Assembly (NCBI GenBank): GCA_020059465.1 | Contig: JAGVBZ010000003.1 | Span: forward strand, 1-64,000 | Reading direction: 5' to 3' | Length of the DNA stretch: 64,000 bases | DNA from: Brevinematales bacterium | GTDB taxonomy: Bacteria > Spirochaetota > Brevinematia > Brevinematales > GWF1-51-8 | Shown: piece by piece, positions 1 through 64,000 of the stretch | How the letters are laid out: the number at the start of each line of letters is the position of its first letter | Position numbering within the stretch: the first letter of the stretch is position 1 | Program-made: the position numbers and the translations under genes | The notes under the pieces: model-generated | The model's input: only the letters and a program-made list of their open reading frames with translations | Database searches by the model: none | Told to the model about the DNA's origin: nothing

Positions 1-41
1 AAGAAAAAACCCCTCGCGAACAATGCGGGGGGTTGATTTTA
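1..41. terminator. Terminator-like hairpin at window edge
   Basis: A nine-pair stem (positions 9-17 with 25-33) has one G-U wobble when read on the plus strand and one mismatch on the minus strand. A T-rich stretch follows on both sides, and the minus-strand run is longer. It probably ends a plus-strand gene that lies left of the window, because acpP already has its own terminator. Confidence 0.5.
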
Positions 42-220
42 GGAAAGTTTTGTGACATACTATTTGCGACTTTTAGGACAAAAAAAATACGGGACAATAA
101 TCCTCCTAAAGGATATATTTTTTGATATACTTGCAAAAAAAACATGAAAAACGAATACCGATATGAATATCGTATCATAACACAATAAAAAAAACAAGGG
201 GTATAAATAATATATTTTTA

Positions 221-248
221 ACAAGAAAGACCCCGCCTAAGCGGGGTC
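221..248 (-). terminator. Intrinsic terminator of acpP
   Basis: A perfect 8-bp stem (229-236 with 241-248, sequence GACCCCGC) has a 4-nt loop. On the minus strand it is followed by TTTCTTGTT. It lies about 40 bases after the acpP stop. Confidence 0.85.
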
Positions 249-289
249 GATTTAGTCAATAGGGGGAAAAATACGTGTTTCCTTTCCTC

Positions 290-523
290 TTATTGATGAT
301 TCTTAATGTAGGAGACAGCATCGCCGACAGTGCGAAGTTTCTGAGCTTCCTCATCAGGAATGTCGATACCAAATTCCTCTTCCAAAGCCATGATAAGATC
401 AACGATATCCAGAGAATCCGCGCCAAGGTCTTCAATAAAAGCCGCCGGTTCGTTTACCGCAGACGCTTCTACACCAAGCTTGTCTACAATGATTTCTTTC
501 ACCTTATCGATAATATCCGCCAT
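290..523 (-). CDS. acpP: Acyl carrier protein
   Basis: The 77-residue product is a canonical acyl carrier protein, the cytoplasmic carrier of growing acyl chains in type II fatty-acid synthesis. The 4'-phosphopantetheine attachment motif DSLD is present with its serine at residue 37, in the usual acidic context (ADSLDIVDL). Length and acidity fit the family. The ATG at 523 has a strong AAAGGAGGA ribosome site 7 bases upstream. The gene appears monocistronic, with a good promoter (TTGACA-17-TAAAAT) and its own terminator. No fab genes adjoin it in the window, so it is separated here from the rest of the pathway. Confidence 0.97.
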
Positions 524-572
524 ATGAAGATCCTCCTTTGTGTTTCCTCATGTCTAAAATTATTATAACTAA

Positions 573-601
573 ATTTTATAACCCGTAAATATTTCTGTCA
601 A
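573..601 (-). promoter_or_regulatory. Sigma-70-type promoter of acpP
   Basis: On the minus strand TTGACA (596-601) is followed after 17 bases by TAAAAT (573-578). It lies about 50 bases upstream of the acpP start. Confidence 0.75.
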
Positions 602-668
602 GAAATCACCTTTTCATTTTTTATTCCGATATTCTTTACAGGATAAATGTAAGCACAGGGAGGAGAAA

Positions 669-1502
669 ATGAAACACTATCTCGTCGGAGCGTCTATTTT
701 AGCCTTCGTCATGACGGGTTCTTTAAGTTTATATGCGAGCGACGACTTTATTATAGACGAGCCAACCTATGTCGATCAATCGGGATACTCCGCGGCGCCC
801 GTAAAACAGTCCAAATCCCCCGAAATCGCGCCGGCTATTTCCAGAATTCCGTTCATCGGGTCTGTTCCCACGACCGATAACCTGATGCGGGGTGATTTTC
901 TTTCGGAATTCAACATGTATGACAGCGGCGGGGTGAATATCAGGCTTCTTGTCGGCATATTCGGCATGCTTTCCATCGGGGTATCGGAGAATTTCGACGG
1001 GCTGATCGGTACGGGTAAAATCACAGTGAATATTCCGGTCGCATATATCAAATTCAGCCTCTACGAGCAGTCGCAGTGGATGAATTTTTCCATGGGGTTC
1101 GACCATTTCGCGTACGGGCATAACGGTACTTTCTTCGATCCCAACGGGATATCGGCGTCTATCTACGGATTCTATGCGAATATCGGCCAGAATTACTACG
1201 TATTCGGCGAAAAAAATATTTTCACATTCGGACTGCGTATTCCGCTGCTTCCCGAGGGAATTCGGAATATGACAAACTCGACGTTCTTTTTCGGCGCGAC
1301 CCTGAATACCCGTTATCTCCATTTCGGTTTCACAGTTGAAAATATTTTTGCCGATTTTACTCGAATCGACCATATTCTGCCTTCGTTGATCATCGCGTTC
1401 GTACCGATCCCAAGTTTCAGGCTCGGTTTTACTTTACAATATGAGTTTTTCAGTTTATCCTTTAATAGGGTATTATCCTTAGGATACACCGCTAAGTTCT
1501 AA
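669..1502 (+). CDS. Probable outer-membrane beta-barrel protein
   Basis: The 277-residue product starts with a signal peptide (basic MKHY, then a hydrophobic core ending near LSLYA, residues 1-23). After a polar linker of about 45 residues come alternating hydrophobic/aromatic strands rich in Gly, Phe and Tyr, ending in a C-terminal aromatic residue (YTAKF), as outer-membrane barrels do. No named family was recognised. The ATG follows AGGGAGGAG. The potassium-channel gene starts only 13 bases after its stop, so the two are probably co-transcribed; whether they share a function is unknown. Confidence 0.75.
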   Translation: MKHYLVGASILAFVMTGSLSLYASDDFIIDEPTYVDQSGYSAAPVKQSKSPEIAPAISRIPFIGSVPTTDNLMRGDFLSEFNMYDSGGVNIRLLVGIFGMLSIGVSENFDGLIGTGKITVNIPVAYIKFSLYEQSQWMNFSMGFDHFAYGHNGTFFDPNGISASIYGFYANIGQNYYVFGEKNIFTFGLRIPLLPEGIRNMTNSTFFFGATLNTRYLHFGFTVENIFADFTRIDHILPSLIIAFVPIPSFRLGFTLQYEFFSLSFNRVLSLGYTAKF

Positions 1503-1515
1503 CAGGGAAAACTCT

Positions 1516-3237
1516 ATGTGGTATAGGATCATTGAGGGAATCAAGCTGCTCTTCCTCACTTTTGCGTCGTTGTTTTTTATCCGTTCGATTCTCAGTTTCG
1601 AGACGCGCGTCGATCTGATATTTGCGATCGATACCGCATTTTATACCACATTAGCGGCGATCCTCTTTCATTTTCTGGCGCTGATTCGCAAGGAGACCCG
1701 CGATATTTCCGCGGCCGCGATGGGCAATCTCGTCTGGTTCGGATTCCTGAAATTTATCATCCCGATCAATATCTTTCTTTCCGGCGACCAGATGCTCTAT
1801 CACTCGGATTTCCTCATCATTCTTGCCCTGCTGTCGATGTTTTTCCTTCTGGGGTACTTTTTTTCCACTTTCGGGATTATTTTCCCGCGAAAGAATACGC
1901 CGAAAATCGGGTCTTTTACCCTGATCGCCATATCGTTCGCTTCGATTATCCTGCTCGGAAGCATGCTGCTCTATCTGCCGGTTTCACGCGCCCAGCCGGA
2001 AGTCCCGTTATCGCTCCTTGACGCTCTGTTCACCGCAACTTCTGCGGTATGCGTCACCGGTTTGATCGTCGTGGATACCGGAAGCTTTTACTCCCGTTTC
2101 GGGCAGACCGTCATCCTTTCGCTGATCCAGATCGGCGCATTGGGAATTATGACGTTCGCGGGATTCTTTTGGACTATCATCGGTGAAAAAATGAGCCTCT
2201 ATAACCGTTTTACCACCCAGAACGCGGTCAGCGAGCTGAACACGAAGAGTACGGGACGGTTTTTATATTCAATTGTCCTCAGTACGTTTATCATAGAATT
2301 ATTCGGCGCCGGACTGTTGTTCATACGCTTCGTTTCGATGATGCCGCTCGGAGATGCGGTTTATTTTTCCGTCTTTCATTCCGTTTCAGCGTTCTGTAAC
2401 GCAGGATTCGCGCTTTTTTCCGACAGCCTGATGAAATTCCGCGGCGACTGGCTGGTCAACTGGACGGTTATGACATTGATCTTCCTCGGCGGTATCGGGT
2501 TCGCAGTAATGGTCAATGTTCTCCGCAGGATGCGGAGCAAGGATCGCCGTCTGTCTCTGCATTCGAAAATCGTTCTTTTAGCGTCGGCTTTTTTGATTAT
2601 TTTCGGCGCGGTCGTTTTCTTCCTGCTCGAAAACGACAATTTGTTCAAGAATATGGGAATCAACGATGCGTTCCTCTCGGCGGTTTTCACATCGGTGACC
2701 ACTCGTACCGCAGGGTACAACACCATCGACTTCAATCTCGCCAAGGATGTTTCGCTCCTGTTTTTATCGATACTGATGTTTATCGGCGCGTCCCCCGGCT
2801 CTACCGGGGGCGGTATCAAGACATCGACCTTCGTCATCATTATCTACACTATCTTCAATACCCTGCGTGAACGCCGTTCGATCACCCTCATGAGCAGGGA
2901 GATTTCGCTCGTTACGGTTCGGAAAGCCCTCGCAATATTCTTTCTCTCGCTGATCTGGGTCTTTTTCGTTATTATTGTCGTTTCGTCTATCGAGCGCCTT
3001 CCCGATGCGACCGCGAAATTCCCGCTCTCGAAGATCATATTCGAATGCGTCTCGGCATTCGGCACAGTCGGGCTGTCTGCGGGGATTACGGCAAAACTCA
3101 CTGACCCGAGTAAAATCATGATCGTACTGACCATGTTCCTCGGACGGGTCGGGCCGTTATCGCTTGTGTTTGCGCTGGGATTGATCGGTAAGACGACGCG
3201 CCTCGGATTCCCCGAGGAGAAGGTCCTGATCGGGTAG
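1516..3237 (+). CDS. TrkH/KtrB-family potassium transport channel subunit
   Basis: The 573-residue integral membrane protein belongs to the superfamily of K+ transporters with four pore-loop repeats. The selectivity-loop signatures can be read in order: TSAVCVTGLIVVDTG near residue 175, SVSAFCNAGFALF near 290, TSVTTRTAGYNTID near 395, and SAFGTVGLSAGIT near 515. The SPGSTGGGIKT stretch before the last repeats is also typical. The N-terminus is longer than in a minimal KtrB and adds about four membrane segments. Family members need a cytosolic RCK partner (KtrA/TrkA), and none is encoded next to it. It follows a barrel-protein gene by 13 bases and converges on cheB. Confidence 0.93.
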   Translation: MWYRIIEGIKLLFLTFASLFFIRSILSFETRVDLIFAIDTAFYTTLAAILFHFLALIRKETRDISAAAMGNLVWFGFLKFIIPINIFLSGDQMLYHSDFLIILALLSMFFLLGYFFSTFGIIFPRKNTPKIGSFTLIAISFASIILLGSMLLYLPVSRAQPEVPLSLLDALFTATSAVCVTGLIVVDTGSFYSRFGQTVILSLIQIGALGIMTFAGFFWTIIGEKMSLYNRFTTQNAVSELNTKSTGRFLYSIVLSTFIIELFGAGLLFIRFVSMMPLGDAVYFSVFHSVSAFCNAGFALFSDSLMKFRGDWLVNWTVMTLIFLGGIGFAVMVNVLRRMRSKDRRLSLHSKIVLLASAFLIIFGAVVFFLLENDNLFKNMGINDAFLSAVFTSVTTRTAGYNTIDFNLAKDVSLLFLSILMFIGASPGSTGGGIKTSTFVIIIYTIFNTLRERRSITLMSREISLVTVRKALAIFFLSLIWVFFVIIVVSSIERLPDATAKFPLSKIIFECVSAFGTVGLSAGITAKLTDPSKIMIVLTMFLGRVGPLSLVFALGLIGKTTRLGFPEEKVLIG

Positions 3238-3288
3238 GTTGTGATTTATTCCCCGGCAGTCAAATTTCCGCTTATTACTCTCAGCTTC

Positions 3289-4353
3289 TCACTTCTTCTG
3301 CGATAGTTCCACGATCTTGTGGGGCATATCGTCCAATGGGACAACTTCGTCTGCGGCTCCCATGTCGATAGCGGTTTTCGGCATACCCCATACTATCGAC
3401 GAACGCTCGTCCTGTGCCACCGTATAGGCTCCCTTCTGCTTCATAGCGAGAAGTCCCTTCGCTCCGTCCTTCCCCATTCCGGTCAAAATAATCCCTATCG
3501 CGTTCTGTCCCGCCTCGCGCGCGACCGATTCGAAAAGCACGTCCACCGACGGTTTCTGGAAATGCACCTTTTCGGTGTCGGTATACTGGGTATAGAGAAG
3601 CGCGCCCTTGCGACGTATAGTCAAATGCATCCCGCCGGGAGCGATATACACTGTCCCCGGGGCGATCAGGTCGTCTTCTTCAGCTTCCTTCACCTCAAGC
3701 GCGGAAATCTCGTTCAGCCGGTCGGCGAACTGCTTGGTGAACTGGGGCGGCATATGCTCGACCACTACAATCGGCGGCAGGTTCGGGGGGAGGTTGCGGA
3801 GGATATATTCAAGCGCGACTGTACCTCCGGTCGACGCCCCTATCGCGATCAGTTTGTCCGTTGTGGCGATATTGCTGAGAATATGCGGGTCGTAAACGAT
3901 TTCCGGGCGCTTGACTAATTTCCCGTCCAGCGCCAGCCTGCGGTTGACATAGACATCCTTGACCATCGACGCCTGACGGATCTTGTAGGCAATTTCATCG
4001 ATAATATCGCTGACTGTGATACTCCCGCCCGGCTTATTGACCACATCGAACGCCCCGATCTCGAGCGCCTTGATGGTCGCATAGGAATCTTTGGTGGTTA
4101 CGGAACTGACTATGATTACGGGGAACGGGTAATAGGTCATAAGTTTCTGGAGGAACGTCAGCCCATCCATACGGGGCATTTCTATATCGAGGGTAATCAC
4201 GTCGGGCTGTAATTTAATGATTTTATCGCGGGCGATATAAGGATCGGGAGCGGTGCCGACAACTTCGATATCGGGGAACTCCGCGAGTTTTTCGTCAAGC
4301 AGACTCCGGACGATCGCGGAATCGTCGACAACAAGTACGCGGATTTTTTCCAT
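3289..4353 (-). CDS. cheB: Chemotaxis response regulator protein-glutamate methylesterase CheB
   Basis: The 354-residue protein removes methyl groups from chemoreceptor glutamates and also acts as deamidase. The receiver domain (about 1-125) carries the acidic pair D10/D11 and phospho-acceptor D56. The esterase domain (about 165-350) has the catalytic triad: S174 in GASTGG, H200 in EHMPPQF and D296 in GMGKDG. Length and spacing match enterobacterial CheB with a +10 offset. It is the last gene of a reverse-strand unit, 9 bases after a secreted coiled-coil protein, an unusual neighbour for cheB. CheD and CheR are about 34 kb away. Confidence 0.98.
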   Translation of the reverse strand: MEKIRVLVVDDSAIVRSLLDEKLAEFPDIEVVGTAPDPYIARDKIIKLQPDVITLDIEMPRMDGLTFLQKLMTYYPFPVIIVSSVTTKDSYATIKALEIGAFDVVNKPGGSITVSDIIDEIAYKIRQASMVKDVYVNRRLALDGKLVKRPEIVYDPHILSNIATTDKLIAIGASTGGTVALEYILRNLPPNLPPIVVVEHMPPQFTKQFADRLNEISALEVKEAEEDDLIAPGTVYIAPGGMHLTIRRKGALLYTQYTDTEKVHFQKPSVDVLFESVAREAGQNAIGIILTGMGKDGAKGLLAMKQKGAYTVAQDERSSIVWGMPKTAIDMGAADEVVPLDDMPHKIVELSQKK

Positions 4354-4362
4354 TACACTGCC

Positions 4363-5910
4363 CTATTTAACTTTCAGTTTCAACAGCTTGGATTCCATCG
4401 TCTCCACTTGTTTCTTCAGCGCGTTAAGCTGCTCCTTCGGCATAGTCTTGAAATCGAGGTTGAGTTTTGACAATTCCTCGATCAGCAATATCTGATTGTC
4501 AAGTTCGTTCAACGCCTTATCCAGTTCGCTCAACGAATAGTTTTTACTCTTGAGCGAGCTTTGATCGGACAAGCGTTTCTCGTAGGTTTTTATTAACTCC
4601 TCAATATTCTTCTGCTGGTCTGCAAGCATTTTCTCATACGCCGTTTTCTGCTTCTGAAGCGCAGCCTCGTATGTTTGCTTGGTCTCCTCGATCTTCTTGG
4701 GATCGACCCCCGGTTGTCCGGTATTGGAAATAACCTGCACCTTAACGGTCTCGAAAGGCTTTGTCTGCTTTTCCATTTTTTCGACCAGTGCGGTCAGTTT
4801 TTCCATCAGCGCGAGCTGCGCCTTAATCAGTTCGATATCGGCGGAACTTCCTGTCAGTACCGGGACTTTCGCGTCCACCTCGGCCGAAGCGACCATATCG
4901 GCGTTCGCTTTGACGGGCTGAATATTCGTCGCAGGCTTCTGAACAATCATGTTAGTCGGGCTCGGATTGGTGGCCGCCGCGGCAGTCTTTACGGTATTGG
5001 TGTTTGTCAGGGGTATAACCGGCGCTGTATTCGTGTTGCTCGCTTGAACAACTACCGATTGGATGGAGGTCACATCGCTGTTGAAAATATCGTAAGTGAA
5101 TACCTTCCGGGTTAAAATGCACCCGAAGTTGACGGTCTCGCCGGGTTTGACATAGATCTTCTCAAAAAACACCGCAACCGCCGCATCCTTATTCGCGAAT
5201 TCGTTATACTTGAATTTCCCCTGCGGAGCGACCGGGTAATCCATCTCGTTCTCGTCCAGTTTTTTCCAGTTTCCTATGATGATTCGGGTCGGATGCAGCA
5301 GATTCAGGTAGGAATAGATAAACAATCCCTCGAGCTTTTCGGGATCGTAGATGCCTGAAAAAATATATTGCGGAATACTTGCCTCGTGAAGCAGGCGCTC
5401 GTAGTTTATTTTCTCGCCGCTTGCGAGGAAAAGCTCAGGCTTCCCCCACCTCTCGTTATAGAACGTATCGAACAGCAGACGCGCTCCCACATTTACCTGT
5501 GTATCCCCGGTATTTTTCACGCTGACCAGGCATATTATTGAATCGTTCTCTTCCTTCGCCTCGGAGTTAGTGAGAAGGAAAGTGATGGTATATTCTACAC
5601 TTTTCAGGGAGTAAACCCCCGATATCTTCGACCCTTTTTGGGTGAACGGTTTTTGTATTTTCAACTGCCCGTCGTTTAAACGATACGGCTTTCCTTCATA
5701 AATTAATGTAATATATGACGTGGGCGGATTATCCTTGAATAGCAGATTTTTCAGTTCCGTTTCAGACGGCGTGGGATTTTCCACATAGAAATGACCCGAA
5801 CCGCTATGGAGAAAGAAACCGATTTTCTTTCCGCTCAGCGCCAGATCGTTCGCAAAAAGCACCCCGCATAAGCCCATAAATAAGAATAGAACGAAAGCCT
5901 TTTTTATCAT
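4363..5910 (-). CDS. Secreted protein with beta-rich N-domain and C-terminal coiled coil
   Basis: The family was not recognised. The 515-residue product has a signal peptide (MIKKAFVLFLFMGLCGVLFA), a region of about 250 residues with beta-strand character, and a Thr/Asn/Pro-rich linker (about 280-345). A long Glu/Lys/Gln-rich heptad region follows (about 365-515), typical of a coiled coil. It is predicted to be exported to the periplasm. The gene lies between a TPR protein (9 bases away) and cheB (9 bases away), and all three look like one transcript. The arrangement could suggest a periplasmic scaffold linked to motility, but that rests on context only. Confidence 0.7.
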   Translation of the reverse strand: MIKKAFVLFLFMGLCGVLFANDLALSGKKIGFFLHSGSGHFYVENPTPSETELKNLLFKDNPPTSYITLIYEGKPYRLNDGQLKIQKPFTQKGSKISGVYSLKSVEYTITFLLTNSEAKEENDSIICLVSVKNTGDTQVNVGARLLFDTFYNERWGKPELFLASGEKINYERLLHEASIPQYIFSGIYDPEKLEGLFIYSYLNLLHPTRIIIGNWKKLDENEMDYPVAPQGKFKYNEFANKDAAVAVFFEKIYVKPGETVNFGCILTRKVFTYDIFNSDVTSIQSVVVQASNTNTAPVIPLTNTNTVKTAAAATNPSPTNMIVQKPATNIQPVKANADMVASAEVDAKVPVLTGSSADIELIKAQLALMEKLTALVEKMEKQTKPFETVKVQVISNTGQPGVDPKKIEETKQTYEAALQKQKTAYEKMLADQQKNIEELIKTYEKRLSDQSSLKSKNYSLSELDKALNELDNQILLIEELSKLNLDFKTMPKEQLNALKKQVETMESKLLKLKVK

Positions 5911-5919
5911 AATTCCCGC

Positions 5920-7077
5920 CTATTTATTGGTCGAAGTCATAATAATCTTCTTCTTCTGGTTCAGCGTCTTTTCCTTCAGATCGAGAAGTTTCGCCTTCAT
6001 TTCGAGAAGTTGTCGAAGCCTGTCGATTTCTTCCTGCGATTGCGCGTTTGCGGCCTTGATCGTCTGTATCTGCACGGTGTTGGAATCGAGAGACTGCACT
6101 GCCACATACTGGGTCACGACCAAAACTTTAGTGAGTAGGTTGGTCAAGGTACAATGAATATAATTCGTAAACGAGTTTGTGAACGATGTGATCACATAAT
6201 TGGTTACCGTGAGCTGAACGTCCGATGAGGATGTCAAAGCGCCCGCAGACAACAGGGTGTCTCCGAGTTTGACATGCGCCGTGTTGCCCTGCTGTAATAA
6301 AGGTTTGATCTGCCCCGGGGGCGTGTTCGAGCCTTCTTTTCCGTCAGCAGGCTTAGCGGCCTCAACGGGTGATGTATTATTCGCGGGTTTGGACACGTCA
6401 GCGGACTGTTCCGGCTCAGGAGTGATATAGTCCTCGAAATCGACCTCGTTCAGGCCGGGATCCTGCTTCTTGGCGACCTTCGGCCCGTCCGCGATCGGTT
6501 TTTCCTTTTTGGAATCATAGTCGTACGGACTCAGCTGTACCGCCTTTTCGAGGGCGTATTTATAGTACGGGCTTAACGGATAATAAAACGCGATCTGCTG
6601 GTAATGCGCGAGGGCTTTATCGATTTTGCATAACGCCTCCCAGCATCGGGCGGCGTAATAATGCGCGGCGTCGATGACGGGTGAGTTTTTATAATTTGCG
6701 GCAAATGTTTCGAAGTACCCGACCGCTTTAACGTAGCTTTTCAGCCCGTAATACGACTGGGCGATGCCGAAAACGGCCTGCCGCATCTGTACGTCGGTCT
6801 CCGCCTTCCGCTCGAGTATACCGTAGTAATACAGCGACTTGTCGTACCATCCCTTGGCGTAGTACGATTTCGCGCAGTAGTATGCGGACGCGATGAAGTA
6901 CGGGGAGTACGGGTGCTTCGCGATCAGCGTGTTGAACTGGTCGACCGCCTGCGAATAATTCCCGCTCTGATACATCTTATATCCGAGCTGGTAGATCGCC
7001 TCGTCGATGGACGCTGCCCAGGCGCTTACCGTCAGTAATCCTGTAACCGCGATGACGCGGATTGTGTTTTTTATCAT
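5920..7077 (-). CDS. Exported tetratricopeptide-repeat protein
   Basis: The 385-residue product has a signal peptide (residues 1-21). About four TPR-like helical pairs follow (about 22-190), with the typical pattern of YxxGxYxxAxxxFxxxxxxxP, resembling CpoB/YbgF or BamD-type periplasmic TPRs. A Pro/Ser/Asn-rich linker carries repeated Thr-Asn strings (about 195-330), and a short coiled coil closes the protein (about 335-380). It leads the unit that ends with cheB. Both exported proteins of this unit end in a coiled coil, so a physical interaction is plausible but unproven. Confidence 0.75.
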   Translation of the reverse strand: MIKNTIRVIAVTGLLTVSAWAASIDEAIYQLGYKMYQSGNYSQAVDQFNTLIAKHPYSPYFIASAYYCAKSYYAKGWYDKSLYYYGILERKAETDVQMRQAVFGIAQSYYGLKSYVKAVGYFETFAANYKNSPVIDAAHYYAARCWEALCKIDKALAHYQQIAFYYPLSPYYKYALEKAVQLSPYDYDSKKEKPIADGPKVAKKQDPGLNEVDFEDYITPEPEQSADVSKPANNTSPVEAAKPADGKEGSNTPPGQIKPLLQQGNTAHVKLGDTLLSAGALTSSSDVQLTVTNYVITSFTNSFTNYIHCTLTNLLTKVLVVTQYVAVQSLDSNTVQIQTIKAANAQSQEEIDRLRQLLEMKAKLLDLKEKTLNQKKKIIMTSTNK

Positions 7078-7580
7078 AATTCCTCTCCCTGCCGGGAATT
7101 TTTAAAGCGCCGCCCGCATGTAAGGTTCAATTTCATATAAAACGCACCCCGGCGAATCGCGTACGCTATATATATTATCAGCATTTAGGGCTTAAAAGTT
7201 AAACGGCGGGCGGGGTTATTGATAAATTCCCTCACTATTAATATACACCTTTTATTCCGGACATACAAGGGGTGTTGATGAACACAGAACTTCGATTGTT
7301 ATATCTCGCTGAGACGCGCAATGCGGTGAAACTGTCTGCTGCATTCCTGATGCGCCTGTAAAATAAATTGCTTCGGATCATGCCTCGCAAGGGCAGTATC
7401 TTTTTGTCAACATGCCCTGTCATGAGTATTCTTCGGAATATCCGCAAAAAAGCGGATCAATCATTATCCCGGAAACTTTTTCTAGACTATTCATCCCGTC
7501 GTGTCCGTGAAAAACCGTAAAAAATGGAAAGAACATCGATTTCCGGTTATAATATACCGTTACACTGAAAGGAGGCATAC
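7078..7580. other. Intergenic region between divergent genes
   Basis: About 500 bases lie between two divergently read genes, with no convincing gene. A 6-bp hairpin (ATCCGC, six A, GCGGAT) spans 7440-7457. Promoter-like boxes for the rightward gene lie at 7525-7553. A 27-codon ORF at 7278-7361 has no other support. Confidence 0.6.
7525..7553 (+). promoter_or_regulatory. Probable promoter of the DUF1015 gene
   Basis: A perfect TATAAT (7548-7553) lies 17 bases after a weak -35 box, TGGAAA (7525-7530). It is 28 bases upstream of the start codon. Confidence 0.5.
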
Positions 7581-8825
7581 ATGAAGGTACATCCGTTTCG
7601 GGGTATACGTCCCCGCGCCGATCTGGTCGAGAAAGTGAACGTCCCCCCGTACGATACGGTCGAACGCGCTGAAGTCAGGCAGTTCACGAAGGGAAATCCC
7701 CATTCGTTCTTCCATGTCAGCCGCGCCGACGGGGATTTCGACGACTCGGTCGGGGAATATGAGGACAAGGTGTACCGTAAGGCGAAGGATAACTTCGCGC
7801 GATTCCTCCATGACGGCATTTTCAGACAGGATAAAGAACCGGGATATTATCTCTACTCCCAGACATGGCAGGGACGCACCCAGAACGGCATCTATATCGC
7901 GGCGTCCTGCGACGATTACGCCGAGGGAGATATAAAAAAGCACGAACTCACGCGCAAAGATAAAGAGGAAGACCGCACCCATCACCTCCTGACCCTCGGT
8001 ATCAACACCGGCCCTGTTTTCCTGTTTTTTAAGGATTCTCCCGTCTATGAGGAAATAATTTCCGATGTGCTCGCTACTCCGCCGGAGTATCATTTTACCG
8101 ACGAGCACGAAGTTACCAATAAACTCTGGCATATCGGCGATCCCGAACATATCCGCAGGTTGAGCGAATTCTTCACGGGTTTACCGTGCATGTATATCGC
8201 GGACGGGCATCACCGCGCCGCCAGCGCATTCAACGCCCGCAAGAAGCTGGAAGCCGACAATCCCGCGCACAACGGAACCGAGGAGTACAATTTCTTCCTC
8301 GCGGTCACATTCCCCGGATCTCACCTGCGTATCCTCCCGTATAACCGCCTGGTGACCGGTCTCAACGGGATGACCGCCGACGAACTGCTGAAGAAAATCG
8401 GCGAGCGTTTCGACATATCCCCGACCGAGAAGCACGACCCGGAAGCCGGGAAATCGTTCGTGCTGTATATGGATGGAAAATCGTACCTCATCTCGCCGAA
8501 AGCGGGAACCTACGATACAAACGATGCGGTCGGTTCTCTCGACGTATCCATCCTGCAGACAAACCTGCTCGCGCCGATATTGGGAATTTCCGATCCCCGT
8601 ACCTCAAAGCAGATTAAGTTCGTAGGCGGACGAAAGGGTTCTGCAGAACTCCGGCGCGCGGTGGATGCGGGAGAGGCGGCGATAGCGTTCTCGATGTATC
8701 CCGTGACTGTGGAAGAACTGATGCAAATTGCCGACAGCGGGATGATAATGCCGCCGAAATCGACATGGTTCGAACCGAAACTCCGTTCGGGACTTGTCCT
8801 GCACGGTATCGAAAAAACAGGATAG
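7581..8825 (+). CDS. DUF1015 family protein
   Basis: The 414-residue product matches the widely conserved DUF1015 family, whose biochemical role is not established. Recognisable marks are the N-terminal PFRGIRP and VPPYDTV segments, and ADGHHRAASA near residue 212, the His-rich hallmark of the family. Length is normal. The start ATG follows AAAGGAGGCAT. Only 3 bases separate its stop from the helicase gene, so the two form an operon. DUF1015 genes are often found next to serine-biosynthesis genes, but that context is absent here. Confidence 0.9.
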   Translation: MKVHPFRGIRPRADLVEKVNVPPYDTVERAEVRQFTKGNPHSFFHVSRADGDFDDSVGEYEDKVYRKAKDNFARFLHDGIFRQDKEPGYYLYSQTWQGRTQNGIYIAASCDDYAEGDIKKHELTRKDKEEDRTHHLLTLGINTGPVFLFFKDSPVYEEIISDVLATPPEYHFTDEHEVTNKLWHIGDPEHIRRLSEFFTGLPCMYIADGHHRAASAFNARKKLEADNPAHNGTEEYNFFLAVTFPGSHLRILPYNRLVTGLNGMTADELLKKIGERFDISPTEKHDPEAGKSFVLYMDGKSYLISPKAGTYDTNDAVGSLDVSILQTNLLAPILGISDPRTSKQIKFVGGRKGSAELRRAVDAGEAAIAFSMYPVTVEELMQIADSGMIMPPKSTWFEPKLRSGLVLHGIEKTG

Positions 8826-8828
8826 GAA

Positions 8829-10361
8829 ATGGGTATCGAGTTAAACGATGACTTCCGGCGCGCGCTCGACCTGATGGAGAACGGCGTGGGAAATCTTTTT
8901 ATCACGGGTAAAGCGGGCACCGGGAAATCCACCCTCCTTTCCTACTTCCGCGGCATAACGAAAAAAAACATTGTCGTGCTTGCCCCGACCGGGGTGGCCG
9001 CCCTGAATATCGAGGGACAGACGATCCATTCGTTCTTCGGATTCCGCCCGGATATCACGCTCGATAAAATAGTCAAAGTAAAAAGGAACAGCGATATTTA
9101 CCGCGAACTCGATATGATTATCATAGACGAGGTATCGATGGTGCGCGCGGATCTTTTGGACTGTGTGGACGAATTCCTGCGGAAGAACTGCGATCCGGGT
9201 AAGCCGTTCGGCGGGAAGCGGATGATTTTCATCGGCGACCTCTACCAGCTTCCGCCTGTCGTAAGCGCGCACGAGGAACCGATATTCAAGGAACATTATG
9301 AAACCCCGTATTTCTTCTCGTCGGACTCTATCCGGAATTCCCCGATGGAACTGGTCGAACTTGAGAAGGTCTACCGCCAGAGCGACGAGATGTTCATCTC
9401 CATCCTGAACGCGATCCGTACGAACATAATCCGCCCGGAGATGGTCGAGGAACTGAACCGCAGGGTCGACCGGGAATTCGAACCGCCCGACGGGGAATTC
9501 TATGTATCTCTCACCCCGTATAATAAGAACGCTCATGAAATAAACGCCCGGCATATGGATAAAGTCAAATCGAAGGAATACACGTTCCGCGCGGAAGTCC
9601 TCGGCGATTTCGAGGAAAAGAACTACCCTGTCGAGAACCCGCTCGTTCTGAAGGAGGGCGCGCAGGTTATGCTCCTCAACAACGACCCGATGGGACGATG
9701 GGTTAACGGATCGATGGGTAAAATTGCGGGTATAGATACGGACGAGGAGATTATTCATGTCCAGCTCCACGAGGGCGGAACGGTTGAGGTCGGTAAGTTT
9801 CAATGGAGCCTGTTCCGTTACGAATACGACCCCGACGCGCGATCGATACTCTCCAGCCCGGTGGGCATGTTCACCCAATACCCTATCCGTCCGGCGTGGG
9901 CGGTCACTATCCATAAGAGTCAGGGGAAAACGTTCGATAGGGTAATCATCGATATGGGACGGGGCGCGTTCTCGCCGGGGCAGACCTATGTCGCGCTCAG
10001 CAGGTGCAAGTCGCTCGACGGTATCGTCCTGCGCGCGCCGCTGCGGGATACCGGTATCTGGACGGACTGGCGCGTCACGAAGTTCATGACCAATTACCGT
10101 TACGGTATCGCCGAACAGGAAAACCCGGCGGAGGATAAGCTCCGGGCGATACAGGACGCGATCAAGGCGCATAAAAAGATCGAGATCGTGTACCTCAAGA
10201 CTGACGATACGAAATCGACGCGGTTAGTCACTCCCGAGTACGCCGGCGAAATGGAGTACAACCGCCGGACATATACCGGACTGCGGGGATACTGCCATAC
10301 CCGGAACGAATCGAGGACATTCCGGATCGACAGGATTCTCGAGCTCCGGGTACTTGATTGA
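8829..10361 (+). CDS. PIF1/RecD-like superfamily 1 helicase with C-terminal WYL-like domain
   Basis: The 510-residue protein is a 5'-3' DNA helicase of the PIF1 group. Motifs are visible in order: Walker A GKAGTGKST (27-35), motif Ia APTGVAALN, Walker B IIIDEVSM (about 98-105), motif III GDLYQLPP, and the C-terminal TIHKSQGKTFDRV and YVALSRC. The last 70 residues (about 440-510) contain IEIVYLKTDDTKSTR, TYTGLRGYCHTRNESRTFR and IDRILEL. This fits a WYL domain, a ligand- or nucleic-acid-sensing fold common in bacterial stress and defence regulators. It is co-transcribed with DUF1015. Confidence 0.9.
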   Translation: MGIELNDDFRRALDLMENGVGNLFITGKAGTGKSTLLSYFRGITKKNIVVLAPTGVAALNIEGQTIHSFFGFRPDITLDKIVKVKRNSDIYRELDMIIIDEVSMVRADLLDCVDEFLRKNCDPGKPFGGKRMIFIGDLYQLPPVVSAHEEPIFKEHYETPYFFSSDSIRNSPMELVELEKVYRQSDEMFISILNAIRTNIIRPEMVEELNRRVDREFEPPDGEFYVSLTPYNKNAHEINARHMDKVKSKEYTFRAEVLGDFEEKNYPVENPLVLKEGAQVMLLNNDPMGRWVNGSMGKIAGIDTDEEIIHVQLHEGGTVEVGKFQWSLFRYEYDPDARSILSSPVGMFTQYPIRPAWAVTIHKSQGKTFDRVIIDMGRGAFSPGQTYVALSRCKSLDGIVLRAPLRDTGIWTDWRVTKFMTNYRYGIAEQENPAEDKLRAIQDAIKAHKKIEIVYLKTDDTKSTRLVTPEYAGEMEYNRRTYTGLRGYCHTRNESRTFRIDRILELRVLD

Positions 10362-10390
10362 CTGCCGCGCTTATAACAGAATCATAAGCG

Positions 10391-10569
10391 GCATCGCAAT
10401 GACGAATAAGTCTGTCCCTGCGAAGCCAAAGCGGTGAAGCAGCCGGTATAATTCTTTTAACGATTATATAGATTGCTTCTACCTCGCTTCAATATATAAT
10501 TGTAGCGCGGCATCGCTATGACAAATAAGTCTGTCACTGCGAAGCGCAGCGAAGCAGTCTGTGATAAAT
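10391..10569. repeat. Two copies of a ~60-bp dispersed repeat
   Basis: Copy 1 (10391-10448) and copy 2 (10510-10565) share the pattern GCATCGC-ATGAC-AATAAGTCTGTC-CTGCGAAG followed by a GCGAAGCAG-type end. A related sequence occurs near 18880-18910. The copies occupy the gap before rlmB. Confidence 0.7.
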
Positions 10570-10589
10570 AATAAAATAAGGAAAATATT

Positions 10590-11309
10590 ATGATCGTATA
10601 CGGCAGAAATTCCATCGAAGAAGCGTTAGACGAGGGACTATCACTCAGGGATATCACGATAGCGAAAGGGAAAGAGGACAAATTCGCGGGGCTAATGCGG
10701 AAAGCGCATGAGAAGGGCGTGCCTGTCAAATTCGCCCCGTTTGCGCAGATCGAACGCGACGCGAAGACCTCCAAACATATGGGCATCATGGCGGAGCTCG
10801 AACTCCCGCCCAATATTATCGACGACCCCAAGATGGACCACGACTGGAGCGCGTATAACCGCCTCCTCGCCCTCGACGGCATCACCGATACCGGAAACCT
10901 CGGCGCGATCGTCCGTTCGGCGCTCCTCCTCGGTGTCGACGCGATAGTCCTTCCGAACGACAACTCCGCGCGTATCACCCCCGCGACCATTAAAGCGTCA
11001 GCCGGGGCGATCTACCGCCAGAACGTCATCTATATCAACAGTCTGAACCGTTTCCTGCTCGAACTGAAGGACTGCGGGTTCTTCAGCTACGCCCTTGTCG
11101 GGCATGACGCGACCCCGATCACATCGATGAAGTTCGAGGGGAAGGTGTGCCTCGTCATCGGCTCGGAACGCGAGGGTATCCGCAAATCGGTACGGCATAA
11201 CTGCGACGAGCAGGTGTCTATCCCGACGACCGGAAAGCTCGACAGCTTCAACGCGTCGGTCGCGTCGGCTATCGCGATGTGGGAAGTATTCCGGCATGGT
11301 AACAAGTGA
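10590..11309 (+). CDS. rlmB: SpoU-family 23S rRNA 2'-O-methyltransferase (RlmB-like)
   Basis: The 239-residue protein is a SAM-dependent SPOUT methyltransferase, most like RlmB, which methylates the ribose of G2251 in 23S rRNA. An N-terminal substrate-binding domain (about 1-75, starting IVYGRNSIEEAL) precedes the trefoil-knot domain. The knot motifs are present: motif 1 ITDTGNLGAIVRSA (about 99), motif 2 LVIGSEREGI (about 188) and motif 3 IPTTGKLDSFNASVA (about 213). The usual SLNVSVA is SFNASVA here. The TrmH subgroup cannot be fully excluded. The stop codon lies inside a short dispersed repeat, so the last residues (GNK) may derive from it. Confidence 0.9.
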   Translation: MIVYGRNSIEEALDEGLSLRDITIAKGKEDKFAGLMRKAHEKGVPVKFAPFAQIERDAKTSKHMGIMAELELPPNIIDDPKMDHDWSAYNRLLALDGITDTGNLGAIVRSALLLGVDAIVLPNDNSARITPATIKASAGAIYRQNVIYINSLNRFLLELKDCGFFSYALVGHDATPITSMKFEGKVCLVIGSEREGIRKSVRHNCDEQVSIPTTGKLDSFNASVASAIAMWEVFRHGNK

Positions 11310-11338
11310 AAGGTAACAAGTAACAAGTCGAAAGTGTT
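11299..11338. repeat. AAGTGA/CAAGT short-unit repeat at the end of rlmB
   Basis: Degenerate units of GTAACAAGT and GTGAAAGGT run through the rlmB stop codon. The same family appears at 13499-13533, 15917-15942, 16244-16270 (inverted) and 48061-48092. Confidence 0.7.
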
Positions 11339-11468
11339 ACGTGCATGGTTGGGAAAATGGTACTGCAAATTATCCCCTTCATCCCGCCGCCTAATTTGAC
11401 CAAAACCGCCCGATACATTAATATATACGGTTATGATTCCATTAGAATAAGTTTCCGGAGGAACTCAA

Positions 11469-12884
11469 TTGGATATTATAGGAATACTGATAGCGATACT
11501 TGTTTTGGGTATACTAGTGACCGTGCACGAATTCGGGCATTTCCTGATGGCGAAGATTTCCGGTATCGGGGTCGACGTTTTCTCGATCGGCTTCGGTAAG
11601 GAGCTGGTATCGTGGAAATGGGGCGAGACGAAGTACCGGATCGCGCTCATCCCGCTCGGAGGATACTGCAAGATGCGCGGCGACGAAACGAAAGACCGCA
11701 ACCCGAAGGACGCGCCTGCCGAGAAAGAGGAAGCCCCCGTACCCGCCGAAAAAGACCCCAAGGCGATGTATAACCGTCCCCCATGGGCGCGCGTGCTCGC
11801 GGTAGTCGGCGGATCGCTTTTCAACTATATATTCGCTATACTTATATTCTTCAGCCTGTTCCTGTTCGGGTATAAGGATAATGTCATAACCCCGAAGGTA
11901 TCGGTTGTCGAAAAAACGGAGGACGGTTCGCCGTCGCCCGCATATGCCGCAGGGCTTCGCACCGGAGACTGGATAGTCTCCATCAACGGCAAACCCGCAG
12001 AGACTTTCTCCGATATCGCACAGTCCGTCCTGCTCGGCGTCGGCGATGAAAAGACTCTCGTCTATGTCCGCAACGGGGCGACCAATACCGCGATCCTGAC
12101 CCCTGTCCTGAGTCAAAAGACCGGCGCGGGATATGTCGGAATCGGGCCGTACGAACTTCCCGTCGAACCGGTCATCGGAGGACTGGTGAAGAACCGTCCC
12201 GCTTCGGACGCCGGACTGAAGGTGAACGACCGGATCATATCCGCCGACGGTATTGAAATCACCTCCTATGCCGGACTGACCAATTTTATATTCGCCAACC
12301 CCAATAAAACCGTCACATTCAAGATACAGCGAGGCGACCAGACATTCGACGCCACCCTCAAGCTCGCGGCGATTGTCAGCACCAATAACGGCGCAGTCGT
12401 CGAATCGGGACTCCTCGGTATCTATCCCCTTGTGAAATACGAAACTGTCGAGAAGGAGATCCGCGCGGATAATTTCTTCCACGCCATCGCGCTGGGGTTT
12501 ATGGAGGCGAACACCTCCATCGTGCGTACATGGGACGGCCTGGTCGTGATGATCAGGGGAAAGATCGACGTGCAGAGGCATATGTCCGGCCCGCTCCGCA
12601 TCATCCAGGTCACGAGCACGATCGCCACCCACGCGAACTTCGTCAAGTTTCTCCAGTTCATGGCGATGATCTCAGTCGCGCTCGCGTTCTTCAATATCCT
12701 GCCCCTACCCGGACTGGACGGCGGGCACTTCCTGCTGAACCTGTTCGAATGGGTCACGCGGATCAAGCCGAGCGAGAAAGTGCTTACCGTGATCGAATAT
12801 GTGGGGCTGTTCTTTATCATATCGCTCGCGGCCATCGTGTTCGTTAACGATATCTTCAATATCATCCGGGACGCCACGGCATGA
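11469..12884 (+). CDS. rseP: RIP metalloprotease RseP (site-2 protease)
   Basis: The 471-residue inner-membrane zinc protease cleaves transmembrane segments, classically an anti-sigma factor in the envelope-stress response. The zinc motif HEFGH is at residues 20-24 and the third-ligand LDG motif at 416-418 (NILPLPGLDGGH). Two PDZ-like regions lie between (about 130-215 and 225-300). There is a Pro/Glu/Lys-rich insert at about 75-95. The start is a TTG preceded by GGAGGA at 6 bases; no suitable ATG lies nearby and the hydrophobic first helix requires this start. The purN start overlaps its stop by 4 bases. Confidence 0.96.
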   Translation: MDIIGILIAILVLGILVTVHEFGHFLMAKISGIGVDVFSIGFGKELVSWKWGETKYRIALIPLGGYCKMRGDETKDRNPKDAPAEKEEAPVPAEKDPKAMYNRPPWARVLAVVGGSLFNYIFAILIFFSLFLFGYKDNVITPKVSVVEKTEDGSPSPAYAAGLRTGDWIVSINGKPAETFSDIAQSVLLGVGDEKTLVYVRNGATNTAILTPVLSQKTGAGYVGIGPYELPVEPVIGGLVKNRPASDAGLKVNDRIISADGIEITSYAGLTNFIFANPNKTVTFKIQRGDQTFDATLKLAAIVSTNNGAVVESGLLGIYPLVKYETVEKEIRADNFFHAIALGFMEANTSIVRTWDGLVVMIRGKIDVQRHMSGPLRIIQVTSTIATHANFVKFLQFMAMISVALAFFNILPLPGLDGGHFLLNLFEWVTRIKPSEKVLTVIEYVGLFFIISLAAIVFVNDIFNIIRDATA

Positions 12885-13507
12885 AAATAAGACTCGCGGT
12901 ACTGGTTTCCGGGCGCGGGTCGAACCTACAGGCTATCCACCGCGCGATCGGGAACAAGGTGTTCGACGGCGAAATCGTGCTAGTCCTCGCCGACAACCCC
13001 GGCGCGGCCGCGCTCGGCTTCTGCGCGGATAACGGTATCCCGTCGAAGTATATCCATCCCGGCGACTTCAAGACCAAGCTCGAAGGCGCCGCCGAGCAGG
13101 CGTATATCGCCGCCCTCCGCGCCGCCGCGCCCGACCTCATCGTGCTCGCCGGCTTCATGCGGGTGGTCAAGCCCCCCCTCATCCGCGCGTTCGAGAACCG
13201 GATCATCAACATACACCCGTCCCTTCTCCCGAAATACCCCGGCCTGCACACCCATGCCCGCGCCCTCGAAGCGGGAGACCGTGAGACCGGATGCACCGTC
13301 CACTTCGTCAACGAGGTAATCGACGGCGGTAAACGCATCATGCAGGCGAGAGTCCCGATCCGCCCGGGCGACACAGAAGCGTCCCTGTCCGCGCGCGTAC
13401 TGAAAGTGGAGCACCAAGTGCTCCCCGCGGTGATAAAAATGTTCGCCGATGGGAAGATCGATTATAAGACGTTTCCGGCCGAGCCGATGATATTCAGTGC
13501 AAAGTGA
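12881..13507 (+). CDS. purN: Phosphoribosylglycinamide formyltransferase PurN
   Basis: The 208-residue enzyme transfers the formyl group from 10-formyl-tetrahydrofolate to GAR in de novo purine synthesis. The phosphate-binding SGRGSN loop is at residues 10-15. The catalytic residues are N110 and H112 (INIHPSLLP) and D148 (VIDGG). Spacing equals the E. coli enzyme plus four. It overlaps rseP in an ATGA junction, indicating translational coupling between unrelated functions. The last codons (SAK, stop) run into an AAGTGACAAGT repeat. Confidence 0.97.
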   Translation: MKIRLAVLVSGRGSNLQAIHRAIGNKVFDGEIVLVLADNPGAAALGFCADNGIPSKYIHPGDFKTKLEGAAEQAYIAALRAAAPDLIVLAGFMRVVKPPLIRAFENRIINIHPSLLPKYPGLHTHARALEAGDRETGCTVHFVNEVIDGGKRIMQARVPIRPGDTEASLSARVLKVEHQVLPAVIKMFADGKIDYKTFPAEPMIFSAK

Positions 13508-13533
13508 CAAGTTACAAGTAAAAAGTGAAAGTC
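13499..13533. repeat. AAGTGACAAGT repeat at the end of purN
   Basis: Tandem degenerate units (AAAGTGACAAGTTACAAGT, then AAAAAGTGAAAGT) begin inside the purN stop region. They belong to the same family as the repeat at the end of rlmB. Confidence 0.7.
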
Positions 13534-13749
13534 AAACAGCCGGAATACAGTATTTATCCGCGAATGGACACGAATGTACGCGAATAATATATTTGGATGA
13601 CCGTCCTTCGCCCGGCTTAGGAAGATGATGACCGCGCCTCGATACACCGCCTTCGGCGTTTACTCGGCAATCTACAATACACGTTGGGGAATGGAAATCC
13701 CTTAATCTTTGAAATATTTTTAAAACCGTTCTATTATATAGCCGATTAA

Positions 13750-14142
<393 letters not shown>

Positions 14143-14341
14143 GTGGGAAGTGACCCTTCGGCTACGCCCCCGCTGCGTCCCCTACGGGGACAAGCGAGGA
14201 CAAGCTCAGGGACCGGCGGCAAACAATCGTAAGTAAACAGCCGGAATAGGCGGATTGTCACGGAGGGGAAAAGGGGATTGTCAGATTTCATCGTGACTAG
14301 TTCACTTTAGAAATATTCTAGATAATAATCTTAATAATGAT

Positions 14342-15832
14342 TTATGAACTTTTCATAGCTTCTAAACTAATTTTGGGGGAAGCTCTCATTTTATCTTTTC
14401 TTGACTTATCATCTTTATTTCCAGGTTCAATTTGATCAAATTTTCTTAATCTTGTAAAATCATATAATCCAACATCAAGAATATAGGCTTCATAATGTTT
14501 TCCATCACTTGGGGCTGAACTTGTGTTCTTATCTATCAAATGAATAAACCTCATATCAAATAAATCTCTAATTGCATTTTTCTCCTCCGGGTTTCTATCC
14601 AATTCTCCTTTATCAATTAAAAAACAATTTGTACGTTCTTTGTTCAGCACTTCATCTTTTAAATAATTTAAATATCGTTCTAGTCGCTCATAGTTTTTTG
14701 AAACCTCTTGTTCAAGAGATTGAAATTTATTTGTCATATATGCTGCAGATTGAGAATTAACTATCTCTTTTCCAATTTTCTGCCCGGGATTTACTATCAT
14801 TTCATTTATACATTTTGATAGAAGCATTAAAAAATCTCTTGTGACTCCACCACTCGCAATGCATAATTGTTTCAATCCTGCTCCTCCAAACATGTCATTC
14901 TCCGTTATTGATACATGAGCGGCTCTAAATATTTCGATTAATAATTGAGAGTAGAATTTCATTAATAAATCCATGTCTTCTAATGAATAATCTAAATCGA
15001 TTTCGATTGCATCATGTCCTATTTCTATCCCTTGATAAGTATCTTTATCTTTTATATAAAATATACTTCTATGTTTTATAGATGCAATTTTTTTATAAAT
15101 ATTAGTATCTTTTGTGAGCACATGAAGAACATCTGCTAAATATGGTTGACTATCAATGCGAATAAAATAAAAATCGTCAAGGAGTATATACAAGGGTTTA
15201 TCAATATAAATAAATTTGTAAGATAGCGTTAATACATTTTTATATGATATTAAATTCTTCCTAATTTTATCTAATTTTGCGAATTGCATTTCTCTTGAAA
15301 GAGTTTGTTCTGATTTATCTAAGGTAGATATATCTGCGCTAGCATTAATACCATTAACTTTAATATTCGCACCCTTATGTTTTTCACTCGTGCTCATGTG
15401 TGTCAAGCTTGAAACATATGAGTCTTCTTCTTGATAAAGTTTACCTAATTCATCTAAAATTGCTTTTAAATCTTTTAGAAGTTTTGCTTTTTTAAAAATA
15501 TGTATGGTTATTCGCTTCTTTACTCCATTTTTTATATACTCAAAAATTTCCTCTAGGATTTTAATTATTATATTTGGAAAAGTAATATTTTTATAATTCT
15601 CAAGATTCATTTCAATATGATTTACTTTATTTTTTTTTAATTCTCCCAGAAGAGTTGATTTTCCTGAACCTCTTCTTCCAAAAATAATATCGTTCTTCTT
15701 TGCAAGTACTGATCTTTTATTATCATGCAAATCAATATAAGGAATACCAGAAGTTGAGGTTTTCCTTAAATTCTCTTCAATGTATGTTCTTACTTTTACT
15801 AAATCATCTTTTAATCTTTCTTCATCAATCAT
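14342..15832 (-). CDS. P-loop ATPase of ORC/AAA type, probably horizontally acquired
   Basis: The 496-residue product has Walker A at 52-60 (GRRGSGKST) and a likely Walker B at 214-220 (LYILLDD). A sensor-like arginine lies near 250, and GGVTRDFLMLLSKCI near 320-340 could belong to a winged-helix or lid region. This resembles ORC/Cdc6- or KAP-like P-loop NTPases found in mobile and defence loci, but no specific family was recognised. The DNA is far more AT-rich than its neighbours: the line starting at 15601 has 14 G/C in 60, against 31 in 60 at 17281. No obvious effector gene adjoins it. The C-terminus is Lys/Ser-rich. Confidence 0.7.
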   Translation of the reverse strand: MIDEERLKDDLVKVRTYIEENLRKTSTSGIPYIDLHDNKRSVLAKKNDIIFGRRGSGKSTLLGELKKNKVNHIEMNLENYKNITFPNIIIKILEEIFEYIKNGVKKRITIHIFKKAKLLKDLKAILDELGKLYQEEDSYVSSLTHMSTSEKHKGANIKVNGINASADISTLDKSEQTLSREMQFAKLDKIRKNLISYKNVLTLSYKFIYIDKPLYILLDDFYFIRIDSQPYLADVLHVLTKDTNIYKKIASIKHRSIFYIKDKDTYQGIEIGHDAIEIDLDYSLEDMDLLMKFYSQLLIEIFRAAHVSITENDMFGGAGLKQLCIASGGVTRDFLMLLSKCINEMIVNPGQKIGKEIVNSQSAAYMTNKFQSLEQEVSKNYERLERYLNYLKDEVLNKERTNCFLIDKGELDRNPEEKNAIRDLFDMRFIHLIDKNTSSAPSDGKHYEAYILDVGLYDFTRLRKFDQIEPGNKDDKSRKDKMRASPKISLEAMKSS

Positions 15833-16273
15833 ATTATTTCCTTTATTTTAGTTCTATTATACATTTTACTATCTTTTTGTCAATCCCTACGCGGAATTTC
15901 CGTAAATAAATCAGTACAAAGTGACAAGTGTAAAGTAAAAAGACTGCCCGAAGATGGAAAAATGCATTTCTCCGTGCCTCCGCGGTAATATTCAACCGCC
16001 TCCCCCTTTTTCCTGCGGGGCGCAAATCTAAATCATCTGCATCATCCCCGTTCCATTCGTGCGGTTTCGTGTTCATTCGTGGATAAACATTGCCTTTCCT
16101 CCGTGCCTCTGCGGCAATCCGTAAAATCCGCGTCCATCAGTGTGATAAGGGGTCGGTATATTGCACCATTCGCCTGCCCTCGCTAGTCACCGTACTCGTG
16201 ATGGAGAAGTCCCGCGACGGCATGGATGCCGAAGCCGGCTGTTTACTTTCCACTTGTCACTTGTCACTTCTAC

Positions 16274-16285
16274 GGAAACGTTTCC
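16274..16285. promoter_or_regulatory. LacI-family operator-like palindrome
   Basis: GGAAACGTTTCC is a perfect 12-bp palindrome centred on CG, as LacI/GalR-family operators are. It lies 9 bases upstream of the -35 box of the glycosidase-like gene. Confidence 0.5.
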
Positions 16286-16294
16286 ATATTTCTC

Positions 16295-16322
16295 TTGCGT
16301 TTTTTTGCCCGCGCGGTATAAT
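16295..16322 (+). promoter_or_regulatory. Promoter of the glycosidase-like lipoprotein gene
   Basis: TTGCGT (16295-16300) and TATAAT (16317-16322) are separated by 16 bases. They lie 33 bases upstream of the start codon. Confidence 0.65.
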
Positions 16323-16355
16323 ATACCCGAAATATTTAATACTTCGGAGGCCGTT

Positions 16356-18710
16356 ATGAAAAATCTGATCGTATTTCTCATCATGTTATCCCTCGCGTCG
16401 TGCGGGGGGCGTATCGTCAAGTTCACGGTTACCGACAAGGACACGGGCAAACCCATCAAGGGCGTGAATTTTGTCGCGGGCGACGTGATCGCCATCACGG
16501 GCGAGGACGGTACCGCCGAGGTGGACACCGGAAGCATCGACACCGACAAGCTCCAGATATCCAAAAAGGAGTACAAGTTCGTCTACATCGGGTGGGACGA
16601 CCTCGAGGCGAACTCCGAGATGAAGATCGCCATGATCGAGAAGATGCCCCCCGCCGACGTCACCGGACTGCGGATCGAGTTCGAGGGCGCGGATGCCGTG
16701 CTCAAATGGAACCCGTCCCTTTCGGACGACGCCGCCTATTACGATGTTCACCGGCAGTCGGGGCTTAATTCCGCCACGGTACTGAAGAAGAAACTTGACG
16801 GCTTCTCGGTAAAACTCGGTAAAATCGAAAAATACCAGGACTTCGTGTTCACTGTTTTCACATACGACAAGAACGGCAATAAAAGCAAAGGAAAGACGCT
16901 CAAGTATTACAAGGGGGCGGAGAAGATGGAACTCAAGAAGAACGCCAAGCTCGGCGGCACGATCACCGGCGGAAAGGGCGAGCTTTACGCGGTGCTGTAC
17001 CCTGTCTATATCAGCGACTACGAGGAGTACGATTTTTCGCCTGTCACGGTGAAGTGCGATAAGAACGGTAAATATTTATCCGACGCTGTCCCCGCGGGCA
17101 AGTACACCGTCAAGGCGTTCGCCGACCTGAACGGCAACGGGGTCTGGGACGGCAGTTGGCTCGGGAATACCGCCGAACCCGTATCGGTCAGGAACTCCGT
17201 ATTCCTCGCGCCCAACCAGACCTCGATGTGCGATATCACGGTACGTCCGGCGGGCACGGGCTTGCCCGAGGTGATCTACGACGAGAACCCCGGATATGTC
17301 GAACTGTATAATAAGGCGTGGGAATTCGCGCGCGAGAAGATATCCAAGGGCAACGTCGCCAAGGGATTTGTCGCGGCATATATGGACGAGGGCTTCAACG
17401 ACCATATCTATCAATGGGATACGTGCTTCATGATGTTCTTCGGCGTATACGGCGGCAACGAGTTCCCGGCGATGTACTCGGTCGATAACTTCTACCTCAA
17501 GCAACGCGAGAACGGCTATATCTGCCGCGTCCAGAGCGAGACCACCGGGAAGGACTACGACCCCACCCCGGCCGACCCGCATGTCAATCCCCCGCTTTAT
17601 ACATGGGTGGAATATAATTACCTGATGAAGACCGGCGACGAATCGCGCCTCCTCCCGGCGATCTACCATAACCATAAATATTTCCAATGGCTGAAAAATA
17701 ACTGCCGCACTCCGGAGGGATTCTACTTCACGTCGAACCTCGGCTCCGGTATGGACAATTCCCCGCGCGAGGGTTCCGCATACGGCTGGATCGATATCAC
17801 CTCGCAGATGGCATTGTTCGCCATGTATATGGACAAGCTCTGCACATTCGCCGGGAATACAAAGCTCGCCAAGCAGTATAAGGACGAGTACGAGGCGCTG
17901 AAGAAGCTCATCAACGGTAAGATGTGGAGCGCAAAGGACGGGATTTACTACGATGTGAAAAAGAACGGGTCGTTCCACGCGAAAAAGACGATCGCGTCGT
18001 TCTGGCCGATGCTCGCCATGCTCGCGTCCCCGGAACAGTGTAAACTCCTCGCGGGTCACCTGAAGAATCCCGACGAGTTCTACCGCCCGCACCTTTTCCC
18101 GACCCTCTCCAAATCCGAGCCGGAGTACGATCCCAAGGGGCATTATTGGCTGGGCGCGGTATGGGCGCCGACCACATTCATGACAATCAAGGGGCTTGAG
18201 GCGAACGGATTCGACGAATTCGCCCGCGAGGCCTCTCTCAACCATATCCAGAATATGTACGAGGTCTACGCGAACTTTGTGCCTGATAAAAAGAAGCTTC
18301 CGTACAAGCAGAACAATATCCCGTTCCCGCCCGATCTCGACGGCACCAAGCAGATATGGGAATGCTACAGTTCCGAGTTCAAGGAGCCTGCGACCCGTTG
18401 GGACAATATTTTCTATGTCCGCCCCAAGTTCGTGGGGTGGTCCGGCGACGGGCCTATCGCTCTCCTGATCGAGAACGTCATCGGTATCCGGCTCGACGCC
18501 CCCGCGTCGAAGATCGTGTGGAATATCTCGAGCGATAAGAAGCACGGTGTGAAGAATCTCCCGTTCGCGGGAGGATCGGTCGACCTCGTGATGGAGAAGA
18601 TCGACGGCGGCAAGCCTGTGATCGTAGCTTCATCGACCCTGCCGTTCAATGTCACGCTGGAAGTGAAGTATAACGGTAAGACTATTACCCAGACGATTAA
18701 GGGGAAGTAA
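16356..18710 (+). CDS. Lipoprotein with FnIII-like domain and (alpha/alpha)6 glycosidase domain (GH63/trehalase-like)
   Basis: The ATG at 16356 follows GGAGG by 5 bases and begins a lipoprotein signal with lipobox LASC (C16), giving 784 residues. A small beta-domain (about 20-95) is followed by a fibronectin-III-like domain (about 100-185). A transthyretin-like segment at about 195-290 reads like a carbohydrate-binding or spacer module. The catalytic-type region (about 300-740) has DHIYQWDTCFM, YGWIDITSQM and HYWLGAVWAPTTF. These match the helical toroid of GH63/GH37-type enzymes that hydrolyse alpha-glucosides or mannosylglycerate. The substrate cannot be told from sequence. It is likely surface- or periplasm-exposed, and a LacI-type operator suggests sugar control. 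Confidence 0.8.
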   Translation: MKNLIVFLIMLSLASCGGRIVKFTVTDKDTGKPIKGVNFVAGDVIAITGEDGTAEVDTGSIDTDKLQISKKEYKFVYIGWDDLEANSEMKIAMIEKMPPADVTGLRIEFEGADAVLKWNPSLSDDAAYYDVHRQSGLNSATVLKKKLDGFSVKLGKIEKYQDFVFTVFTYDKNGNKSKGKTLKYYKGAEKMELKKNAKLGGTITGGKGELYAVLYPVYISDYEEYDFSPVTVKCDKNGKYLSDAVPAGKYTVKAFADLNGNGVWDGSWLGNTAEPVSVRNSVFLAPNQTSMCDITVRPAGTGLPEVIYDENPGYVELYNKAWEFAREKISKGNVAKGFVAAYMDEGFNDHIYQWDTCFMMFFGVYGGNEFPAMYSVDNFYLKQRENGYICRVQSETTGKDYDPTPADPHVNPPLYTWVEYNYLMKTGDESRLLPAIYHNHKYFQWLKNNCRTPEGFYFTSNLGSGMDNSPREGSAYGWIDITSQMALFAMYMDKLCTFAGNTKLAKQYKDEYEALKKLINGKMWSAKDGIYYDVKKNGSFHAKKTIASFWPMLAMLASPEQCKLLAGHLKNPDEFYRPHLFPTLSKSEPEYDPKGHYWLGAVWAPTTFMTIKGLEANGFDEFAREASLNHIQNMYEVYANFVPDKKKLPYKQNNIPFPPDLDGTKQIWECYSSEFKEPATRWDNIFYVRPKFVGWSGDGPIALLIENVIGIRLDAPASKIVWNISSDKKHGVKNLPFAGGSVDLVMEKIDGGKPVIVASSTLPFNVTLEVKYNGKTITQTIKGK

Positions 18711-18730
18711 CCCCAGTCACCGCGAGATGT

Positions 18731-18915
18731 AAGCGTCATCCTGAGCTTGCCGAAGGGCGAACATCGAAGCGCCCGGTGCAATAGATTAGAAATGCCACAG
18801 AGACACCGAGAAAAAAGTTTGTCGCCGCGAGCTTGTCTACGTTCGCAGAAAGCAGGCGGAATGACGCGGTCTGCGGTTGGATGTCACCGCGAACGCAGTG
18901 AAGCGGTCTGTCGAA
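18731..18915. repeat. Cluster of dispersed repeat fragments
   Basis: The gap holds a GTCATCCTGAGCTTGCCGAAGG phrase family member (18731-18752), a CCACAGAGACACCGAG phrase (about 18795), and a GCGAACGCAGTGAAGCGGTCTG element (about 18890-18912) related to the repeats at 10.4-10.6 kb. No gene is seen. Confidence 0.55.
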
Positions 18916-18966
18916 ACTAAGAAAATGAATACAATATTAGCCGGGGATACGCGATGTGTCCCCGGT

Positions 18967-19974
18967 CTAAAATTCGTGAGGAATATAGAACTGGTTTTTA
19001 TCTGAAATTAATTTGCAAAAATCAGAATCTATGTCCCGCCCAAATAATGCTTCAACTCTTTCCTTAACAGACTCATTTTGATCGGCACATTGAATGTATA
19101 TCTTTTCTAGATTTGGCATATTTTCAAATATCTTTTTATCAATTTCACGGTTGAAAAATGGAAAAGAGTATCCGATTACTACCACTATCTGGGTATCTTT
19201 TATAGATTCATAAACCTGTGGAAATATTAATTGAGTATATTCATTATCTTCCCATGCAAAGTTTAATAATGATTTTTTTAGATAAGTTTTATTATTAATG
19301 AAACTATAATACTCATTTGTGCTAGAAAGAACACTTCCGGGGTTGGAAGTTTTTATATCAAGAGTGCTTTGAAAGGTTTCAGATTCAGTATTATAAAAAA
19401 ATTCAAAAGACCCATTTAGATGAATTATAGAGAATTTATCCTTATCAATTGAAATAGAATAATCTTCACCATTAGGAAAAGATTGAATTTTAGTTCGGGC
19501 AACTTCCTCCCCATCTCTTGTATCAATTTTTGAATAAGCAACTTCAAATTGCGTATCATAATTCCAAGTTAATATTTTTAAATTATCTGGAATTATGATT
19601 TCTGTACCTACTCTTTCAAGAATTGAAGCAAGAAATTGATTATACCTTTTATCAATTCCTCTAAGTCCTTGATAACCATATAAAAAGGCTGCTAATGCAT
19701 TTTTTAACCTAACTAGTTTATTAACTACTCCAGATAATAAAAACATCTTTGCCATTGTATCAATTGAAGCGTGGGATTTTGATTCCTCAACAAGCCATTT
19801 TAAATCATTGTAAAGCGGAATACTTACATCCCTTTCACTATTATGTCCATTCGGGAATAAAACCGTATCCATTAAATCCAGATATTTATATATTTTTGAA
19901 GAAAAATCTTGAACTAATGGCATTGTATTACAACTCGCCCCTGCCCCGGTTAAATAGAGAATTTTCTTAGACAT
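18967..19974 (-). CDS. SIR2-like domain protein, candidate NAD-consuming defence effector
   Basis: The 335-residue product has the SIR2 Rossmann signature TGAGAS (9-14), TWNYD (136-140), HLNGS (185-189) and GYSFPFFNREID (269-280). This order is typical of stand-alone SIR2-like proteins in anti-phage systems, where N138 and H185 would be the catalytic pair that hydrolyses NAD+. The zinc-binding cysteine pairs of true sirtuin deacetylases are absent. The internal ATG at 19974 was chosen because AGGGG lies 6 bases upstream; a start 15 bases earlier would include that site. The gene is extremely AT-rich (9 G/C in 60 at 19261), indicating transfer. No sensor gene adjoins it; the nearest candidate is the AT-rich ATPase 4 kb away. 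Confidence 0.8.
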   Translation of the reverse strand: MSKKILYLTGAGASCNTMPLVQDFSSKIYKYLDLMDTVLFPNGHNSERDVSIPLYNDLKWLVEESKSHASIDTMAKMFLLSGVVNKLVRLKNALAAFLYGYQGLRGIDKRYNQFLASILERVGTEIIIPDNLKILTWNYDTQFEVAYSKIDTRDGEEVARTKIQSFPNGEDYSISIDKDKFSIIHLNGSFEFFYNTESETFQSTLDIKTSNPGSVLSSTNEYYSFINNKTYLKKSLLNFAWEDNEYTQLIFPQVYESIKDTQIVVVIGYSFPFFNREIDKKIFENMPNLEKIYIQCADQNESVKERVEALFGRDIDSDFCKLISDKNQFYIPHEF

Positions 19975-20583
19975 AGTATTCCCCTTCATTTTTCCGTTTC
20001 AATTATACCCATGAACGCAATTCCACGCAAGTTTCTCGTTTTTATTTCCAAAAACCAGACCTCTTCGGATGGTAAATCGATACAGATTCCTCTTTCTTTC
20101 TATCGCTAGAAAGAAAGAGGCAAAGAAAGAGCGCCCCTCCTGTATGCCGCTTAATAAGAAGAAAACCGCAAAACGGGAAATGCCGTAACTCGCTACAATA
20201 CCCCATTAAAAGCAAAAGAGAGTTAGGCTCAAACAACGGCATTTCTTTTCCGTTTCGCGGGGAAGAAGCGCGGCATAAAGTCGGGGGAAAAAGCAAAGAG
20301 AGAAAATAAATTGCTGGAGAAAGTACAAAAATATTCCAAATATCCCAAATTGGTTTCAGGCTATTTTGTTTTTACCCCGCGTTTTTGAGCGTTTTTACTT
20401 CACACAATAACGACAAAGGGTGTTTGTCCGACGATTGAGTATTGCGAGGAAGGAGTTACGCCCAACTCGTTATTGTGTGCTCTTCTATGAAGCGAAATCT
20501 CGCGGGGAACCTCTTTGTTTCTTTCTGGGTTCGCAGCTTGTCCCCAAAGAATCTATTCTGAGGGGGAAAGAAAGTAACGGGCT
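19975..20583. other. Gene-free region dominated by nested inverted repeats
   Basis: Apart from the upstream region of the SIR2-like gene (19975-20040), this stretch is occupied by the structured block described separately. ORFs of 84 and 60 codons here overlap the palindromes and are not believed. Confidence 0.6.
20089..20580. repeat. ~490-bp block of nested long inverted repeats (MITE-like or structured RNA)
   Basis: First comes a perfect 14-bp hairpin with a 4-base loop (20089-20102 with 20107-20120). A long imperfect hairpin follows, with arms of about 50 bases (about 20134-20186 with 20236-20286), including exact matches GAAATGCCGT/ACGGCATTTC and an AACTC/GAGTT extension. Another long imperfect hairpin (about 20375-20413 with 20467-20505) has a perfect 13-bp core, CACACAATAACGA, paired at 20467-20479. 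The end pairs TTTCTTT and TCCCC with GGGGGA and AAAGAAA (about 20518-20574). The block stops right at the stop codon of the PAS gene. Confidence 0.7.
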
Positions 20584-21177
20584 TTATACAGGGATGAATT
20601 GATAGACATGGTACGAGAATATTTCAGTAAGGGAGAAATGGATATGGAGCTGGTAGGTCATACCGCCTGCGGTGGCGAGCATCCTGTCGCCGGATATCTC
20701 GATCTCGCACTGTTTCAGGAGACTGCTGATATTCCACCCGGTAAAATCCTTTCCCGCGATCTCAAACGCGCCGCGGTTCATATACAGGATACGTTTGAAG
20801 TGGTTGGTCACGATGACGGGGGTGTCGAGGCTGTCGATCACCGGGGAGACCGAGAAATTCTCGATAAACCGGTCGAAATGGAAGTGGCTTTCGAACTCCT
20901 CGTACGAGATGATCTTGTTCAGGTTGCCGACCTTGTCGATCACAGGGATCACGGTATCGGACGAAACCTGCTGGGCGAAAAGCACGGTCGCAAGTTCCTC
21001 GGCGCGGAGAGTGCTGATATTCTCGAATAGCCGGAAAGTGCCCTCACGGATACCCATCTCGATATCCCGTTTGAACACCACCCCGAAATACTCGTTATCC
21101 TCGAAAACCAGGAGGGCGTTGACAAGCGGGGCCTTAAAGAAGAAGGAGAGGAGTTTCTGCGCTAATTCTATTTCCAT
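20584..21177 (-). CDS. PAS-domain protein with CBS-like N-terminus
   Basis: The 197-residue cytoplasmic protein has an N-terminal part (about 1-95) resembling a degenerate CBS pair (VIPVIDKVGNLNKIISYEEF). A PAS domain follows (about 108-195), with the opening pattern VIDSLDTPVIVTNHFKRILYMN and GKDFTGWNISSLL. There is no kinase, cyclase or DNA-binding output domain, so it would act through a partner. It starts 5 bases after the DUF4340 gene, suggesting one transcript. The exact ligand and partner are unknown. A structured repeat block begins directly at its stop codon. Confidence 0.7.
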   Translation of the reverse strand: MEIELAQKLLSFFFKAPLVNALLVFEDNEYFGVVFKRDIEMGIREGTFRLFENISTLRAEELATVLFAQQVSSDTVIPVIDKVGNLNKIISYEEFESHFHFDRFIENFSVSPVIDSLDTPVIVTNHFKRILYMNRGAFEIAGKDFTGWNISSLLKQCEIEISGDRMLATAGGMTYQLHIHFSLTEIFSYHVYQFIPV

Positions 21178-21182
21178 ACTGC

Positions 21183-22220
21183 TTACTGCACTTTTATTAT
21201 TTCGAGCTTATTCGTATTCACATTGGTCTCGGGGTTCACCGGTACCAGGAACGTCTCCGGGGTAATCTTGAAACGCGCGAGGATATCGGCGTTATTGATA
21301 AAAATAATGCCCGGCAGGGACGGCGTATACGCGTAATGCAGCTGCCCGTTGGTCTTCCCGCTGATATAGACCTCTTTCATCCCTTCTTCCGGGATCGACG
21401 AGTACGCCTTTACGATAAATTTCGGCTTATCGAGACCGCACATCTTAATCAGTTCAGGGGTGCGTTCGTAGAACGCAAACTGCACGAGCGGCATCGCGGT
21501 AAACTCGAGGATTTTACGCTGGACGGCGTAATTATCGACATCCATCTTCTTCGGCTTGTAGAGCGTCCATTGGCTGCCGGAATACCCGAGATAATAGTCC
21601 CTACCGTCCATCGCCCGGATCATAACATTGGTCACCGCGGTCGCGTTCATGGAGAAGAAGTTCCGCTGGATATAGATATCCGCGTAACGCTCCGACGAGG
21701 AGAACATATAGGAATAGACGATATAGATATTATTCGAGTCGTGATTGAGCATAGTGTAGTAGTAGTTATCGACAGGGGCGAACCCGCCGTTGATGATGTT
21801 AATCTTCTTGCCGTCGGCAAGATAGACGTCGATCACATCGATAGGCTGATCGAACCCGAACTCCTTGATTTTATCCGGCGTGACATTGGTCAGTATATCG
21901 TCGCTTTTCAGTACCATGAGGTCGCCGATCAGTTTCTCGACCTCGGCGGCGTATGCTAAAGTTTTATACGGGTGCATCACCGCCCATCCGTTGGTCGAAC
22001 GGTTCAGCGCCACCCCGAAAGTGTTGGACAACTGGGTGAAAACGATATCGATTCCGATGATATCGTTTTTATCAATTCCGGAAAGGAGCTGGATTTTTCC
22101 CCAGTCTTTTTTCTTGATATTTTCGGGCTGTACGAAGAACAGGTAAAACCCGCCGAGTATCAGCAGAACCCCGAAAAGGAGCACCAAATTGATAATCAGC
22201 TTTTGCTGTGACTTTTTCAT
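21183..22220 (-). CDS. DUF4340 domain membrane-anchored protein
   Basis: The 345-residue product has one N-terminal membrane helix (about 11-29) and a large extracytoplasmic region. The DUF4340 pattern is seen in FGVALNRSTNGWAVMHPYKTLAY, SDDILTNVTPDKIKEFGFDQP and similar stretches, in two repeated halves. Family members commonly follow ABC-2 and GldG-like genes for gliding or transport complexes, and no such genes adjoin this one. It leads the two-gene unit with the PAS protein. The function is unknown; a periplasmic structural or binding role is the simplest reading. Confidence 0.8.
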   Translation of the reverse strand: MKKSQQKLIINLVLLFGVLLILGGFYLFFVQPENIKKKDWGKIQLLSGIDKNDIIGIDIVFTQLSNTFGVALNRSTNGWAVMHPYKTLAYAAEVEKLIGDLMVLKSDDILTNVTPDKIKEFGFDQPIDVIDVYLADGKKINIINGGFAPVDNYYYTMLNHDSNNIYIVYSYMFSSSERYADIYIQRNFFSMNATAVTNVMIRAMDGRDYYLGYSGSQWTLYKPKKMDVDNYAVQRKILEFTAMPLVQFAFYERTPELIKMCGLDKPKFIVKAYSSIPEEGMKEVYISGKTNGQLHYAYTPSLPGIIFINNADILARFKITPETFLVPVNPETNVNTNKLEIIKVQ

Positions 22221-22294
22221 ACGGCCTCCGGAACCCTTAAAATTTAACGGTATATTATAAATCCGAAGGCCTAAGATGTAAAGAGAATTAGCCC

Positions 22295-23665
22295 CTAAAA
22301 ATCCAGAGAAATCCCCACCCCCAGCATCGGGTGAATCTTATTATCGATAAACGAGTATCTGGCTTTAAGATCGATGAAGAAATTCGCAATATCGGTCTTC
22401 AGTCCTATTCCCGGCGATACGGCAAACGAGGAACTCCCGCTGGTCGTGAGAAATCCAGTACCGAACACGCTCGCCGCAAGCGATAACGGGAAACCCTGTA
22501 CCCGCATGAAATAGTAACTCAACTCGAGATCGAACTTCAGCAGATTATTGATCGACGAACTGGTCAGTCCTCCGACCGCAAGCCTGGTTTCGTAGAACAT
22601 GATACCGAAGAAAAGTCCCGCCTTAAAATCGGGGGTGATTTTATAGTTTACCCCGATGGACAGCGAAAGACCTCCCTCAAGCCCCTTGAGCGCCATCCCG
22701 AACTTCCGCTGGCCGACAGCAAGGTCGATATTTGCAATCGCGGTTTCGCCCTCTTCGAGCGTGATATTCATAGTCCCAAGTACATCGCCTTTAGCGTTCA
22801 CCACCTCCAGCTTATGCGTCTTGGTAATATCGACGTTTCGTACCTGAAACGGTTCGCCCTGAAGAACGTCCCACACTTTCTCGCCGTTCCATTTCAACTG
22901 GACAGGCTCGGCGACATTCAGCACGGTTACAACAATTTTTCCAGCAGGAAGATACTCCACCTTTTTTTGCTCGTCCTTTTTAAGGGTGAATATTTCACGG
23001 TAGACTTCCTTCATGTTTTTGGAATTTACTATCGTCATCTCGTTTTCTTCGCCGGCAAATACTTTCTCGGTAAACGGCTGCGTCATTGTCGCCTTCCCGA
23101 TATATTTGCCGTTGAGATATACCCGGTATTCCGTGTTGTCGGACTTTATACTGACAGTCAGGGACGCGAACTCGATCTTTTTACCCAGCACCACCCCCGC
23201 GATTTCCTCGGTGATCCGGTCTATCGTATCGAATACGTCCAATCCCGCGATACCGGAGAAATCGCGCTGGAACTTGATATCCGCGGTGACCACGTCGATA
23301 CCGAAAACGGTCACTGTGAGCTTATTGCCCGAAACCTTGTAGATACCGAATATGACCAGCCCCGCTCCCGTCTGCTGTGCAAGTTTGGTCATCGCGGCGT
23401 TCAGTTCCTTCCCGTTGGTGATAGTAAGTATTCCCTTTGCTTTTGCCTGTTCGAGCGAGTCCTTCGGCTCGACGAGATCGCTCCCGGGAATTTTCGCAAA
23501 CAGGTTGTAGAGCGACCTCGCGGTCAGCTCGCCTATATTATCCTGCTTCTTATCTCCGAGGTTGACAAATCCCCCGATCATGGTTTTGACCGCCGACGGG
23601 GCGGAAAACCCCGCAGAGACGGATAGGATGAGAATGGCTGCGGTTAATAATAAAGACTTTTTCAT
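22295..23665 (-). CDS. Exported protein with TolB-N/CsgG-like domain, PEGA-like domains and C-terminal barrel
   Basis: The 456-residue product has a signal peptide (1-22, cleavage near FSA). The next 125 residues read like a TolB-N/CsgG-type nucleotide-free Rossmann-like domain (TARSLYNLFAKI, LAQQTGAGLVIFGIY). The middle (about 170-320) has PEGA-like beta-modules (VYLNGKYIGKA, GKIVVTVLN). The last 130 residues alternate in a beta-barrel pattern and end in a terminal Phe (GVGISLDF), pointing to the outer membrane. Similar architectures occur in spirochaetal surface proteins, though no exact family was identified. It lies 11 bases after a beta-helix lipoprotein gene and is probably part of that unit. 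Confidence 0.65.
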   Translation of the reverse strand: MKKSLLLTAAILILSVSAGFSAPSAVKTMIGGFVNLGDKKQDNIGELTARSLYNLFAKIPGSDLVEPKDSLEQAKAKGILTITNGKELNAAMTKLAQQTGAGLVIFGIYKVSGNKLTVTVFGIDVVTADIKFQRDFSGIAGLDVFDTIDRITEEIAGVVLGKKIEFASLTVSIKSDNTEYRVYLNGKYIGKATMTQPFTEKVFAGEENEMTIVNSKNMKEVYREIFTLKKDEQKKVEYLPAGKIVVTVLNVAEPVQLKWNGEKVWDVLQGEPFQVRNVDITKTHKLEVVNAKGDVLGTMNITLEEGETAIANIDLAVGQRKFGMALKGLEGGLSLSIGVNYKITPDFKAGLFFGIMFYETRLAVGGLTSSSINNLLKFDLELSYYFMRVQGFPLSLAASVFGTGFLTTSGSSSFAVSPGIGLKTDIANFFIDLKARYSFIDNKIHPMLGVGISLDF

Positions 23666-23676
23666 TGATGTCTCCT

Positions 23677-25401
23677 CTAATTTGTTGTATTGCCGGTCAC
23701 GGAATTCGGGGGATTGTATCCCGAACTATCAAGATTATTTAAGCTATCGATATCGTATATATCGCCCCCAACATAGTCGCTATACAGCAGCGCAGAGTTA
23801 ATGAACCTGTTATACTTTAACGACGAAGGGTATGCTGTTGAATAACCCTCATAAACCGTTCCCGGATTATTCGCTCTAAATATGTTATAGTCTATAATTA
23901 ACGGAATTGTAGAATTATCCAGATGTATGCCAGCGCCGCCGTAATTATAAGTTGCTGTATTTGAATTGAAGGAGATCTGGTTGCTGATAATTTTCCCCCA
24001 TGAAAGATTTGCAAGCATAATTGCACCCCCTTGCGCTGCATATATTGAATATGCGGAGCTTTTAAAAAATATCGACTGTATGACGGAGAAGTTTGTGATA
24101 GCCGAAAGATAAAGCCCACAGCCGCGAATCGCAGTGAAATTCACAGTATTACTGGAAATATTATTACTGAAAATACAACCCGTCATATTTAAAAATCCGT
24201 TGGCAAAAAACGCGATCGCACCATATACATCTAGACCATCGGGTGCGTGCGATAAAACTCCGGAATGGATCAGCGAATTATTCAGCGTAAACAAACCGTT
24301 ATCGAGATAGATTGTCCCCCCGGATTTTTTAGACACGGACTTCGCGATAACGGAATCATCCATCGTAAACGACGCGATATTCTTCCCGTATATCCCCCCG
24401 CCGCTCTCCGCGAACGTATTCGATATTACGGTGCAGTCGATATCCGCCTTAGATACGTTATAGAAGAAGCACGCGCCGCCCTGAGACATGGCGATATTCT
24501 GGCGGATGACGCTGTTTGAAATTGTGACAGACCCGTCCATCACATAGATCCCGCCGCCGCACTGAAGGGCATAATTACTTTCAATAATACAGTTCTTTAT
24601 TACCAACTCGGTGCCCAGCACAAGAATACCGCCGCCGTGCTTATTAAACAGGAAATCGTTATTCGCTATACCCCGGCTGATAATCAGCCCGTCAAGCGTG
24701 CATTTCCCCCCTTCCACCGCGACTACAACATGATAAACGTTTCCGGATAATCCGTCTATTCTTGTAGGATAGAGCGCGGGATCATTGTTCATAAACGTAT
24801 TATCGTATCCGCCCTTGAGAATCATTCCCGGCCTCATGATGACACATGTATTATTGATAAATTCATCGTATATTCCTGTCGCGACGCGAATTTCTGCGGC
24901 GCCCTTTTCCTCGTATAACTGCAACGCTTTCAGAATCGACTTGACCGGGGCGGTGTTTGTCAATCCGGAATTGGTATTATCGCCCCATTCCGCGACATAA
25001 ACCGCTTCATTCTGGAAAATCCGTATACTGACATTGAATTGTACGGATTTCCCGTACTCGTTGACCGCGTTAAAAATAATAGTGTGACTCCCGGCATCGA
25101 CGGTTTTGACCCATACTTGATTCGACCATATTTCACCCGCCTTCTCCATGCTGACGATGCCCAATCCGATAGAGGTCAGGTCTGCCTCGACCGATACGAT
25201 CTTCGCGTCAGTCCCCGTAACCTTCGCAGTTAAAACGAGATTGGTATAAATCTTCACCGAGTAAAGGTCGGGGGATACCGCCGCCCAGTTAAACTCGATA
25301 GTTCCCTGCGCGCTCTGGAGCATATTTCCGATATCGGTGTTATGAAACAGGTCGCACGAAACAAACAGTCCCGCGATAATAACGATGATTAGTTTTTTCA
25401 T
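23677..25401 (-). CDS. Right-handed beta-helix lipoprotein
   Basis: The 574-residue product carries a lipoprotein signal with lipobox FVSC (C16). A short Ig-like region follows (about 35-150). The rest (about 150-540) is a parallel beta-helix: repeated short rungs with Gly-Gly-Gly-Ile and Asn-Ser turns (HGGGILVLGTELVIKNCII, CGGGIYVMDGSVTISNSVI). The DUF1565-like entry AEWGDNTNSGLTNTAPVKSI begins the helix, as in pectate-lyase-fold proteins and chlamydial polymorphic membrane proteins. No catalytic signature was found, so binding or adhesion is as likely as polysaccharide cleavage. It is paralogous to the next gene upstream, 10 bases away. Confidence 0.85.
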   Translation of the reverse strand: MKKLIIVIIAGLFVSCDLFHNTDIGNMLQSAQGTIEFNWAAVSPDLYSVKIYTNLVLTAKVTGTDAKIVSVEADLTSIGLGIVSMEKAGEIWSNQVWVKTVDAGSHTIIFNAVNEYGKSVQFNVSIRIFQNEAVYVAEWGDNTNSGLTNTAPVKSILKALQLYEEKGAAEIRVATGIYDEFINNTCVIMRPGMILKGGYDNTFMNNDPALYPTRIDGLSGNVYHVVVAVEGGKCTLDGLIISRGIANNDFLFNKHGGGILVLGTELVIKNCIIESNYALQCGGGIYVMDGSVTISNSVIRQNIAMSQGGACFFYNVSKADIDCTVISNTFAESGGGIYGKNIASFTMDDSVIAKSVSKKSGGTIYLDNGLFTLNNSLIHSGVLSHAPDGLDVYGAIAFFANGFLNMTGCIFSNNISSNTVNFTAIRGCGLYLSAITNFSVIQSIFFKSSAYSIYAAQGGAIMLANLSWGKIISNQISFNSNTATYNYGGAGIHLDNSTIPLIIDYNIFRANNPGTVYEGYSTAYPSSLKYNRFINSALLYSDYVGGDIYDIDSLNNLDSSGYNPPNSVTGNTTN

Positions 25402-25411
25402 CTGCCGCCCC

Positions 25412-27565
25412 CTACCAGTTCGTCACACGGTTATTCGTGCTGTTCGGTTTATTCTTTAACAGTATTGGATTATTGATATTCACCCAGTCGCTATTATTGG
25501 TAATATACCGACCGCCGGCATCCAAGAGTAAATAATCCATTGTATTGATAGCAAAAACATTAGCAACAAAAGTGTTGGTCTGACCAAATCCCGGAGATTC
25601 GTATATTGCCGCCTTGGTCGTTCCATATCCAGGATTGAGCACAAACAAGTTCGATATGAAAGTATACCCGCGAACCCAGTCCCATGCGCCGTCGAGTTTA
25701 ATGATTGAATTAAAAGACCCGCTCGACCAGCACCCGATAAATTTATCCTGAATATTCGTCGTAATAGACGAACTGCATTCAATCGCTCCGCCGGTCTGCG
25801 AATAATTACTCATCCAGACATTATCATTCATCTTAATAAACGACTGATAGCAGTACAACCCGCCGCCGTCATAAAAAACATGGTTATTCTTAATCTGATT
25901 GCTGGCAATCGTATTGGAAGACGACCCCAGATACAACGCTCCGCCAAGGTTATATGCATAATTTCCATCGAATAGATTGTTCACAATATATCCCTTTGAG
26001 AACTTGGCCGCAAAAGCCCCGCCTATCGCATTATATGAACCTGCGCCGTTATTGATAAATTCGTTCCTGACGACCTGATAACTACAACGGATGAAATATA
26101 CAGCGCAGCCAAAAAAGTCCGCGCTCATATACCCCTGATTATAATTAAACTGATTGTCCTGAATAACCAGATTGCCGCAGTTGGTGGCGATTATCGCTCC
26201 TCCTCCCTTCCCATATCCGGCAGTATTAGCATTGAACGTGTTATAATGGAATTCCACGAGGTACGGGCAGTTCTTCATACCGACCGCGCCGCCGCCGAAA
26301 CTACCGTTCAGATAGGCTGTATTATACGCAAACGTATTCCCGTACAACACAGCGTTCGAGCAGTTATTCAAAAATACCGCGCCGCCGGATTTGGGGGAAT
26401 TATTGTAATAAAACATATTGCCGTAGAGATTGACAAACGATCCGATATAATGGATTGCGCCGCCGAAAGTAGAGTTATAATTATTACTGAAGGAACAATT
26501 CGTAAAGTACGGATTGGATGAATTTGTGATAAATACCCCACCGCCCTCAAGGGAATTATTAAACATGCATCCCGAAATCTGGGGATCGGACTGGAAAACA
26601 GACAAACTTCCGCCGAAGTCCGCGGAATTACTGATGAATTGAATATTGGTCATAAATACCGTCGACTGGCTGATCAGCATTCCCCCGCCGTTTTTCGCTT
26701 TACACCCGATAATATTCACATTCCGTAATGTCGCAACCGATCCCAGCACCAGAATTCCCCCGCCCCGGGTATAAAATAGATCGATAATATCGCTGGGGAA
26801 ATCGTACCCCCGCACCGTAATCCCGTCGAGTAAAATGTTCTGGCATCCGATTACCGCAATACCGGTGTTCGGGTTGTTCCCTTTATCGATTACGGTCGGA
26901 TATGCGGCGGTATCCCGCACGGTAAAATCGGAGTTCCATCCCCCGTAGAATGAAACATTCGTCAAATCCTCGAGCCGCATATTCACATAAAGCGTACTGT
27001 ATACATCGCCGTAGTTTCCGCCCGCAATATAAATGACGGGTATCCCCGATTTTTTATTCAGGTTTAGCGCGGCGGCAAACGATTTTACAGGCGCGCCCTT
27101 CAATGTCCCGATATTCTGATCGTCGCCCGCCTGCGAAACATAGATAATCTGTTCGTTGGACGACACGGTCACGCTGAGCATATTAGTTTTTACCATACCC
27201 TTGCTGTTCAGGGCGATCAGGTAGATATTTTTTATTCCCATACTGCCGGGCGCGACAAATGTCAGCGAACTCCATACCGAGCGCGTATAGTCGGGATTTA
27301 GCTTGAATTCGCCTCCCCCGAGTTCGGAAAGATTCGCCTTGACTTCGAGAATCTGTTCTTTCGATGTGGTTTTACAGTTTATTCGTATGGATTGGTTGGT
27401 TCCGGAAAGAAAAAATGTCGGATTGCAATCCGAAGTCTCGAATACAATGTCCCCCCAATCCTGCCGTATCAGCAGATCGATGTCCGACGGATGGAACAAA
27501 ATGTCCGCCAACGAACAGGAAGATAAGAATAAAAACAGGCAAATACCCGCTATCCAAGTTTTCAA
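25412..27565 (-). CDS. Right-handed beta-helix lipoprotein, larger paralogue
   Basis: The 717-residue protein has lipobox LSSC (C17), an Ig-like segment to about 140, and the entry SQAGDDQNIGTLKGAPVKSF. About 500 residues of beta-helix rungs follow, rich in Asn and in GGA/GGG turns (RGGGILVLGSVATLRNVNI, FGGAIHYIGSFVNLYGNMF, KGGGAIIATNCGNLVIQDN). It shares this architecture with the 574-residue neighbour, consistent with tandem duplication and divergence. Surface exposure is expected from the lipid anchor and fold. It probably leads the unit of three exported proteins ending at 22295. Substrate or ligand is unknown. Confidence 0.85.
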   Translation of the reverse strand: MKTWIAGICLFLFLSSCSLADILFHPSDIDLLIRQDWGDIVFETSDCNPTFFLSGTNQSIRINCKTTSKEQILEVKANLSELGGGEFKLNPDYTRSVWSSLTFVAPGSMGIKNIYLIALNSKGMVKTNMLSVTVSSNEQIIYVSQAGDDQNIGTLKGAPVKSFAAALNLNKKSGIPVIYIAGGNYGDVYSTLYVNMRLEDLTNVSFYGGWNSDFTVRDTAAYPTVIDKGNNPNTGIAVIGCQNILLDGITVRGYDFPSDIIDLFYTRGGGILVLGSVATLRNVNIIGCKAKNGGGMLISQSTVFMTNIQFISNSADFGGSLSVFQSDPQISGCMFNNSLEGGGVFITNSSNPYFTNCSFSNNYNSTFGGAIHYIGSFVNLYGNMFYYNNSPKSGGAVFLNNCSNAVLYGNTFAYNTAYLNGSFGGGAVGMKNCPYLVEFHYNTFNANTAGYGKGGGAIIATNCGNLVIQDNQFNYNQGYMSADFFGCAVYFIRCSYQVVRNEFINNGAGSYNAIGGAFAAKFSKGYIVNNLFDGNYAYNLGGALYLGSSSNTIASNQIKNNHVFYDGGGLYCYQSFIKMNDNVWMSNYSQTGGAIECSSSITTNIQDKFIGCWSSGSFNSIIKLDGAWDWVRGYTFISNLFVLNPGYGTTKAAIYESPGFGQTNTFVANVFAINTMDYLLLDAGGRYITNNSDWVNINNPILLKNKPNSTNNRVTNW

Positions 27566-27616
27566 TGTTTACCCTCCAAAATATATTACCATATGTTAAC
27601 ACGATTTTCATGAAAT

Positions 27617-27641
27617 AAAAATATTTCAAAGAAATATTTTT
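27617..27641. terminator. AT-rich hairpin overlapping a stop codon
   Basis: A perfect 11-bp stem (AAAAATATTTC, 27617-27627 with 27631-27641) has a 3-base loop. It overlaps the stop of the lipoprotein gene ending at 27640. It may act as a weak terminator, but a poly-T run is not separate from the stem. Confidence 0.35.
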
Positions 27642-28353
27642 ACTCGAATTTCACCTTAACCCGTACGCTGTAATGAAAGAACCCGTCCTTTAGGCTCTGT
27701 GACGGTATAGTTAAAAAATATATCTTTCCATTGCAGTCTTGGGGAAATTTCGTCCAGAACTGCCGCTTCAGTTCGGATACGACGATCTGCCGGAGGAACT
27801 CGATATCCATGTTTCTCATTTTATCGATGAAAAACGGGCTCCATTCGCCGTCGCAGTCCCGCATCGGCAGATCGATCCCGACATTAACCGCCTCGATATC
27901 ATGGAATTTTTCAGGTTCGGGAGATCCGTTCACATATACCTTCGCTTTAATATACATCAGTTTCCCGCCGTATAGGCCCCCTTCTCCGTACTTAACAGCG
28001 ACCCAATTCGTGCCTGTAGTAACAGCAAAGCCCTCGAGATTGATTCCGTCATATCCCATTCCGGCAAAGCTGACCGCTTGGCCGTATAACGACGCCTTAC
28101 AAAGCAGGGAGGAATAAAGATTTTCGCTTGTTCCTTCCTTCAGGATATAATTCTCAAGATCGAATGCTTCAGTATAGTAGAAAAGTCTCATTTTATTGGA
28201 TTTCGATGAGTACATTTCTCCATGTGTCTGCCGGCCGACAATTCCTTGAGAAAACCAGATGTTTACCGCTTCGTCAAAATCAGCCGACGATTGTTTACCT
28301 GCACATCCTGCCAGAACTAAAAGATACCCGAAGAGTAATGATACCCGCCGCAT
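27640..28353 (-). CDS. Lipoprotein of unknown function
   Basis: The 237-residue product has a clear lipoprotein signal with lipobox LAGC (C17). The mature part has FDEAVNIWFSQG, a central mixed alpha/beta region with GGLYGGKLMYIKAKVYVNG, and a C-terminal strand region. LPP20/LipL-type or CsgG-associated lipoproteins have a similar size, but no family was recognised. A gap of 74 bases separates it from the beta-helix gene downstream, with an AT-rich hairpin overlapping its stop. It may be cotranscribed with the lipoprotein cluster or have its own terminator. Confidence 0.65.
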   Translation of the reverse strand: MRRVSLLFGYLLVLAGCAGKQSSADFDEAVNIWFSQGIVGRQTHGEMYSSKSNKMRLFYYTEAFDLENYILKEGTSENLYSSLLCKASLYGQAVSFAGMGYDGINLEGFAVTTGTNWVAVKYGEGGLYGGKLMYIKAKVYVNGSPEPEKFHDIEAVNVGIDLPMRDCDGEWSPFFIDKMRNMDIEFLRQIVVSELKRQFWTKFPQDCNGKIYFLTIPSQSLKDGFFHYSVRVKVKFE

Positions 28354-28562
28354 GATTTATCTCCCTAAATCAGCTTAGCATAAATTTGTTGTTTCCACAA
28401 TAAAAAATTTAATTCGGGCTACCCGTAAAAAAATTCCGATTCCTTCCGAAAATATTATAGGGCGATTCAACTAACGGGCATCCTATCGAAATACGAATGA
28501 GCACACCGATCGCCGGCAATCAGGTAAACAGGCTACTATCATAACGCAAACCGGAGGGGAAT

Positions 28563-29474
28563 ATGAGCGAAATCGATTTTATCGATATCTTTCCCGAAAC
28601 TAAACATAACGATCAACCCGCTAAGAAAGAGACATTCTCGAATTACGGTTTCGACGAGTCCGACGCCGGCCAGGGCGAACGGATAAAAATCAGCGATTAT
28701 AAACATAACAGCGCGTTCCATCACAGGGGCGGAAACGCCTATATGCAGGAACCTGCCGCGCACGAGGCTAATTACGCGCCGGTCAAACCCCAGAAAAAAG
28801 CTCTCAACCTGACGGACGAGAAAATTGTATGGGCGGGCGCGATCTTCGTTTTTTTCGGCGTATTTATTTTCCTCATCGGCTACTGGCTCGGCAAGACTAC
28901 TATTAAAAACGTCAATCTTTCCAGTTCGGAATATATCACCCAGATGGACGAGAAAATCCATGCCCAGCAGATGGAAGGGCAGTATGTCAAGCAGAACACT
29001 CCCGGCGCGTCCGCTCAGGATTCGATGACCCCTATTATTCCGCAGGTTACCGCGCCTCCGGTCGGTGTGAACGATACTGTAAAAAAGGAAACGGTTACCC
29101 CTCCTTCAATCGACGAGGTCAAGAAACCCACAGTCCAGAAGGCGGAAGTCAAGCCTATCGATAAGCCCACGCAGGATACCCCGGCGGTCAAGCCGAAGGA
29201 AACCCCTGCCGTAAAACCTGCGGCCGATAATGTTGCCGGGAATTTTACGATTCAGGTATCGGCGCATACTTCGCTCGATAAGGCGCGTGTGATCGAGAAC
29301 GAGCTGCGGAATATGGGATATCAGGCATATATCGTAGAAAGTATAGTCAACGGAATCCGTTACTACCGGGTGAGAATAGGAAAATTTACCGATAAAAACA
29401 GTGCGTCGGATGTACTCTCGAAACTGAAACAGACGCCCATCGGAAAGGATTGTTATATTATCAATATGAATTAG
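28563..29474 (+). CDS. SPOR-domain inner-membrane protein
   Basis: The 303-residue product has a cytoplasmic N-terminal part (about 1-90) and one membrane helix (about 94-115, ending GYWLG). A Pro/Lys/Val-rich periplasmic linker (about 150-225) precedes a C-terminal SPOR domain (about 226-303: FTIQVSAHTSLDKARVIENE, YYRVRIGKF). SPOR domains bind glycan strands stripped of stem peptides at division septa, so the protein probably works in cell division or envelope remodelling, like FtsN or DedD. GGAGG precedes the start. It is monocistronic with a strong terminator after it. Confidence 0.88.
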   Translation: MSEIDFIDIFPETKHNDQPAKKETFSNYGFDESDAGQGERIKISDYKHNSAFHHRGGNAYMQEPAAHEANYAPVKPQKKALNLTDEKIVWAGAIFVFFGVFIFLIGYWLGKTTIKNVNLSSSEYITQMDEKIHAQQMEGQYVKQNTPGASAQDSMTPIIPQVTAPPVGVNDTVKKETVTPPSIDEVKKPTVQKAEVKPIDKPTQDTPAVKPKETPAVKPAADNVAGNFTIQVSAHTSLDKARVIENELRNMGYQAYIVESIVNGIRYYRVRIGKFTDKNSASDVLSKLKQTPIGKDCYIINMN

Positions 29475-29531
29475 GGGATAGGACGACAACACAGTATAAC
29501 CACGATGACCCTCTAAATAAATTAATAACGG

Positions 29532-29562
29532 AAAGGCGCAGGCGCAGCGCCTTTTTTTTATT
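29532..29562 (+). terminator. Intrinsic terminator of the SPOR gene
   Basis: The stem AAAGGCGC (29532-29539) pairs perfectly with GCGCCTTT (29547-29554). A run of T follows. Confidence 0.9.
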
Positions 29563-29580
29563 TTCGGACTAACCCCGCAT

Positions 29581-30231
29581 TTACTCTTTTCGGATAATGA
29601 AGCTCAGAAGATTAATCTCGTTTTCCATATACCCCATATCGACCAGTTCGTCGCGGGATTTCCCCTCGCGCAGGAGCGCTTTCAGGCGTTCGCTGCGGGA
29701 CAACGGTTCGGGTTCCGGCTCGGCCTTCTTTTTTTTCGGCGCCGGTTCCTTCACGATTTCCGGTTTTTTCTCGGCAATCGGGGGTGCCTTCTGGGGCTCG
29801 GGTTTCTTTATCTCACGGACAGGTTTCGCCTCTTCCTTCGGTTCTTCACGGCGGCTTCGAATCTCTACCCGGTCTTCCGCAATCTCCGCGGGGGCGGTTA
29901 TCATGCGCTCGCGCTGCGGTTGGACTTCGGGCGCTTTCCCGACTATTTTTTCCACCAATATGGGACGGTTCACCCGTGCGACCTGCTCGTCAAGCTGCGC
30001 CATTTTCTGGTTCGCCTTCTGCAGAGAGGTGTTGAGCTTCTCGATCCGGTCCTCGATCAGGTTGATATTCCGTTCGGCGACACGGTTGAACTCCGCGATC
30101 AGCGCACCCATTTCTTCGCGGGCTTCTTTAGTGATCAGGTCGTCTTTTATCTGTGCGATCTTCCGGTTGGTAATAATAAAAAAATACAATCCCACTCCGA
30201 AGATGACTATGGAAACTAGAATCGGCCCCAT
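29581..30231 (-). CDS. Membrane-anchored coiled-coil protein with C-terminal helical motif
   Basis: The 216-residue protein has one N-terminal membrane helix (about 2-21) and a coiled coil (about 22-90). A Glu/Lys/Pro-rich charged linker follows (about 115-180). The conserved-looking tail SRSERLKALLREGKSRDELVDMGY...EINLL resembles the C-terminal helix-turn-helix-like motif of DUF6115/SwrB-type proteins linked to flagellar assembly in other phyla. That link is tentative. A purely structural anchor is also possible. It converges with the SPOR gene and probably uses its own promoter, which was not identified. Confidence 0.6.
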   Translation of the reverse strand: MGPILVSIVIFGVGLYFFIITNRKIAQIKDDLITKEAREEMGALIAEFNRVAERNINLIEDRIEKLNTSLQKANQKMAQLDEQVARVNRPILVEKIVGKAPEVQPQRERMITAPAEIAEDRVEIRSRREEPKEEAKPVREIKKPEPQKAPPIAEKKPEIVKEPAPKKKKAEPEPEPLSRSERLKALLREGKSRDELVDMGYMENEINLLSFIIRKE

Positions 30232-30353
30232 TTTTCCTCCCGAGAATATTATAACGGAGACTCAAAACTAAATCAAACTGCCGCGCCCACGCATCGGGTT
30301 GCGGTTTTTTCGTAATTATGTTAATATAATAAAATTTTCTGGAGGAAGTGAAT

Positions 30354-31676
30354 ATGAGGGTGCTTCACACATTGTGTTTATTGCTGATCATGGCAGGTTC
30401 TATTTCCGCTTTGGATGTAAAATTCGACGGCGATTTCCGGACACGTTTCTACTCCTTTATCAATAAGGATATGGATTTTACCCGCAACGCCGATTACTGG
30501 TCGGTCGATTCCCGGCTGCGTCTGGGTATCGAACTGGAAGTTACCCCGACTTTCACAGTGTACTATAAACTCGAAGTCGGTAACCTTCCATGGGGCGAAC
30601 TCGCGGTCGGCGGAGGATTAGGCGCCGATAAATGGAATCTCGAAACCAAGAATATGTATTTGGATTATAAGGATGTATTCTGGCACGGGAAATTGGGGAT
30701 TTTCGGTTTCAAGACCCCGCTCGGATCGGAACTTGACGACGACTTGATGGGATTGAAGATCACGTTTACTCAGCCTATATTCGAGATAGATGTCATGGTC
30801 TCTAAGCTCTTTAACGGTACGAACAACTCCATCTCCAATGTGAACGACGATAACGATTATTTCGAGGTCGAGAGCTGGACCGATACGTATCTGTACTTTG
30901 TCAACGGACAGATCAAGCTCGCCCCGATAAACGCGCAGGTCTATTTCATGCGTGTCGTCGACGACCGTTTCGCCTTTAAGTATTCGCTGAACTGGATCGG
31001 CACCTACGATACGTTGAAAATCGATCCCCTCAAGATAGACCTCGGTTTCTCATATAATATGGGCACGGTCGATAACCTCGGGACAACCATCGGAGTTTCG
31101 GCGTTCCACCTGTACGGGAAAGCCGAATTCGAGTTCTTCAATTTCCTGAAAATTTTCGCACGTGTTAATATGACGACCGGGAACGATACAAACCAGAACG
31201 GGATCGAGCAGTATCAAGTCGTGGGCAATCACGGAAACTTCAAGTCCGATCTGGGTATCCTGTTCGGGGGCGGCCCGTTCAGCCAGCAGTCTTATTTCGA
31301 TTACCGCGTCGTTTCGGCCGATTCCCGTAAGAACCTGACCCGGGGCGCGATCCGCTTCGACGATCCCGGACTGTTCGTGATCGAATTCGGCGCAGAGGCG
31401 AATATCAAAGATATCGGGTTACAGTCGAAGTTTGTCGCCGGTATCGCCCAGACCACTGTCGCGGTCGGTACAAATAATGCAACCCTGCTCGGTATCGAAT
31501 TCGATCTGCATAACCGTTTCAAGCTTGATAAGAATGTATATTTCTTCCTGAGCGGCGCGATCCTGATACCCGGCACCGCCCTTACCCCTGTGTATAATAT
31601 GAACCATTCGACTATCAACCTCGGCACAGATATGGCGTTCAAGGTCGACGGCAAAATCGAGATCGAGTTCAAGTAA
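30354..31676 (+). CDS. Outer-membrane porin-like beta-barrel
   Basis: The ATG at 30354 sits 7 bases after GGAGGA, whereas the in-frame GTG at 30348 is too close to that site. The resulting 440-residue protein has a signal peptide ending near GSISA. It then has about 16-18 alternating amphipathic strands with short turns and a C-terminal strand ending KIEIEFK. The start of the mature part (LDVKFDGDFRTRFYSF) resembles alginate-export or general porins of spirochaete-like bacteria. No specific substrate can be assigned. A strong terminator lies 50 bases downstream. Confidence 0.8.
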   Translation: MRVLHTLCLLLIMAGSISALDVKFDGDFRTRFYSFINKDMDFTRNADYWSVDSRLRLGIELEVTPTFTVYYKLEVGNLPWGELAVGGGLGADKWNLETKNMYLDYKDVFWHGKLGIFGFKTPLGSELDDDLMGLKITFTQPIFEIDVMVSKLFNGTNNSISNVNDDNDYFEVESWTDTYLYFVNGQIKLAPINAQVYFMRVVDDRFAFKYSLNWIGTYDTLKIDPLKIDLGFSYNMGTVDNLGTTIGVSAFHLYGKAEFEFFNFLKIFARVNMTTGNDTNQNGIEQYQVVGNHGNFKSDLGILFGGGPFSQQSYFDYRVVSADSRKNLTRGAIRFDDPGLFVIEFGAEANIKDIGLQSKFVAGIAQTTVAVGTNNATLLGIEFDLHNRFKLDKNVYFFLSGAILIPGTALTPVYNMNHSTINLGTDMAFKVDGKIEIEFK

Positions 31677-31727
31677 CTTCCCGGTACATTCGCACCGAAT
31701 AAAAGTAACAATTCAGGTATACAACCG

Positions 31728-31757
31728 GCCCCGTCGATATGACGGGGCTTTATTTAT
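31728..31757 (+). terminator. Intrinsic terminator of the porin-like gene
   Basis: A perfect 8-bp stem, GCCCCGTC (31728-31735) with GACGGGGC (31741-31748), is followed by TTTATTTAT. Confidence 0.9.
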
Positions 31758-31840
31758 CGGTCATTATTCTCTCTTCGCCCTCTCACCCATCCTGTGAAAA
31801 TTCCGATAATTTCTATAGTACTATCCATCAGGAGACTTCT

Positions 31841-32032
31841 ATGAAACACTGTCCGCTTATCCAACGCGACTGCCTCGGGAAACGCTGCGTATTCCAGCGG
31901 GTATCCGAACTAAACTCCAGCACCCCCGCACCCACCGCCGATACCTGCGCGTTCCTGCACGAATGGGTCATGGGGCGTTTTACCCGTCAGGTAAAAAATA
32001 TAAAATCCCCCGAACTCGCCATCGGAGCGTAA
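31841..32032 (+). CDS. Small cysteine-rich protein
   Basis: The 63-residue ORF starts at an ATG preceded by CAGGAGA. The N-terminal part has Cys4, Cys10 and Cys15 (CPLIQRDCLGKRC), with a fourth Cys near residue 31 next to aromatic residues. This could bind Zn or an Fe-S cluster. Short proteins of the pattern CPx-(D/E)CxxxxC are frequent in anaerobes, but no named family is certain. A longer in-frame ORF from 31739 starts within the terminator and is rejected. Nothing in the neighbourhood reveals its role. Confidence 0.6.
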   Translation: MKHCPLIQRDCLGKRCVFQRVSELNSSTPAPTADTCAFLHEWVMGRFTRQVKNIKSPELAIGA

Positions 32033-32099
32033 ATTTTCAAACTCTTTTCCTGATATCTCCCGCTTTCTCCGCAAAATACTGTTTATATTCATCCAACAT

Positions 32100-32127
32100 T
32101 TGACTTTCTATAGATTTCTTTTATAAT
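32100..32127 (+). promoter_or_regulatory. Strong sigma-70-type promoter of the surface-protein operon
   Basis: TTGACT (32100-32105) is followed after 16 bases by a perfect TATAAT (32122-32127). Confidence 0.85.
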
Positions 32128-32139
32128 ATTCGCCGAAAA

Positions 32140-32153
32140 TGTAAGCGCTTACA
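32140..32153. promoter_or_regulatory. cre/LacI-type operator at the transcription start
   Basis: TGTAAGCGCTTACA is a perfect 14-bp palindrome that fits the catabolite-responsive element and LacI-family consensus. It lies 12 bases after the -10 box, where a bound repressor would block transcription. Confidence 0.65.
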
Positions 32154-32173
32154 GCTTATTTACGGAGGATATT

Positions 32174-35100
32174 ATGAAAAAATGGTTCTGGGGCATTATT
32201 TTATTCTTATCCGCCCCGCTCGCGGCGTTCCCCGCCGCGGGTTCTGTTCCCCTTTTCTCACCGTCCATCGACGGGTTTAAGGATACCGGATGGGGGAGCA
32301 CTCCGACCGCATCCAGCGCGAATTTCCGGGCTCTGACTATCTCGGCAAATTCCGCGTTCCATGTGCAGAACGCCTGTCAGGACGTATATGTCACCGACGA
32401 CCCGCAGTACTTATACATCGGTTACTTCTATAACGGCGATGTGCTTAATAACGGCGGCAACGCTTCGTCGCGTATCATCTTCGGGTTCATCACCAATTCC
32501 GGCGGCACAACAGGCGGCCCGTTCGACCCATGGGAGAACGGCACTACTTACGGCTCCGCCAACAAGCCCGACTTTCTGCTCCGGCAGTGGACCGAAGCCC
32601 CCTACGACGAACGGATGGAATTCGGCGGCGCATTGGGTTACAGTTCGCTCACCAAGGGGGTATCCGAGTTCCTGAACTGGAACGGTTCCTCATGGGTCGG
32701 CGCGGGATCGGTCGTCCACTTCGAGCGTCTGACAAAAATATCCAATAACATGAAGGTCTATTTTTACAAACCCGCCGGATGGGCGGGAGTTCCGCGTATC
32801 CATTACTGGAACGGCGATTTCGGCGCATCGGACTGGGCGACACGTCCGTATATGACCCCCGAAGGAGGAAACCTTTATTCCTACACCTTCAGCGGGTACG
32901 GCACTACGATGCTGATGTTCTCGGATACAAATAAGACCCAGTTTACCGCAGACCTCACCCGCACCGGAAGCGGGACATACAGTAATACCGCGTGGCTTAC
33001 CGGGGATGTGAACCTCTCCACGTACGCGAACAACTGGGCTGAGATAAAGATACCGTTATCTGCGCTCGGCCTCGTGACCGGGGGTACGGTCAAGGTGTTC
33101 ATGTACTACCGCCCGGATATGAGCAAGGCCGGATTCTCCGACTCGGTACCGTTCGACCCGAACGCTTCCGCCGACGGCACTACCGCGGCGACCCTCAACT
33201 CCAATTTTACCTATATCATCCGCTCGGACAATATCAAGCCCGTGCTCTCGCAGTTCTCGCCCGCGCAGTTCACCAATAACCAGAACCGGAACGTCAACAT
33301 CTCGTTTCGCGTGGTCGACAACGTCAACTTCTCATCGACGAATATTAATGTTATTATAGAAGGGAGCGACGCGATCAAAGCCGGCGTATTCCAGCCGGGC
33401 TTTACCGGATCGATCGTACCGAATTCATCGAAAGACTACACGGTCACTATCAATCCCGATCAGGACTTTGTATACGAGCAGAAAGTGGATATCGAAGTCA
33501 CAGTCAGCGACGCCGCGGCGAACGTCCTCCAGACGGGATACTACTTCTTTGTCAAGGCCGACACGACCGCGCCGACTTACTCGTCGCTCAACCCCCTGCC
33601 CGGCGCGGCAGGCGTAGCGCGCAGTACCACAATCTTCTTCAACGTCAACGACGACGATCAGGTCAAGCTGAGTTCCATACTTGCGGCCGTAAACGGTACC
33701 GTCGTGCTGTCGAATAACTATAAGGCCAACGCGTCCAGCCAGCTTATCCCCACCGGGAACGGGTATAATGTCACTATCGTCCCGGTCTCGTATTTCAGCT
33801 TCGGGCAGACCGTTACAGTAAGCCTGACCGCGAAGGATAACAAGGGCAACACGAAGGTAACGAATTACTCATTTACGATAACCCCCGACGATATCAAACC
33901 GACTCTCGTCAACGGGAGTCCGGCAATCGGCGCGAACAACCAGCTTCCGGGTGTGAACGTGAGCTTCCAGCTCGACGACAACATACAGGTCGCGCTCGCG
34001 CAGATACAGGCAAAGATCGGCGGGACGAACGCAATCGTCAACGGCGTGCTTCAGGCCGGCTACGGCGGGAGTATCACCGTGAACGGCAGCGGATACAATG
34101 TGCTGATCAACCCGAATACGGACTTTAATTATAGCCAGGCCGTCAACGTCTGGACTCAGTTCAAGGACAATCAGGGCAATACAACGACGACAAACTGGGG
34201 ATTCACCGTGAAGGCGGACGATATCGCCCCCGGCATTTCGAACCGCTCGCCGGCCCCTGCGGCAGTCAACCAGCTCCGTTCGGTCAACATCCTTTTCGAT
34301 GTGTATGATAACGTCGGAATCAACCCGTCCACCCTGAATGTGACGGTCAACGGCCAGAACGCAATTATCGGGGGCGTTTCCCAGTCCGGTTACGGCGGAA
34401 GCATCACCCCATACACGAGGGGATATCACGTGATGATTAATCCGGACACCGATTTTAATTACGACCAGACCGTGTCGGTGCAGGTAAACGTGCAGGACAG
34501 TCAGGGCAACCCGTTATCGACATCCTACAGCTTCAGCATTAAGGCCGACGACGTCAAACCGACTATCAGCGGGCTGAACCCCGCGTCCGGCGCGACGGGT
34601 GTGGATATTACTAAAATGCTGGCGCTTAACGTACAGGACGACAGTTCTGTCGTCAATTCCAGCGTGATCGTGAAAATCAACGGGGCGCTCGCCCTATCCA
34701 ACGGGTCGTTCTACGCGCCCTATAACGACACTCTTTCGTCGATGAGCGGCGCGGCGGGCGCGGTCTCGCTTGTTATCGATAAGACGGGATATTGGACATA
34801 CGAGAGCGTGAATACGGTCAATGTTATCGCGAAAGACCCGCGCGGGAACACCCTGAATACTAATTATTCCTTCACGATAAAATCCGACGATATCGCGCCG
34901 TTCCTGACCAATATCGCCCCGGCAACCGCGGGCGCGCCGAAATCCTCCGATACGAATATCACGCTCGATATCGCGGATAACGTAGGCGTCCCGAAGAGCA
35001 GTATCTATATCTATATAAAAACCAACAGCGGCGCGAGTCCCGCTATGACCGCATACACCAACGGTTCGCAGCAGCCGGGATTCACGGTCTCCGACAATCC

Positions 35101-36229
35101 CAACGGTTTCAACGGGTATAGCATGCTGGTCGATCCGTCGTTCTCGTTCCATTACGGTGATACGGTATGGGTATATGTGTCCATGAAGGATACTAAAGGA
35201 AATCCCGGTTCTTATAATTGGTCGTTCACCATCCAGAGCGGCGACACCACCAAACCGGTCATATCGAAGGCGAATCCCGGATACGGTGCGGCCGATGTCG
35301 AACCGGAAACCCATATTTACTTCGAGACCTCGGATAACTCGCAGGTGGTCAGGGAAAAAATCAACGTCGATGTCTTTATCGGCGGGATGTGGATAGACGC
35401 GGTCACGAACGGAGTATTTGTCGCGCCGTTCAACGGGGCCGCCGGGAAATTCGTATCGAACGCCAATCACGGGTACGATGTCACAGTCGATTATGTCTCC
35501 GTATTTAATTATACAAACACCTATGGAATCCGTGTGGCGATAGAGGACGACAGCGCCTCCGGCAACGCGGTCACGAACACGTGGTACTTCACCGTCCGTC
35601 CGCCGGATACCACTCCGCCTGTCATCGCGAACTTTGTGCCCGCAAGCGGTTCGGTCGATATTCCGATCGCGTCCACGTTCTCGTTCATGGTGATGGACAA
35701 CTACGGCGTGGAATCGAATAAGATCGTCGTACTTCTGAACGGGAAGGTTATCCTGTCGAATGCTCAGTTCGCGGCGGGATATGACGGTTCGGGGAGCAGT
35801 ATGTCCGCAAACGCCCAGAAAGGGCAGAACGTCATCATCGACCCTGTAGGGGATTTCAACTACGGCGACGTCATCACGTTAATAGTGACCGCTGTAGATA
35901 CGAGCACAAATATGACGTCGGTGACCAATACCCTGCTGTTCCAGCCCGTGGCACAGGCGTCCGCGCTGACCAGCATCATCGATCCCCAGAAGGGCACGTC
36001 GCAGATTGTCGTGAAAATGAACCGCAGCGGGAACGCGTCCGCATCGGTCTACACTCTCGCGGGCGATAAGGTCGCAGTCATCCCGGAAAAGTACTATAAC
36101 GCCGGGGACCATCTTGTATGGGACGGGAAACTGAACGATACCGGCGATACGGTCGGGAGCGGGTGGTACTTCATCCATATCGAGGGCAGCGAGTTCAATA
36201 TTGTCGTTAAAGTCATCGTAATCCGGTAG
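32174..36229 (+). CDS. Large secreted protein with CBM26-like module, eight Ig-like repeats and FlgD-Ig-like C-terminal domain
   Basis: The 1351-residue product has a signal peptide (1-23). Residues about 25-190 resemble a DOMON/CBM9-like beta-sandwich. Residues about 192-275 match the starch-binding CBM26 pattern (VYFYKPAGW, IHYWNGDFG, MLMFSDTNKTQFTADL). Eight repeats of about 100-120 residues follow (about 350-1255), each starting D(D/T)xxP and carrying (D/N)D(N)xxV, YGGSI and a closing (Y/W)xFT(I/V) strand; these are bacterial Ig-like domains. The last 90 residues (YTLAGDKVAVI, VWDGKLNDTGDTVGSGWYFIHI) fit the FlgD-Ig/T9SS-tail fold. A strong promoter and a cre-like palindrome precede it, and the PorV-like barrel gene starts 10 bases after its stop. 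Confidence 0.85.
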   Translation: MKKWFWGIILFLSAPLAAFPAAGSVPLFSPSIDGFKDTGWGSTPTASSANFRALTISANSAFHVQNACQDVYVTDDPQYLYIGYFYNGDVLNNGGNASSRIIFGFITNSGGTTGGPFDPWENGTTYGSANKPDFLLRQWTEAPYDERMEFGGALGYSSLTKGVSEFLNWNGSSWVGAGSVVHFERLTKISNNMKVYFYKPAGWAGVPRIHYWNGDFGASDWATRPYMTPEGGNLYSYTFSGYGTTMLMFSDTNKTQFTADLTRTGSGTYSNTAWLTGDVNLSTYANNWAEIKIPLSALGLVTGGTVKVFMYYRPDMSKAGFSDSVPFDPNASADGTTAATLNSNFTYIIRSDNIKPVLSQFSPAQFTNNQNRNVNISFRVVDNVNFSSTNINVIIEGSDAIKAGVFQPGFTGSIVPNSSKDYTVTINPDQDFVYEQKVDIEVTVSDAAANVLQTGYYFFVKADTTAPTYSSLNPLPGAAGVARSTTIFFNVNDDDQVKLSSILAAVNGTVVLSNNYKANASSQLIPTGNGYNVTIVPVSYFSFGQTVTVSLTAKDNKGNTKVTNYSFTITPDDIKPTLVNGSPAIGANNQLPGVNVSFQLDDNIQVALAQIQAKIGGTNAIVNGVLQAGYGGSITVNGSGYNVLINPNTDFNYSQAVNVWTQFKDNQGNTTTTNWGFTVKADDIAPGISNRSPAPAAVNQLRSVNILFDVYDNVGINPSTLNVTVNGQNAIIGGVSQSGYGGSITPYTRGYHVMINPDTDFNYDQTVSVQVNVQDSQGNPLSTSYSFSIKADDVKPTISGLNPASGATGVDITKMLALNVQDDSSVVNSSVIVKINGALALSNGSFYAPYNDTLSSMSGAAGAVSLVIDKTGYWTYESVNTVNVIAKDPRGNTLNTNYSFTIKSDDIAPFLTNIAPATAGAPKSSDTNITLDIADNVGVPKSSIYIYIKTNSGASPAMTAYTNGSQQPGFTVSDNPNGFNGYSMLVDPSFSFHYGDTVWVYVSMKDTKGNPGSYNWSFTIQSGDTTKPVISKANPGYGAADVEPETHIYFETSDNSQVVREKINVDVFIGGMWIDAVTNGVFVAPFNGAAGKFVSNANHGYDVTVDYVSVFNYTNTYGIRVAIEDDSASGNAVTNTWYFTVRPPDTTPPVIANFVPASGSVDIPIASTFSFMVMDNYGVESNKIVVLLNGKVILSNAQFAAGYDGSGSSMSANAQKGQNVIIDPVGDFNYGDVITLIVTAVDTSTNMTSVTNTLLFQPVAQASALTSIIDPQKGTSQIVVKMNRSGNASASVYTLAGDKVAVIPEKYYNAGDHLVWDGKLNDTGDTVGSGWYFIHIEGSEFNIVVKVIVIR

Positions 36230-36239
36230 GGGGCGTAAA

Positions 36240-37259
36240 ATGAAAAAATTATTTATTATTACCCTTTTTATTGCATCATTCGCCGGGCTTCTCCGGGCGG
36301 AATATGGGATGTCCAGTATCCCGGTGTTTATGATAGAGAATTATGTCCCGCGCGCGCTGGGAATGGCAAACTGCGGGCTGACAGTCAAGGGCGACGTGAA
36401 TTTCATCACGGTCAACCCCGCGTCGATGGCGCAGGTCAAGCTCATCAGCTTCGGCGCGTCGAGGATGCAATGGCTATTCGGCTCGACCTATAACGCGTTC
36501 AACTTCGCCCTGCCGATACCGTCGAAATACCGCAGCGCGGGAGTGATCGGACTGACTGCGGCGCTTTTTACTATCGACGGGTTCGACGCCTCAATCAACG
36601 GGATATCGCAGGGTATCATGAACGCCGGCGACTTCCTGGTGGGGCTGTCGTACGCGAACAACCTTTTCGCGCCGTTCGATAATATCCTCGCCGATCAGCA
36701 GCATCTCGATATGGGATTCACCGTCAAGTTCGCGCAGGCGCAGCTTGCGAATTATATCGCGTACAGCCTCGCGTTCGACGTTGGTGTGTCGTATTCGCTG
36801 AGGGTGAAGAATTTCACCGACCTCCTCGACGTCCGCCAATTCAAGAGTGAAACCAATATTTCCGATACTTTAACGTTCTCCGCGGCGTTGAAAAACCTCG
36901 CGGTCAGCCTGAAGGGATTTACCGATAACGGGCAGATCCAGTCGCCGTGGTACTTCGGATTCGGCGTGTCCTATATCGGGTTCGACAACGACCGTCATAT
37001 GGCGAAGGCGACAATGGAAGTACGCAAACCGAGCGATAACGAATGGATGCTCGCGGCGGGCGCGGAATACTCCTATAAGAATACGATTTTTGTGCGCGGA
37101 GGGTATAAGATACTCGGAAAGGACTACGAGGGCTTCAGTTTCGGACTGGGGCTGAATTTCGAGGTGACGAGCACGCTGGCGTTCACCGTGGATTACTCGT
37201 TCGCGCCGCTTAATTACCAAGGGCAGACGGATGCGTTCTCGCTGTCCGTCGTGTTCTGA
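36240..37259 (+). CDS. PorV/UPF0164-like outer-membrane barrel
   Basis: The 339-residue protein has a signal peptide ending near LLRA. The entry (ENYVPRALGMANCGLTVKGD, ITVNPASMAQV) is a close match in pattern to PorV/UPF0164 barrels, which carry ARALGMGGA...DxxAxxxNPA. The rest is a FadL-type barrel ending in Phe (FSLSVVF). In Bacteroidota PorV receives proteins with type IX tails at the outer membrane, and UPF0164 members are typical of spirochaetes. The gene directly follows a secreted protein with an FlgD-like tail and shares its operon, so a receptor or shuttle role is a reasonable inference. Confidence 0.75.
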   Translation: MKKLFIITLFIASFAGLLRAEYGMSSIPVFMIENYVPRALGMANCGLTVKGDVNFITVNPASMAQVKLISFGASRMQWLFGSTYNAFNFALPIPSKYRSAGVIGLTAALFTIDGFDASINGISQGIMNAGDFLVGLSYANNLFAPFDNILADQQHLDMGFTVKFAQAQLANYIAYSLAFDVGVSYSLRVKNFTDLLDVRQFKSETNISDTLTFSAALKNLAVSLKGFTDNGQIQSPWYFGFGVSYIGFDNDRHMAKATMEVRKPSDNEWMLAAGAEYSYKNTIFVRGGYKILGKDYEGFSFGLGLNFEVTSTLAFTVDYSFAPLNYQGQTDAFSLSVVF

Positions 37260-37284
37260 CCATAAACCCAATTAATAAGGGAAA

Positions 37285-37316
37285 ACCCCCGGTCTGATGG
37301 CCGGGGGTATTTTTAT
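37285..37316 (+). terminator. Intrinsic terminator of the surface-protein operon
   Basis: A perfect stem ACCCCCGG (37285-37292) with CCGGGGGT (37301-37308) is followed by ATTTTTATATTTT. The minus-strand side also has a short T run, so it may serve the convergent DUF4956 gene. Confidence 0.88.
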
Positions 37317-37332
37317 ATTTTAGGGCGTAAAA

Positions 37333-37998
37333 TTACTGAATCTTTTTCACGTTATAATTCGTGATAATCTCGGCATTGTCTTTCTTAATCTGCTCGGCTA
37401 AAATATACGCCTTTTCCGCGGAATACGGATAATGGAAAACAAGCTGAAGTTTCCCGATCTTCACCTCGGCGAGCGTCAGCTTGACTTTGAGGGTTTTCAG
37501 GTATTCCCGGACAGCGTTCATCGCGTCGTTATCCGAGCAGACCAGTTCTATTTCGGATATCTCCATCTTGAACACAGGGATATATTTCAACGCAAATAAG
37601 AGGGGCAGGATAATCAGCATCGCAATCATGGAAAGCTCGAAGAAGCCAAGACCGGTCGACATCCCGATAGCCACCGAGAAAAAGAAGATCGCGGTATCCT
37701 TGGTATCCCGCAGGGTTGTACGGAAACGGATGAAGCTCATCGCGCCGAAAAGCCCCACCGCGCGCGCGAAACTGTCCCCGATCACGTTGATGACCATCGC
37801 GGCGACCAGTGTCACGAGGATCTGCGCATGGAGGTTCGATTTCTCGAATTCGCGCCCGCTGTAAGCGATATACGACACACCCCCGATAATCAGCGCGAAT
37901 CCCAGCGCCGCTATCATCCTCCAGAATATCACCTCCAACCCGATCGGGTTTCCCATCGCGATAGGAGAAAGACTGTCGAAAAATTTCTTTAAATCCAT
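37333..37998 (-). CDS. DUF4956 membrane protein
   Basis: The 221-residue protein has about four membrane helices in its first 145 residues. The DUF4956 core, with GDSFARAVGLFGAMSFIRFR and the TTLRDTKDTAIFF stretch, is clear. A cytoplasmic ferredoxin-like C-terminal part follows (about 146-221). DUF4956 genes often accompany polyphosphate polymerase or CotH-type genes, but here the gene is third in a reverse-strand unit behind cheR and cheD, 17 bases after cheD. A functional tie to chemotaxis would be new and rests on position only. Confidence 0.85.
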   Translation of the reverse strand: MDLKKFFDSLSPIAMGNPIGLEVIFWRMIAALGFALIIGGVSYIAYSGREFEKSNLHAQILVTLVAAMVINVIGDSFARAVGLFGAMSFIRFRTTLRDTKDTAIFFFSVAIGMSTGLGFFELSMIAMLIILPLLFALKYIPVFKMEISEIELVCSDNDAMNAVREYLKTLKVKLTLAEVKIGKLQLVFHYPYSAEKAYILAEQIKKDNAEIITNYNVKKIQ

Positions 37999-38015
37999 GA
38001 TTGTTCCTTATTGAG

Positions 38016-38507
38016 TTATTTACTGTACAGGTCTTCCAGATGCATACCTTCGAGCATGACGACATCGAGATGATTGGAAGACGAGTTAAAAACCACCCTC
38101 CGCCCGCGTTCCCCGCCGGTATTGGTTGCCACTACCCTGATATCGTTCTGCCGGAGAAGCTGCTGGGCAATTTCGATATTCCTGTCCCCGATAAAAAATA
38201 TCTCGGATTCGTCGAAAATAATAAATGCTCCCCCTGTAATAGTCGCTTCAAGAAACTGCTTCTTCGACCCTTCCTTAATAAATTTATTCAGCAGGGTGGG
38301 AATCGCAATATCGCCGTATTTCGTACTGATACTGCGGTTGGATGATTCGGGAAGCAGAAAATGCACCATTCCGCCGAATTTATTTACTTTATCGTAGAGC
38401 GTAACCGCGACACAGGATCCGAGAACAGTTTTAATCCGTATCGGATTTTTAGTGAATATTAACTCGCCGGGATTTAAAAAATAAAGGGGTAAATCGCCCG
38501 TATCCAT
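38016..38507 (-). CDS. cheD: Chemoreceptor glutamine deamidase CheD
   Basis: The 163-residue enzyme deamidates chemoreceptor glutamines and can bind CheC. The catalytic Cys32 is in TVLGSCVAV and His49 is in GGMVHFLLP. The C-terminal NTGGERGRRVVFNSSSN motif is also typical. Length is normal. The gene is 20 bases after cheR, so both modify the same receptors from one transcript, while cheB is encoded separately at 3.3 kb. CheC is not in the window. Confidence 0.96.
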   Translation of the reverse strand: MDTGDLPLYFLNPGELIFTKNPIRIKTVLGSCVAVTLYDKVNKFGGMVHFLLPESSNRSISTKYGDIAIPTLLNKFIKEGSKKQFLEATITGGAFIIFDESEIFFIGDRNIEIAQQLLRQNDIRVVATNTGGERGRRVVFNSSSNHLDVVMLEGMHLEDLYSK

Positions 38508-38527
38508 TCTTTATTCCTTGTTGGAAT

Positions 38528-39349
38528 TTATATTTTCTGATAGATCGAGTTCCGGTTGATCTTAAAACGATGCTGCAATCCCACCAAGCTTTCCGATAAA
38601 CCGAGTATCAGATACCCCCCCGGCTTGATATAATCACCGATCTTATTAATTATATATTCTTTTTCCGTATTTTCAAAATATATCAGGACATTTCTTAAAA
38701 AGACAACGTCAAAAAGCTTCTTAAACGGGAAGGCTTCCAGTAAATTCAGGTAACGGAAGCTGACAAGGTTTTTTATGGACGGCTCGACAATAAAGTCGTT
38801 ATTCTCCTTGTCAAACTTAAAGTATTCTTTGAGAAGTTTGTCTTCCAGATGCCCGCGTACCTTGGTGTAATGGTATACGCCGTTTTCGGCCAGATGCAGC
38901 ATCTTCTGCGAGATATCAGTCGCCAGTATCTTCGTATCATATGCGGCCGGGTCGTTCAACGCCTGCTTCAGGGTTATCGCCATACTATAAGGCTCCTCGC
39001 CCGACGAGCATGCCGCGCTCCATATACGGATAAAATCTTCCGTCTCGCGCGCCTTTTCCAGATACTCCCTTAGAAATTCGAAATGCACCGGCTCCCTGAA
39101 GAAAAAGGTAAAATTCGTGGTCAGTACGTTGAGGAAATCCGAGACCATTTTCCCGCTCTCGTCGTCCTGTAACGCCTGATAATACTGCTCGAAACCGGGA
39201 TACTTTTTCGAAGGGCCGACATATTTTGATAAACGGTGGATCAGGAGATATTTTTTATGGTCGTGAAGTTTAATCCCGCTCAATTCGAACAGCATTCGGG
39301 AAAACTTTTTAAACTGTTCATCCGTGAGTTGAGGGTAATCCAATTCCAT
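38528..39349 (-). CDS. cheR: Chemotaxis protein methyltransferase CheR
   Basis: The 273-residue protein methylates chemoreceptor glutamates using SAM. The N-terminal helical domain (about 1-80) has SGIKLHDHKKYLLIHRLSKY. The SAM-binding domain has IWSAACSSGEEPYSMA (about 110), ILATDISQKML (about 142) and VVFLRNVLIYF (about 216). TTNFTFFFREPVHF is the usual receptor-facing region. It leads the cheR-cheD-DUF4956 unit. The counterpart cheB lies 34 kb away in another unit. Confidence 0.97.
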   Translation of the reverse strand: MELDYPQLTDEQFKKFSRMLFELSGIKLHDHKKYLLIHRLSKYVGPSKKYPGFEQYYQALQDDESGKMVSDFLNVLTTNFTFFFREPVHFEFLREYLEKARETEDFIRIWSAACSSGEEPYSMAITLKQALNDPAAYDTKILATDISQKMLHLAENGVYHYTKVRGHLEDKLLKEYFKFDKENNDFIVEPSIKNLVSFRYLNLLEAFPFKKLFDVVFLRNVLIYFENTEKEYIINKIGDYIKPGGYLILGLSESLVGLQHRFKINRNSIYQKI

Positions 39350-39511
39350 AGTGTTTACCTGATTATCTGATGTTTATTGAAGCAGATCGTCTTTCCCGTA
39401 AGTGCATTGAAATATTCTACCGTCATTTATAAATTATATCAAATTACTTTAAGGATTCCCAACCTCGTATGATCCTTCTTACACAGCTTTTTACTTATTT
39501 ACGTTATCTTC

Positions 39512-39539
39512 TTGCCTTCCTGTACGTAATAGTTATAAT
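39512..39539 (+). promoter_or_regulatory. Promoter of the beta-propeller gene
   Basis: TTGCCT (39512-39517) and TATAAT (39534-39539) are separated by 16 bases and lie 26 bases before the start codon. Confidence 0.65.
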
Positions 39540-39565
39540 ATTCATAGTGAAATTAGGAGGCTGTA

Positions 39566-40645
39566 ATGAGAAAGTTTATTATGACGGGAATGATGCTCTT
39601 ATTCGCGCTGTCACTTCATGCCCAGCCCGGCAACGGTATATGGAAGTTCAAGACCGGGGATTATGTATTCTCGACCCCATGCATCGTGGGGAACTGGGCT
39701 GTATTCGGGAGCCGTGACGATTACCTTTATTGCCTCGATATATATAGAGGGAAAGAAGTATGGAAATTCGAGAGCGACGGCGATATCGCGGCCAGCCCCG
39801 TTCATTGGGACAATAAAATATATTTCGCGAGCGACGATTTTTATATCTACTGCCTGAATGCCAAGGACGGTAAAAAGGTATGGAAAACCCTGACCGAGGG
39901 CACATTCTTCGGCAGCCCTGTGATCGCCGACGGGAATCTTTATATCGGCGGAAAGGACGGATACCTCTACTGCCTGAACGCAAAAACCGGTAAAATCATA
40001 TGGAAAACTCTCACCGGCGAATCAATCAGTTCCACTCCGTTCGTAACCGGCGGAAAAGTCTATTTCGGCGCAGACGATAATAATATATACTGTCTCAACG
40101 CGAAAGACGGCAAACAGGTCTGGAAGTACGGTACATCGGACGATGTGCTCTCCAGTCCATGTGTGGCTGACGGTAAGGTCTACGCGGGCGATTATGCCGG
40201 GATTTTATACTGTATCGACGCCAAGTCCGGTAAGCTGGTATGGGATTTCCAGACGGACGACGTGATCTTCTCCAGCCCTTTTGTAGCGGACGGAAGGGTC
40301 TATTTCGGAAGCTGGGATAATTATTTTTACTGCCTGAACGCGAAGACCGGCAAGAAGATCTGGGATTTTGAGGCGGATGATAATATCGAAACATCTCCGG
40401 TTGTTGCGGACGGACTCGCGTTTTTCGGGAGCTCGGACTCGTATGTGTACTGCGTCGATATCAAGGACGGTTCGCTCAAGTGGAGATATAAAACGGGCTA
40501 TGTGTTCGCAAATAATCCCGCGGTTGCATTCGGTAAAGTACTGATCGGGGGATGGGATCAGTACCTGCACTGCATCTGGGCCGGAACAAAACCGAAGACT
40601 GTCGCCTACCCCGTGATCAGCGGGATGTTCCAGATGAAGAAATAA
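39566..40645 (+). CDS. Exported PQQ-like beta-propeller protein
   Basis: The 359-residue product has a signal peptide (1-20) and eight repeats of about 40 residues. Each repeat contains (V/I)Y(F/I)G(S/G)xDxxxYC(L/I)(N/D)AKxGKxxW, the blade signature of PQQ-like/BamB-type propellers. No catalytic PQQ-binding residues were identified, so scaffold or ligand-binding roles are more likely. Each blade carries a conserved Cys in YCLNA, an unusual regular array of about eight cysteines that could form metal sites or disulfides. AGGAGG precedes the start, and the gene has its own promoter and terminator. Confidence 0.88.
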   Translation: MRKFIMTGMMLLFALSLHAQPGNGIWKFKTGDYVFSTPCIVGNWAVFGSRDDYLYCLDIYRGKEVWKFESDGDIAASPVHWDNKIYFASDDFYIYCLNAKDGKKVWKTLTEGTFFGSPVIADGNLYIGGKDGYLYCLNAKTGKIIWKTLTGESISSTPFVTGGKVYFGADDNNIYCLNAKDGKQVWKYGTSDDVLSSPCVADGKVYAGDYAGILYCIDAKSGKLVWDFQTDDVIFSSPFVADGRVYFGSWDNYFYCLNAKTGKKIWDFEADDNIETSPVVADGLAFFGSSDSYVYCVDIKDGSLKWRYKTGYVFANNPAVAFGKVLIGGWDQYLHCIWAGTKPKTVAYPVISGMFQMKK

Positions 40646-40660
40646 CCATTGACTATAAAC

Positions 40661-40695
40661 AGCCGCGGAACATAATCTCCGCGGCTTTATTTTTT
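40661..40695 (+). terminator. Intrinsic terminator of the beta-propeller gene
   Basis: A perfect 9-bp stem, AGCCGCGGA (40661-40669) with TCCGCGGCT (40678-40686), is followed by TTATTTTTT. Confidence 0.9.
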
Positions 40696-40696
40696 A

Positions 40697-41632
40697 CTAT
40701 TTTTCCTGCTCTTCCAAGTACTTCTCCACCGACCACGCCGCGAGGGCGCCGTCTCCGGCCGCGGTAACCACCTGTCTGAACGGCTTACTGCGGCAGTCTC
40801 CAGCCGCAAACACACCCGGAACATTCGTTTTCATATCCCCGTCGGTCACGATAAAACCCTTATCGTCAAGGGACACCCCGATGCCGGATAAATATTTCGT
40901 ATTCGGGTCGCCCCCGATATAGAGGAAAATCCCGTCCACCGCGAGTTCCGAAAGCGCCCCGGACTTGACGTTCCTGACGGTCAGCGCGTCGAGCTTCTTA
41001 TCGCCATGAAGCGAATCGATCACCGTATCCCATAGGACTTCGATCTTTTCGTTCTTCAGGGCGCGTTCCTGCACTATTTTCGACGCCCTTAGCTGGTCGC
41101 GGCGATGGATCACATAGACCTTGCTGGCAAACTTCGTGAGAAATACCGCCTCGACTATCGCGGAGTCTCCCCCGCCGATCACCGCGGCTACCTTGTTCCG
41201 ATAGAACGCCGCGTCGCATGTCGCGCAGAACGAAATACCGTTACCGATGAATTTTTCCTCATCGGGCAGTCCGAGCCGTTTGGGGCTTACCCCGGTGGTG
41301 ATGATGATAGTACGCGCCTTATATGATTTATCCGATATGTCGATTGTAAAAAGTTCGCCGTCCTGCGAAACAGAATTCACCTCGCCGTACTCGAACCATG
41401 CCCCGAATTTTTTCGCCTGCTCGTCCATCTTCCGGGTCAGTTCGTACCCGTTAACGCCCTCCGGGAAGCCGGGATAGTTCTCGATCTCGTCGGTCAGCGC
41501 GGCCTGTCCGCCCGATCCCACCTTTTCAATGACAACCGTCTTCAGAAGCGCTCTTGAGGTATATATCGCGGCGGAAAGCCCTGCAGGGCCCGCGCCTATG
41601 ATCGCCGTATCGAAGATGACTTTATCGGGCAT
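40697..41632 (-). CDS. trxB: Thioredoxin reductase
   Basis: The start at 41632 follows AAGGAGAAATCC, giving 311 residues; the longer frame adds eight residues that contain this ribosome site. The FAD motif GAGPAGLSAA is at 13-22, the redox-active CATC at 136-139, and the NAD(P)H motif GGGDSAIVEA starts at 153. The C-terminal FAAGDC motif is also present. The enzyme passes electrons from NADPH through FAD to thioredoxin. No thioredoxin gene adjoins it. It is monocistronic, converging on the beta-propeller gene. Confidence 0.95.
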   Translation of the reverse strand: MPDKVIFDTAIIGAGPAGLSAAIYTSRALLKTVVIEKVGSGGQAALTDEIENYPGFPEGVNGYELTRKMDEQAKKFGAWFEYGEVNSVSQDGELFTIDISDKSYKARTIIITTGVSPKRLGLPDEEKFIGNGISFCATCDAAFYRNKVAAVIGGGDSAIVEAVFLTKFASKVYVIHRRDQLRASKIVQERALKNEKIEVLWDTVIDSLHGDKKLDALTVRNVKSGALSELAVDGIFLYIGGDPNTKYLSGIGVSLDDKGFIVTDGDMKTNVPGVFAAGDCRSKPFRQVVTAAGDGALAAWSVEKYLEEQEK

Positions 41633-41793
41633 GGATTTCTCCTTAATATTTATCATATCATAATATAATATTTTTCAACCGGTTCGGCAAACGAAAACAT
41701 ATTATAATCTGCAGGCCCGAATAATTCAATAATCCGATAGCAGGCTAACAGTGTTTGTAATCGTCTATCTATGGCGGAAACGGGAATAATCTG

Positions 41794-41821
41794 TTGACAC
41801 AAGCTTGCCTTCGCTTATAAT
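41794..41821 (+). promoter_or_regulatory. Strong promoter of a small membrane-protein gene
   Basis: Perfect TTGACA (41794-41799) and perfect TATAAT (41816-41821) are separated by 16 bases. Confidence 0.88.
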
Positions 41822-41851
41822 ACTGCATTGCGATTCACATCGGAGGGTATA

Positions 41852-42271
41852 ATGAATAAAAACACTCGGATTTTCGTCGTTTGTGTATATTGGCTGGGCG
41901 TCGTCCTCGACGCATTCACTACGGTACTTTTCCTGTTCCCTGAGTTCCTATTCTCGACTTATGGGCTGAAAGTGACACCGGTCGCCCCGGAGACCCGTTT
42001 CTCGCTCTATCTCGCGGCCGCTATGATGCTCGGGTGGACAGTTCTTCTCGGATGGGGTGCGATGAAACCTATTGAACGGCGCGGGCTGCTTCTATTGACC
42101 GCATTCCCAGTAATCGCGGGATTGATCGCGTCGGAGGCAGCGATAGTCATCATGGGGGCCGTTCCTTCGGGTGCGCTCGCCGGGACATGGGTGTTCCAAG
42201 GATGTCTGATTGTACTGTTTATTACGGCGTATATTTTCGCATCGAAACAGGCCGGCGACGGGAAGGGATAG
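41852..42271 (+). CDS. Small four-helix membrane protein
   Basis: The start at 41852 follows GGAGGG by 5 bases and gives 139 residues; an upstream in-frame start at 41828 is not supported. Four hydrophobic segments are apparent (about 7-28, 45-65, 76-97 and 104-130), so it is an inner-membrane protein. No family was recognised. It has a near-consensus promoter, suggesting strong or constitutive expression. Dispersed repeats follow its stop. Confidence 0.7.
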   Translation: MNKNTRIFVVCVYWLGVVLDAFTTVLFLFPEFLFSTYGLKVTPVAPETRFSLYLAAAMMLGWTVLLGWGAMKPIERRGLLLLTAFPVIAGLIASEAAIVIMGAVPSGALAGTWVFQGCLIVLFITAYIFASKQAGDGKG

Positions 42272-42320
42272 ACAAAAGGGAAATCCCCCGACAGGCTCGG
42301 GATGACGTCCCTTGTCATAC

Positions 42321-42378
42321 TGAGCTTGCCGAAGTATGAGCTTGCCGAAGTATGAGCTTGCCAAAGTATGAGCTTGCC
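42321..42378. repeat. Tandem 16-bp repeat, 3.6 copies
   Basis: The unit TGAGCTTGCCGAAGTA is repeated almost without change. It belongs to the same family as the phrases at 18731 and 54578. A TCCCG-CAAAAA-CGGGA hairpin and GATGCCGGAG phrase follow at 42415-42440, as also at 54610-54632. Confidence 0.85.
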
Positions 42379-42485
42379 TGCCTTCCTATCTACCTTCGCT
42401 ATCAGGGAGAAATGTCCCGCAAAAACGGGATGCCGGAGGAAAAAGCCTTATCCCGAAGCGTGTTCGCAAAAAGGTAATGGGGCAG

Positions 42486-43130
42486 CTACGCCGTGGCGAA
42501 GCTATTGCGGAGTACGGACTGGATCGCCGTGCGGACGCGAAGGCTTTTTTCAAGGTTGAGGATTTCACGGAGTGTGATCATCACGCGCGCGGAACGAAAG
42601 TACTGGATGCCGCGCAGGATTTCGAGCTTTACTTCCTCGGCGATATTCGAATGCAGGATACGCAGGAGGTCGTTCGCGGCGTATTTCTTTTTCTTCGCGA
42701 ACAGCGCGCGTACCGCGTTGATCTGAACATAAACATTGGTGGAATAGATTACTCTTTGCAGAAGGTCCTTCACTTCGAGCGATGTGACCGATTTATCTAT
42801 ACCCGCATAGGGGTTCGAAACCTTTTTATGCCCGAACAGGGATTTCAGGAAACCCAGCGAGAAGAGCCATGCCTTGAATTCGCGGAAACCGAAGCGGGGT
42901 CTGGAACTCCGTTCGGGGGATTTTCCCCTGTTCTTCAGCTTCTCCTCGTATTCGGCGCGCTTCTCTGGGTCGATCAGAGTGTTATAAGCCTGCGTGATCT
43001 CCTCAAACGCGCGTTCGCCGTCCTTATTGATATCGGGATGATAGAGTTTGACAAGTTTCCGGTACGCCTTCTTGACCGTACTCCGGTCGGAGTCGCGGGG
43101 AATCCCGAGGATTTCGTAATACGTTTTCAC
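42486..43130 (-). CDS. J-domain protein with HEAT-like C-terminus
   Basis: The 214-residue co-chaperone has an N-terminal J domain (about 1-65) with the HPD motif in YHPDIN and DSDRSTVKKAYRKL. It lacks the Gly/Phe and zinc-finger regions of full DnaJ. The C-terminal part (about 110-205) has paired helices of HEAT-repeat type (VYVQINAVRALFA, VKLEILRGIQYF). It overlaps the Hsp70 gene by 4 bases, so it is very likely the dedicated J-partner of that Hsp70. Confidence 0.88.
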   Translation of the reverse strand: MKTYYEILGIPRDSDRSTVKKAYRKLVKLYHPDINKDGERAFEEITQAYNTLIDPEKRAEYEEKLKNRGKSPERSSRPRFGFREFKAWLFSLGFLKSLFGHKKVSNPYAGIDKSVTSLEVKDLLQRVIYSTNVYVQINAVRALFAKKKKYAANDLLRILHSNIAEEVKLEILRGIQYFRSARVMITLREILNLEKSLRVRTAIQSVLRNSFATA

Positions 43131-44872
43131 GCGATCTTCTCGCTATCCGTGTAACTTCCCGCCTTCAACTCGGTGAATATGAATTCGAGACCGCCGATCG
43201 CGCTTTCCATTTTTTTAACATCTATCTCGATCACCGCTTCTTCGACAGTGCGTAAAATCTCGGCGACTTCCTCACGGATAAGATGGTCGCGGTATGCAGG
43301 CGGAATCGCATTTTCGATTTTTACGGCAATCGACTCCGCTTTGGTCTTCATTTTCAGTACATTCGTCAGGTGTTTACGTTTTTTAATTTCCGGCCCGAAG
43401 TTTTTCTGATGATTTTCCTTCATTTTCTGAAGCTGATCCTCGGTCATCCTTGTATCGTTGACAATCGTGATACCCTGCGCGGACTCCGAGTCAAGATCCA
43501 TCGCGCGCACGTTGAGAATACCGTTCACATCGAGTTCGAATGTCACCTCGATGCGAGGATCGCCCTTCCGCGTCTGACGGATACCCTCCAGACGGAATTT
43601 ACCGAGGGTGATATTATTCGATACATACATACTTTCGCCCTGAAAGATGGATATATCGACACTCTTCTGGTTATCCACAACTGTGGTAAATATCCGTTTC
43701 GCGGATGTCGGGATAGGCGTATTACGTTCGATAATCGGCACAAAGTATCCGTTCTCCACCTCGATACCCAGCGATATCGGCGTGACATCGACCAGCACGA
43801 TTCCCGAAAGGTCGCCCTGTACGATTCCCGACTGTATAGCCGCGCCTCTGGCGACCACTTCCTCGGGATTGAGACTGCACTCAGGAGTCTTACCGAACAA
43901 CTCGTTCACCGAGCGCCGTACCATAGGAATACGCGACGAACCGCCTACTAATATCACTTTATCGATTTCAGAAAGTTCGAGCTTTCCGTCGGACACCGCC
44001 TGCTTAGTAAGCGTAATTGTCCTTTCTATATAATCGCTGATCAGTTTCTCAAATTCGTCGCGTCGTAGCTCAAAATCGACGTCATGCGTCCCTTTCTCGT
44101 CGGCGGTGATGAACGGCACCTTCACACGTGCAGATTCTTTTGCGGAGAGTTCGATTTTCGCGGACTCGACCGCGTCATAAAGCTTCGACATCGCAAGGGG
44201 GTCGGTCGTCAGATCGATTCCCGTCTCATCCTTAAACTTCTTGACTATGACATCCTGAATCCTGCGGGTGAAATCCTCCCCGCCGAGTTCGTTATCGCCC
44301 GCTGTGGAAATCACCTCGAATATCCCGTCGGCAACATTCAGCACGGATATATCGAACGTACCGCCGCCCAGATCGTACACCACGATATTCAAGTCGTCGT
44401 TCTCGCTGATCCCGTACGCGAGCGACGCGGCGGTCGGCTCGTTGATGATACGCAGGACATTCAATCCGGCGATCTTGCCTGCATTTTTGGTCGCCTGACG
44501 CTGGTTGTCGTTGAAGTATGCAGGTACGGTAATCACGACATCTTTGATTTTATCGCCGAGCGCTTCCTCGGCGCGATTTTTTATCTCTTTGAGAATAAAC
44601 GCGGAGATTTCTTCCGGGGTATACTTCCTGCCGTTCAGTTCGGCGGAGTGTTCGGTTCCCATTTTTCTCTTAATCCGGCGTATCGCAGTCGATGCGAATT
44701 CGTTTCGCTGAGCGGATTCGCCCACAACGATCTCTTCACCGTCGTACGCGACTATCGAGGGAAGAGTTTTTTTCCCGTTGTCGAATTCGATCATTCCGGG
44801 TCTACCGCTCTCGTCTAAATAAGCGATAGCGGAAAAGGTAGTCCCGAGATCAATACCGACCATTTTTGCCAT
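43127..44872 (-). CDS. Hsp70-family chaperone (DnaK/HscC-like)
   Basis: The start at 44872 follows GGAGGAGAATT and gives 581 residues; the longer frame adds 19 residues that include that site. The ATPase domain has VGIDLGTTFSAIAYL, the phosphate-2 loop VYDLGGGTFDISVL and VILVGGSSRIPMV. The substrate-binding domain begins near 385 (VDVTPISLGIEVENGYF). It is shorter than housekeeping DnaK (about 610-640), mainly in the lid, and has no GrpE gene near it. It is therefore probably a specialised paralogue, similar to HscC, paired with the overlapping J-protein. Confidence 0.9.
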   Translation of the reverse strand: MAKMVGIDLGTTFSAIAYLDESGRPGMIEFDNGKKTLPSIVAYDGEEIVVGESAQRNEFASTAIRRIKRKMGTEHSAELNGRKYTPEEISAFILKEIKNRAEEALGDKIKDVVITVPAYFNDNQRQATKNAGKIAGLNVLRIINEPTAASLAYGISENDDLNIVVYDLGGGTFDISVLNVADGIFEVISTAGDNELGGEDFTRRIQDVIVKKFKDETGIDLTTDPLAMSKLYDAVESAKIELSAKESARVKVPFITADEKGTHDVDFELRRDEFEKLISDYIERTITLTKQAVSDGKLELSEIDKVILVGGSSRIPMVRRSVNELFGKTPECSLNPEEVVARGAAIQSGIVQGDLSGIVLVDVTPISLGIEVENGYFVPIIERNTPIPTSAKRIFTTVVDNQKSVDISIFQGESMYVSNNITLGKFRLEGIRQTRKGDPRIEVTFELDVNGILNVRAMDLDSESAQGITIVNDTRMTEDQLQKMKENHQKNFGPEIKKRKHLTNVLKMKTKAESIAVKIENAIPPAYRDHLIREEVAEILRTVEEAVIEIDVKKMESAIGGLEFIFTELKAGSYTDSEKIA

Positions 44873-45076
44873 AATTCTCCTCCGTTCTTCGAATAAGTCT
44901 GACAATCGCAGGGTAAGTAAGAATTTCATCTATTTGCCAGTTTTCCAGATGAAATACACCCATCAGACGCTGAAATATAAAAGCGTCCATATGTATTTCG
45001 GAAGATTTGCGAATAATTTGAGATAGAAGGGCTGATTTAGTATGAGGCAACCGGAATTATACCGGATCGGCGCGGC

Positions 45077-45271
45077 TTAGAAAAAATCGTCAATATCATC
45101 ATCGTCGTCGGCCCAAACCAGGTCGTCGGCGAAATAATCTATCTGCGCTTCGGGAGGCTTATCCAATTTAAAAAGGTCTTCAATAATAGACAAAGCTTCG
45201 TTATCTATATTGGGTAACGAATCATCGTTGATATAACCGGTATTAAGCTTATGCTTTCTAACCCCTTTCAT
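45077..45271 (-). CDS. Small acidic hypothetical protein
   Basis: The start at 45271 follows GGAAGG and gives 64 residues. The N-terminus is basic (MKGVRKHK), then the chain becomes acidic, ending in an Asp-rich tail (ADDDDDIDDFF). No family was recognised. An acidic tail of this type is common in small binding or anti-type proteins, but no function can be assigned. It lies just upstream of the Hsp70-J pair, reads in the same direction, and has a possible TATAAT box between it and the Hsp70 gene. Confidence 0.5.
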   Translation of the reverse strand: MKGVRKHKLNTGYINDDSLPNIDNEALSIIEDLFKLDKPPEAQIDYFADDLVWADDDDDIDDFF

Positions 45272-45310
45272 ACAACCTTCCCGGCGATTTTTACACACCC
45301 CAACCCCGGA

Positions 45311-45339
45311 AAAAAAGTGCCGGAGTCACCCCCGGCACT
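45311..45339 (-). terminator. Terminator of the first YbjN-like gene
   Basis: The stem AGTGCCGG (45316-45323) pairs with CCGGCACT (45332-45339), and on the minus strand a T run follows. Confidence 0.88.
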
Positions 45340-45355
45340 GAAATTGAATAATCGC

Positions 45356-45847
45356 TTATTTTCCGCCGATACTGCCTTTATAATAAGCGCAGGCTTCCGC
45401 GATATACTGAATCGCGTTCTGTAGCGCCTTCTTATCCAGCGCATCCAAACGGAACTTAATATTATACTGGATATACCATGTGTCGTCCTCTTCGCTATTA
45501 TACAGCGAGAAGAAACCCCATTCACCGTCTTCAATATTCAGCTTAAGAAGTTTAAGTAAGATTTCCTCGTCAGGCTGGGATGATTCAGCGATAACATCGC
45601 AGTACATCACCACATTCTTATCTTTAGCATTCACCACATCGTCCGCAATCAGGAGAAAGATCGTGTAGTCTTCGTCTCCATAATTATAAGTAACTCTCCA
45701 TCCGGAATCCTTATCGGTTTCCTTATCGTACGAGTAGTTATTAAACTTCAACCCCTTCAGGGTCTTGCCCACATCTTTAGCGGACATACTGAAGCCGATC
45801 GAAGCAGCAAAGAGCACCGCACACACAATCATAAATAACCGTTTCAT
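45356..45847 (-). CDS. Exported YbjN-like protein, copy A
   Basis: The 163-residue product has a signal peptide (1-20) followed by a compact alpha/beta domain. The pattern of EILLKLLKLNIEDGEWGFFSLY, then a later helix after the strand YIQYNIKFRL, resembles the YbjN/type-III-chaperone fold; this is tentative. It has its own promoter and terminator. Copy B at 46060 is the same length and shares a stretch of nearly identical DNA, so the two arose by recent duplication or are kept similar by gene conversion. Export of a YbjN-type domain is unusual. Confidence 0.7.
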   Translation of the reverse strand: MKRLFMIVCAVLFAASIGFSMSAKDVGKTLKGLKFNNYSYDKETDKDSGWRVTYNYGDEDYTIFLLIADDVVNAKDKNVVMYCDVIAESSQPDEEILLKLLKLNIEDGEWGFFSLYNSEEDDTWYIQYNIKFRLDALDKKALQNAIQYIAEACAYYKGSIGGK

Positions 45848-45893
45848 AAAATCCTCCTCATGAGATTAATTTTAAGTTTTGTTATATAAATAT

Positions 45894-45921
45894 AGTATAT
45901 CGTATCGAGTGAATTTTTCAA
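45894..45921 (-). promoter_or_regulatory. Promoter of YbjN-like copy A
   Basis: On the minus strand TTGAAA (45916-45921), 16 bases, then TATACT (45894-45899). It has the same spacing and -10 box as copy B. Confidence 0.65.
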
Positions 45922-46006
45922 GTTTATTTTAGAAAAATTAAGTTATAACAGAGATTATTTTTCCCGTAAAGATCCCTAACCGTAGGCTCGATATTCCCCG
46001 ATGTGC

Positions 46007-46040
46007 AAAAAAAAGCTGCCGGAATTTCTCCCGGCAGCTT
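46007..46040 (-). terminator. Terminator of the second YbjN-like gene
   Basis: A 10-bp stem, AAGCTGCCGG (46013-46022) with CCGGCAGCTT (46031-46040), has a T run on the minus strand. Confidence 0.9.
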
Positions 46041-46059
46041 ATTCGTTAATCATGTTATA

Positions 46060-46551
46060 CTAGTTTCCGCCCAATGATCCCTTGTAATAGTCCGCCGCTC
46101 CGGCAATATAATCGATAGCGGATTTTATTGCTTTTTCATCCAACGCATCGAGGCGGAACTTGATATTATACTGGATATACCAAGTATCGTCCTCTTCGCT
46201 ATTATACAGCGAGAAGAAACCCCATTCACCGTCTTCGATATTCAGCTTTAAAAGCTGAAGAAGGGTATCTTCGCTGGGCTGGGAAGAATCGGAGATAACG
46301 TCGCAGTAAATTACTACGTTCTTGTCTGCGGAATTCACTACATCGTCCGCAATCAGGAAAAAGATTGTGTAATCGGTACCGTTGTAAGTATAAGTAACTT
46401 TCCACCCGGCATCTTTTTCAGTCTCTTTCTGGAACTTGTAGTTCTTGTCCTTCCACCCCTTTAACGCCTTACCAACATCCTTCGCGGATATACTGAAACC
46501 GAAAGACGTGGTAATTAACAACACACTCATCATCAATAAAACTCTTTTCAT
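46060..46551 (-). CDS. Exported YbjN-like protein, copy B
   Basis: The 163-residue product has a signal peptide (1-20) and the same domain as copy A. The two are most alike between about residues 85 and 135 (IEDGEWGFFSLYNSEEDDTW is identical), while the first 60 residues of the mature parts diverge. The conserved segment is also nearly unchanged at DNA level. The gene has its own promoter and terminator, so it is not in an operon with copy A. Function is unknown. Secretion, small size and acidic surface would fit a periplasmic chaperone or envelope-associated protein. Confidence 0.7.
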   Translation of the reverse strand: MKRVLLMMSVLLITTSFGFSISAKDVGKALKGWKDKNYKFQKETEKDAGWKVTYTYNGTDYTIFFLIADDVVNSADKNVVIYCDVISDSSQPSEDTLLQLLKLNIEDGEWGFFSLYNSEEDDTWYIQYNIKFRLDALDEKAIKSAIDYIAGAADYYKGSLGGN

Positions 46552-46579
46552 AGAATAACCTCCTATGGTTATAAGAAAT

Positions 46580-46607
46580 AGTATACTATATAAAAATAAA
46601 TTTACAA
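46580..46607 (-). promoter_or_regulatory. Promoter of YbjN-like copy B
   Basis: On the minus strand TTGTAA (46602-46607), 16 bases, then TATACT (46580-46585). Confidence 0.65.
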
Positions 46608-46643
46608 GTTTTTTATAAATTTTTTATTCTTGTATCCTACTAT

Positions 46644-48044
46644 TTATATTCGTTTCCAAACCGTCCCGTCGGGAGTATCCCGTACCTCTATCCCTCTATC
46701 CAATAATACCTTGCGTAACTCGTCGGCGCGCGCGAAATCCTTCCCCTTCTTCGCATCCGAGCGCTCCGATATCATCTTATGTTCCTCATCCGTCAGATCG
46801 TCCGCTTTCCCAAAATTCAGGAATCCCAGAACAGAATCCGCCTTCCCGAAAAATTTCAGCACCCGATCCGCAAAACCCTTAGTGACCCTTTCCATCCCCT
46901 CGTTGACCGCGCGAATCAGCTCGAACAGCGCGCCCATACCCTCCGCGATATTCAGGTCTTCGTCCAATGCCGCCTCGAATTTCTCCGTCTGCGTTGTCAG
47001 CATCCGGACAAATTCAGCGTCCTCCGCTCCCTCGCTTTTGATATTTCCGAGCGTAAACAGAAAGTCGTCTATCCGCTTCAGCGCGGCGTCCGCCCCCTTT
47101 ATGCCGTCGAACGTAAAATTCAGGGGCTTGCGGTAATGAGTGGTATAGAGCAGGTAACGTATCGAACGGGCGGAGTAGCCCTTCGCAAGAAGGTCGCGCA
47201 GGGTAAAGAAATTCCCTTTCGATTTCGCCATTTTCTCGCCCTCGACGATCAGGTGCGCCGAGTGGAGCCAGTAGCGGGCAAACTGCTTTCCGGTCGCGGC
47301 CTCGCTCTGCGCGATCTCGTTCTCGTGATGCGGAAACATATTATCGATACCGCCGGAGTGAATATCCAGTGTTTCGCCGAGGTACTTCATGCTCATCGCG
47401 GAGCATTCGATATGCCATCCCGGACGGCCTTCTCCCCACGGCGACTGCCATTTGACATCCCCGTCGGACGGCGACCATTTCTTCCAGAGCGCGAAATCGG
47501 ACACGGTTTCCTTTTCGTACTCGTCGTTGGCGACACGCCCGCTCGCCCCGGCGCGGAGCGAGTCCTTATCGAGGTGCGCGAGCTTCCCGTATCCGTCGAA
47601 CGCCGATATCTTAAAATAGACCCCGTCGTCGGTACTGTACGCATATCCCTTCTCTATCAGCGTCCGGATAATCCCGATCATTTCAGGAATGTGGCCGGTT
47701 GCCGACGGGTAGACCTCGGCGGGCGCGACATTCAGCGCCTTCAGATCCTCGAAGAACGCCTTTTTGTAGATTTCGGTGAACTCCGACAGGGGCATTCCCT
47801 GAGCGCGGGAATCCCGGATCGTCTTATCGTCGATATCGGTGAGGTTCATCACCTGCCGGACATTATATCCCCTATAGCGAAGCCATCTATGAAGCAGATC
47901 CTCGAACAGGAATGTCCGCAGATTTCCGATATGCAGAAAGTTATAGACCGTCGGCCCGCAGGTGTACATGGCCGCAGTCCCCTTCTGGACGGGGGTGAAT
48001 TCTTCAACCGTGCGTGTCATCGAATTATAGAAGCGAACCGGCAT
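46644..48044 (-). CDS. cysS: Cysteinyl-tRNA synthetase
   Basis: The start at 48044 follows AGGAGGACATT, giving 466 residues; 29 more codons of the open frame lie upstream without support. The class I signatures are HIGN (near residue 38) and KMAKSKGNF (near 265), with the serine of KMSKS replaced by alanine. The zinc ligand Cys29 is in YTCGPTVYN, and GWHIECS and HHENEIAQSE are typical. It charges tRNA-Cys. Length is normal for the bacterial enzyme. Repeat-rich DNA lies upstream. Confidence 0.97.
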   Translation of the reverse strand: MPVRFYNSMTRTVEEFTPVQKGTAAMYTCGPTVYNFLHIGNLRTFLFEDLLHRWLRYRGYNVRQVMNLTDIDDKTIRDSRAQGMPLSEFTEIYKKAFFEDLKALNVAPAEVYPSATGHIPEMIGIIRTLIEKGYAYSTDDGVYFKISAFDGYGKLAHLDKDSLRAGASGRVANDEYEKETVSDFALWKKWSPSDGDVKWQSPWGEGRPGWHIECSAMSMKYLGETLDIHSGGIDNMFPHHENEIAQSEAATGKQFARYWLHSAHLIVEGEKMAKSKGNFFTLRDLLAKGYSARSIRYLLYTTHYRKPLNFTFDGIKGADAALKRIDDFLFTLGNIKSEGAEDAEFVRMLTTQTEKFEAALDEDLNIAEGMGALFELIRAVNEGMERVTKGFADRVLKFFGKADSVLGFLNFGKADDLTDEEHKMISERSDAKKGKDFARADELRKVLLDRGIEVRDTPDGTVWKRI

Positions 48045-48557
48045 AATGTCCTCCTGTGTCGGTAACAACTGAAAAGTTAAAAGTGAAAAGTATCGTGGAC
48101 TGAAAAAGCTATGGATAGATAATAACTCCATACTTTTTTGACCGCAATAATATAATAGAAAATCATGAATTTGGCAAGGGTACGCGGTACCCGCTTATCC
48201 CGATATCAGACTGAAAGCCGCCATATCTACATAGCCCGTGATGAAAGATGACAAACCGTTGTACAGTACTCCGCAGTACCCGCTTATCCCGATATCAGCC
48301 AAATACTTATTACCGGCAGATAACCCGTGATGAAAGATGACAAGCCGCTGTACAGTACTCCGCAGTACCCGCTTATCCCGATATCAGACTGAAAGCCTCC
48401 ATATCTACATAGCCCGTGGGGATTCATCGTATGCCCCAGTAATGGGTTAAATGTACGCAGTTCACTCAACCCCTTCGACAGGCTCAGGGTGACATCATCA
48501 CGGGCTACTTTCATCTCCGGGTAATCAGCTCGATATCGGAGTTCGCGTACGCAGCGC
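48045..48557. other. Gene-free region with repeat families
   Basis: It contains a GTGAAAAGT-type repeat (48061-48092), the 89-bp tandem repeat (48187-48418) and a CCTTCGACAGGCTCAGGGTGAC phrase (48471-48492). An inverted, degenerate copy of the 89-bp unit (about 48493-48553) touches the end of the DUF2207 gene. No gene was found. Confidence 0.65.
48187..48418. repeat. 89-bp tandem repeat, 2.6 copies
   Basis: Copies begin at 48187, 48276 and 48365, giving an exact period of 89. Each starts GTACCCGCTTATCCCGATATCAG. The first and third share the interior (ACTGAAAGCC-CCATATCTACATAG), while the second has a different interior (CCAAATACTTATTACCGGC) but the same ends (CCCGTGATGAAAGATGACAA). Confidence 0.88.
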
Positions 48558-50570
48558 CTACCAGCTCGAGCCGCCGCCGCCCCCGAATCCGCCGCCGGAG
48601 CTTCCGCCGAAGTCGCCGCCGGAACTCCCGCCCGAGCTTCCTCCGAAACTCCCGGACGATCCCGACGATCCTCCCGAGGGTTCCCATCCCGCGGAATAAG
48701 TACCCCTGAACGCCGACCACGAACTTTCCATGTCGCGCCGGAACATATCGATATCGTAATCCTTACCAACCCCTTTGCCGGACATCCATGACGGCATCGC
48801 AATCTGGATGCCGCTGAATTTTTTTATCCACGCCCCGGCCATCCCGAACGCCACCGCGAAGGGAAGCGTCATCTCGAAATAATCCACCCGTTCGTCCACA
48901 AGCTGCCTGAGCTGGTCTTTCTCGGCTTTTTCGATGAATTCCGCGAAACCCTTGACCTCACGGAACTTTTTCATCCCCTGGCTTGTCTTTCTGAGCATAA
49001 TAAACTTAAACCCCCTGCACACGGCGGCATTCAGGAAAAAGGAGAGAATCATCGGCCATGTGATGAACGACCCTAAGAGTGTATACAGAAACATAAACAT
49101 CAGGGTAAATAGAAACGAATAAATGATCACCTGAATGACGAAATAGATCTTTTTATATACCGGATGATTACCGCCGAACATAAAGAGGACTGTACCCCCA
49201 ATAAACAGTACACCCCCCAGAATCGCTACTTCCCACATGATACTTGCATACCGCGCCATAAAGCAATAATTCAGCATAAACATGAGCCAAACCAAACCGA
49301 ACCAGAAAAACACATGGCTCATTGCCCCGAGAAACTTTGACAGCTTGTTCATCCCAGGTGTGTAATACTTCGCGTTTTTTATCGTTTCCTGCAATTCCTG
49401 CTTGACGTCATACATCACACTGCTCAATTCTTTACCAAGTTCTTCCACCTTGACATATTTCTTAGCGTAGAAAATCCCCGTAAAGAGAGTTTTTTCATAT
49501 TTTCGGGCGTCCTTCAAATCCTGGAGTTTCCGCAGGGCGAACCCGTCCTTATCTTTCTCGATACGGATGCATTTTTTTACCGCCCAGAAATAGATCAATG
49601 AGAGGATATCGTGCGGATCCATTTTATCGTCATAAAGAATACCCGCCTCCGCCGGGGTCAACCCCCTCGGAGGAAAGAATTGGGTAGCAAGAGAGCCTAT
49701 CCGGTCGCGTCCTAAAAAACACCACAGGAGGAATACGATCAGGAGAATCGCGCCGGGCATAATGAACCACTGATAGAACCGCGGGGCTATGCCCATCATG
49801 GATACTGCCAGTGACTCGATCTCCGTCCACAATCCTGAATGCACAGGAACGAAGTACCCAGCGGGAAAAGTGATCGTGACCGTCATGCCCTGATTGTCAT
49901 ATAAGGTAGACAAGGCTTTCCCGCTCACTATTTTCCCGTCGCAGACAACGGTCGCGTTCTTGCCTTTGTCGCCCGCATTCCCGGTATACACCCGCATATC
50001 CATTGAGGACAGCTTGATTTCCGACGGGAGGGTGATTTTATACGACACTTTTTTTATTTCGTTGTCCCATTGATTGCCGATTACATTCCAACTGAACAGG
50101 AAATTGTTTGTCATATCGAGGATGGCGTCATATACCCGATAGCGGATAGTATACAAACGGTCGCCGTCGATCTCCGCAAAAACAGTCCCGATCCTCAGCG
50201 TTTTATTCATTTCCGCGTACTTGACGGGTTTCCCGAAAGCTACGGCGAAATCCTCGGGAATATTGATCCAACCGATTCCTGCCTTTTCTTTCTTGCTTTC
50301 GTTAATCAGGAGATCGGTGAACTCGAAGAAGCAATCGTCTACCGCATGCAGTCCGCTGATAAATATAGGTGACTTCCCGTATGTTAAAACAGGGAGGAAA
50401 CGCGAGATCCCGTGACGGGGCTTTGTAAAATGCACGAGTATTCTTTCTTCGACATCGAACGAAGTATCATGGTGGAGTTGAATATCAATCTGATAATCTT
50501 TAATATAGAAGTACTCCGCGAACAGAGGCGCGCTGATCGACAGAAACAAAATAACCATCGCTTTTTTCAT
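48558..50570 (-). CDS. DUF2207 membrane protein with Gly/Ser tail
   Basis: The start at 50570 follows GGGGG by 6 bases, giving 670 residues with a signal peptide (1-18). The extracytoplasmic N-terminal domain (about 20-240: ILVHFTKPRHGISRFLP) is the DUF2207 core. Membrane helices lie at about 255-280 and 430-520. The cytoplasmic middle has a winged-helix-like part (TPAEAGILYDDKMDPHDIL), and the C-terminus is a Gly/Ser/Phe-rich tail (FGGSSGGSSGGDFGGSSGG). This order is typical of YciQ-type proteins, whose function is unsettled. No partner LemA gene adjoins it. Confidence 0.9.
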   Translation of the reverse strand: MKKAMVILFLSISAPLFAEYFYIKDYQIDIQLHHDTSFDVEERILVHFTKPRHGISRFLPVLTYGKSPIFISGLHAVDDCFFEFTDLLINESKKEKAGIGWINIPEDFAVAFGKPVKYAEMNKTLRIGTVFAEIDGDRLYTIRYRVYDAILDMTNNFLFSWNVIGNQWDNEIKKVSYKITLPSEIKLSSMDMRVYTGNAGDKGKNATVVCDGKIVSGKALSTLYDNQGMTVTITFPAGYFVPVHSGLWTEIESLAVSMMGIAPRFYQWFIMPGAILLIVFLLWCFLGRDRIGSLATQFFPPRGLTPAEAGILYDDKMDPHDILSLIYFWAVKKCIRIEKDKDGFALRKLQDLKDARKYEKTLFTGIFYAKKYVKVEELGKELSSVMYDVKQELQETIKNAKYYTPGMNKLSKFLGAMSHVFFWFGLVWLMFMLNYCFMARYASIMWEVAILGGVLFIGGTVLFMFGGNHPVYKKIYFVIQVIIYSFLFTLMFMFLYTLLGSFITWPMILSFFLNAAVCRGFKFIMLRKTSQGMKKFREVKGFAEFIEKAEKDQLRQLVDERVDYFEMTLPFAVAFGMAGAWIKKFSGIQIAMPSWMSGKGVGKDYDIDMFRRDMESSWSAFRGTYSAGWEPSGGSSGSSGSFGGSSGGSSGGDFGGSSGGGFGGGGGSSW

Positions 50571-50716
50571 AACATTCCCCCTTGCCTGTAAGGTATTATA
50601 AACATACAAAAGCAAAAAATACAGATTATCTGTCCTATTTCTCATATTTTTTATCAAACAGATCGGCTCTTTAAAATTTTCCGGTTCCATGTTACAATAT
50701 TTCGCAAGGAGAAAAT

Positions 50717-51130
50717 ATGACCGCGCTTTACAGCGAATCGCACGTATGGATGCGGATGGATCAAAATATCGCGACTCTCGGTATATCGAAATATATTTCG
50801 GGCATGATGGGAAAGACGCGCTATGTGGAACTCCCCGATATCGGCGCGAAACTCGACCGTGACGGAACGCTCTGTACGGTCATCGCGCAGATTATCCCGC
50901 GATTCCACGTGCTCACGCCGCTGACGGGAAAGGTGATCGAGATTAACCGCCGCCTGACGACGTTCCCGGAGATACTGAACGTCGACCCGGAGGGTGACGG
51001 ATGGATCGCGCGCCTCGAAATCCCGACCTATATCCCGCGCCGTCTCCGTGAAGAACTGGAGGCGCTGATGGAGGAGCATGCCTATCATACGCATCTTCTC
51101 AGGAAAGATAAATCCCCGGATAAAAAATAA
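50717..51130 (+). CDS. GcvH-like protein lacking the lipoyl lysine
   Basis: The 137-residue product aligns along its length with the glycine-cleavage H protein: YSESHVWMR, IATLGISKYISGMMG, YVELPDIGAKL, LTPLTGKVIEINRRL and GWIARLEI are all in order. In H proteins the lipoate is attached to the lysine of ESVKAAS. Here the matching segment is IAQIIPRF with Ile60 at the lysine position, so it cannot carry lipoate there. AAGGAGA precedes the start. It lies just before the flagellar cluster, and no gcvT or gcvP gene is present. An alternative is a scaffold role for the hammerhead fold. Confidence 0.8.
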   Translation: MTALYSESHVWMRMDQNIATLGISKYISGMMGKTRYVELPDIGAKLDRDGTLCTVIAQIIPRFHVLTPLTGKVIEINRRLTTFPEILNVDPEGDGWIARLEIPTYIPRRLREELEALMEEHAYHTHLLRKDKSPDKK

Positions 51131-51222
51131 TCCCGCCCCGATCAAAATTCATCCCCCCTATTCTCATCATTTCCGCTAAAATTCCGAAATTGAATATAGA
51201 ACTTTCATTTTCGGAGGCCGAA

Positions 51223-52533
51223 ATGGCACTCGACCTGTATACGCAAGTCATTCAGAACAAGCAAACGGAGAAACCTGTGTTCCATGAGGCGGGTCAGACA
51301 AAAAAGACCGATAACTGGAACGGACGCGAACCCGTCAAATCCGATGAAAAGGACCAACCCAAATTCGGCGAAGTCCTCGAGAAAGTGCAGAACGAAAAGA
51401 ACGGGAAATCTGCCGAAAAGCAGAACGAATCCGCGAAGAAAACCGAGCTCCGCGGAAAGGCTGAGGAATTACTGACTAAGATCGCCGCTATGAAAGACGA
51501 TCCGAACTCGATCCCGCCGGATGTGCTGGAAAAAATCAATGCGGTACTCAACCAGCTGATGGCGGCTCTGAGTCCCCGTCAGAACGCAAAGAGTATGCCT
51601 GCCGCCGCACAGAACTCCGAGGCGCAACCGGTAACAAATATTCTTGATATGGTGAAAAGCTTCCTCGAGCAGATCGATAATATGCTGGAATCGAAACCGG
51701 ACGCCCAGACCTTTGTTCAGACCCTCGCGTCTATGGAAAAAGAGATCGCCAAACTGCAGCCCCAGAGTATGAAGACCCCTTCTGAAAACTCTCCCGTTAA
51801 ACTCGAGATCGGCACTGAAAACAAAATCACCAACAACCCGGGGCCGGAAAAGGTGAAAGTGGTCGATAATCGCGAACGCGATGCACAGCCTGTAGAAAAG
51901 GCGGACGGCGCAAAACCCAAGGACTTTAAGGAACTGATGCCTAAAGATAAATCCCAGCCTGCGGTAAAGGATACGGACGCGAATAAGATCGCGCATACCC
52001 GTACCGAAAAAGACGCGGCCTCGCAGACCGCGAAAACCGGCGCGGAGACCCCTGTTGTTAAAATCGACCCGAAAATCGAAGCCGGCCCCGTAGCCCGCCA
52101 GTATAACACCTTCGCCAATCCGGTCACCCGGGCGAATATGGAATCCATCATGCAGGGTGTTGTCGGAAAAGCGGTGGTTGTGCTTCAGGACGGGCGGAGC
52201 GAGATGAAAATGAACCTCGTGCCCCCCGAACTCGGCAAGATGCGCCTGAGTTTTGAGCTCGAGCACGGCGAACTGGTCGGGAAAATAGTAGTATCCACGC
52301 AGGAAGCGAAGATGCTGTTCGACCAGAACCTCGGCAATCTCCAGCGCAACCTGCAGGAAGCCGGGGTGAATGTGGGATCGCTCGACGTCAGCCTCCAGCA
52401 GGGAGACGGCGGAAACCCCGAACAGGCTCAGCCCCAATACAACGCGGACGGCGAACTGATCGCGGAGGCGGCGGCCGATTTATTGTTCGAGCCTTTGTCG
52501 CTCTATGAATCGAGCCTCAATTTAATAGCATAG
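51223..52533 (+). CDS. fliK: Flagellar hook-length control protein FliK
   Basis: The start at 51223 follows GGAGG by 5 bases and gives 436 residues; the open frame extends 11 codons further from a TTG without a site. The N-terminal two thirds are Gln/Lys/Glu/Pro-rich and low in structure, as in a FliK ruler. The C-terminal Flg_hook domain (about 315-415) has VVVLQDGRSEMKMNLVPPEL, GKMRLSFELEHGEL and LQEAGVNVGSLDVSL. FliK measures the hook and switches export from hook to filament proteins. It leads the hook-stator operon, 14 bases before flgD. Confidence 0.92.
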   Translation: MALDLYTQVIQNKQTEKPVFHEAGQTKKTDNWNGREPVKSDEKDQPKFGEVLEKVQNEKNGKSAEKQNESAKKTELRGKAEELLTKIAAMKDDPNSIPPDVLEKINAVLNQLMAALSPRQNAKSMPAAAQNSEAQPVTNILDMVKSFLEQIDNMLESKPDAQTFVQTLASMEKEIAKLQPQSMKTPSENSPVKLEIGTENKITNNPGPEKVKVVDNRERDAQPVEKADGAKPKDFKELMPKDKSQPAVKDTDANKIAHTRTEKDAASQTAKTGAETPVVKIDPKIEAGPVARQYNTFANPVTRANMESIMQGVVGKAVVVLQDGRSEMKMNLVPPELGKMRLSFELEHGELVGKIVVSTQEAKMLFDQNLGNLQRNLQEAGVNVGSLDVSLQQGDGGNPEQAQPQYNADGELIAEAAADLLFEPLSLYESSLNLIA

Positions 52534-52547
52534 AATAGGAGGAATCC

Positions 52548-53135
52548 ATGTCAATAAGCATCGAGATGAGCAAAGCGGAACTGAATCAGGTGAATCAGAA
52601 AGTCAACGATTTCAACACCAAGCTTAAAGCGACCCAAGAAATTGTGAGTAAATCCGAACTGGGTGAAGCGGACTTCCTGAAGATTCTGATAACTCAGCTA
52701 AAAACACAGGACCCGACCAAGCCTATGGACGATAAGCAGTTTATCGGGCAGATGACGCAGTTCACATCGCTCAAGCAGATGAACCGCCTGACCGAGAACA
52801 TGGTCAAATTCACAGAGGGCTTTACGTTCACCAAAGCGGTCGCGTTAGTCAATAAAGAAATTTCGTGGATCGACACATTGGGTGCGCTCCAGACCGGTAC
52901 TGTTGACAGTATAAAAGTTAAAGCCGGACAGACCTATCTCAATGTCGGCGGAAATCAGGTTACGATGGAACAGGTCACCGAAGTACGTATGCCCGGCGAG
53001 GCTCCGTTAGCGGCAGACCAGAAACCGGCTCAACCGGTTATCATAAATGAAAAGATACAGGGCGATAGTCTAGTATCGGAGGGGAATTCGCAGAGCGGCG
53101 CGGGGTTGGAAAATCAGCCCGGCGACCAGCAATAA
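52548..53135 (+). CDS. flgD: Flagellar hook-capping protein FlgD
   Basis: The 195-residue protein has the FlgD entry LGEADFLKILITQLKTQDPT and PMDDKQFIGQMTQFTSLKQM (about 38-85). This is the region exported first and required for hook assembly. The following part has the VNKEISWID and VKAGQTYLNVGGNQV strands of the Tudor/Ig module. The C-terminus is short compared with enterobacterial FlgD (about 230) and ends in a flexible acidic tail. AATAGGAGGAATCC precedes the start. FlgD caps the growing hook and guides FlgE polymerisation. Confidence 0.95.
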   Translation: MSISIEMSKAELNQVNQKVNDFNTKLKATQEIVSKSELGEADFLKILITQLKTQDPTKPMDDKQFIGQMTQFTSLKQMNRLTENMVKFTEGFTFTKAVALVNKEISWIDTLGALQTGTVDSIKVKAGQTYLNVGGNQVTMEQVTEVRMPGEAPLAADQKPAQPVIINEKIQGDSLVSEGNSQSGAGLENQPGDQQ

Positions 53136-53153
53136 TTAACAGGAGATGAGACT

Positions 53154-54518
53154 ATGATGAGATCATTGTATTCCGCTGTTTCCGGTTTACAGAACCATCA
53201 GACTAAGATGGACGTATTGGGCAACAACGTAGCGAACGTCAATACCGCTGGTTTTAAAACCGGACGCGTAACCTTCCAGGATATCCTGTCGCAAACCATT
53301 ACCGGAGCTGCGAAACCAACCGACGATAGAGGGGGTCTGAACCCCAAACAGGTCGGGCTGGGGATGAGCATCGCCAGTATCGATACGCTGATGCGTCAGG
53401 GCAGTGTTCAGACTACCGGTAAAAACACGGACCTTGCCATACAGGGCGAAGGGTTTTTCGTGATGAAGAAAGGCGACCTGACCTTTTACACCCGCGCGGG
53501 AAACTTCCTGCTCGATAAGGACGGGGGACTTGTGAACCCGAGCGGATTGAAGGTGCAGGGGTGGAAATCGCAGGAACTCGAAAACGGGGAAATCTATACC
53601 AACACTAACGGTCCTATGGAAGATGTAATCATCCCGATACAGGGCAAGCTCGAGGCAAAGGAGACTCAGATAGTCAAGTTCATGTCCAACCTGAACGCAA
53701 ATATCCCGGTTCTCGCGGAGAACGCCACACCGAGTGAAATGCTGACCCAGACATGGGACGCCCCGATCGACATCTACGACCGTTACGGCAATTCCAAGCA
53801 GATGGTGGTCACGTTCCATAAAACCGATCTCAATCAGTGGCAGGCCGCTGTCAAAATTGCCGGGATCGCCGAACAGGATATCAAAGTAAGTATCGGCGCG
53901 CCGAAGATCGACACCAATAATACGTTCAATATCCAGTTCAATACCAACGGAACGATCCAGTCCGTAATCGAAGCGGCAGGCGCTAATCCGCAGACCGATG
54001 CGGAGGGCGAACTGAATGTCAATATCACCTATAATTTACCCGACGGCACCCAGCACTCTTACAACATGCTTCTGGGTACTTCCGGACAGGTGGCCGATTC
54101 GATCACACAGTTCAGCGCTAAATCATCCACAAGAGCGTATTACCAGAACGGTAACACGATGGGATACCTGAGCGCCTTTAAGATCGATGATTCCGGTACG
54201 ATTACCGGGGTGTACGATAACGGTGTAAATAAGGAACTCGGTAAGATTGCGGTCGCAACATTTGTCAACCCGATGGGTCTCGAAAAAGCCGGCAATAACA
54301 TGTTCGTCGAGACCAATAACTCCGGATACGCGAACGCCGGACAGGCGGGCACTATGGACCGCGGTATCATGATCGCCGGCGCGCTCGAAATGAGTAACGT
54401 CGATTTGTCCGAAACATTCGTAGACATGATAGTCACCGAACGCGGATTCCAGGCAAACTCGCGTGTAGTGACAACAAGCGACGATATGCTGAGAGAGATA
54501 CTGAGTTTGAAGAGATAA
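53154..54518 (+). CDS. flgE: Flagellar hook protein FlgE
   Basis: The 454-residue rod/hook protein has the N-terminal heptad region RSLYSAVSGLQNHQTKMDVL and GNNVANVNTAGFKTGRVTF, with the matching C-terminal helix (VDLSETFVDMIVTERGFQAN, VVTTSDDMLREILSLK). The central domains (about 90-400) form the hook surface. Length is close to spirochaetal FlgE (about 460). It starts 18 bases after flgD. A cluster of three small hairpins lies after its stop, before flbD. Confidence 0.97.
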   Translation: MMRSLYSAVSGLQNHQTKMDVLGNNVANVNTAGFKTGRVTFQDILSQTITGAAKPTDDRGGLNPKQVGLGMSIASIDTLMRQGSVQTTGKNTDLAIQGEGFFVMKKGDLTFYTRAGNFLLDKDGGLVNPSGLKVQGWKSQELENGEIYTNTNGPMEDVIIPIQGKLEAKETQIVKFMSNLNANIPVLAENATPSEMLTQTWDAPIDIYDRYGNSKQMVVTFHKTDLNQWQAAVKIAGIAEQDIKVSIGAPKIDTNNTFNIQFNTNGTIQSVIEAAGANPQTDAEGELNVNITYNLPDGTQHSYNMLLGTSGQVADSITQFSAKSSTRAYYQNGNTMGYLSAFKIDDSGTITGVYDNGVNKELGKIAVATFVNPMGLEKAGNNMFVETNNSGYANAGQAGTMDRGIMIAGALEMSNVDLSETFVDMIVTERGFQANSRVVTTSDDMLREILSLKR

Positions 54519-54546
54519 TGATATAGGAAGAGGAATGTTATTATAA

Positions 54547-54633
54547 TTCCTCGGCTACGCTCGGAATGACGAATTGTCATGCTGAGCCTGCCGAAGCATG
54601 AGCGCTTGTCCCGCTTTTGCGGGATGCCGGAGA
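54547..54633. repeat. Dispersed repeat hairpins inside the flagellar operon
   Basis: Three hairpins lie in a row: ATTCC/GGAAT (about 54546-54567), CATGCT/AGCATG (54578-54583 with 54595-54600) around GAGCCTGCCGA, and CCCGC-TTTT-GCGGG (54610-54623). The latter two match phrases near 42320-42440. They separate flgE from flbD by 141 bases. Confidence 0.7.
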
Positions 54634-54659
54634 TTTTGGTAATGTTATAGGAGCCACGA

Positions 54660-54869
54660 ATGATCGACCTAACCCGTTTAAACGATACTCATATCTCGAT
54701 CAACCCTTTTATGATAGAGATGATGGAGCAGACGCCCGATACGGTCATTATGTTCAATTCCGGGCGGAAGATAGTAGTCAAGGAGAAGGTCGAAATGATT
54801 CAGCTTCAGGTTCAGAAATACTTTTCGCAAGCGATAGCGGAAGGGATAAAAAACGCGAAGAAGGAATAG
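54660..54869 (+). CDS. flbD: Flagellar protein FlbD
   Basis: The 69-residue protein matches FlbD of spirochaetes and Firmicutes: it starts MIDLTRLNDTHISINPF, continues with IEMMEQTPDTVIMFNSGRK and ends in VQKYFSQAI. Its role is not well established, but it is almost always encoded between the hook and stator genes, as here. GGAG precedes the start. It is 3 bases before motA. Confidence 0.92.
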   Translation: MIDLTRLNDTHISINPFMIEMMEQTPDTVIMFNSGRKIVVKEKVEMIQLQVQKYFSQAIAEGIKNAKKE

Positions 54870-54872
54870 GAT

Positions 54873-55643
54873 ATGGAAAAAGGGACAGTATTCGGTGCAA
54901 TCGGGGGTATGATACTCCTCATAGCTGGAATGTGGGTCGGTTCAGGCGATCTGACAATATACGGAGATATTTCATCCGTATTCATCACATTCGGGGGATC
55001 TATCGGTTCGCTCTTAGTCAGTACGCCGTGGAAGCATATCGGAAATATGACGAAGTTATTCCAGATGGTGTTTAAAGAAAAAACCGTAGACCCGTCGGCG
55101 ACCATCGAGACCTTGGTCACATTCGCGGAAAAAGCCCGTAAAGAAGGCGTACTGTCCCTCGAAGAAGACGTTGAGGAAATCCCGGATATCTTCCTTCGCC
55201 GCGCAATTCAGCTTGTTGTTGACGGTACCGATCCGGAAATCGTAAAACGTATCATGTATAATGAGATAGACCAGATGGAAGGGAGACACGCGGAAGGAAA
55301 GAAAATCTTCGACGACTGGGGTTATATGCTCCCCGCGTTCGGAATGATCGGTACACTAATCGGACTGATCGCCATGCTGCGTAATCTCGACGATAAGGCG
55401 TCCATCGGTAAAAACATGGGTATCGCCCTCATCACGACATTGTACGGAGCTATCGCCGCCAACCTGTTCGCCATACCGATCTCCTACAAACTCCAGTACT
55501 ATAACGGGATGGATGTGCTGATGAAGGAAATAATAGTCGAAGGGGTTCTTTCCATTCAGGCCGGCGACAACCCGGCGATCCTTCGTGAAAAGCTGAATTC
55601 GTTCATGGCGGTATCGCAGAGAACACAGCAAGTCAAGGATTAA
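54873..55643 (+). CDS. motA: Flagellar motor stator protein MotA
   Basis: The 256-residue membrane protein forms the proton- or sodium-conducting stator with MotB and generates torque. Four membrane helices are apparent (about 5-22, 30-47, 145-170 and 180-205). The cytoplasmic loop has the charged segment near 80-130, and the conserved PAFGMIGTLIGLIAML and GIALITTLYGAIAANLF helices are clear. Only one motA is present, although two motB genes follow. Confidence 0.96.
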   Translation: MEKGTVFGAIGGMILLIAGMWVGSGDLTIYGDISSVFITFGGSIGSLLVSTPWKHIGNMTKLFQMVFKEKTVDPSATIETLVTFAEKARKEGVLSLEEDVEEIPDIFLRRAIQLVVDGTDPEIVKRIMYNEIDQMEGRHAEGKKIFDDWGYMLPAFGMIGTLIGLIAMLRNLDDKASIGKNMGIALITTLYGAIAANLFAIPISYKLQYYNGMDVLMKEIIVEGVLSIQAGDNPAILREKLNSFMAVSQRTQQVKD

Positions 55644-55646
55644 ACA

Positions 55647-56390
55647 ATGACTGATGAAGGAAGAGCGAAAAAATGTCCCGTCCCCGGAGCAAGTACTCCG
55701 GCATGGATGACCACATTCGGGGACATGAATAGCCTCCTCTTGACATTCTTTATCGCTATGCTTACTACCGCCGAGATCGACGGGCGGCAATTACGCCTGA
55801 TCCTTTCCGCGTTCGAAGGGACGTTCGGGATGATGGACGGCGGTATGACGCTCTCGCAGGGAGACCTTGCGGAAATGGGACAGAATATCGAAAACCTCCC
55901 TTCGCCCGATGTCGGAAGTCAGCTTTCCAAAGCGATCAAGCAGATCGCCGAGATCCTCGAACCGGAGATTAAGTCGAAAAAGGTACGTCTTGAGAAAGTA
56001 GTTAACGGATATAAAATCACGCTGGTCGGAGATGTTTACTTTAAGCCGGGGAGCGCGGAAATAGAGTACGACGAGGGAAAAAAGATCCTCGCCCAGTTAG
56101 GGCTTGCGCTGACAAAACTTCCCGCGCAGGGTTTTAAAGTTGAAGTCGTCGGGCATACTGATAATAAAGCAGTTCCCGCCGATGCGTCTATACCTGCCAA
56201 ATACGCCAGCGCATGGGAACTGTCCACCGCCCGGGCGTGTACTGTGGTAAAAATATTTCAGTTCGCGGGAGTTAACCCGATGCTGGTAACTGCGGTAGGG
56301 CGCGGCGAACAGGAACCGTTAACCCCCAACGATACACCCGAAGGCCGGGCGTATAACCGCAGGGTCGATATATATATTACGGAAGAGTAA
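55647..56390 (+). CDS. motB: Stator protein MotB, first copy
   Basis: The 247-residue protein has a short cytoplasmic N-terminus with PVPGASTPAWMTTFGDMNSL and one membrane helix (about 28-46). The ion-carrying aspartate is in FGDMNSLLLTFF at residue 26. The OmpA-like peptidoglycan-binding domain (about 110-245) has VGHTDNKAVPADA, WELSTARACTVVKIF and NRRVDIYI. It lies 3 bases after motA, so translation is coupled. The plug region follows the membrane helix. Confidence 0.95.
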   Translation: MTDEGRAKKCPVPGASTPAWMTTFGDMNSLLLTFFIAMLTTAEIDGRQLRLILSAFEGTFGMMDGGMTLSQGDLAEMGQNIENLPSPDVGSQLSKAIKQIAEILEPEIKSKKVRLEKVVNGYKITLVGDVYFKPGSAEIEYDEGKKILAQLGLALTKLPAQGFKVEVVGHTDNKAVPADASIPAKYASAWELSTARACTVVKIFQFAGVNPMLVTAVGRGEQEPLTPNDTPEGRAYNRRVDIYITEE

Positions 56391-56399
56391 GAGGAAGGA

Positions 56400-57149
56400 A
56401 TGGCCGACAGGAATAAAAAATGTCCGGTGCCGGGCGCGAGTACTCCGGCATGGATGACCACCTTCGGAGACATGAACAGTCTTCTATTAACATTTTTTAT
56501 CGCGATGCTCACCTCGGCTGAGATCGAGGGGCGCGAGCTTCGCCTTATTCTATCCGCGTTTGAAGGCCAGATGGGTTTCCTCGAGGGAGGCTCCACTCTC
56601 GCGCCCGGAACAATCCCGGAGATGGGCTTTTCAATAGAATCATTACCTTCCCGGGATAAGGCTGATAAACTCGCCAAAGCGGTTAAAGAAATAAACATGC
56701 TTCTGAAACCCGAGATGAAGGATAAGAAAGTAACGATAGTGGAGACAAAGAAGGGACTGAAGCTTTCCATATCGAGCGACGTCCTGTTCGGGCCGGGAAG
56801 CGCCGCGATCGACTACGACGAGGGGCGCGAAATCCTGCGAAAAATCGCCGAAATGATTAAGGAAATAACCGAGAAGGGGTTTAAAATCGAAGTGATCGGG
56901 CATACCGATAATACGACTATCCCGCCCGAATCCACGCTCTACGCAAAATTTCCCAGCAACTGGGAGCTTTCCACCGCGCGGGCGTGCTCGGTAGTCAGTT
57001 ACTTCATCGATTTCGGGCTTGATCCATCCCTGATGTACGCCGAGGGAAAAGCGGAATACGAAAATCTTTTCCCCAACGATACCGCGGAAGGGCGTATGTA
57101 CAACCGCCGCATCGATATCTATATCACTCTCGAAAACCTGAAGAATTAA
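56400..57149 (+). CDS. motB: Stator protein MotB, second copy
   Basis: The 249-residue paralogue shares the N-terminus almost word for word with the first copy (CPVPGASTPAWMTTFGDMNS) and keeps the channel aspartate. The OmpA-like domain (about 110-245) has VIGHTDNTTIPPES and NRRIDIYI but differs in many positions. It starts 9 bases after the first copy behind GAGGAAGG. Either both pair with the one MotA as alternative stators, or the second has a distinct role. The operon ends here without fliL or fliM, and the stop overlaps that of the convergent MNT gene. Confidence 0.93.
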   Translation: MADRNKKCPVPGASTPAWMTTFGDMNSLLLTFFIAMLTSAEIEGRELRLILSAFEGQMGFLEGGSTLAPGTIPEMGFSIESLPSRDKADKLAKAVKEINMLLKPEMKDKKVTIVETKKGLKLSISSDVLFGPGSAAIDYDEGREILRKIAEMIKEITEKGFKIEVIGHTDNTTIPPESTLYAKFPSNWELSTARACSVVSYFIDFGLDPSLMYAEGKAEYENLFPNDTAEGRMYNRRIDIYITLENLKN

Positions 57150-57447
57150 TCTACTTTTAGAACTAATTCATTCTTTTCAGAAATTATTTTTTTAAATTCA
57201 GGCGACGCCTTAGAATACTCTACTATATCCACCCGGAAGGGCAAATCCGATTCCTCGAATTCTTCCTTTAATAATGTATAAACCCTGAAATCGATACCTT
57301 TGTCGCCCATTATAACCAGGTCTAAATCGGAATAATCCTTCGCATTCCCGATATCCTCGATCCAAAGGCGCGTATTTCGCTATTCGGAATATACTTTTGC
57401 AGAATCTCACGGACTTTTTCGATAGCGGTCTCAGAAATATCAATCAT
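57146..57447 (-). pseudogene. Frameshifted minimal nucleotidyltransferase (MNT antitoxin-like)
   Basis: From the ATG at 57447 the frame reads MIDISETAIEKV...SEIRAFGSRIS and then runs into a stop. In another frame the sequence continues GNAKDYSDLDLVIMGDKG and ends ELVLKVD, stop at 57146. Together these form a complete MNT domain (GSR followed by DxD, the catalytic pair). The two halves are separated by what looks like a one-base deletion between the codons for ISG and GNAK, near 57350. MNT proteins pair with HEPN or HI0074-type proteins and AMPylate the toxin to neutralise it. It overlaps the HEPN gene by 8 bases. A sequencing error is possible. Confidence 0.75.
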
Positions 57448-57859
57448 TTTTCGCCTCAATCGTTGAATAAAACTTTCTCGCATCGATAATAAAATCCAGC
57501 GCGATATGATATACTTCGTTCGCCATTTCTTCGTTATAGGTATGACTGATGCTGTTTCGCGCCTCATGATAGATCATCCAGTTTTCGATACTCTCTATTA
57601 ATTGGGATTCCCTCGCAAAACGAAACAATTCACGGCGGCTGATGCCTTCGATATAAGCCCTGCCTATATTCTTTTCCAACCATCGTCTCATCATCTTCCA
57701 GCACAGTTCATAGGTGAACTCGAAATTCTGGATTACCCCCGAGCGAAGGCCCTTTCGCGTAATTTCATCCATTCCGCTCATAAACTTATCATCGGTAACT
57801 TTCCCGGCAGGCCCTTCAATCGAATCTATTGCGCGTTTTAATCCGCTAAAATCCAGCAT
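57440..57859 (-). CDS. HI0074-family HEPN protein (nucleotidyltransferase partner, HepT-like)
   Basis: The 139-residue helical protein belongs to the HI0074 family, recognised by SGVIQNFEFTYELCWKMMRR, EGISRRELFRFA and WMIYHEARNSISHTYNEE. The Rx4H motif (R101 to H106) with Y108 matches the HEPN RNase active site and the tyrosine that MNT partners AMPylate. In HepT/MntA pairs the HEPN protein is the toxin. HI0074 was earlier described as a substrate-binding subunit. The gene precedes and overlaps the frameshifted MNT gene, as in type VII toxin-antitoxin pairs. Confidence 0.85.
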   Translation of the reverse strand: MLDFSGLKRAIDSIEGPAGKVTDDKFMSGMDEITRKGLRSGVIQNFEFTYELCWKMMRRWLEKNIGRAYIEGISRRELFRFARESQLIESIENWMIYHEARNSISHTYNEEMANEVYHIALDFIIDARKFYSTIEAKND

Positions 57860-57936
57860 TTTTCCCCGAATTTCTTTATTTATTTAGTATAACGGATACG
57901 ACTGAAAAGTCAAAAGGAATCTGTCGCTGAATCCGA

Positions 57937-58536
57937 TTAAACCAGCACTATTCTATTTACTGTAACCGTCCTATCGCCGATTTCCGCGAACGCATTGATA
58001 AAATGCACCCGAACAAACAAACCGAGATCGTCCGGGGTAATCCTGCCCTCGGCGATAATACCTTTATCGAGCAGCCGCGCGCGCATAGTCCCGCGTAACA
58101 GCGGAGTATCCGGGGTTATCAGGCGCTTCCCGTCGTCGAGAACTATATTCGCCGACGACGCGTCGGTCAGGAATCCGCCGCGGACGATAATAATCTCGTC
58201 GCAGTCCCCCCTGACCGCAAACAGACGGTCGAGATGCGCGCGGTCTTCGTATTTATAGGTATAATCGACATTATCGTCGAAAACCAGCCGTACGGAGTTC
58301 GAGGGCTTCATCCGGTAGTGATGGAATTCCACCGCCTCGATTTCCGAACGGTACAGCAGGCGGCATTTCACAATACCCGCGCGGTATTCCTCCGGGATAT
58401 CGAGCGTACCGAGCGGGTCGATATCTCCCCGCGCGCCGAACAGTTCGCGTCTCGAACGGTTCATCCGATCAAGATGATATTCCCCGTTCAGCACTGCTCC
58501 GTTGGACAACCGAACCGATTCCACTAAACGGCACAT
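57937..58536 (-). CDS. pabC: Aminotransferase class IV protein (PabC-like)
   Basis: The 199-residue PLP protein is shorter than aminodeoxychorismate lyase (about 270) but matches the short class-IV form next to pabB. The pattern CRLVESVRLSNG, HLDRMNRSRRELF, YRSEIEAVEFHHY, EIIIVRGGFLTDASSANIVL and PLLRGTMRARLL is recognisable. The catalytic lysine typical of the fold is not certain from sight. It overlaps the end of pabB by 68 bases, a large but plausible overlap. The product is likely 4-aminobenzoate for folate. Confidence 0.8.
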   Translation of the reverse strand: MCRLVESVRLSNGAVLNGEYHLDRMNRSRRELFGARGDIDPLGTLDIPEEYRAGIVKCRLLYRSEIEAVEFHHYRMKPSNSVRLVFDDNVDYTYKYEDRAHLDRLFAVRGDCDEIIIVRGGFLTDASSANIVLDDGKRLITPDTPLLRGTMRARLLDKGIIAEGRITPDDLGLFVRVHFINAFAEIGDRTVTVNRIVLV

Positions 58537-59479
58537 AGACCTTCTCCGTCATTTCTCTGTATTCCGCTTCGGGTAAACTGTAGATCGTTACGCCCCCGCC
58601 GCTTTTAAATATCATTTTGTCCCCGTCCCGTTCGATAAACCGGATCATTACCGCGCTGTCGAGGTTCCTGCCGTCGAATATCCCGAACACACCCGTGTAA
58701 TACCCGCGTTCGTATCCCTCCGCGCGCTTAATGATCTCCACAGTTTTCGGCTTCGGCGCGCCGGTCACCGACCCGGCGGGCAGCAGTGCACGGAGGATAT
58801 CGCCGATTCGTCTGCAATAACCGCCGCCCAGCGTCCCGGCGATCTCGGTGCTCACCTGGAGTATGACCTTATCCCCGGCGTGCACCTCGCCGATATAACG
58901 GTACCGTTCGACACGGACATCCGACGCGACCCGGCTCAGGTCGTTCCGGATCAGGTCGACTATCGTAATATGCTCTGCGGCCTCTTTCTCGTCGTTCAGT
59001 ATCGTGTTCCGCGCGTCGGGTAAACTCCTGTCGATCGTGCCCTTCATCGGGAAAGACCGGATAATCCCATTCTCTATCCGTACGAAACATTCGGGCGAGA
59101 ATACGGTGAAACGGTCATCAAAGAGAAGCCTGTACGGCGCTTTCGCGTGGCGGAATATTTCCGCGAGAGTGAGGTTTGTTTCGACTTCGGTGGGGAACGT
59201 CAGATTCAGCAGGAACGTATTCCCCGCGCGCATCTCGCTCTGTACCATATCGAACGCCGCGCGGTAACGCTCATAGCTCACGGGACGTCTGCTGAAAGCA
59301 TACGCGGGGGGTTCGCCGGATAATTCCGGTTTATAATTGCACCGTCCGTTCACGGAATAAAGGATCCTACCGGGGTCGACATCATCGAGCGGGATGACTA
59401 TGGGTCTCAGACAGTCGAAGTCGACGATAAACAGGAAGGGTATCCCGTCCGCGCCGAGACGGTTCATAGTATCGAACAT
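58469..59479 (-). CDS. pabB: Aminodeoxychorismate synthase component I (PabB-like)
   Basis: The start at 59479 follows GAGG by 6 bases and gives 336 residues. The chorismate-binding core has FPMKGTIDRSLPD (PIKGT type, whose lysine forms the covalent intermediate in PabB rather than the alanine of TrpE). IVDLIRNDLSRVA and GSVTGAPKPKTVEIIKRAEG are also present. The N-terminal part is shorter than in full PabB (about 450). The last 20 residues overlap pabC. A glutamine amidotransferase subunit (PabA) is not seen. This is a compact PabB-PabC arrangement for 4-aminobenzoate synthesis. Confidence 0.92.
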   Translation of the reverse strand: MFDTMNRLGADGIPFLFIVDFDCLRPIVIPLDDVDPGRILYSVNGRCNYKPELSGEPPAYAFSRRPVSYERYRAAFDMVQSEMRAGNTFLLNLTFPTEVETNLTLAEIFRHAKAPYRLLFDDRFTVFSPECFVRIENGIIRSFPMKGTIDRSLPDARNTILNDEKEAAEHITIVDLIRNDLSRVASDVRVERYRYIGEVHAGDKVILQVSTEIAGTLGGGYCRRIGDILRALLPAGSVTGAPKPKTVEIIKRAEGYERGYYTGVFGIFDGRNLDSAVMIRFIERDGDKMIFKSGGGVTIYSLPEAEYREMTEKVYVPFSGIGSVVQRSSAERGISS

Positions 59480-59578
59480 ACCGCACCTCATTCAGGGAAA
59501 ATGATAACGGTACAAGGTTTTTTTTGCAAGTTCAGCAGGATAGGAAAATATGTTACTTTTCGTGCAGGTATTGCGTTG

Positions 59579-61339
59579 CTACGCGATACGGATGGATAAT
59601 ACGGTCATATCGTCCCACTGCGCGACACCGTTCGCCCATTCGTCGACCGAACGGATAATGGAATTGACGAGGGTGGCGGAGTTTGTGGACGCATACTGCT
59701 TGACGACATGTTTCAGGCGGTCGAGCTCGAATTCCTGCCCGGCGTCGTTCACAGCCTCGGTTACGCCGTCGGTAAACGTGAACATGACGTCGCCCGATTT
59801 CAACTGTATCTTCCGGGTCTCGTACGACTCGGACATGGAAATCCCCAAAGGGATGCCCCGTGTCCCCAGCAGGATGAACTGGTTCTCGCCGGGACGGTAC
59901 AGGTACTGCTGATTATGCCCCGCGTTGGAATAGATCATTTCCATCGTGTCCATATCGATTATCCCGTAGAACAGGGTGGCGAACATCCCGACATGGGAAT
60001 CCTCGACCAGCATATTGTTCGCGTACTCGAGAAGCTCGTGGGGGTCCTGCGTATAATAGGAATACGCCTTGATGACACTGCGGGATATCGCCATAAAAAG
60101 CGATGCGGGAAGTCCTTTGCCGGACACGTCGCCGATTACAAATCCCAGCTTATTCGGCGGAAGTTCGTAGAAGTCGTAGAAGTCGCCTCCCACTATCTCG
60201 GCGGATTTCATCCGCGCGTATATGGAAATATTTTTATAAGCCTTGAAATTCGACATGAGCAGAGAATTCTGGAGCATCCGCATGATATCGAGTTCCTTTG
60301 TGAGCTTTTCATGCTCGATCCGCTCGATATAATTCTTATTGCTCTCGTACGCGCTCCCGACCTGGTTCGCGATAGTCTGTAACGTTTTTATCATCGATCC
60401 GGTATAACGAATCCCTTTCTTCGGTTCGGAGATATTGATGACGCCGATCGGGATATTTTTCGTCTTGATAGGCACCGATATGAATGCGGGATTATCGTAA
60501 CGCAGTTTCTTATTGCGGCCGTACCCCGAACGCTCGATATCGTTGGAGAATATGATCTTTCCCATACTCACCGCCATCGACGAAATACGGTCGGTATTCA
60601 GGTCGACATTAATTTTCGACATCAGGTTCTCGTCGATACCGATCGCGCTCTCGACATATAGCTTACCGGTCTGTTCGTCGACCAGCATGATACTCACCCG
60701 CCCCGAATCGAACGCGCTTGAGAGCAGTTCAATAATCTTCGCGAACAGGTCTTTCCGTTCGTATGTCTGGTTCGTGAGGTTGCTGATTTCGAAAAGGTAC
60801 TCGAGTTCGTCCGCCTTTTCCTGAATTCCCTTATAGAGCAGGGCGTTGGATATTGCGATACCGGCTTGTACGCCGAATTCGTTCAGAAGGTCTCGGTCGT
60901 CGTTGGTAAACCCCACGGGCTTATTGGAGTTGATGACTTCCATCACGCCGATCACTTCCTCGTGGCGAACCAGAGGTACGGCGATCAGGCTGCGCGTCAC
61001 AATCTGGGTCTCGTTATCGACCCCGCGGTAGAACCGCTGGTCGTTCTGGGTATCGTTTACGATAATCGCCTCGCCGGTCTGCGCGACCGATCCGGCGATA
61101 CCCTTGTTCTTCGGGACTACGACATCGTATAACGCCTCGGCATTCTCGCTGAACGCCACCTCGAAATGGAGGTTGCCGGTCTCTTTATCGACTAATAGAA
61201 TAGACGCGCCTTCGGCGTCGATAAGCTGCGCCGCCGAATTCGATATATCGAGCAATACGGATCGAAGATCGTTGATAGAGTTAATCTTACGGTTGATTTC
61301 AAGTATAGCCTGAAGCCCGGCAGGGTCGACGGAGGGCAT
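59579..61339 (-). CDS. GAF-GAF-PP2C (SpoIIE/RsbU-type) serine phosphatase
   Basis: The 586-residue cytoplasmic protein has two GAF domains (about 20-175 and 195-345) that sense ligands. Its SpoIIE/PP2C phosphatase domain (about 370-586) has EIVGGDFYDFYEL, VIGDVSGKGLPASL, SNAGHNQQYLY, FTFTDGVTEAV and WDDMTVLSI, which hold the metal-binding aspartates. Such enzymes dephosphorylate anti-anti-sigma factors and switch stress or motility genes by partner switching. No antagonist or STAS gene adjoins it. A coiled linker (about 345-370) joins the sensory and output parts. Confidence 0.93.
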   Translation of the reverse strand: MPSVDPAGLQAILEINRKINSINDLRSVLLDISNSAAQLIDAEGASILLVDKETGNLHFEVAFSENAEALYDVVVPKNKGIAGSVAQTGEAIIVNDTQNDQRFYRGVDNETQIVTRSLIAVPLVRHEEVIGVMEVINSNKPVGFTNDDRDLLNEFGVQAGIAISNALLYKGIQEKADELEYLFEISNLTNQTYERKDLFAKIIELLSSAFDSGRVSIMLVDEQTGKLYVESAIGIDENLMSKINVDLNTDRISSMAVSMGKIIFSNDIERSGYGRNKKLRYDNPAFISVPIKTKNIPIGVINISEPKKGIRYTGSMIKTLQTIANQVGSAYESNKNYIERIEHEKLTKELDIMRMLQNSLLMSNFKAYKNISIYARMKSAEIVGGDFYDFYELPPNKLGFVIGDVSGKGLPASLFMAISRSVIKAYSYYTQDPHELLEYANNMLVEDSHVGMFATLFYGIIDMDTMEMIYSNAGHNQQYLYRPGENQFILLGTRGIPLGISMSESYETRKIQLKSGDVMFTFTDGVTEAVNDAGQEFELDRLKHVVKQYASTNSATLVNSIIRSVDEWANGVAQWDDMTVLSIRIA

Positions 61340-61410
61340 CGGATTTCTCCTTAAATCACACTATTTATATTCTAACCCCTTTTTTCGATAAACACAACCA
61401 AATCGGCGGA

Positions 61411-62556
61411 TTACATCGCCGCTTCTAGGATTTCATTCAGCTCGTTTCGTCCGGCAGGCCGCGCGAGATAGGTCAGAAAATCGTACTGCGCGGCGACCTT
61501 GGATACCTGATCCAGCAAGCCCTGATTGATCGAATGCTCCGACAATCGGGACGGGATCTTCAGGTCGATCATCATTCTCCGGATCGATTCGATGGACTTG
61601 ATCGCGGCCTCAATAACCGTAATATCCGCGACTTTTTCACCGAGCGCGAGACCGATCTGGATAAATTTGTTCGCCGCCGCCGTCAGGTTGAATTCCATCA
61701 CATGCGGGAGCATCAGGGTCGCCCCCAACGGCTGGGCAAAATTGCATATCGCGTCCAGTCCCATCGAGCACGCCGCAGTTGTTCCCAGCGAGGAAGTATA
61801 AATCGCGAGAGACGCCAGAAGCGCTCCCATACTCAGGTTCCCTTTGATCTTGATATTCGCCGGTTCCAGCGCCAGACGTTTGAGGTTGATGCTCAGGAAT
61901 TCTATCGCCTTCAGGCTGAACGCATCGGACAGGGGCGAGGCCTTCTTCGAGATATACGCATCGAACGCATAGGCCAAGCCTTCCATTGCGGAATAAATCA
62001 CTTCCTCGGTCGATACTTCTTCGGTCAGCCCGGGGTCGATTATAATCGCCTGCGCGCGGGAGTCCTTATCAATGTAGGGTTTCTTGATATTGTCGGTCTC
62101 GTCGATAATATATGTCACAGGCATGATTCCCCATGATACGGTCTGAAGGTACGGCACTTCGATATACCTGACCTTCTTGACACCGAACCGCCGGTGGCTC
62201 TTATACTCTTCCTGTACCAGTTCCTGGGTACTGAACTGCGCGATAGCCTTCGCGACAGCAAGCACATTCTCGCCGCCTACCCCGATTACTACATCGGCGC
62301 GGGAGTTTTTCGCGATATTTACGCCTTCGAACAGATCTTTCGTGTTCGCCCGGGTAGGAATCTCGTAGAGAATCACCCCGTAGGCGTATCCTTCGATCGT
62401 TCTTTTCACTTTGTTGCTGATCCCCAATTCCGACGCTTTCTTTTCGGCGACCAGTACGACCTTTTCACCGTTGGGTGTAGCGATCTCGGGAAGTCTCCCG
62501 ATAGTGTCGTCTCCGTAAATAATCGAACTGGGTATCTGAAATTCCAATACGGGCAT
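61411..62556 (-). CDS. Iron-containing alcohol dehydrogenase homologue with lost metal ligands
   Basis: The start at 62556 follows AGGAGAAATTC, giving 381 residues. The fold matches group III Fe-ADH: an N-terminal Rossmann-like domain with GVGGENVLAVAKAIA (the usual GGGSxxD is GGENVLA), then DPGLTEEVSTEEVIYSAMEGLAYAFDAYISKKASP and LGATLMLPHVMEFN. In active members the ligands are D and H in DxxxHAxE and two later histidines in VHAxAH and PHG. Here they read EGLAYAFD, ICNFAQ, and the PHG loop of about 11 residues is missing, so all four appear lost. The protein probably does not bind Fe or Zn in the usual way. Confidence 0.8.
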   Translation of the reverse strand: MPVLEFQIPSSIIYGDDTIGRLPEIATPNGEKVVLVAEKKASELGISNKVKRTIEGYAYGVILYEIPTRANTKDLFEGVNIAKNSRADVVIGVGGENVLAVAKAIAQFSTQELVQEEYKSHRRFGVKKVRYIEVPYLQTVSWGIMPVTYIIDETDNIKKPYIDKDSRAQAIIIDPGLTEEVSTEEVIYSAMEGLAYAFDAYISKKASPLSDAFSLKAIEFLSINLKRLALEPANIKIKGNLSMGALLASLAIYTSSLGTTAACSMGLDAICNFAQPLGATLMLPHVMEFNLTAAANKFIQIGLALGEKVADITVIEAAIKSIESIRRMMIDLKIPSRLSEHSINQGLLDQVSKVAAQYDFLTYLARPAGRNELNEILEAAM

Positions 62557-62609
62557 GAATTTCTCCTGTGCAGAGTACCGATTCAATTATCGGAATTTTC
62601 AGGATAAAA

Positions 62610-63512
62610 TTAAAGAAGTAAGAAGATTAATACGCTTAAACTGATAAAACTGAGGATTGTAGAGACAAAAACGATGCTGCTGGCGAGTTCCGAGTCGCTG
62701 TCGTAATGCGAAGCGAGGATCGAGCAGTATACCGCCGGCGGCATCGCGATCTGGAGCATGGTCGATTTCAGGTCGACGCCCTGCAGCCCCATCCACACAA
62801 GAGGCAGATAGGCCGCAGCGGGGATGACAAGCAGTTTGATCGCCGACGCAGTCAGGACGAGCGGCAGCCGTTCGACCTTCCGGATACGCGACAGGTTGAA
62901 TCCGAGCTGCAGCAGGTTGAGAGGTATCGCCGATAACCCGATCATTTCTATCGGCTTGAATACCGGATCGGGAAGCTGTATCTGAAAGTAATTGATGACA
63001 AGGGCGGCGATAAGGACGTAAAAGAACGGCATTTTAAACGAGCCCGCCAGCGCCTGACGCAGGTCGGATTTATCCGCCGCCGCAATTACCACTCCCACCG
63101 TATTCGTATAGAACGAGTAGATCACCAGAAGCACGCTTGCCACAAGAAGCGCATGGTCTCCGAACGCATACTGGTTGATCGGCAGACCGAAGTTCCCGGA
63201 ATTGGACAGCATCAGTGTGAGGATCAGCACAACCCGCGTGGACTTGTCCAGCTTGAATATCTTGCCCGCGAGCTCGACCAGCACGATAATCAATACGGAT
63301 ATCACCGTGACGGCAAGCAGCATTTTAAGGGTCGTCCAATCGAACAGATTCTTGTATTTATAAATGGACTGGAAGATCAGCGCGGGAGTGAGAAGGTAAA
63401 GCGACAGGGTGGATAACGTTTTTACCTCGAACTTAAAGAACCGTCCCAGAATATACCCCAGCGCCAGCACGATCAGTACCGGCACCATGACCGAATAAAA
63501 GACTTGGATCAT
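62610..63512 (-). CDS. AEC-family transporter
   Basis: The 300-residue protein has about ten membrane helices and the AEC (auxin efflux carrier) pattern, with FYSVMVPVLIVLALGYILG at the start, LSNSGNFGLPINQYAFG near residue 105 and AMPPAVYCSILASHYDSDSE near 270. Members export or import organic acids such as malate, or bile and auxin-like anions; the substrate is unknown here. It overlaps the upstream gene by 4 bases, so the two are translationally coupled. Confidence 0.9.
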   Translation of the reverse strand: MIQVFYSVMVPVLIVLALGYILGRFFKFEVKTLSTLSLYLLTPALIFQSIYKYKNLFDWTTLKMLLAVTVISVLIIVLVELAGKIFKLDKSTRVVLILTLMLSNSGNFGLPINQYAFGDHALLVASVLLVIYSFYTNTVGVVIAAADKSDLRQALAGSFKMPFFYVLIAALVINYFQIQLPDPVFKPIEMIGLSAIPLNLLQLGFNLSRIRKVERLPLVLTASAIKLLVIPAAAYLPLVWMGLQGVDLKSTMLQIAMPPAVYCSILASHYDSDSELASSIVFVSTILSFISLSVLIFLLL

Positions 63513-64000
63513 GCGCGGCCTTCATAGCTGATATTTTTTAACATCCCCCTGTAATACTTCAGCGGGTTCGGCGACCGCCGCACTTCGTCCCCGATACGGA
63601 TATCCCCCGCTATCAAACCGTCGCTCTTTCTTTGGGCAAGCGCCTCGGTAATATCCCGGCGGAGTTTATCGGGACTGATCGGATTGATATATATCTTGGT
63701 GTTGCCCTCGAACCCAGCGGGATTGTGCAGGCGAAGCTTGATCAGGATATGCCACGGCGCGGGATAGATCGTGTCGAACGGCGCAAAAAACCATTCCTCG
63801 TTGCAGGTGGTCTGGCTCGTCAGCGCGCTATGGAGCGCATGCACAAGGTCGCTCATCCCGCGAATCTCCTCTTCTGTCTGCTCGAACGGGCGGCAATTCA
63901 CGCTTTTCGAATAAACGGCGACAGTCGGGAAACGGTGTCCGATCTCGGTAAACGCGATCGCGTGGTCGTTCTCCGCGATGAGCAGCGAGTTGTATATCGC
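63509..64000 (-). CDS. Galactose-1-phosphate uridylyltransferase-like protein, 5' end outside window
   Basis: The frame stays open from 63509 to the window edge, so the start lies to the right. At least 163 residues are seen. The pattern IAENDHAIAFTEIGHRFPTVAVYSKS, then WHILIKLRL, AGFEGNTKIYINPISPDKLRR, resembles the GalT/HIT superfamily or the DUF4921 group that shares its fold. The HxH catalytic pair is not visible in this part. A function in nucleotide-sugar metabolism is possible but not shown. It overlaps the AEC transporter by 4 bases. Confidence 0.6.
   Translation of the reverse strand, partial: AIYNSLLIAENDHAIAFTEIGHRFPTVAVYSKSVNCRPFEQTEEEIRGMSDLVHALHSALTSQTTCNEEWFFAPFDTIYPAPWHILIKLRLHNPAGFEGNTKIYINPISPDKLRRDITEALAQRKSDGLIAGDIRIGDEVRRSPNPLKYYRGMLKNISYEGRA

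Follow-up and report, generated by a model that had tools for sequence, protein, structure and literature searches.

The question raised by this locus is what joins a giant exported protein with a starch-binding module to the barrel encoded immediately behind it. The two genes lie in the window (the whole 64,000-nucleotide stretch of DNA that was analysed), where the first-pass annotation had described a near-consensus promoter, a perfect palindrome, an exported Ig/CBM26 protein and, ten bases further on, a barrel, and had read them as a possible carbohydrate-induced pair of cargo and outer-membrane receptor, perhaps of a type IX-related secretion route. The features of the unit are listed below in window coordinates.

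32100-37308: the two-gene unit as a whole
32100..32127, + strand: sigma-70-type promoter TTGACT-16-TATAAT, matching the consensus at 11/12 positions
32140..32153, no strand: LacI-type operator TGTAAGCGCTTACA, a perfect palindrome just past the −10 box
32174..36229, + strand: cargo ORF, 1351 aa
32756..32947, + strand: CBM26 module, cargo residues 195-258 (Pfam PF16738, 37.7 bits against a cut-off of 28.1)
35936..36226, + strand: T9SS type-A/FlgD-like sorting tail, the last 97 residues of the cargo (TIGR04183, E 1.1e-4)
36240..37259, + strand: PorV-like barrel ORF, 339 aa (NF033709, 105 bits)
37285..37308, + strand: terminator-like stem-loop closing the two-gene unit, with a 10-pair stem and a T-rich tail

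All of the anatomy described earlier was found again in the window, and that observation is confirmed. The gap between the stop codon of the cargo gene and the start of the barrel gene is 10 bp, and a GGAGG site is present between the operator and the cargo ORF. The related MAG Spirochaetes bacterium GWF1_51_8 preserves both genes, the distance between them and the arrangement of promoter and operator, and the barrel is also present in GWF1_49_6; both are Brevinematales-like spirochete MAGs, and the window therefore belongs to a Brevinematales-like spirochete, outside Bacteroidota. The cargo orthologue in L003 is 1353 aa long.

The promoter merits the description near-consensus. It is the best of eight promoter-like sites in 5.9 kb, a stretch in which shuffled sequences give 5.2 such sites, and the GWF1_51_8 orthologue carries TTGACA and TATAAT at the same place. 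The 14 bp palindrome, TGTAAGCGCTTACA, is likewise present where it had been placed, starting approximately 12-13 bp past the −10 box and ending 20 bp ahead of the ATG. It is unique in the window at up to two mismatches (0.13 expected) and is retained as TGTAAGCGCTTTCA in the GWF1_51_8 orthologue. Operators of the cre/LacI family are of the CcpA and MalR type; TGTAAGCGCTTACA conforms to the pattern of the LacI family and is found at starch genes, but differs from these known operators in having no identified regulator.

Operator-like sites with up to two mismatches number ten in the 3.19 Mb genome, compared with nine for a reversed control pattern. The count is therefore uninformative, and the case for a regulon rests on the positions of the sites. 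Seven of the ten lie shortly upstream of GH13, CBM26, CBM48 or CBM53 genes, so that the operator does recur before other starch genes; besides the window gene, these encode CBM26 α-amylase lipoproteins (three loci), a GH13 α-amylase, a CBM53 protein and a CBM48 protein. The other three sites stand beside fliW, an HD-domain gene and the gene of an unassigned exported protein. The site beside fliW is also located about 150 bp upstream of the CBM53 gene. In the window gene, two amylase genes and the GWF1_51_8 orthologue, the operator directly follows TATAAT and precedes the start codon by 19-30 bp. This layout is that of the repressor site of a starch regulon, the repressor itself being inferred. 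Carbohydrate induction of the unit is inferred from its regulon membership, not from expression data.

The cargo begins with a Sec-type signal sequence, as read from the translation. The starch-binding-like module, eight Ig-like repeats and FlgD-Ig-like tail attributed to it correspond to the CBM26 module, to Big_5 Ig-like repeats (73.4 bits in Pfam) and to the type-A/FlgD-like tail; eight Ig linkers can be read in the translation, five of which were caught by a strict regular expression. Against the T9SS type A model TIGR04183 the window tail scores 22.1 bits, 0.9 bit under the cut-off of 23, and FlgD_ig does not match this tail at E 0.01. When 20 tails from genes upstream of PorV-like barrels are considered, 18 are matched at E ≤ 0.01 by TIGR04183 and 18 likewise by FlgD_ig, with the type B model TIGR04131 matching only two. 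Homology to T9SS CTDs is also seen with the tail profile, which matches FlgD, the PorU CTD, the gingipain CTDs and the CTD of NucA bound to SprA-PorV in the PDB. The tail is modelled as a β-sandwich of six to seven strands (pLDDT 84.7). A search with this fold returns many Ig-like domains, and the fold alone thus does not tell whether a domain is a T9SS CTD, an FlgD domain or a fibronectin-like one. That FlgD-like Ig domains are also present in proteins without such an export route counts against a type IX-like reading, as does the score of the window tail under the TIGR04183 cut-off.

The barrel had been labelled PorV/UPF0164-type, UPF0164 being a family name for spirochete barrels. Its score against the NCBIfam PorV/PorQ model NF033709 exceeds the cut-off of 90 and places it in the PorV family; it remains under the PorV equivalog cut-off of 250, and PorP/SprF models gave no match to the window barrel. 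The encoded protein carries a signal sequence and has phenylalanine as its last residue. All PDB sequences were searched with a profile built from 24 spirochete barrels and headed by the window protein. PorV from the T9SS translocon of Flavobacterium ranked first (6h3i_F, full length, E 7.6e-36), and the second match had an E-value of 5e-8. The AlphaFold2 model of the barrel contains 14 strands (pLDDT 82.6), and its top two Foldseek matches are the PorV chains 8gl6_F and 6h3i_F (query TM 0.66-0.68), with FadL behind. Comparison of structures thus places the barrel fold nearest PorV, and is not specific for the tail. The window barrel belongs to the same family as the UPF0164/PorV-PorQ proteins of spirochetes, a family matched at E ≤ 1e-12 in 100 of the 246 spirochete genomes. 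These proteins are annotated as a barrel family only; an adjacent tail-bearing cargo and an SprA homologue are undescribed in the literature found.

Other proteins with the same tail exist in the genome and adjoin PorV-like barrels. A single-sequence search with the window barrel returned only the barrel itself, and the family profile returned seven matches. Four of the seven are separate barrels on contigs C31, C11, C28 and C34, each located 4-13 bp downstream of a tail-bearing gene; two of the remaining three are fused to an OmpA-like end and one stands alone. An ORF following a subtilisin cargo on contig C29 was considered as a pair and is strand-rich but has no match to the barrel profile, and was not counted.

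The tail-barrel pattern recurs in 25 further genomes. To avoid circularity, a tail model was built from Brevinematia sequences alone and applied to a held-out distant genome from another class (G019). There the tail was detected (E ≤ 1e-3) in 14 of the 22 genes that precede barrels, compared with 2 of the 102 other ORFs of these loci (p 3e-11). The two tail-bearing ORFs not upstream of a barrel are positioned across a barrel or near one. A barrel directly downstream of a tail gene, as in shuttle pairs of the SprB-SprF type, is therefore found both in the four loci of the genome under study and in G019. The pairing is not universal, and in many genomes there is a barrel of approximately 400 aa that has a TPR-like end and is not preceded by a tail gene. 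Barrels are expanded elsewhere: one genome has at least 25 matches, and two others yielded 61-82 candidates at first look.

The first-pass annotation had named SprA as a component to search for, and a divergent homologue is present. The full-length NCBIfam SprA model TIGR04189 identifies one ORF of about 1900-2000 aa per genome in all seven of the seven pair-bearing genomes; in the genome under study it encodes 1989 aa and is single-copy (G000:C4 near 110939-116908). In hmmscan the homologues align along two or three colinear stretches and score 82-107 bits; the curated cut-off of 200 is not reached, the value taken for the test of type IX membership being 84.5 bits. A profile of the seven homologues compared with the whole PDB matches SprA only (6h3i_A and 6h3j_A, E 1.5e-9), in an alignment spanning chain residues 141-882 and including the DDFE motif. 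The Pfam model SprA_N (PF14349) matches nothing in 17 genomes, which had first suggested that no translocon exists. This suggestion is overturned by the TIGR04189 match, and the PF14349 result is consequently no evidence of absence. The neighbourhood of the SprA gene is conserved in two congeners (three congeneric genomes), making contamination unlikely.

Across the phylum, an SprA homologue is found in 80 of 246 genomes and in 57 of 121 sampled genera. It accompanies the PorV-family barrel in 42 of the 43 genomes with a match over the curated cut-off, compared with 38 of the 203 others. These figures are uncorrected for phylogeny, and the coupling is not strict: 18 genomes with SprA have no PorV-family match at 1e-12, and 38 genomes with such a match have no SprA.

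The first-pass annotation had also pointed to GldKLMN and PorU. Searches for GldM (TIGR03517) gave only chance-level matches in nine genomes, and the PorU-type peptidase family C25 (PF01364) gave no match in the genome under study and none over the cut-off in 17 genomes. No positive control genome was available in either case, and since the control genomes have no type IX system, both negatives are weak. Since neither the motor component nor the sortase was recovered by these tests, we stop short of calling the route a true type IX system. With GldM and C25 unfound and SprA far below its cut-off, the term type IX-related is supported, by the SprA homologue, the tail-barrel pairs and the PorV-like barrel, whereas the evidence does not extend to a complete type IX system.

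The reading preferred here, to which a probability of roughly 0.7 is assigned, is that the locus is a starch-regulated unit of cargo and receptor in a divergent type IX-like secretion route of Spirochaetota, resembling SprB-SprF. An inferred LacI-family repressor would sit on the operator downstream of the promoter and leave it once sugars derived from starch are available. Sec would carry the Ig/CBM26 protein across the inner membrane. Recognition of its C-terminal β-sandwich tail would follow at the outer membrane, and the polypeptide would exit through the giant SprA-like barrel, whose single gene lies elsewhere in the genome. The PorV-like barrel encoded with the cargo would then take the tail from the translocon and hold the cargo on the surface non-covalently, as SprF does for SprB in Flavobacterium, and the displayed CBM26 end could bind starch for the co-regulated secreted amylases. 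Secretion, including its dependence on SprA, the contact between tail and barrel and the surface location are all inferred from homology and gene order, and the energy source of the route is, like the repressor, an inference. In F. johnsoniae, type B CTD substrates can leave the SprA pore only with the barrel whose gene immediately follows their own (PMC12618676), and type B cargo stays bound to the surface by its barrel without PorU or PorV (PMC9143113).

The same parts could be arranged differently. Tail and barrel might constitute an anchor only, with the cargo crossing the outer membrane in some other, unknown way and the SprA homologue having a different function. This is consistent with GldM and PorU being undetected in the genomes searched, with the two unpaired barrels of this genome that are fused to OmpA-type domains and with the existence of genomes that have PorV-family barrels without SprA, and although unlikely it retains some weight. 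However, PorV-family matches over the cut-off are nearly always accompanied by an SprA homologue (the 42 of 43 above), and the tail resembles T9SS export signals, which function in export in Bacteroidota. At the opposite extreme, the presence of SprA, PorV and CTD homologues together could reflect a complete canonical type IX system transferred from Bacteroidota, with its GldKLMN and PorU merely undetected. Against this stand the negative searches for GldM and PorU; in addition, SprA is highly divergent, occurs in 57 of 121 genera and has a neighbourhood conserved in three congeneric genomes, which argues against recent transfer and leaves this explanation improbable.

A function in uptake is the hardest of the alternatives to sustain. 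The barrel would here be a FadL-type channel for small molecules or maltodextrin, the CBM protein a binding partner, periplasmic or on the surface, that feeds the channel, and the tail an ordinary Ig domain. The barrel profile favours PorV over FadL-type channels by approximately 28 orders of magnitude, even though PorV itself falls within the FadL superfamily and the fold search ranks FadL transporters next. CBM26 and the operator do indicate the use of starch, but the same pairing occurs with cargo that has no starch modules, such as giant proteins of 2600 aa, and the tail is invariably at the very C-terminus.

The preferred reading, a cargo-receptor unit of a type IX-like route, has close counterparts in Bacteroidota. 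As in the type B CTD/PorP-SprF pairs (SprB-SprF and Fjoh_3952-Fjoh_3951), the gene of a large surface protein with a C-terminal sorting domain is immediately followed by that of its own FadL-type barrel, a genome has several such pairs and an SprA-type translocon is present. Unlike in those pairs, the spirochete barrel is of the PorV/PorQ family, the tail is type-A/FlgD-like, the phylum is Spirochaetota and GldM was not found in the genomes searched. The PorV, TIGR04183 and SprA matches of the spirochete parts correspond instead to the SprA-PorV complex with type A CTD cargo (6h3i and 8gl6). A single PorV handles all type A cargo in the T9SS, whereas most cargo loci in the spirochetes have a barrel of their own, and the searches described above detected no C25 sortase in them.

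The T9SS has been said to be restricted to Bacteroidetes (PMC4793230) or confined to the FCB phyla, with its genes absent elsewhere (PMC11285876). No description of SprA or of a T9SS in Spirochaetota was encountered in the literature found, a search that left subscription journals mostly outside its reach. The PorV-family barrels of spirochetes are already known and have been named by NCBI; the SprA homologue in spirochetes, the link between it and these barrels, and the one-to-one organisation of cargo and barrel are new. A broader proposal, towards which the balance tips only slightly, is that Spirochaetota possess their own ancient type IX-like route, with a divergent SprA, a power source other than a recognisable GldLM and one PorV-like receptor per cargo or small group of cargo, amounting to dozens of pairs in some genomes.

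If this is true, type IX export is not limited to Bacteroidota and their relatives, and a spirochete SprA tightly linked to PorV-family barrels and to proteins with sorting tails would shift the origin of the machine outside the Bacteroidota/FCB group. The presence of one barrel per cargo makes the question of cargo specificity directly testable. The spirochetes themselves would gain a candidate route for the display of very large surface proteins.

Tail-bearing proteins and PorV-type barrels are also encoded elsewhere in the genome to which the window belongs; these are listed with the upstream neighbour of the cargo unit (L numbers denote loci, with local coordinates; C28 and C29 are contigs of this genome).

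L195:2452-10260, giant tail-bearing protein, 2602 aa (C28)
L195:10270-17985, giant tail-bearing protein, 2571 aa (C28)
L031:6990-8288, PorV-like barrel of the giant tandem pair (C28)
L194:4074-6176, subtilisin (S8) protease with the sorting tail of the cargo family (C29)
L030:4313-8545, 1410-aa fusion protein combining a PorV-type barrel, FlgD-like Ig repeats and an OmpA-like C-terminus
L032:6127-8805, PorV-type barrel with the same fusion partners, 892 aa
Window 30348-31676, exported protein, 442 aa, just upstream of the cargo unit

The tandem giants have a single PorV-like barrel in common, and a comparable pair of ∼2580-aa open reading frames is present in genome G005. The subtilisin is retained in G003 and G005 and is followed by a gene for a strand-rich product without recognizable PorV-family identity. 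The two barrel fusions may be cell-wall-anchored proteins related to the PorP-PorE arrangement. The 442-aa protein resembles the Desulfovibrio-type homotrimeric porin model in part, scoring 49 bits where the cut-off is 250.

Four shorter open reading frames (1572–1741 aa) weakly match the SprA-like profile.

L201:1916-6784
L202:1939-7164
L203:1705-6594
L204:3474-8192

None matches NCBI's SprA model, and a conserved ∼450-aa exported protein adjoins the reading frame in three of the four loci. One possibility is that the four reading frames encode reduced relatives of SprA in other spirochete families. Many complete genomes of family f22 contain one PorV-family match below the cut-off and no SprA match; either this barrel has a different function or the translocon is too divergent for detection.

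Large expansions of first-look barrel candidates occur in two genomes of the same phylum, G029 (61 candidates) and G041 (82; loci of both, L090, L091 and L197–L200), with 70 tail matches in the 2.9-Mb genome of G029. In G019, several cargo–barrel pairs are adjoined by genes judged from sequence to encode LacI-like regulators.

L074:5883-6899, LacI-like regulator gene
L083:3-1007, LacI-like regulator gene
L081:2-1797, LacI-like regulator gene

This adjacency suggests that further cargo–barrel pairs are also under sugar control.
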